A program made the position numbers and the translations under genes. The notes beneath the pieces were generated by a model. The model was not told the DNA's origin, ran no database searches, and was given only the letters and a program-made list of their open reading frames with translations. Shown in pieces: positions 1 through 23,324 of a DNA stretch of 23,324 nucleotides (the stretch's first letter is position 1; each line of letters starts with the position of its first letter). This stretch comes from a virus, in the IMG/VR virus record IMGVR_UViG_3300025138_005176, positions 1 through 23,324 of that record; one strand, written 5' to 3'.

Positions 1-580
1 CCCAATTAGACCAATAAACCCATCCGTTTTCCATATCATTCTGTGGAACACCGTTTATCATTACTGCAACATTTCGTTGATTAAACCCTCGAACATTGAT
101 ACGAGCATCACCCGCACCACCACCTTGACCGGTTGCATAAACACTCGGTGTAGTATTCAGAATCATTGGAATGTCTTGACTACCAAGACGAACTTCCATT
201 TCTTCTTTATCTATCGTTGTGTACGCCACAGGTGTTCTTTCACCAGCCCTAGAAGCCAGAACTTCAAGGCCAGACATAGTAAGTACATCCATCGCTAATA
301 TGAATTCAATACCTACGTTCTCTTCTCCCACAACAACTTCCTTAGAAACTGATGTGTGCCCTATGTATGAAGCAGTTACAGTATAAGAACCTGGTGTCAA
401 TTCGACACGATAAGAACCGTCATCCGAAGATACAGCCCCCAACTCAGTTCCTTGCACTACAATATTTGCTCCAGCCAAGGGTGCATCTCCATCATTTACG
501 ACTCCTGATACGGATTGTCCAAAAAGGAAAATCGGCAGGAACATCATTAACAATGAAGTTATTAGATTACGTTTTTTCAT
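1..580 (-). CDS. TonB-dependent outer-membrane receptor, N-terminal part (truncated by window edge)
   Basis: This is an open frame of 193 codons that runs off the left end, so only the N-terminus is visible. It begins MKKRNLITSLLMMFLPIFLFGQ, a signal peptide with a basic start, hydrophobic core and the FGQ-type end common in Bacteroidota. Residues about 22-97 form a carboxypeptidase-D regulatory-like beta domain (PLAGANIVVQGTELGAVSSD, then DGSYRVELTPGSYTVTASYI). A plug domain follows, with RINVRGFNQRNVAVMINGVP and NDMENGWVYWSNW, typical of SusC/RagA-like and related receptors. Such receptors import siderophores, cobalamin or glycans across the outer membrane using TonB energy. The frame has a strong AAGGAG; spacing favours the ATG at 580 over the adjacent one at 583. 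It lies 80 nt downstream of the ribonucleotide reductase gene on the same strand. Its GC content is clearly higher than that of the phage genes. The ligand cannot be told. Confidence 0.85.
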   Translation of the reverse strand, partial: MKKRNLITSLLMMFLPIFLFGQSVSGVVNDGDAPLAGANIVVQGTELGAVSSDDGSYRVELTPGSYTVTASYIGHTSVSKEVVVGEENVGIEFILAMDVLTMSGLEVLASRAGERTPVAYTTIDKEEMEVRLGSQDIPMILNTTPSVYATGQGGGAGDARINVRGFNQRNVAVMINGVPQNDMENGWVYWSNW

Positions 581-660
581 CATAATCTCCTTATTTTGTT
601 ACGATTAAGACACATTTTTCTACAGGTGTGCCAGCTGCCTGTCCGCTTTTGTAATTTGTT

Positions 661-2676
661 TTAATTTGCGTAATCCTGATCGTCATTATCACCAGCTGTT
701 GGTACAACTTCCACATCACAAAAGTCACCATCACAGAATTTCTCTATGTTTGCCTCTTCGTTGTTTATCACACCAAAGGATAACTTACCTAACTTCTTAA
801 CCTCTTGATTATAGGTATCCTCGTCAATGGCTTCATATGGCATTTGTTGATATGCACCTAACTCATGTCTTGGTAATAAACTAATACCTTTTAGATGATA
901 TTGGTAATAATTTAGAGCAGGAGCAATTTGATCTGCTTCTGTCTCTGGATTGAATGTAACTGTACAACTAACTTGGTTATCTGCCCAATGTCTTTGTAAG
1001 AAAGCAGCTAAACTGAATTGTTCCCAAATCGAAAGTTCAGCTGCTGTTCTAATCCCTTCACCGACATCTACCGGCACCTCTACCACCATTGTTGTATCTT
1101 CTGAACCAAAAGCTGGTTCTAATTTATAGTTAGCTTTCTTTAGTGGTTCTATTAGTTCTGAATACTTTGATAATCTTACCCTTCTAATGTAAAAACGACT
1201 TTCGGGATAATGTAAACCTGGAGTAGCACCAGCCAATAATGAAACGGTACCAGATGGTTTAACTGAAGTAGTTTTAATTGACTTAGGAACAGCAAACCAA
1301 TCACTATATTGATTATCCCACTCTTGTATTGTATCATACCCTTTCTCCAACCAATTTTGAAACTCACCCAATCCTCTATTAGTAACAAACTGAGCAACAC
1401 CACTAACTGAACATCCGATTCTTCTGTTTCTTAACATGACTCGGTTTGTATCGGCCCAATGTGTTCTTCCTAATGTTACAGTTTTAGCATATAGATAAGC
1501 ATATTTTAATGTTCTTTGATAATCTTCTAATGAATCGTGATTTGCTGGAAATGTTTCTACTAAACAACATAGTTCGTATGATTCTAGTGATTGTTCCAAA
1601 CAAGGATTACCACCCATAACTCTATGGTCTTTGTTATCCCCACCATTCTTCATACGAGAGTATTTTCTCATGTTATCTAGCCACGCAAATCCAGGCTCAC
1701 CATTATCCACAATTCGTTCGGCAGCTGCTGTATAATCCATACCCAACTCTGCGAATATACTATTATTACTTGTCCATCCATATTGATCCCTATGTGGGTT
1801 AACCTTATAATTTTTTAAGTCCAAGTATTCTTCATCATGTGGATCACCGAATACGATTTCTGCTGTTCTTCTTACATTACCAGCTACAACACATTTACCA
1901 ATAAGGTTCATTATGTCTACAATCGTAGTTACCGTGATTGGTTCTCCACTATTTTTTTCTAATACTTTTTGTATATCACCGTGAACTTCTTTCAACGGCT
2001 CATGACCACTTGAAACTCCACCAAAACCAGCTATTGGGACACCGGCTTCTCTGATTTTACTATAATCAAATTTTATTGGGGCAGTTCCATGAAAATAGCT
2101 TTCCAAAAGAACCTTTAACGACTCCACCCAACCTTCTCTTGTATCAGGTATCTCGAATATAGATTCATCTCTAGTTTCATCTATACCTTTTACAATAATC
2201 TCACCTGCACCCTTACAATCAAATCCTACACCCACTCCTAACATACTAGCATCCATAAGGAAACAGAAAGGTTTAGCATAATCTTCTTTGATTGTTTTTG
2301 TTGACACAAAGGCACAATTGTTGAGGGCGGCGTATAAGCCTCGTTCTTCGGTTATGGCAGTTCCCATAGCCCAAAGTCCGCGACCTGGTGGCAAGAATTT
2401 CATATTGAAAATTCGCTCATACATATCTTGTGCTGACTTTTGAGCTTGCCACGGATTCCACCCTAATTGATGTGAATCAATGTGATTCTTTTGCATAGAG
2501 TAAGTTCCCTCTACGACTCGTTTGACAGTTTCCCACCATCTTTCATTTTTTCCATCTTCTTTAATTCTTGAATAAGTTCTCATGTAAACTAATTCACCCA
2601 ATCCGTTAAAACCAAATGGTGCTTTCTTTCTTTTAAATTTATTGATAAAGTTTTCTGATAACTTAAATTTTTCCAT
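661..2676 (-). CDS. nrdJ: Adenosylcobalamin-dependent (class II, monomeric) ribonucleoside-triphosphate reductase
   Basis: The enzyme reduces ribonucleotides to deoxyribonucleotides using a B12-derived thiyl radical, supplying dNTPs for phage replication. The 671-aa product matches the monomeric RTPR type (Lactobacillus leichmannii enzyme, about 740 aa). Visible elements are C121 in NNCAFVSTK (first active-site cysteine), NPCLE at 357-361 with the radical cysteine C359, C370 exactly 11 residues later (second active-site cysteine), PSGTVSLLAGATPG near 474-487, and a C-terminal swinging pair C648-x4-C653 (FCDGDFC) for re-reduction. A longer frame starts at a GTG at 2706 but lacks an SD; the ATG at 2676 has AGGAG five bases upstream and is preferred. 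It is transcribed after the helicase gene and before the receptor gene. Dependence on host or imported cobalamin is inferred from the class. Confidence 0.93.
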   Translation of the reverse strand: MEKFKLSENFINKFKRKKAPFGFNGLGELVYMRTYSRIKEDGKNERWWETVKRVVEGTYSMQKNHIDSHQLGWNPWQAQKSAQDMYERIFNMKFLPPGRGLWAMGTAITEERGLYAALNNCAFVSTKTIKEDYAKPFCFLMDASMLGVGVGFDCKGAGEIIVKGIDETRDESIFEIPDTREGWVESLKVLLESYFHGTAPIKFDYSKIREAGVPIAGFGGVSSGHEPLKEVHGDIQKVLEKNSGEPITVTTIVDIMNLIGKCVVAGNVRRTAEIVFGDPHDEEYLDLKNYKVNPHRDQYGWTSNNSIFAELGMDYTAAAERIVDNGEPGFAWLDNMRKYSRMKNGGDNKDHRVMGGNPCLEQSLESYELCCLVETFPANHDSLEDYQRTLKYAYLYAKTVTLGRTHWADTNRVMLRNRRIGCSVSGVAQFVTNRGLGEFQNWLEKGYDTIQEWDNQYSDWFAVPKSIKTTSVKPSGTVSLLAGATPGLHYPESRFYIRRVRLSKYSELIEPLKKANYKLEPAFGSEDTTMVVEVPVDVGEGIRTAAELSIWEQFSLAAFLQRHWADNQVSCTVTFNPETEADQIAPALNYYQYHLKGISLLPRHELGAYQQMPYEAIDEDTYNQEVKKLGKLSFGVINNEEANIEKFCDGDFCDVEVVPTAGDNDDQDYAN

Positions 2677-2681
2677 CGTAA

Positions 2682-2686
2682 CTCCT
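2682..2686 (-). promoter_or_regulatory. Ribosome binding site deciding the nrdJ start
   Basis: AGGAG lies five bases upstream of the ATG at 2676. The upstream in-frame GTG at 2706 is preceded only by AT-rich repeat sequence, so this site supports the shorter 671-aa product. Confidence 0.75.
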
Positions 2687-2705
2687 GTTAATTGTTCATT
2701 TCCCA

Positions 2706-2730
2706 CAATATATAAATATAATATATATTG
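2706..2730. repeat. 9-bp perfect inverted repeat in the helicase-nrdJ gap
   Basis: The arms CAATATATA and TATATATTG are perfectly complementary and separated by seven bases. The element sits in the 69-base gap between the helicase stop and the chosen nrdJ start, just upstream of the nrdJ ribosome binding site. No T-run follows on the minus strand, so it does not look like an intrinsic terminator. It could be an operator, an mRNA hairpin, or an AT-rich coincidence. Confidence 0.4.
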
Positions 2731-2745
2731 AATCTAAATTGTAAT

Positions 2746-4113
2746 TTATTCAAATCCATCGACTTTTTTTTCCATAGAATTATATTTACTCGCTAATTCT
2801 TTTCTCAAAAACTCTTGGCTATTGTTCATCTTACTTTGTGCTTCTTTTCCAAATTGACTACTACCTTCATGTATCTTAACCACACCAATATTAGTGTTTA
2901 TTGTCGATGGATATGTAACACCATCGATACCAAATCTATTTTTAATAACATGAAACCTACCTGTATTAGCAATCTTATCCTCTACCTTTCTACTCATACT
3001 CATTACGAAATCAGCAGTCATAACTTTTGAGTAATCTTCTGCAACTTTATCAGCACCGATCACATCTTCTTCTAATGCCGATCTATTAGCCTGTGAAGCA
3101 GTCCATATTGGAATCTGTAACTCACCAGCTAATCCTCTTAAATCTTCATAGATATTTCCTATTGCGTGTCTTTTTTCTTTAAAATTACCTGTTGGCATTA
3201 ATATGTCAGCATAATCCACTATAACCATATCTACTTTAGTACCACTTAATTCTATTTGTTTCAGATGTGAACCCAATGTTTGAACTGAAGCGGCCTTAGT
3301 TGGAAAGTATTTGATAAGTAACTTACCCTCTAGTTCAAATAGTTTTTTACTTACATCATCTTTATAGTATTTTATATTTGAAGTTGTAATACCACTAAAT
3401 ATAGAATCATATCTTAAACCAACATAAGTCTCATTAAGTTCTAGTGTATAATGAACTACCGTTTTCTTTTCACGAATTACACTAGCACCTATGGCCTGAA
3501 GTGTCCAAGACTTACCGATACCAGCTGGTGCAACAATAACACCAAGTTCCCCAGCACCTAAACCACCATCTGTTATTTCATTTACAACATCCCAAGGTGT
3601 TTTAACTGTAATTCTTGAAGATTCTTCTAACCTTAAATCTAATGATGGAATGTAATCATGACCTAAATCTCTTGTAGTTCCAGCTTTCATAGCTTCATCT
3701 ATAATACTTTTTATACCATCATAGTTTCTATTTTCTAACATATCAACGGAATCGAGAATTGCCTTCTTCAATGTTTGATTTTTACAAAACTCTAATGTTT
3801 CAGATTGTACAAACTCTAAATCTGTAGACTCGACATTTTTCCATACATCTCGTATCTTCTCTACAACACCAGATTTTAGTACATCACTATCTATCTCATC
3901 CACTTTAAATTTTATAACTTCAAGAGTAGGTTGTTTTTTATACTGATAATAATAATCTCGTATTGATTTAACCAACCAACTATTAGAGTCTGAATCAAAC
4001 ATAGATGGTTGTAGTATATCGCTGATAGTTTGTAAAAACTTAATATCACTCATCAAAGATGCGATAATCTTTGTTTGAAATGATGTTCCAAATTGTGTTA
4101 AAGTATCACTCAT
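2746..4113 (-). CDS. Replicative DNA helicase, DnaB/T4 gp41-like
   Basis: This is a RecA-fold hexameric helicase that would unwind DNA at the phage replication fork. The 455-aa product has an N-terminal helical region (about 1-150) and a C-terminal ATPase. The Walker A motif is APAGIGKS (195-202). The catalytic glutamate region is HYTLELNE, with E225 as the likely H1a residue. The Walker B motif is VDMVIVDY (294-301, D300). The H3 glutamine is in WTASQANRS (Q341), and the H4/arginine-finger segment is KNRFG (391-395). No primase domain is fused, as in T4 gp41. The ATG at 4113 has no clear SD, but a consensus-like sigma70 promoter lies just upstream, giving a leader of about 27 nt. The upstream neighbour is the 5'-3' exonuclease and the downstream neighbour is nrdJ. 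Confidence 0.92.
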   Translation of the reverse strand: MSDTLTQFGTSFQTKIIASLMSDIKFLQTISDILQPSMFDSDSNSWLVKSIRDYYYQYKKQPTLEVIKFKVDEIDSDVLKSGVVEKIRDVWKNVESTDLEFVQSETLEFCKNQTLKKAILDSVDMLENRNYDGIKSIIDEAMKAGTTRDLGHDYIPSLDLRLEESSRITVKTPWDVVNEITDGGLGAGELGVIVAPAGIGKSWTLQAIGASVIREKKTVVHYTLELNETYVGLRYDSIFSGITTSNIKYYKDDVSKKLFELEGKLLIKYFPTKAASVQTLGSHLKQIELSGTKVDMVIVDYADILMPTGNFKEKRHAIGNIYEDLRGLAGELQIPIWTASQANRSALEEDVIGADKVAEDYSKVMTADFVMSMSRKVEDKIANTGRFHVIKNRFGIDGVTYPSTINTNIGVVKIHEGSSQFGKEAQSKMNNSQEFLRKELASKYNSMEKKVDGFE

Positions 4114-4146
4114 AAAAGGTTGTAAAATCCCTATTTTCTATATGTA

Positions 4147-4175
4147 AATATACAACAAAAACTTGAACTTGTCAA
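4147..4175 (-). promoter_or_regulatory. Sigma70-type promoter for the helicase-nrdJ unit
   Basis: On the minus strand, TTGACA (4175-4170) is followed by exactly 17 bases and TATATT (4152-4147). The -35 hexamer is a perfect consensus match and overlaps the TGA stop of the exonuclease gene. The predicted start near 4140 gives a short leader before the helicase ATG at 4113. Read by motif only; the host's sigma factor preferences are unknown. Confidence 0.7.
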
Positions 4176-5203
4176 GTGTTTTTTTGTTTATTGTGTGTTT
4201 TTTCTGCATACTGATTTAATTGATTAAAGTTAGTAGCTAACCAACTTATAACATTTGGTAGTGCAGTGAATAACTTGTCCTCCAAAAACATTTTTTGAAA
4301 TTTAAACTTAATCAACCTATTAATTGGTTCATTTGCTTTATCTATTATTTTTGTCTTTGTAGAACCTGATATATCAACATTTGATAATTGCATTAACTTG
4401 TAATTTAATTCTATTATATCTTTTGATTCTGGTAAAGTATCGATAACCTCATCTATATTAACTATGCGATTTTCTGTCAAAAATGGTAATTTTTTTTGAA
4501 TAGTTTTTAAACCCAACCCTCTTATACCAGGTATATTATCAGACTTATCACCATCCAATACTCTATACCAAATATAATTATGTGAGTTAATACCATATTC
4601 ATCCATGACCATTTTTTGATCGTACATTTTCTTTTTAGTAGGACTCCATATTTTTATTCTGTCATCTGCTAGTTGTAAAAAATCTTTATCAGTTGACATA
4701 ACTGTAATTTTGGATTCAGTAAGAACTTGTCTACATAGATAACCAATTGTATCATCAGCTTCAATATTATCATATGACATAACAGTTACAGGAAGTGTAT
4801 CTAAATACTCAACACATCTACTCAACTGCATCATCATATTTTGCTTCTCATCTTCTTGTGATGCAAAATCATATGATCGATTAACTCTGTATTTAGTTTT
4901 TCTATTTTGTTTATATTCAGGAAATAACTTTCGACGCCGGTTAGAACCACCCTTACCATCAAATACTATTATTGTACGGGTGGGTCTAACCATGTTTATC
5001 GTATATCCGATACTTCTTAGAAAACCAACTATTCCACCAACATGAATTCCATCCTCATTGGTAGTTGGTATAACACTAAACACTCTGATAAAAGTATTTA
5101 GGCCATCTATTATTAGTACTTTGTCGTTTGGATGTCCATCATCTAATGAACCACCATTTTTCTTTATCTCATCGAATATAGACAGGTATTTTGTATTACT
5201 CAC
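4172..5203 (-). CDS. 5'-3' exonuclease / RNase H of the FEN family (T4 Rnh-like)
   Basis: This is a metal-dependent flap and 5'-3' nuclease, probably removing RNA primers and processing Okazaki fragments. The 343-aa product shows the family's acidic residues in order: D33 in IIDGLN, D82 in VFDGKGG, E148/D150/D151 in NIEADDTIG, D172/D174 in STDKDFLQL, and D217/D219/D222 in DGDKSDNIPGIRG. The last leads into a helix-hairpin-helix (GLGLKTIQKK). The start is a GTG at 5203 that overlaps the uvsX stop by eight bases. The next in-frame methionine (M123) would delete the first two catalytic aspartates, so GTG is well supported despite only a weak purine-rich SD. Its stop is embedded in the -35 box of the helicase promoter. 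Confidence 0.9.
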   Translation of the reverse strand: MSNTKYLSIFDEIKKNGGSLDDGHPNDKVLIIDGLNTFIRVFSVIPTTNEDGIHVGGIVGFLRSIGYTINMVRPTRTIIVFDGKGGSNRRRKLFPEYKQNRKTKYRVNRSYDFASQEDEKQNMMMQLSRCVEYLDTLPVTVMSYDNIEADDTIGYLCRQVLTESKITVMSTDKDFLQLADDRIKIWSPTKKKMYDQKMVMDEYGINSHNYIWYRVLDGDKSDNIPGIRGLGLKTIQKKLPFLTENRIVNIDEVIDTLPESKDIIELNYKLMQLSNVDISGSTKTKIIDKANEPINRLIKFKFQKMFLEDKLFTALPNVISWLATNFNQLNQYAEKTHNKQKNT

Positions 5204-6287
5204 TTATTTCTTCTTCCACTATGACATCATCAATTCCAAAATTCTTTTCATACTTTAATATTGCTTTCTCACAAATCATATTATAACAATATTCTTTAAA
5301 CTCTTTATCTTCTAGTTTTTCAGCCCAATCCTTAGATTGGAATTTAATGTCTTTACCATTTTGGTCTTTTATAGTATACCAAGCACCACCTTGTTTTACT
5401 AAATTGTGGGCTTTAAGAACGTGTAACCAACTACCTGTATCATCAATACCACTTTCAAAGTAAAGTTCAAAGTCAGCATGTCTCATAGGTGGCCCTAATC
5501 TATTTTTGATAACTTGAGCTCTCATCTTCATACCAATGGTATTCTTTTTAGCATCTTTGATTTGTCCCATATTCTTTAAACGAATACGAGTAGAAGCGTG
5601 GAAAGGTAAAGCCTTACCACCACTTGTAGTCCAAGGATCACCGAACATTACACCAAGTTTTTGACGTAACTGATTTGTAAACACAAGAGCTATCTTTTGT
5701 CTACCAATCATTTGTGTGATTTTTCTCATAGCCTTTGATAGGATAATTGCCTTTGATGTAGCCCAACCATCTTTATCAAATTCGGCTTCTAACTCAACCT
5801 TAGTTGTAGCGGCAGCCAATGAATCCACTAAGATAGTTACTAACCTATTCTTATCTGATTCTCTTACTTTAGCGACTATCTCTTCTATAGCAGAAAATAT
5901 ATCTTCAACTGTTTCTAAATGTAAATACAACATACTTTGTACATCTACACCGATTGAAGTTAAAAATTCAGTACTAACAGCTGTTTCAGTATCTATATAA
6001 ACAGCAACACCACCTTTCTTTTGTGTTTCTGCTAACATATGAGCGCCGATTAAAGACTTACCACTACTTTCTAATCCATTTAGTTCTGTAATTCTTCCAA
6101 CTGCAATACCACCATCAGGTCTATTTGATATTGCCAAATCTAACATAGTAGAACCAGTTGAAATAAAATCTTTTATATCTGTTGGTGTGGTATCTGTTCC
6201 ATCGAGAAAGTAAGCTACTTTCATATCCTTGAAGTTTTTATTAATTGTATTGGCCAATACACCAGCCAATTCATCTCTTGTTGACAT
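5196..6287 (-). CDS. uvsX: UvsX/RecA-type recombinase
   Basis: This ATP-dependent strand-exchange protein serves recombination-dependent replication and repair, acting on ssDNA with the gp32-like SSB encoded just upstream. The 363-aa product has Walker A GLESSGKS (71-78), the catalytic glutamate region YIDTET (E101), Walker B LVTILVDS (149-156), and a DNA-binding loop 2 region FTNQLRQKLGVMFGDPWTTS (203-222) followed by GGKAL. That last segment is closer to bacterial RecA (NQIRMKIGVMFG) than to T4 UvsX, so the symbol is given by context. The C-terminus is acidic (DDVIVEEEISE), as in RecA. AGGAG lies six bases before the ATG. The 3' end overlaps the exonuclease start, suggesting translational coupling. 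Confidence 0.92.
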   Translation of the reverse strand: MSTRDELAGVLANTINKNFKDMKVAYFLDGTDTTPTDIKDFISTGSTMLDLAISNRPDGGIAVGRITELNGLESSGKSLIGAHMLAETQKKGGVAVYIDTETAVSTEFLTSIGVDVQSMLYLHLETVEDIFSAIEEIVAKVRESDKNRLVTILVDSLAAATTKVELEAEFDKDGWATSKAIILSKAMRKITQMIGRQKIALVFTNQLRQKLGVMFGDPWTTSGGKALPFHASTRIRLKNMGQIKDAKKNTIGMKMRAQVIKNRLGPPMRHADFELYFESGIDDTGSWLHVLKAHNLVKQGGAWYTIKDQNGKDIKFQSKDWAEKLEDKEFKEYCYNMICEKAILKYEKNFGIDDVIVEEEISE

Positions 6288-6402
6288 ATAAGTCTCCTAA
6301 TTTAAATAATGGGTGTGTCCGGCTTTTACATACGCATCGTAAGTCACACACACTCGGTTTTATTAGTGTTGGCTTCAACACCCACTATATTGTTTTTTTT
6401 AT
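6288..6402 (-). other. Structured 115-base intergenic region between SSB and uvsX genes
   Basis: This gap contains no gene. On the minus strand it holds a perfect 6-bp hairpin with a 4-base loop, GTGTTG-AAGC-CAACAC (6381-6366). A GGGTGT at 6383-6378 can alternatively pair with ACACCC at 6316-6311, enclosing most of the region. An alternating GT/AC stretch (6345-6353 against 6313-6318) offers further pairing. The two main pairings compete for the same bases. No T-run follows the hairpin, so it is not a standard terminator. An attenuator, RNA-processing signal or uvsX leader control element is possible. Confidence 0.45.
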
Positions 6403-7158
6403 TTAGCTATTAAATAAATCGTCAAATGCATCTGAAGTTTTCTTAGAGTCATAAGATGATGCTGCAGCTGTTGCTGAAACCTCTTCTTTTTTCTCTTCTT
6501 CAGTATTTGAACCACCATTTAAGTAATCATTGAGAGCTTGTGTTAAGTCATCATATGATTGCTCTTGATAAATATCAGTAATGTTCTTCTGATTTTCAGT
6601 TAGTGCTTCAAGTGTTGATGCATCCTCTGTGATAGGAGTCTGATTTGGTTTCACTCTAATTGATGTTGAAGGAAAGGATTTACCTGTTTCTTCAGCGGTT
6701 TTGAAAGTTACAGCAATATCACGACCACTTACTGCGTCTGTGATGTCACCATAATCTGGATCGGCAATTATAGAAAGTAGTTCTTGATAAACTGTCTTTC
6801 CAAATCCCCAAAACTTAACACCTTGTGATTCTTCACCACGAACTACTACAGGAGCATATGTTCTCATCTTAGCTTCAACTTTTCTACCTAAATTATAGTC
6901 CTCTTTTGAACCAGTTGATTTGAGTTTTTGAGCAAACTCTTCAATCGGATCAGGTCTACCAAATGAAATTGGTGAAAGGTAATTCTTATTAGCTAATCCA
7001 TAGTGAAAATACAACTCGATAAACGGATTGTCTTTATTGAATTTATAAGGTACAATACGGACAATTTGATTACCTGGTTGAGGTTTCCAAAGGTTTGATG
7101 TTCTGTTATTTGTGGTTTGTAATTGATTGAGGCGGTTTTTGATTGCGTTCAAATCCAT
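6403..7158 (-). CDS. Single-stranded DNA-binding protein, T4 gp32-like
   Basis: This protein coats ssDNA during replication and recombination. The 251-aa product begins with a short basic N-terminal region (MDLNAIKNRLNQLQ), continues with an OB-fold-like core rich in aromatic and basic residues (WKPQPGNQIVRIVPYKF, ELYFHYGLANKNYL, GVKFWGFGKTVYQELLSI), and ends in a low-complexity acidic tail with the terminal motif DAFDDLFNS. The acidic tail is the partner-protein interaction element in gp32. There is no cysteine at all, so the zinc site of T4 gp32 is absent. The assignment rests on overall pattern and on position directly before uvsX. GGAG lies seven bases before the ATG. The leader contains a possible pseudoknot. 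Confidence 0.82.
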   Translation of the reverse strand: MDLNAIKNRLNQLQTTNNRTSNLWKPQPGNQIVRIVPYKFNKDNPFIELYFHYGLANKNYLSPISFGRPDPIEEFAQKLKSTGSKEDYNLGRKVEAKMRTYAPVVVRGEESQGVKFWGFGKTVYQELLSIIADPDYGDITDAVSGRDIAVTFKTAEETGKSFPSTSIRVKPNQTPITEDASTLEALTENQKNITDIYQEQSYDDLTQALNDYLNGGSNTEEEKKEEVSATAAASSYDSKKTSDAFDDLFNS

Positions 7159-7180
7159 TTTTATTCTCCATTTTTAATTA

Positions 7181-7216
7181 GTTATTTATTATTTTTTAAT
7201 CAAGTATAACCTTGAT
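7181..7216 (-). promoter_or_regulatory. Candidate H-type RNA pseudoknot in the SSB gene leader
   Basis: In the mRNA, AUCAAG (7216-7211) pairs with CUUGAU (7204-7199) around the loop GUUAUA. The loop bases GUUAU can pair with AUAAC (7185-7181) across an A-rich 13-base connector. A variant with a 5-bp first stem leaves one base to cross the second stem, as H-type geometry needs. It lies 23-58 bases before the ATG, followed by unstructured A/U-rich sequence containing UUAAAAA. T4 gene 32 is known to be autogenously repressed through a leader pseudoknot plus an A/U-rich operator; similarity here is by eye. Confidence 0.4.
7183..7190 (-). promoter_or_regulatory. Possible late-promoter-like AATAAATA upstream of the SSB gene
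   Basis: AATAAATA is a 7/8 match to the T4 late consensus TATAAATA. It belongs to the 12-base string ATAAATAACTAA (7189-7178), which is identical to the string at the tube promoter (20771-20760). It overlaps the 3' arm of the candidate pseudoknot, so at most one of the two readings may be the functional one. Confidence 0.3.
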
Positions 7217-7254
7217 ACAGATATAAGTATAATGAAACATTTCAAAATACAATT

Positions 7255-7671
7255 TTATTTTCTATCTGATTCCCATGTTTCTACATTTATTATCATGTGA
7301 ATTTTTGTTGGTATTTTATTTAATCCAGAATCACTTGTTAGTAATAAAGAGTTTCTATAGTTTTCCCAATCTACTGAAAATGACTTGTCCAACTTACCAC
7401 CATTCAACTCACGAATTAAATCATTTAGAGCATTAATTGTATAAAGTGTGTTGGTGTGTTTTTTTCTATGAAGTGAAATCGTATCTTGTATACCTTGCAT
7501 AAAATCTTCTTCATATTCTATATTATATGTACAGATTAATTGCTGACTATCTTTTTCATTTTCAAATACAAATATCTTACCAAACATAATATCATTACAT
7601 GCAATGATAAGGTCTATTGTATCATGAAATCTTGATTTATTCGTGAATGTACATAGTAGTTGAGTTTTCAT
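7255..7671 (-). CDS. Hypothetical phage protein, 138 aa
   Basis: I do not recognise this family. The product is soluble-looking, with no signal peptide or membrane segment. It has a beta-rich first half (KIFVFENEKDSQQLICTYNI) and a helical middle (HTNTLYTINALNDLIRELNG) that precedes KSFSVDWENYRNSLLL. The start ATG shares one base with the upstream stop (TAATG), so it is probably translationally coupled to the 499-aa gene. It sits between the polymerase-associated genes and the SSB gene, which suggests a part in DNA metabolism or its control, but that is context only. Confidence 0.7.
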   Translation of the reverse strand: MKTQLLCTFTNKSRFHDTIDLIIACNDIMFGKIFVFENEKDSQQLICTYNIEYEEDFMQGIQDTISLHRKKHTNTLYTINALNDLIRELNGGKLDKSFSVDWENYRNSLLLTSDSGLNKIPTKIHMIINVETWESDRK

Positions 7672-9170
7672 TATATATCCGTATCTTTTTTAGATTGACT
7701 TGCTGGATTTATTAAAAATCTAGCTCCAATAAAAATATCTTTACCATCATTCCAACCTATATTCATCTCACCGGTAAATCTTATTACAAGATATGGTTCG
7801 TATTGTTCAGTAAAGTTTGGAAGTTTATCACCCCCACCATGTATTTTTGGATTTAACATATAATGACCTGTATTTCCAGGTGTTATATTAATACCAACAG
7901 CTATATCCTCATTGGTCATCATTTCTATGTCCATAGCAGCAGAATCTTGTAATAAACAATCTACATTATTTACACTAGATTTACCAGTAGCGTAATCCTC
8001 ACCAAAAATCGACATCATTACTATCTTTTTACCTGCAGTTCCTTGATTTAATAAAGCTCTTCTATATGAAAATCCAGACTTATCTACTATATGTAAATTA
8101 GTTTTCTTTGTCTTTTTTAAAGCGTTTACTAACCATGTTTTATTTTTACCCCAAATTTTAGGATTTTGTGTTGGTGATTCTATCCATTTTTTCTTAACCT
8201 CTAAATAAATCTTTCCATTTTCTTCTTTAACACCAGTAACACCTTTTATTGTATGAGTTGCCTTTGAAATACATTTATCTAAAAAATCATTGATAAGTTT
8301 TTCAATACCCGCATCTTTTGCCTTATTGGTAAATTTTTTTGTAAAAAATGTTTTTAGTGAACCATATTGTTGAAAGGATGCCGGTAACTCTTTACCACTC
8401 TTATCAATATAATCTCCATGTTTATATGAAATCCAAAAATTACCTTTTGTACCTTGACCAAGAGCCATATCAGCCTTTGGTGAACCAGGTACTTTGATTG
8501 AACTATTGATATCAACTTTCATGTCTTTACCATCAATATGTAATTGTAATGGTTGACTATCAGACATTGGAAAAATAGATTTTATTTTTGTTACCATATT
8601 ATCAACCTGCATTTTTTCATATCCAATACCAGGTGCTAATTTATCTCTAATTTCTAATTTAGAACCCATGAACTTTACAAAGTTGTATAAGGTGTAGACT
8701 TTACCAAAGTAAGCTTTTGTTGGGTTATTTGAGGTACTGACATTTAATTGTGCTATTCTAATACCATATGGTGATCTAATTTTTTTTACACTTCCAGCTG
8801 TTGTTAAAAATACACTTTTATTAAATTTTGTACAATAAAGTTTCAAATCATTTAAGTTGTATTCACTTTTTTTAAAAGCTGTTTCTCCACTCCCCCTTCC
8901 TAATGGAAGTGATTTATACATGCCATTATACACATCTTGTATGTGATCAGGATATTTTTCCATACCAAGTTTTTTTAATAGATCAATTTCTGGTTGTGGT
9001 GGTTTTTTTTGTTCGGTTAAATTTTGTACAATTTCATTTACAACTGTATATGGCCAACCCTCTTCTTTTAAAATTTCAGTAAGTTGATGCAGGTGTTTTT
9101 TATCTTTGGGTTTTATCACTCCAACCCTATAACTCCATTCCTTTAATATTTTCTGTAGATTTGGTATCAT
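7671..9170 (-). CDS. Hypothetical phage protein, 499 aa, possible nuclease-like core
   Basis: No confident family. Residues 1-52 form a helical module (LKEWSYRVGVIKPKDKKHLH, then QLTEILKEEGWPYTVVNEIV) of a kind I associate with N-termini of assorted marine phage proteins. The middle has PKADMALGQGTKGNFWISYK (231-250) followed by SFQQYG (265-270), which loosely resembles a PD-(D/E)XK nuclease core with D234 and K250, but the usual acidic residue two before the lysine is a serine (S248). The C-terminal third is beta-rich (DIEMMTNEDIAVGINITPGN; YEPYLVIRFTGEMNIGWNDG). Its ATG overlaps the polymerase stop as ATGA, with GGAG eight bases upstream, so the two are likely co-translated. A role in replication or DNA processing is inferred from position only. 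Confidence 0.7.
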   Translation of the reverse strand: MIPNLQKILKEWSYRVGVIKPKDKKHLHQLTEILKEEGWPYTVVNEIVQNLTEQKKPPQPEIDLLKKLGMEKYPDHIQDVYNGMYKSLPLGRGSGETAFKKSEYNLNDLKLYCTKFNKSVFLTTAGSVKKIRSPYGIRIAQLNVSTSNNPTKAYFGKVYTLYNFVKFMGSKLEIRDKLAPGIGYEKMQVDNMVTKIKSIFPMSDSQPLQLHIDGKDMKVDINSSIKVPGSPKADMALGQGTKGNFWISYKHGDYIDKSGKELPASFQQYGSLKTFFTKKFTNKAKDAGIEKLINDFLDKCISKATHTIKGVTGVKEENGKIYLEVKKKWIESPTQNPKIWGKNKTWLVNALKKTKKTNLHIVDKSGFSYRRALLNQGTAGKKIVMMSIFGEDYATGKSSVNNVDCLLQDSAAMDIEMMTNEDIAVGINITPGNTGHYMLNPKIHGGGDKLPNFTEQYEPYLVIRFTGEMNIGWNDGKDIFIGARFLINPASQSKKDTDI

Positions 9171-10450
9171 ACAAACTTCTCCGTAATATCTTTCATCTCG
9201 TGGTAATTCAACCCCCAGCTAACTTTAAGTGGAAATTTACCATCTTGTTCTAAAATGTCTTTAACTTTCATTAGGTAATCTAACCCATCTTCCATGTTAA
9301 AGTCAAATAAAAAACTATCATAATTGTAAAGCACCAACTCACTCTTATACTTATCACCTTCAATCTCAGGTATTAGTTTACTTAATGCTCTCATGTTACT
9401 TTCAGTTTCCATTAGCTGTATAGTATAATTAAACAGTTTATTGGCATTCATATCTGTTAAGTTTTTCTTAAATATCTTCTTATTATAAATATCTGAAAGG
9501 ATAAATTCTTTAGATTTATACTCACTCCACAATAAATTAATATAATCACTAACCTTACTGAAATATTCATTATTTTCTTTTATATCATTGGGAATATAAC
9601 CATATAAATATTGAAATGAAAGTGATTTTGCTTCATTGTAGTCTACCCCATATAATTTAGCCATATGTTCGTGAACAGAACCATCTTCAAATTCATAACC
9701 AATTCTATCACCAATCAAACGAAGATGATATGCATCATAATCCATCTCAACTAAAACACCATTTTTATATCTACTTATAAATTTCTCTCTACTACCATCT
9801 TTTTTATTTAATGCTGCAAAGTTAATACCACCAAATCTATTAGATGGTCTACCAGTTGATGTATATATATTATACTGACTAAATACCATACCACTTGTGG
9901 TTTGTATCCCATTTTGTTCTATATGTGACAAATTGACTAATACTTCATTATTGTATGTCATCGTGTCACTATCATTGGATGTTTCAACGGTTTCTCTAAG
10001 TAAATCACTTAACTTACGGCAATATTCTAAATGTTTTAAAATTGGTACTACTTTATTTATATTGTTTTTCTTGTAATGCATCATATTAAGAAAATGGTGA
10101 GCATTAGTGTCAATATGTTCTATGTCAAGTGGTTTATTGTTTTTCATATAATGTAGTAAATTTACATCTACACATTTATTTACACTTTCAACTTGTGTCA
10201 ATAACTTTTTATCATAAGTATATTTTGTAGTATCTGAAACTAAGCTAACATTGTCAATATTAAGTGATTCACTATGAGTATAAGGTAAGATAAATTCTTG
10301 ACCATCCATCATCTGAATATAAACTAAACACAATTCATTATCAACTGCGTGTTTATTCATATCAGATAATATTGGTATTACAATACTATCTTGCGTCTTA
10401 TATATTTTTTCAAATGAATTTATATCATCTGTATTCTCTACTATTACCAA
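9167..10450 (-). CDS. Reduced, divergent family A DNA polymerase
   Basis: This template-directed DNA polymerase is presumably the phage replicase. At 427 aa it is much shorter than Pol I or T7 gp5. The polymerase core is recognisable: YTSTGRPSNRFGGINFAALN (196-215), motif A VEMDYDAYHLR (catalytic D237), motif B NEAKSLSFQYLYG (K275, F279, Y283), and motif C YNYDSF (catalytic D378). Substitutions at normally conserved positions are H242 where Taq has E615, Y271 for R659, and Y377 and S379 flanking D378. The N-terminal 150 residues resemble a decayed 3'-5' exonuclease fold (KYTYDKKLL looks like exo II) without a clear DxE motif. The start is a TTG at 10450 with GGAG nine bases upstream, overlapping the thyX stop. 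T4 itself uses a family B enzyme, so this is a departure from T4. Confidence 0.82.
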   Translation of the reverse strand: MVIVENTDDINSFEKIYKTQDSIVIPILSDMNKHAVDNELCLVYIQMMDGQEFILPYTHSESLNIDNVSLVSDTTKYTYDKKLLTQVESVNKCVDVNLLHYMKNNKPLDIEHIDTNAHHFLNMMHYKKNNINKVVPILKHLEYCRKLSDLLRETVETSNDSDTMTYNNEVLVNLSHIEQNGIQTTSGMVFSQYNIYTSTGRPSNRFGGINFAALNKKDGSREKFISRYKNGVLVEMDYDAYHLRLIGDRIGYEFEDGSVHEHMAKLYGVDYNEAKSLSFQYLYGYIPNDIKENNEYFSKVSDYINLLWSEYKSKEFILSDIYNKKIFKKNLTDMNANKLFNYTIQLMETESNMRALSKLIPEIEGDKYKSELVLYNYDSFLFDFNMEDGLDYLMKVKDILEQDGKFPLKVSWGLNYHEMKDITEKFV

Positions 10451-11145
10451 TACAACTTACTCCAAATTTCTGTTGTCTTGGGATATACTTTGTGCATTAG
10501 TTCTTTCATCGATCTTGCATATTCTTGAATTTCTACTTGTGAGGTTTTCTCATCTCGTAATTCTATGAAATTCATAATAGCCTGAAATGATGCCGTCCAA
10601 TAAACTTCTGTATATTGAGATAATGGTAAGATGATTCTAGCTTGTTCTTTAGCTACACCATAATGAGTAACTAACCGATCATACATTTCTTTTGTTTGTT
10701 GTAATGCATGATTATAAGCATGTATTGCTTTACTATTTGTTTCAACATCTAATTGACCTTCTGACGCTTGTTTGTTATCATCGGATTGTTTTCTCCAAAT
10801 TAATGGTTCGTAATATTCCTCAACAGGAACATACCTACCACTAATTTCATTCCAAGCGTGGTCTTTTGTGGATGAATTAGATGTGGTTTCAATTCCAACT
10901 ACGTGTTTATACCATTGTCTCATTACAAACTCTGGTGCTTTAACATGAAATTGAACTTGTAGATGTCTAAATGGAGAATAGTGTTTGTATTTAGCTAAAT
11001 ACCTAACTAATCTCTCATCTGATTTATCGAATGTTTCTTTTCTTTTACCGAATGAAACTCTTGCTGAATTGACAACTGTTAAATCATTTCCCAATGAATC
11101 AACAACTTCAATAAAGCCTTTATCAAGAACTTTACTTTTTAACAT
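10444..11145 (-). CDS. thyX: Flavin-dependent thymidylate synthase ThyX
   Basis: ThyX makes dTMP from dUMP using FAD, NADPH and methylene-tetrahydrofolate, supplying thymidine for phage DNA. The 233-aa product fits the family length. Visible elements are NSARVSFGK (26-34), HYSPFRH (55-61), and the signature region: MRQWYKH (75-81) followed by NEISGRY (99-105) with S102 at the catalytic serine position. Later come ARIILPLSQYTEVYWT (169-184) and FIELRDEKTSQVEIQEYARS (193-212). The usual RHRxxSxNExSxRY motif is altered: RHR reads YKH, and about 12 extra residues (within VVGIETTSNSSTKDHAW) separate it from NExSxRY. Other ThyX branches also carry inserts here, so the enzyme may still be active. 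AAGG lies seven bases before the ATG. The polymerase gene overlaps its 3' end. Confidence 0.92.
   Translation of the reverse strand: MLKSKVLDKGFIEVVDSLGNDLTVVNSARVSFGKRKETFDKSDERLVRYLAKYKHYSPFRHLQVQFHVKAPEFVMRQWYKHVVGIETTSNSSTKDHAWNEISGRYVPVEEYYEPLIWRKQSDDNKQASEGQLDVETNSKAIHAYNHALQQTKEMYDRLVTHYGVAKEQARIILPLSQYTEVYWTASFQAIMNFIELRDEKTSQVEIQEYARSMKELMHKVYPKTTEIWSKLYW
10460..10463 (-). promoter_or_regulatory. Ribosome binding site supporting the TTG start of the polymerase
   Basis: GGAG lies nine bases upstream of the TTG at 10450, within the end of thyX. The first in-frame ATG (residue 31) has no comparable signal and would remove part of the N-terminal domain, so TTG is favoured. Confidence 0.6.
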
Positions 11146-11173
11146 ATTATAACCTTTTAATTTTATATAAGTA

Positions 11174-11794
11174 TCAAGAACTTCTCAGTAATACCAATTT
11201 TTTTTGTAAACTATCTGGTGAGTTTTTTGGTGGTTTCCAAAATTGTAGTGGAAATAATTTTCTAACTATACCTTGAAATTCAGAATTTATAGAGTTCATC
11301 GTTATCTGATTATCTCGTGTGACTTCATTTTTTGTACCTGATATTCTCCATTTAAAATCTATATATCGATATAGTACACTTTGTTGATCATTATCTTCTT
11401 CTGATATTTCAAATATGTCTGCACTTGGATTGTTTGCAAGTTGTGTAAAGTATCTGGTGAAGCTACCAATTCTATAGTCACTATCTGTTGGAATTGGTAG
11501 AATACCCTCTGGATATTTATCTTTTGAATTTGATGTTAAATCAGAATACTTGGTGAATAAACTTTTAACACCACCAACCTTTTTAATTATTTTAGAACTT
11601 GGACTATGAGAACCACCTAGCATAAAAACCTCTTTTTTGCTATTGGTGTAGTGTACATGATAATTTAAACCAGGTTGTACACTACTTTCATGTTCATCAT
11701 ATACGAATTCACCGACTTGGGTAACTCCTGCAAATGATCTTTTGAAGTCTGTGCTATCGTGTATTTTTTTTACTTTTTCTTTATATTTTGACAT
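11174..11794 (-). CDS. Hypothetical, probably structural, 206 aa
   Basis: I do not recognise a family. The product begins with a basic helix (MSKYKEKVKKIHDSTDFKRS), then a beta-rich region that includes GEFVYDEHESSVQPGLNYHV, and ends in a basic, proline-containing tail (LQFWKPPKNSPDSLQKKLVL). It has no signal peptide or membrane segment. It starts eight bases after the stop of the large hub-like protein and is the last gene of the tail module before thyX, so a baseplate or tail-fibre-attachment role is possible. SD support is weak (AGGG at about twelve bases). The function is left open. Confidence 0.65.
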   Translation of the reverse strand: MSKYKEKVKKIHDSTDFKRSFAGVTQVGEFVYDEHESSVQPGLNYHVHYTNSKKEVFMLGGSHSPSSKIIKKVGGVKSLFTKYSDLTSNSKDKYPEGILPIPTDSDYRIGSFTRYFTQLANNPSADIFEISEEDNDQQSVLYRYIDFKWRISGTKNEVTRDNQITMNSINSEFQGIVRKLFPLQFWKPPKNSPDSLQKKLVLLRSS

Positions 11795-11802
11795 TATATT
11801 TT

Positions 11803-14748
11803 CTACCCTGTCCCATATCGTTTTACAACAGCATCTGAATTTCCACTAAATGTTTCTTTTATTCGTTTACTTTCTTCCTTTACTCTATCTGTTTCTTCCT
11901 TTTTAGCTCTATTTAATAAGTTTTCAATTGAGTTTTGAAGTTTTTGATCACGAGATTTGGTTTCATATATCAGATTTGAAGTTGACCTCATCTTTCCACC
12001 AATGGTTGTTGTCCAACCACTACTATCAACCTTATGACTTATATCAAATGCTTGAAATACTGAATATTTTTGGTATTTACTCGGTACATATGTTGAATGA
12101 AATGAATTACCTGGATAAATCCCACCAGTTCCATCTATATCTAAGTCTAAATCAAATGGTATTAAAACTGTAGCATCTGATTGTTTTGATGTACCATGAT
12201 TGGTTGTTAGATTAGATACCATGCCTATGTACCCACTCTTCATTCTACCTTTATCATCAAACTTATTGTTTAATAAATCTGTTAGGTCACCTCTTGAAAA
12301 TCCAAATAATGATTTAAATTTATTTTCGTTATCTGTTTCAAATTTAAGTATTTTTGTTTTTTCAGCTGAAGTTAAATCTCTGGGTAGTGGTGGTGGAACT
12401 GATGAATCAAAATTAATTTTTTGTTCAACTTCTGATTTTGCTGATGCAGCAATCTGTTCATTCAAATTTTTTAATTTATCTTCATATGCAGTTTCTAACT
12501 CATCAACATTATCAACAATAAATTTATTTACTGTATCTGAATTCCCATCTTTTATTTCATTCCTAAATCTGATATCAATGCCTTGCTTTGATTTATCTTC
12601 ACTACCATTAAAAAACCCACCTGCTAAAGTTGCACCCTTGTCCACTTGTGTACTACCTGGATTTTGTATTTCTTTAGTGGTGTCTATATTTGCACCATAC
12701 ATAGCAGTCATCTGTTGAGCATTAGATATTTTAAGAGTCATGTTTTGTGATTTTACGAAACTATCAACTCTCCATACTGGAAAGTAAAATATACCCTCGT
12801 TACCGATTATTATACTATTGTCATCTGTATTTGTTGCAAGAGATGACATACCCAAGTTTCTATTTATTTTATCAAATTCAATTGCAGTGGTTGAATCATC
12901 AACTATCTTAACACGAGATGTATTTTCAGAATCAACTGATGTTTGTAAGCTCCAAAAATTTAAATCTTGATTGATCAGATAGAACATTGACTCCAATGCC
13001 TCTGTAATATTTATTGTTTCTGCGTTAAACTCACCTTCAGAACCAAAGGCTTGTTTTATAACCTTAGTGTTTATTAACATATTTCTAAGAAATCCAAATC
13101 TACCAGGTTTTGGGTTCGCCTGTTGTTCTGCATTAGAATCTTCGGTTACAGTAAGTCTTTCTTGACCACCTGAACCAATGTCTACAGAATCTATCATCTC
13201 ATCTGACATTATTGGGCCACCTGCTTGATACGCCATAGGATCAGCATAGTCTTGGGTTACTATTGTTTCTCTTAATATTGCATTTGAAGCAAATGGATCA
13301 AAATTTTCAGTTGTTATTTTAACTAATGCCTGTATATACTTAGAATCACCGTCTAAATCATTGTCATTATCTACTGGTGCTGCATAAAATTGACCAGGTA
13401 AGATGTGATTGTTTATATCAGTTGTCTCTAAATCAGGATGATTTCTTATACGGACACTTTGTTCCTTGCCAGACGAGAATCCACCTTGTGTTAATACTTT
13501 TTCAGTAGACTTGAATGTAGTGATGGCATCTCCATTTCTATTTGTCATCCCTAAAAATTTATTCAAAACGTTATCCTCGAACCATCCCCAACGAATCCAA
13601 GTATTAGTTACTTGCTTATTTTTTATCTCTGATATAAATTTATTCGGTTCAAATGCAAGCTCACGAAAATCACCCTCAGCATCTTTATAACTCTTATAAT
13701 CAACTTCATCTCTTTTACTTGTTCCCCCTCTTTGTTGAAACTGTCCTTTAATATAATCATCAATCTTATCAACGAATAGTTTTAATGTGACATTTGTATT
13801 GAGTGTTATTATTTCTGGTACTTCTCCAGTTTTATTACCCCCTCCACCAAAAAACTTTGTTGCTTTACTTATTTTTTTCTGAACTTCTTGTTCACTTTCC
13901 TTTGGATTCAAATCAAAACTTTGAGTCTTATCTATGGTATTGATATTTGGCATCGTATTATCTAACACGCTAACACCAGTGCTTAGTAGGACAGTCTGAC
14001 AATCAAACCCACCATCTGCCCTATTGGTGAATTCAAAATTTTTAACAACACCTACCATTATATCAAAATCACCTTGACCACCTATGATTATGTCCTTATA
14101 ATCTTCAAATGCATTACTTAAAATTTTACCATTGGCACCGATTAATTTTGGTATTGATGCTGTGTTTTTACTACCATACACCCAACCCCATTCCAATAGA
14201 ACTGTTTTTCCAGTAGCTAAAAAATGTGGCATCAACTCATCAAGTTCACCGAAATCCCAACAAATCCAACTTATCGTTGCTTCTCTCAATGACTTTACCC
14301 CACCTTTAAATGTAACATCAATTGATTTGATACCAGGCATTGGTCTTGAATTTTGATTTACTGTTACATGATCACCCTCTTGTTTATAAAATGCTGATTC
14401 TCTATTTTTAAAACTTTGACCTTGAAGTAGTGCCTGTGATTCATATAATTTATTATTCTGCAATGCAGTACCTGTAAATTTACCAGGCCCATACGATCTA
14501 GGTGAATATACATCGTAACCTGCATACATATTACCATCATTTTTTAATTTACCAGCCATTAAGGTAACTGGATTATTTTGATTTGAAACCATCTTTATAT
14601 AAGTGGTTCTTGTGGCCATATCATCAAATGTTAATTCATCGGAATTGTTTGATGTATTTGGGCCAGAAGTGTTATGATTGCGTAAAGCTTTCATCTTTTG
14701 AAACATTCTTTGTTGTATTTTCTTTGGGATTGGTTCTAAGTTAATCAC
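11803..14748 (-). CDS. Large baseplate hub-like structural protein, 981 aa
   Basis: This is probably a central baseplate or hub component. An N-terminal conserved-looking block (136-193) runs RPMPGIKSIDVTFKGGVKSL, then WICWDFGELDELMPHF, then GKTVLLEWGWVYGSK. A long middle contains polar, probably inserted regions. Near the C-terminus, GIYPGNSFHSTYVPSKYQKY followed by HKVDSSGWTTTIGGKMRSTS resembles the final beta domain of gp27/gpD-type hub proteins. The last about 40 residues are charged and helical (NRAKKEETDRVKEESKRIKE). The start is a GTG at 14748 with GAGGG seven bases upstream, lying inside the last codons of the LysM-like gene three bases away. Position directly after a LysM-like protein supports a hub assignment, as in many contractile tails, but no catalytic domain is seen. 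Confidence 0.6.
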   Translation of the reverse strand: MINLEPIPKKIQQRMFQKMKALRNHNTSGPNTSNNSDELTFDDMATRTTYIKMVSNQNNPVTLMAGKLKNDGNMYAGYDVYSPRSYGPGKFTGTALQNNKLYESQALLQGQSFKNRESAFYKQEGDHVTVNQNSRPMPGIKSIDVTFKGGVKSLREATISWICWDFGELDELMPHFLATGKTVLLEWGWVYGSKNTASIPKLIGANGKILSNAFEDYKDIIIGGQGDFDIMVGVVKNFEFTNRADGGFDCQTVLLSTGVSVLDNTMPNINTIDKTQSFDLNPKESEQEVQKKISKATKFFGGGGNKTGEVPEIITLNTNVTLKLFVDKIDDYIKGQFQQRGGTSKRDEVDYKSYKDAEGDFRELAFEPNKFISEIKNKQVTNTWIRWGWFEDNVLNKFLGMTNRNGDAITTFKSTEKVLTQGGFSSGKEQSVRIRNHPDLETTDINNHILPGQFYAAPVDNDNDLDGDSKYIQALVKITTENFDPFASNAILRETIVTQDYADPMAYQAGGPIMSDEMIDSVDIGSGGQERLTVTEDSNAEQQANPKPGRFGFLRNMLINTKVIKQAFGSEGEFNAETINITEALESMFYLINQDLNFWSLQTSVDSENTSRVKIVDDSTTAIEFDKINRNLGMSSLATNTDDNSIIIGNEGIFYFPVWRVDSFVKSQNMTLKISNAQQMTAMYGANIDTTKEIQNPGSTQVDKGATLAGGFFNGSEDKSKQGIDIRFRNEIKDGNSDTVNKFIVDNVDELETAYEDKLKNLNEQIAASAKSEVEQKINFDSSVPPPLPRDLTSAEKTKILKFETDNENKFKSLFGFSRGDLTDLLNNKFDDKGRMKSGYIGMVSNLTTNHGTSKQSDATVLIPFDLDLDIDGTGGIYPGNSFHSTYVPSKYQKYSVFQAFDISHKVDSSGWTTTIGGKMRSTSNLIYETKSRDQKLQNSIENLLNRAKKEETDRVKEESKRIKETFSGNSDAVVKRYGTG

Positions 14749-14751
14749 AAC

Positions 14752-15051
14752 TTAACCCTCTTGATTTAATTCTATGAATCTCTGTACTATTTTTTCAACA
14801 TCACTTGGGATTCTAAGTAAGGTTGCTGGTGATAATGCTATCTTACCCCTTATACCATTTGCTTTTGCTATAATCCACCACAATGTATTGTCCCCATAAT
14901 ACTTACTGGCTAAACTATCAACCCTATCACCAATTTTTGAATATATAAATTGATCGGCATTTTCAATTGGTATTTCTGGATATAAAGTGGTTCTGTACAC
15001 CGATACACCAGACTTATCACGTTTTGTTCTTGTTGTTGAATATCTTCTCAT
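14752..15051 (-). CDS. LysM-like baseplate protein (gp53 / tail protein X type)
   Basis: This small 99-aa structural protein carries a LysM-like fold in residues about 32-83: QFIYSKIGDRVDSLASKYYG, then DNTLWWIIAKANGI, ending in LLRIP. The pattern of a residue stretch, GDxxxxLAxxYYGD, LWWIIAxAN and a terminal hxIP is typical of phage tail protein X and of T4 gp53. In contractile tails such proteins join hub to wedge or tube. The N-terminus is basic (MRRYSTTRTKRDKSG). AGGA lies seven bases before the ATG, which starts one base after the preceding stop. It is flanked by two large baseplate genes. Confidence 0.8.
   Translation of the reverse strand: MRRYSTTRTKRDKSGVSVYRTTLYPEIPIENADQFIYSKIGDRVDSLASKYYGDNTLWWIIAKANGIRGKIALSPATLLRIPSDVEKIVQRFIELNQEG
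14756..14760 (-). promoter_or_regulatory. Ribosome binding site supporting the GTG start of the hub-like gene
   Basis: GAGGG is seven bases before the GTG at 14748 and overlaps the final Glu-Gly codons of the upstream gene. The arrangement suggests translational coupling. Confidence 0.6.
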
Positions 15052-15052
15052 T

Positions 15053-17443
15053 TTACAATCCTACTTTACCCAACAAGCCTCTTGTTACATCACCCAAATC
15101 GTTGGATGGGTTGGGTGAGTTGAAAGCTTCTAATAGACTACTTCCTATACCACCTAAGCCTAAATTTTTCTCTTGTATATACGTTTCTGAAGCCACCCAA
15201 GGTACATCAAAGTGTTTCTGAGTTGAAGATGGCATTCTATCACCGATATAAATAAAACTACAAGCAACTTGAATATACTTCGGTAGTTTTGCAAAATCAA
15301 CTTCCCATGTTGTATTATCTTGTACTGTATAAACTAATGAAGATATATAACCAGGTGCATCTTGATACATTTGACCAATTGTTAGTTTTGAAAACGGTGC
15401 AATCATTACACCTTCTTTAACATCCGGATATGTCAATCCAGCTAAATAATTTAATTTTTCCCATAGTGTAACCAATTCAGCATCAGATTTTGGATAAACA
15501 TCAAAACTAAAACTTATTTCTCTATTTGTACCTTGATAAACATAAACCATATCTGGTCTGCCAACATACCTTTCTGGAGAATATTCAGGTGAGAATGTAT
15601 CTGTTATACCACTTAGTATTGCTCTGAATACTATTGGTTTATTGGTACGAGCATCTACAAATTTAAATGGGATGTGATCTAATGTACCATGTTCTTCATC
15701 TTTATATTTTGTACTACCATATGGAATAAGATTAACCTTGTCTATACCAACATCTTCAAATGCTCTATGATCTAATTTTGCAAGTTGGGCCTTACTTAAT
15801 TTTCCAGCGTCTCCAAGCAACCCTTTTGCAACTTCTTGGGTTTTCGTAGCAAGGGCTGCAGCACCTTTAGCACCTTTTATACCCTTATCTACAATTGAAC
15901 CACCGAGTTCTCTTAATTTTTGAAACTTAGGTACTTTTATTGATGGTAATGGCATACTAAAATCTGGACTTAACCCAAACCCACTAACACCACTAAGCAC
16001 TGAATTACCACCTGTAAGTCCATCTAAATTGAATCCACCAAAACCCCCTATACCCCCACTAAAGTCAATACCTTTAAATGCAATCTTTTTTGGCTTTCTT
16101 TTCTCTGCAAATGCTATAGCTCTTGTAGAAATACCATCTACTATTTTACTTCCAAGTTTTTTTGCACCAACACCTGCAGCTTCAGCTAGTGCGTTACCGG
16201 CTGCACCAAAATCAGTTATATTCCTACCATGTCTATTAAACATCATACCAGGAACACCTGGTATACTGAATGTAGATAGTGGGTTGAATACCTGTGGATT
16301 TAAATCTAGTAATCCACTATCTGCAGCTATTGCCGTTACCATACCAGCAGCTGTGTCAAGAAATGCGTCATCACTCACCGTATTAGAACCCATTCCCATA
16401 ACTTGGGTATATGCCCTATCATATTTATTCTGTCTATGTAGAAAATTTTGTTTGATGGAATATGTTGATATTGGATTTGCGAATTTACCAATTCTTATCA
16501 CATCAGCTTTATATCTATTTGTAAAGGTATTAATATTTCTACCAAATGCTGGTGATGCAGTTTTACTTAAAATATCAATTCCAGCTTCTATAAATGAAGT
16601 CGCTGTAGAACTCAAAGTATCAATTCCAGCGGCTAGAGGAGCACCTATTGTAAACTTACTTCCAGGTGGTGATATTAGAGATGTTGCTGCACCAGTTACG
16701 TTTGATAAATCAACACCATCACTCCATCTCTGACCTATACCTCTTACAACTTTAGGTTGATTACTTATACCCACTCTTGCGTTTGATCCAATTTTAAATT
16801 TAGTATAATAATTATCTAAACTCAATCCATTTCTTGTAAATCCGTTATTTTTTAATTCTGTTTTACCATCGTTGTGTAATTTATATAACCTAGATTTTAG
16901 TGCAGTGTTTGGTGCAATAGTTGGAAATTTATTATCAGAATTATTTAATGGCACAAAAGTAAATGAATATTGATTTGGAACGACAGCATGGTTAACAAGT
17001 CCATTTATACCAACAGTTGATATTTGTTGAAGTGGCGTTGGATTATTACCTAAATTATATGTATTGTTAGCTTTATTAGTGGATGAAAATATAGGTGCAA
17101 AGTCTAGTTTTTTATCTAAATATAAGGTTGTTGGTATGGGTGCGACATTTAGTTCATTATGTGGAAAACTAGGAGTGTTACCAGCTGTAAATGTATTACT
17201 ACCAAAATTTTTGTTTATTACAGATAAATCAGTTGTTGGTGTAACTAACCTTGATTGCAATCTAGCTCTACCAACTGAAGCATCTATCTCTTGTCTGGTT
17301 GGAACAGGAGCAAATACTGCACTTGTGAGTGGTAATGGTTGTTCATTTAGTTGTGGAGTTTGACCACCGGTATTACTACCTGGTTCACTAGATTGATTTT
17401 CACCTTGTAATGATAGTAATGATTTCAGTTCTACCAATGGCAT
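15053..17443 (-). CDS. Large baseplate / tail-tube-proximal structural protein, 796 aa
   Basis: This virion structural protein follows the tape measure gene. Residues 1-35 are Ser/Gly/Gln/Pro-rich and disordered-looking, and the middle is rich in Gly, Ala, Asn and Thr, including GFGGFNLDGLTGGNSVLSGV. The conserved part is C-terminal (588-743): LDHIPFKFVDARTNKPIVFR, then ILSGITDTFSPEYSPERYVG, then SFSFDVYPKS, then LWEKLNYLAGLTYP, then MIAPFSKLTIGQMY and IQVACSFIYIGDR. I associate this block with baseplate proteins at the tube-baseplate junction of T4-like phages (gp48/gp54-like role), but the exact equivalent is uncertain. AAGGA is six bases before the ATG, which shares one base with the tape measure stop (TAATG). 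A LysM-like gene follows one base later. Confidence 0.65.
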   Translation of the reverse strand: MPLVELKSLLSLQGENQSSEPGSNTGGQTPQLNEQPLPLTSAVFAPVPTRQEIDASVGRARLQSRLVTPTTDLSVINKNFGSNTFTAGNTPSFPHNELNVAPIPTTLYLDKKLDFAPIFSSTNKANNTYNLGNNPTPLQQISTVGINGLVNHAVVPNQYSFTFVPLNNSDNKFPTIAPNTALKSRLYKLHNDGKTELKNNGFTRNGLSLDNYYTKFKIGSNARVGISNQPKVVRGIGQRWSDGVDLSNVTGAATSLISPPGSKFTIGAPLAAGIDTLSSTATSFIEAGIDILSKTASPAFGRNINTFTNRYKADVIRIGKFANPISTYSIKQNFLHRQNKYDRAYTQVMGMGSNTVSDDAFLDTAAGMVTAIAADSGLLDLNPQVFNPLSTFSIPGVPGMMFNRHGRNITDFGAAGNALAEAAGVGAKKLGSKIVDGISTRAIAFAEKRKPKKIAFKGIDFSGGIGGFGGFNLDGLTGGNSVLSGVSGFGLSPDFSMPLPSIKVPKFQKLRELGGSIVDKGIKGAKGAAALATKTQEVAKGLLGDAGKLSKAQLAKLDHRAFEDVGIDKVNLIPYGSTKYKDEEHGTLDHIPFKFVDARTNKPIVFRAILSGITDTFSPEYSPERYVGRPDMVYVYQGTNREISFSFDVYPKSDAELVTLWEKLNYLAGLTYPDVKEGVMIAPFSKLTIGQMYQDAPGYISSLVYTVQDNTTWEVDFAKLPKYIQVACSFIYIGDRMPSSTQKHFDVPWVASETYIQEKNLGLGGIGSSLLEAFNSPNPSNDLGDVTRGLLGKVGL

Positions 17444-18702
17444 TATAATTCCTTTTTAATTGATCTTAGACTACTATCCATACTTTCCAATATACCAGTT
17501 TGACTTGACAATACACCAACCACAGGATCACTAGTGGTCGAAGCAACAGTTCCAGCAGTTGTTGTGGCTGTATTATTTCTGACCAATCTGGATAAATTCT
17601 CTACGCTTTGACCAACACTATCTGCCAATGCCCTTCTTTGAAGAACATTCAATCTATTAAATTCAGCCTCACCGCCGACCTGTTTCAATATTTCTTTCAT
17701 CATACCTTCTTGATCGCCAGTAAGAGCCAATTGTCGTGCCCTATCAAGATTTAATTGCCTACCAAGTAATACTGAAGCTTCCATCTGTTTTTCTATGGAT
17801 GATTCAAAATCTAATAATGATTCTGTAGTGTCCGACACTGCACTCATATTCAATCCTAACTTTTTGGCAGCTACTGCGGCATTAACCACATTCATACCGC
17901 CATCTTTAGCAAATGAAGCGAAATTTTCAGCATTATCAGCTAAATCTTTAAATATATCACCTGGTGCCAATCCAGCCTGTTCTATCATCTGACCAGTTAT
18001 TTCTATCTGTGATAAAAGTGCATCTCTACTGGCACCAGAGATTGATTCCATTAAGGAAAGAGTTTTTGTTAATTGATCTGCTGTCTGACCACTTTTCATT
18101 GCTGTTTGAGCTAATGATAAACTCAAACCCAAGGCCTCATCCCTAGTGGCTCCTAAATTATCTCTGGCTGCAGCAAATGATTCTTTTAAATCTGAAGCTT
18201 CTAATCCAGATAAAGCAGCTACCTTTTCCAAACCAAAGAATGCAGCTTCTAATTTAATTGCTTCTGCAGCAGATACTCCTAAATCCTTTCGTGTTTCCGC
18301 AACCTTTTTTGCTAAACCCGTGAATAACTTAAATAGTGCTACTGCACCTGCTAGAAGTGCTAACAATGGATTTGCAGCTGCCAATACTCTTAAAGTATTT
18401 GCAAAAGTTGCTGCACCTTTTGAAAGACTAACAATACCTGGAAAAGAATCTGAAATTGCGTCGTTTAGTCCGTCTTGTTCTTTTGTTTGTTCTTTTATAG
18501 TTTTTAAATAATCTTCACCGACACCATTTCTAACAATACCATCTGCATTTATTGCACTAGCTATAGATGCTAAGTCTCTTTGTCTACCAAAGAGAGCCCC
18601 TGCAAGTACTCCTTCTTCTTTAAGTTGTTTTTGCCTTTCTATGCCAAGATCATGTAATTCCTTTGCGACATTTAGGGCTCTATCGTGTGAACTTTCGGCC
18701 AT
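17443..18702 (-). CDS. Tail tape measure protein (short)
   Basis: This protein is proposed to set tail length and to be ejected into the host envelope. The 419-aa product is rich in Ala, Leu, Ser and Lys and mostly helical. A strongly hydrophobic segment lies at about 104-131 (LRVLAAANPLLALLAGAVAL), and a long repeat-like helical region follows (KLEAAFFGLEKVAALSG, SGQTADQLTKTLSLMES, DGGMNVVNAAVAAKKLG), as in TP901-type tape measures. It sits just downstream of the frameshifting tail chaperone and small-protein genes, the standard place for a tape measure. It is shorter than T4 gp29 (590 aa), implying a shorter tail if the usual length rule holds. AAGG is a few bases before the ATG. The 3' end overlaps the baseplate gene by one base. 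Confidence 0.72.
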   Translation of the reverse strand: MAESSHDRALNVAKELHDLGIERQKQLKEEGVLAGALFGRQRDLASIASAINADGIVRNGVGEDYLKTIKEQTKEQDGLNDAISDSFPGIVSLSKGAATFANTLRVLAAANPLLALLAGAVALFKLFTGLAKKVAETRKDLGVSAAEAIKLEAAFFGLEKVAALSGLEASDLKESFAAARDNLGATRDEALGLSLSLAQTAMKSGQTADQLTKTLSLMESISGASRDALLSQIEITGQMIEQAGLAPGDIFKDLADNAENFASFAKDGGMNVVNAAVAAKKLGLNMSAVSDTTESLLDFESSIEKQMEASVLLGRQLNLDRARQLALTGDQEGMMKEILKQVGGEAEFNRLNVLQRRALADSVGQSVENLSRLVRNNTATTTAGTVASTTSDPVVGVLSSQTGILESMDSSLRSIKKEL

Positions 18703-18711
18703 TCTTACCTT

Positions 18712-18948
18712 TTATTTAAAATAGTTACCAGATGTAGCAGCTTTTCTTACATCTGCCGGAAGATTTTTTATTCTATCATCTATTTCTTTTCTTGTTTTTT
18801 CTAAATCTTTTAATGATTTAGCTATCTCAGGGTCTTTTTTAGCTAAAGTCTTTAAGGCACCAGAACGTAACCCTTTTCCTACTGATGTGAATATTTTTTC
18901 TATAAAACTTTCTGTTACAATCTCATCAGTTTTTTTATACTTAGCCAT
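18712..18948 (-). CDS. Small hypothetical tail-module protein, 78 aa
   Basis: The product is highly charged and helical, starting MAKYKKTDEIVTESFIEKIF. The centre is KDPEIAKSLKDLEKTRKEID, a likely coiled coil or helical hairpin, and the C-terminus is NLPADVRKAATSGNYFK. There is no membrane segment. It lies between the chaperone extension and the tape measure gene, nine bases from the latter, with GGAG six bases before the ATG. A tail-assembly or minor virion role is suggested by position. I do not know a named family. Confidence 0.7.
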   Translation of the reverse strand: MAKYKKTDEIVTESFIEKIFTSVGKGLRSGALKTLAKKDPEIAKSLKDLEKTRKEIDDRIKNLPADVRKAATSGNYFK

Positions 18949-19009
18949 TTAAATCTCCGAATAATATTAAGTGTTATAACTCAATAATAAATATCAGTTA
19001 TGTAAAAAT

Positions 19010-19207
19010 TTACTTTTTATATTTGTCCATTTCCTTTTTAAGCTCGTTGGCCTCTTCTGTGTAAAAGGTCTGTAAACGCTTCAAGTAAAATGTTCTAAGG
19101 TATATAGGTAGGTTGTAGACTTCACCAAAGGTAAATCCACCTTTTGAGTGTAATATTAATTGAAATATTTCCTCATGTAATTGTAATTTATACTTAGGAC
19201 TCAGGCC
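19010..19207 (-). CDS. Frameshift-expressed extension of the tail assembly chaperone (65 codons)
   Basis: Reading the minus strand from 19207 gives 65 codons beginning GLSPKYKLQLHEEIFQLILH, then SKGGFTFGEVYNLPIYLRTF, then YLKRLQTFYTEEANELKKEM, ending DKYKK. The KGGFTxxEVYxLPxYLRxFYxxKL pattern is one I associate with small proteins next to gp26-type genes in T4-like phages, so this looks like real coding sequence. The frame is closed by a TGA about ten codons upstream of its first glycine and has no ATG, GTG or TTG before TTG and ATG codons late in the frame. The simplest way to translate it is a +1 or -2 ribosomal shift at the T7 run at the end of the preceding gene, giving a fusion of about 308 aa. 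This parallels lambda G-T and its analogues. Confidence 0.75.
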   Translation of the reverse strand, partial: GLSPKYKLQLHEEIFQLILHSKGGFTFGEVYNLPIYLRTFYLKRLQTFYTEEANELKKEMDKYKK

Positions 19208-19934
19208 AAAAAAATCGTACGGTGATAGGGATCGTCACCGTTAACTCCTTTCCATTGGAATCAACAACTGTTGTAGTCATATCAATATCTGGTGTTATAC
19301 TTTTTAAATTTTTTCTGAATGCTAAAGAATCAACTGATAAAAATTCGTTTTCTACAAAATTATTTATATGTGATTTTTCTGACTTACCATCAACTGATAA
19401 TATCATGGCCTTTAACCTTGTTGTTAGTTCTGAACTTTGCTCTTTAGATATTTTTTGTCTTGCCTTTACTTCCAAATCCACTTGTTTCTCATCATTGCCA
19501 TTTAATAATTTAAATGTTATTGGTCGTTTAGAATTTGGTAAATCAAAAGAAAATTCATTTTCACCCTGTACGAGTTTACTGAAATCAATGTCTATTGGTT
19601 CTAACATGGTTAAGTCTGTTTTTTGTTCCACCCCATCATATTCAAATTGATAATCCTTACCATAACCAAGAATACGAGCTGCTACCATGATTGCATTCTT
19701 ATCACCTATCAGTAAATCACCAACTTTTATTGATTTATCTACGATTAGAGCCTGTAATAGTGCATCGATTACAGTTCCTTGTTGAATTAAATTTTGTGAG
19801 GTTAGAATATCCTCTTCTTTTGCGGTCATGTACTTTACTTCTACCTTACCCTTGGATAAAGGGTGACCATCCATGTAGAAATAACCCTTAGATGGTAATT
19901 CTACCATCTCTGTGGGAAATTTATAATCAGCCAT
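19194..19934 (-). CDS. Tail assembly chaperone / baseplate hub assembly protein, T4 gp26 family
   Basis: This is a 246-aa member of the T4 base-plate protein family (gp26-like). The N-terminal block is typical: MVELPSKGYFYMDGHPLSKG, then VEVKYMTAKEEDILTSQNLI, then GTVIDALLQALIVDKSI, then DLLIGDKNAIMVAARILGYG. The C-terminal half is polar and beta-rich, ending TVRFFWPES. By position between tube and tape measure genes it corresponds to the lambda gpG-type chaperone that coats the tape measure during tail assembly; that equivalence is inference supported by the frameshift extension immediately after it. GGAG lies six bases before the ATG. The last codons contain a run of seven T residues at which ribosomes could shift. 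The zero-frame product should be the major one. Confidence 0.85.
   Translation of the reverse strand: MADYKFPTEMVELPSKGYFYMDGHPLSKGKVEVKYMTAKEEDILTSQNLIQQGTVIDALLQALIVDKSIKVGDLLIGDKNAIMVAARILGYGKDYQFEYDGVEQKTDLTMLEPIDIDFSKLVQGENEFSFDLPNSKRPITFKLLNGNDEKQVDLEVKARQKISKEQSSELTTRLKAMILSVDGKSEKSHINNFVENEFLSVDSLAFRKNLKSITPDIDMTTTVVDSNGKELTVTIPITVRFFWPES
19205..19217 (-). other. Candidate programmed ribosomal frameshift site (T7 slippery run)
   Basis: The zero frame reads CGA-TTT-TTT-TGG and stops four codons after the run. The seven T residues are at 19214-19208. A -2 shift (or +1) on the T run enters the GGC codon at 19207 and the 65-codon extension. A -1 shift gives only Leu-Ala before TGA, so the common -1 mode is excluded here. 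A homopolymer length error in the assembly is the main alternative. Confidence 0.7.
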
Positions 19935-19991
19935 TTATGACTCCTTGTATTGTATACTTATATATATAACTTATTGTTTTGTAAAACTAAT

Positions 19992-20201
19992 TTATTTTTT
20001 ACCAAATTTCTCTGCTGCTGTAACTCCCAATCCCACTACGGATATGTACATAAAACACTCTAGTATTTTATCTTTTACTTCAAAAGCTGTAAAGGTGTCT
20101 GCACCCCAACTACAAATCAACATAAAGAAAGCTGCAAAACCAACAAATCTTTTACTTGAAATTTTTGCATCACTTGATAACATTTCTCTTAAAAAACTCA
20201 T
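19992..20201 (-). CDS. Small two-helix membrane protein, holin candidate
   Basis: The 69-aa product has two predicted membrane helices: about 19-37 (FVGFAAFFMLICSWGADTF) and 46-63 (ILECFMYISVVGLGVTAA). A charged N-terminus (MSFLREMLSSDAKISSKR) and a basic end (EKFGKK) flank them. Size, two helices and charged ends fit a class II holin, which would permeabilise the inner membrane to start lysis. An alternative is a virion or superinfection-related membrane protein, since it lies inside the tail module and no endolysin gene is visible next to it. GGAG is five bases before the ATG, and the gene begins nine bases after the tube gene. Confidence 0.65.
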   Translation of the reverse strand: MSFLREMLSSDAKISSKRFVGFAAFFMLICSWGADTFTAFEVKDKILECFMYISVVGLGVTAAEKFGKK

Positions 20202-20210
20202 ATTTACTCC

Positions 20211-20696
20211 TTAGAATTGTAAGATAGCGTAGTCATACTTCAATGTTAGAGTAATTTCAGCTGGATCACTTGATGAATAATCTAAATCACCAAAGTTAGC
20301 CTGTTCGATGTAAGCACCTTTAAGTACCCACTCTTCAACAACATCACCGACTGGCCCTAACAAATTGAAAGTAACATCTTTTTTATAAAAATCTGAATAC
20401 CCATCTCTACCGGTAACGGACTCATGTGATAGTCTAACCCACTCCATAACTGCTTGTGCTCCACTTGGAACTACAGGATCATAAAGTACAACATCGATAG
20501 GTTGCCATGCACCCTTTCCTTTAATATATCGTTTAACATTTATATGGTCTAAGACTATCTCTTCAAATTGAATCGATGGTCTGTTTGCAGTTTTGATCAG
20601 ATATGCTGGAATACCTTCAATGTACATGATGAACCGATTCTTTGTTTTCGGTTCAAACGGTGTGAACATTATTTCTGACGGGTCTAGTGTAGCCAT
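20211..20696 (-). CDS. Tail tube protein, T4 gp19-like
   Basis: This is the hexamer-forming subunit of the inner tail tube. The 161-aa product matches T4 gp19 in length (163 aa) and pattern: KTKNRFIMYIEGIPAYLIKT, then FEEIVLDHINVKRYIKGKGA followed by WQPIDVVLYDPVVPSG, then GDVVEEWVLKGAYIEQANFG and a C-terminal strand EITLTLKYDYAIL. It follows the sheath gene across a 134-base gap that carries a terminator and a late-type promoter. AGGAG lies eight bases before the ATG. Its separate promoter may allow a different expression level from the sheath. Confidence 0.93.
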   Translation of the reverse strand: MATLDPSEIMFTPFEPKTKNRFIMYIEGIPAYLIKTANRPSIQFEEIVLDHINVKRYIKGKGAWQPIDVVLYDPVVPSGAQAVMEWVRLSHESVTGRDGYSDFYKKDVTFNLLGPVGDVVEEWVLKGAYIEQANFGDLDYSSSDPAEITLTLKYDYAILQF

Positions 20697-20764
20697 TCTT
20701 TATTCTCCTAAAAAAGTCGTTTATTTCTACTCATAAATAAATATCATCTAAATAAATTTTTAGT
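20697..20764 (-). other. Leader of the tube gene
   Basis: This AT-rich stretch of 68 bases lies between the late-type promoter and the tube ATG. It holds the AGGAG ribosome binding site, a short inverted repeat (CTAAA...TTTAG) and two copies of ATTTATTTA. A six-codon ATG frame is present but has no SD. Nothing else is evident. Confidence 0.4.
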
Positions 20765-20772
20765 TATTTATA
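20765..20772 (-). promoter_or_regulatory. T4-late-type promoter TATAAATA upstream of the tube gene
   Basis: An exact TATAAATA, the T4 late -10 consensus, lies on the minus strand about 70 bases upstream of the tube ATG. It directly follows the T-tract of the sheath terminator. T4 late promoters need only this element with the gp55 sigma and gp33; neither gene is in the window. An exact 8-mer at the right place and orientation is suggestive in AT-rich DNA, not proof. Confidence 0.6.
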
Positions 20773-20800
20773 AAAAGAAAAACCCCTAGTTAAAGGGGCT
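20771..20800 (-). terminator. Rho-independent terminator after the sheath gene
   Basis: On the minus strand, CCCCT-TTAACT-AGGGG forms a 5-bp GC-rich stem with a 6-base loop (20798-20783), followed by TTTTTCTTTTT. It lies about 30 bases past the sheath stop. A weaker T-rich tract on the other side gives little support for a bidirectional function. Confidence 0.82.
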
Positions 20801-20830
20801 TTTCAGTATACATTATGTTATAAGTTAAAC

Positions 20831-23260
20831 TTATTCAGGAAATGTAGCTCCTGTTGGTTGAACAACGAAGTCTAGTACAATAAACTCAGCAGTTCTTGTA
20901 GGTTGTACGAATATCTGACCAACCAACTGATTTCTATCTACGACATCAGGTGTATTATTAGATTCATCCATAACAACTCTAAAAGCACTTAATCCACTAT
21001 TAGATTGAACTTGTTCAAGATAAGGATTTACGATATTTAAGAATCTATTCCTTAGTGCCTGGGTATTTTGTTCAAATACTAAATACCTTGATGCACTTGC
21101 AATAAATTTTCTAACTGTAATCAATAATCTACGAACATTGATTCTATCCAAAGCAGATGGTTTAGATTGTAGTGTTTTTTGTCCAAATACTACAACTCCT
21201 TGACCAGGAAATGATGCAATTGGGTTAACTCTACCTTCATAAAGTTCATCTCTTTCAGCGTGAGTCAATCTTGTAGCCGCTTCTAATACAGAAGTCAATC
21301 CACCACGATTTAATCCAGCTGGAGCAAACCATTCATGAGAAACTCTATCAGTATATGATATCACACCAGGTAATACTACTGATGGCGGAACCCATACTGG
21401 TTTTTGAGTATCTCTATTTGGTATTTTAATCCACGGATAGTATGTTGCAACATAGTTAGTATCTAATGAATTAACCGTATCAACAACAGTCTGTACTGAA
21501 TCAGTATAAGCTGCTGAATCCATGATGTATAATGCATCTGCCCTAGCTTCTGTCTTTGATATAGCATGATTTGTTACACTTGAATGTAATCTATGAATAA
21601 CACCAGGTGTTACCAGTAAATTAATATCAAATTCATCAGGATTACTAATAGCATTAATTGCTCTTTTATAAGCTAGAGTACCATTAGCAGTTGTGGATGA
21701 TAAATCAAATCCCTGTGTATTTGTATTGACAATTTCAGTTCCTACGAAATAAGGTGTTGCTGGATTACGACCATCAAACCCAAATTGAAAAGGAACAGCA
21801 AATTTCAACTGAGCTGTTGCAGAACCACTAAGTGATAATGGTACAGCTGTTCCAGAATACTTAGAACCAAGTTCGGATGCATCGTTAGTTCCAGTAAAAT
21901 TTTCCAATGACATAGTTACATTATTTCCAGTTCCAGCATTTAGAGGAATTGGAGCAAGATATTGTTCATTATCATCACTAATCTTTGAAGTTAAAAAGTC
22001 AAATCCATGTAATACGGAAGAGTCAAATGTACCATTAGAATTAGTTTGATTTGATTTAAATGAAGCTGATGGTATTGTCGTAGTTCCTAAAGATGTGTTG
22101 TTTAGGATATCAAATCCCATAGGTACAACTGTCTTTGGAAATTGACTTATATTACTATCAACTTTAGTAAAATCACCAACTCTAATATGTTTACTTAGAT
22201 TAGGATAATCACCATAATAGGTTAATTTTCCATTTGAATCTATTTCAACAAATCTATCACCAATTCTCTTTGCAAAATAGTTTGGAGAATTTGAATCAAA
22301 TGTTAAAGCATCAAATTGTTCTAAAATAGTATCGTCATTAGTTCCATTTGGATTATGTACTCTAGCTTGAATTGAAAAAGTACCATAATCTGAACCAGGT
22401 ACATCATCAGCCCTTTTAATATTTAATATTGCAATTTTAATATCTTTATTTATATCACTACCATGTGAACGAGTATATACTCTAAATAGTTTATATCTCG
22501 CATCACCAACTAATTGTGATTGTATATAAGGTGTTCTTGCACTATTGTATGCAACATTACCAGTATATGAGTTTTCATTTCCTAAGGCATCAATAGAAGT
22601 TACACCACCTTGAAAATCTAAACCATTTGCTTCATTTTTAGCTGATACGGTTGATGTTGTAGCAGCACCAAATATAAGATGAGAAGCTCGTTTAAATACC
22701 TTGTAGACATATACAGATGAATTAGAATTACCTGATTTTTGACTTTGAGCATCTTCACTTATCACCTCAGTAATAAAATTAGCACTACTTGTATTAAATG
22801 ACAAATTGTATGTTTCTGCAGTTACATCACTACCAGATACTTGTAATTGAAAACTAGCCCAAGTACCAGCACCGACAACATTAGTATATGATAAATCTCC
22901 AGCTCCACTTGAACCACGAGATGGTGCAAGGATTGCAAGTGAATGTGATACTGTACCAAGTTTTGCAACTAATTGCACTGTATCTGCTTGATAACCAGCC
23001 AATCCAAGAATCCTAACTATTGTTACGACTCCTGCACTTTGTAAATATTGTTCTACGGTGTAAGGTGTGTAAAATCTATCATCGACTCCACCAAACATCT
23101 CTTCAAATTCTTGAAATGATGTTATTTGGGTTGGTGTGAATGCTGGGCCTTTTGTGGTAGGCCCAATAATTGCAGCACCAATCTCACCAATTGCTTGTGG
23201 TAAGAATGATAAATCTGTTTCACGAGTAAATACACCAGGCGAGACTACTCTTTCTGCCAT
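20831..23260 (-). CDS. Contractile tail sheath protein, T4 gp18-like
   Basis: This is the subunit of the contractile sheath that drives the tube through the host envelope. The 809-aa product begins with the typical MAERVVSPGVFTRETDLSFL, then EIGAAIIGPTTKGPAFTPTQ, and a FGGVDDRFYTPYTVEQYLQS block. The C-terminal domain is characteristic: NPIASFPGQGVVVFGQKTLQ, then ALDRINVRRLLITVRKFIAS, FEQNTQALRNRFLNIVNPYL and a terminal beta strand AEFIVLDFVVQPTG. It is longer than T4 gp18 (659 aa); the extra length appears to lie in the surface-exposed middle (roughly 110-480), rich in Ser, Thr, Asn and Gly. AGGAG is seven bases before the ATG. A terminator follows it. Confidence 0.95.
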   Translation of the reverse strand: MAERVVSPGVFTRETDLSFLPQAIGEIGAAIIGPTTKGPAFTPTQITSFQEFEEMFGGVDDRFYTPYTVEQYLQSAGVVTIVRILGLAGYQADTVQLVAKLGTVSHSLAILAPSRGSSGAGDLSYTNVVGAGTWASFQLQVSGSDVTAETYNLSFNTSSANFITEVISEDAQSQKSGNSNSSVYVYKVFKRASHLIFGAATTSTVSAKNEANGLDFQGGVTSIDALGNENSYTGNVAYNSARTPYIQSQLVGDARYKLFRVYTRSHGSDINKDIKIAILNIKRADDVPGSDYGTFSIQARVHNPNGTNDDTILEQFDALTFDSNSPNYFAKRIGDRFVEIDSNGKLTYYGDYPNLSKHIRVGDFTKVDSNISQFPKTVVPMGFDILNNTSLGTTTIPSASFKSNQTNSNGTFDSSVLHGFDFLTSKISDDNEQYLAPIPLNAGTGNNVTMSLENFTGTNDASELGSKYSGTAVPLSLSGSATAQLKFAVPFQFGFDGRNPATPYFVGTEIVNTNTQGFDLSSTTANGTLAYKRAINAISNPDEFDINLLVTPGVIHRLHSSVTNHAISKTEARADALYIMDSAAYTDSVQTVVDTVNSLDTNYVATYYPWIKIPNRDTQKPVWVPPSVVLPGVISYTDRVSHEWFAPAGLNRGGLTSVLEAATRLTHAERDELYEGRVNPIASFPGQGVVVFGQKTLQSKPSALDRINVRRLLITVRKFIASASRYLVFEQNTQALRNRFLNIVNPYLEQVQSNSGLSAFRVVMDESNNTPDVVDRNQLVGQIFVQPTRTAEFIVLDFVVQPTGATFPE

Positions 23261-23279
23261 CTGATTTCTCCTAATTGTT

Positions 23280-23287
23280 TATTTATT
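23280..23287 (-). promoter_or_regulatory. Possible late-promoter-like AATAAATA upstream of the sheath gene
   Basis: AATAAATA (7/8 to TATAAATA) is preceded by TATAATTATAAT-type sequence. It lies 20 bases before the sheath ATG, which would place the transcript start close to the ribosome binding site. Compatible with a short leader but weak. Confidence 0.3.
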
Positions 23288-23324
23288 ATAATTATAATTT
23301 TTCAAACAGCATGTAGCTATTCGA

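Follow-up and report, generated by a model that had tools for sequence, protein, structure and literature searches.

The G/GT tail assembly chaperones of phage lambda and its relatives were reportedly treated by Xu, Hendrix and Duda in 2004. A 2016 review (PMC5009743) gives -1, -2 and +1 as the shifts known for frameshifted chaperones, lists T4 as the exception among long-tailed phages, whose G-T frameshift is otherwise conserved, and calls the tail assembly frameshift of the haloarchaeal myovirus HSTV-2 'very likely +1'. Vladimirov, Gautam and Davidson (2022, PMID 34826709) reportedly identified T4-like gp26/gp51 as tail assembly chaperones and proposed a non-frameshift mechanism. PMC10885494, citing that work, states that some T4-like phages have a short gene and a longer fusion gene, and PMC12846349 attributes to the same authors the finding of -1 signals of poly-T type in T4-like TAC-N genes. 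The chaperone function of T4-like gp26/gp51 is thus already published and is not new. Sullivan et al. 2010 (PMC3037559) had already equated cyanophage gp51 with the C-terminal portion of T4 gp51. An earlier report of the +1 branch described below was not found in the full-text literature, as covered by open-licence papers; this large branch, its series of slip sites and a direction opposite to that of its sister branch appear to be new.

The window, that is, the whole stretch of DNA analysed here (23,324 nucleotides), comes from a 23.3-kb linear IMG/VR virus record, taken here as that of a marine relative of T4. We propose that a single gene in this window would, through a +1 frameshift, supply the short and the long form of a T4-type tail assembly chaperone, a reading to which we give a probability of about 85%. 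The features concerned, all on the minus strand, are as follows.

19194..19934, minus strand: gp26-like tail assembly chaperone, putative TAC-N, frame 0, predicted short product of 246 aa (phrog_150, PF12322 via relatives, AF2)
19203..19217, minus strand: candidate slip site CGA_TTT_TTT_TGG_CCT, with T7 at 19208-19214 (conservation and re-pairing analysis)
19010..19207, minus strand: putative TAC-C extension of 65 codons and a stop, lying in the +1 frame and lacking a start codon (pN/pS, profile comparison, model)
19010..19934, minus strand: predicted fusion TAC-NC, 307 aa by +1 (translation with TGGC taken in one step)
20211..20696, minus strand: gp19-like tail tube protein, upstream neighbour (phrog_4542, E 7e-31; 54% identity with the Flavobacterium phage immuto homologue)
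20831..23260, minus strand: tail sheath protein (PF04984, E 5e-15)
17443..18702, minus strand: protein of 419 aa, probably the tape measure (aligned over 256 aa at 30% identity with an immuto protein annotated as tape measure, E 2e-16)

The gene order is read as sheath, tube, chaperone, a 78-aa ORF and probable tape measure, and the chaperone lies between the tube and tape measure genes, which is the classical G/GT position. A further ORF of 69 aa with a hydrophobic stretch (19992-20201, minus strand), without a PHROG match, lies between the tube and chaperone genes. At the edge of the window, positions 2-583 (minus strand) encode the N-terminal part of a SusC/TonB-dependent-receptor-like protein that adjoins the phage nrdJ and is cut by the contig end; because a related phage contig (G001) carries a 60% identical homologue at its end (24432-24881), this fragment may be phage-borne rather than the mark of a chimera.

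The gp26-like gene ends, in frame 0, with GTA CGA TTT TTT TGG CCT GAG TCC TAA (VRFFWPES and stop), and thus stops shortly after the T7 run (19214-19208). The codons of the extension occupy 19207-19013 and its stop 19012-19010; its frame is closed on the upstream side by a TGA and has no ATG, GTG or TTG near its beginning. Both the early stop and the startless 65-codon frame had been pointed out in a preliminary description of this DNA, and the sequence bears them out. Translation of all possible slips also confirmed its claim that the extension can be entered only via +1 (307 aa) or -2 (308 aa), as a -1 slip at this site yields a product ending in FLA or LA, with a stop after a few residues. 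The -1 heptamer class X_XXY_YYZ does not apply, the extension not being in the -1 frame of the window gene.

This arrangement is strongly conserved in the window's clade. Close homologues (72-100% identity) were found in 80 viral contigs; the 15-nt sequence CGATTTTTTTGGCCT was unchanged in 80/80, and the extension, with the same frame relation, was present in every contig long enough. Among the 58 distinct close homologues, CGATTTTTTTGGCCT was invariant, whereas the codons on either side varied at most third positions, and the Arg codon of the slip motif was CGA in 58/58 loci, as against 32 CGA codons among the 343 Arg codons in the remainder of these genes. Over these 58 loci the extension frame contained no stops and had a pN/pS of 0.16, whereas the other two frames gave pN/pS values of 1.2 and 2.4 and, per sequence, 2.6 and 5.7 stops; the extension is thus under purifying selection. 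An ATG within the first 15 codons after the slip was found in none of 79 loci of this clade, and any ATG, GTG or TTG upstream in the extension frame in 1/79. The preliminary description had suggested checking whether the T-run, the missing start and the frame relation were shared by homologues, and all three are kept in the window's clade. Because motif and extension are kept across homologues and the extension is constrained, the observation is beyond chance and the T-run is not an assembly error.

As to the identity of the two domains, the N-domain matches phrog_150 ('baseplate hub') with an E value of 2e-10. Against Pfam, the window protein itself fell below the pass level for PF12322 (T4_baseplate), a family detected in 27/62 of its aligned relatives (best 5e-22). 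In T4, PF12322 covers residues 1-206 of gp26 and 1-201 of gp51, the latter having about 48 residues beyond its match; since both proteins match this family, they are, on this assignment, paralogues. The N-domain and the extension were folded by AF2 as separate models. In BFVD, the N-domain model (pLDDT 91) matched baseplate hub proteins of SP-15 and of T4-like phages (best E 6e-20), and its best PDB match, the HK97 tail assembly chaperone 2ob9, was not significant (E 0.7, probability 0.6). The relatives, phrog_150 and the fold match together uphold the gp26-family label given earlier, and place the N-domain, through intermediates, in the T4 gp26/gp51 family PF12322. The extension was modelled as a small helical domain (pLDDT 88), and a fold search with this model returned no significant match. 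In the profile search that had been suggested for the 65-aa extension, its profile matched that of short cyanophage gp51 (hhalign probability 94%, P 2e-7), and the cyanophage gp51 profile in turn matched residues 210-245 of T4 gp51 (P 7e-5). The extension profile compared directly with T4 gp51 was not significant, nor did hhalign of the fusion profile against the single T4 gp26 or gp51 sequences give anything significant; the homology of the extension to cyanophage gp51, and through it to the T4 gp51 C-terminus, is accordingly indicated by stepwise profile comparison. Since the N-domain and the extension have these relationships, the short form is supported as TAC-N and the predicted fusion as TAC-NC, counterparts of lambda G and GT. 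A PF12322 search of the 23-kb window, which is insensitive here and covers an incomplete genome, gave no match anywhere, the controls included, and no second copy in the form of a separate full-length gene 51 was seen. Separately, DUF6760 (PF20546) was weakly matched by 6/47 extensions (best E 0.003) and might perhaps be the same domain occurring elsewhere.

Widening the search to phage immuto, Microcystis phage Mel-JY01 and megaphage LR756508 as queries added 180 loci, and the extension was in the +1 frame in nearly all of them. Named isolates share the architecture of the window. In Rhodothermus phage RM378 the site reads TCC_TTT_TTT_TGG and is followed by a +1 extension, and +1 extensions with other flanking codons occur in Bacillus phage SP-15, Listeria phage LIS04 and Streptococcus phage GXN1; profiles of RM378 and SP-15 brought up no additional relatives in IMG/VR. 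A +1 extension was also present in 6/6 checkable loci from bacterial MAGs (four labelled Bacteroidota, the rest unclassified), one of them with TTT_TTT_TTC. Elsewhere in the +1 branch, an ATG that is not conserved stands upstream in the frame of the extension in some loci (23/77 and 37/76 in different subgroups). Re-pairing was analysed at 189 distinct loci, including isolate phages of Flavobacterium, Microcystis, Rhodothermus, Bacillus and Streptococcus. Most sites read TTT_TTT_TGG, and the variants were TTT_CTT_TGG, TTC_TTT_TGG, TTT_CTA_TGG, CTT_TTT_TGG and TTT_TTT_TAC, with CUU_U slip variants in the immuto group and UUU_U in the window. Re-pairing of the P-site tRNA after a +1 shift is possible in 189/189 of these loci. 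Stimulatory elements were also sought: no downstream RNA structure is conserved (z -0.4 for the single sequence, weak stems only in consensus folding), and no Shine-Dalgarno-like stimulator adjoins the slip site, the upstream codons GTC ACC GTA CGA being without such a motif.

The alternatives may be judged against this survey. The preliminary description had left +1 and -2 side by side. In a -2 ribosomal frameshift of the Mu type, the P-site tRNA-Phe would move back two bases on the T7 run and give a protein of 308 aa with one extra Phe; the run permits this in the window and in 140/189 distinct loci, but -2 re-pairing is impossible at TTC_TTT_TGG, TTT_CTT_TGG, TTT_CTA_TGG and further variants (43/189), although the genes are homologous and the extension is in the same frame. 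We therefore regard +1, for which every site is suitable, as the best-supported direction, one inferred for this particular phage from its relatives, and -2 as improbable; the +1 half of the earlier alternative has stood and the -2 half has not. The invariance of the 7-T homopolymer across the window's clade would also suit transcriptional slippage, by which RNA polymerase drops one U on the run and the frames are fused in some mRNAs. However, related loci with runs of only three or four T (TTT_CTT_TGG, TTC_TTT_TGG) keep the frame relation. Seven T residues are short for RNA polymerase slippage, and we give this explanation very little credence. An error of assembly or sequencing that splits one ordinary gene is a natural suspicion, homopolymers being generally error-prone, but the same T7 is found in 80 contigs from many metagenomes and isolate genomes without the T7 show the same frame break; this candidate is refuted by the homologues, and its probability is close to nil.

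It has also to be considered that the extension is a separate small protein, made by reinitiation or from an internal start, so that TAC-C would act in trans as the other half of a split chaperone. In the wider family, two related loci, L356 and L362, begin the extension at a separate ATG that stands 3-5 nt past the gp26 stop, its frame being closed before that ATG, and 60/76 distinct cyanophage-like loci have an ATG at most six codons after the slip site. In the window's clade, however, there is no usable start and 15 nt are invariant up to the slip; the frame would therefore be reached by read-through and not by initiation, and separate synthesis seems to us very hard to credit here. Of the observations that had been named in advance as contrary to a frameshift, a homologue with a run of six or eight T that fuses the frames was not found, nor was an ATG of the extension in the window's clade; the separate ATG was found only in the side lineage of L356 and L362. 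The programmed-frameshift reading and the analogy with G/GT, both proposed in the preliminary description with gp26 as a functional analogue of gpG, are thus supported by the comparative evidence.

We propose that most ribosomes would end at the TAA and release the 246-aa gp26-like TAC-N. A fraction would slip +1 at UUU_UUU_UGG: with UGG still in the A site, the P-site tRNA-Phe could leave its UUU and pair with the UUU that overlaps it, and decoding would then go on in GGC CUG and so forth, yielding the 307-aa TAC-NC. If the parallel with lambda G/GT holds, the tape measure protein would be coated by the N-domain, and the tube protein would be brought in by the C-domain. That ribosomes actually slip, with what efficiency, and that the products serve in tail assembly, we infer from the comparisons above.

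The sister branch has taken another course. In the cyanophage-like loci, a homologous extension follows NNT_TTT_TTC in the -1 frame (79/79 readable loci), and because 60/76 distinct loci have a nearby ATG, separate initiation of gp51 is a live possibility in that branch. A tree of 118 N-domains separated, with full support, the cyanophages together with T4 gp26 and gp51 from the window and all other +1 loci; the T4 sequences stand on long branches, and their exact place is unsure. The exceptions are XacN1 (-1; on a long, insecure branch), S-SCSM1 and L356/L362. The last two loci are nested in the +1 branch, and their extension, longer at the N-terminus, begins at its own ATG, so that this lineage has evidently replaced the frameshift by a separate start. 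In Synechococcus phage S-SCSM1 (L098, 2160-2374), which lies inside the cyanophages, gp51 has an ATG and is in the +1/-2 frame; in this the phage departs from its tree neighbours. The annotated starts of cyanophage gp51 vary (L107-L186, L097), and that of S-RIM8 (L099) is placed inside the conserved domain. With slightly better than even odds, we suggest that in two ancient branches one and the same Phe-Phe codon pair is read through with shifts of opposite sign, +1 at YUU_UGG among Bacteroidota phages and others and -1 at U_UUU_UUC in cyanophages, that T4 26/51 arose by a later duplication that replaced frameshifting, and that L356/L362 represent a second, independent loss.

Given a large branch with a near-universal +1 signal, one can test how the T4 gene pair arose, and the survey provides a natural collection of +1 slip sites that involve a sense codon. 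In addition, a 65-codon coding region is missing from many annotated phage genomes, cultured isolates included: the public annotation of immuto omits the extension (L090, 4839-4949), and in Mel-JY01 (L091, 4776-5012) and RM378 (L103, 2201-2377) it is annotated from an arbitrary separate start.

Compared with known systems, the locus resembles lambda G/GT in its place between the tube and tape measure genes and in its predicted pair of a short and a frameshifted long form, but the lambda shift is -1, and the window's N-domain has no detectable sequence relation to the lambda protein and a weak fold resemblance to HK97 gp13. With the -2 tail assembly frameshift of phage Mu it shares an extension in the +1/-2 frame, whereas 43/189 distinct slip sites of its relatives are incompatible with -2. 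HSTV-2, likened here by its description, would likewise use +1 in the chaperone gene of a contractile-tailed virus but belongs to a different virus group. The proposed slip is like those of prfB (RF2) and of influenza PA-X at UCC_UUU_CGU (PMC3498833 for PA-X), in which a P-site YUU moves +1 onto the next U or C, and the CTT_TGG and TTC_TTT_CGT variants among the window's relatives resemble such sites; unlike in prfB, the A site of the window holds the sense codon UGG and no stop, and there is no Shine-Dalgarno stimulator. T4 gp26 and gp51 share the N-domain family PF12322 and the pairing of a short (gp26) and a long (gp51) protein, with the C-terminal addition starting where the window's proposed frameshift lies, but they are two separate, divergently oriented genes, whereas the window has one gene with a frame break. 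The cyanophages (Kyanoviridae), with gp26 and a small gp51, keep this order: immediately behind gp26 comes a homologous extension in a different frame, and there too the break falls at two conserved Phe codons; they differ in that their extension is in the -1 frame at NNT_TTT_TTC, usually with an ATG close by, whereas in the window the shift would be +1 at TTT_TTT_TGG without an ATG.
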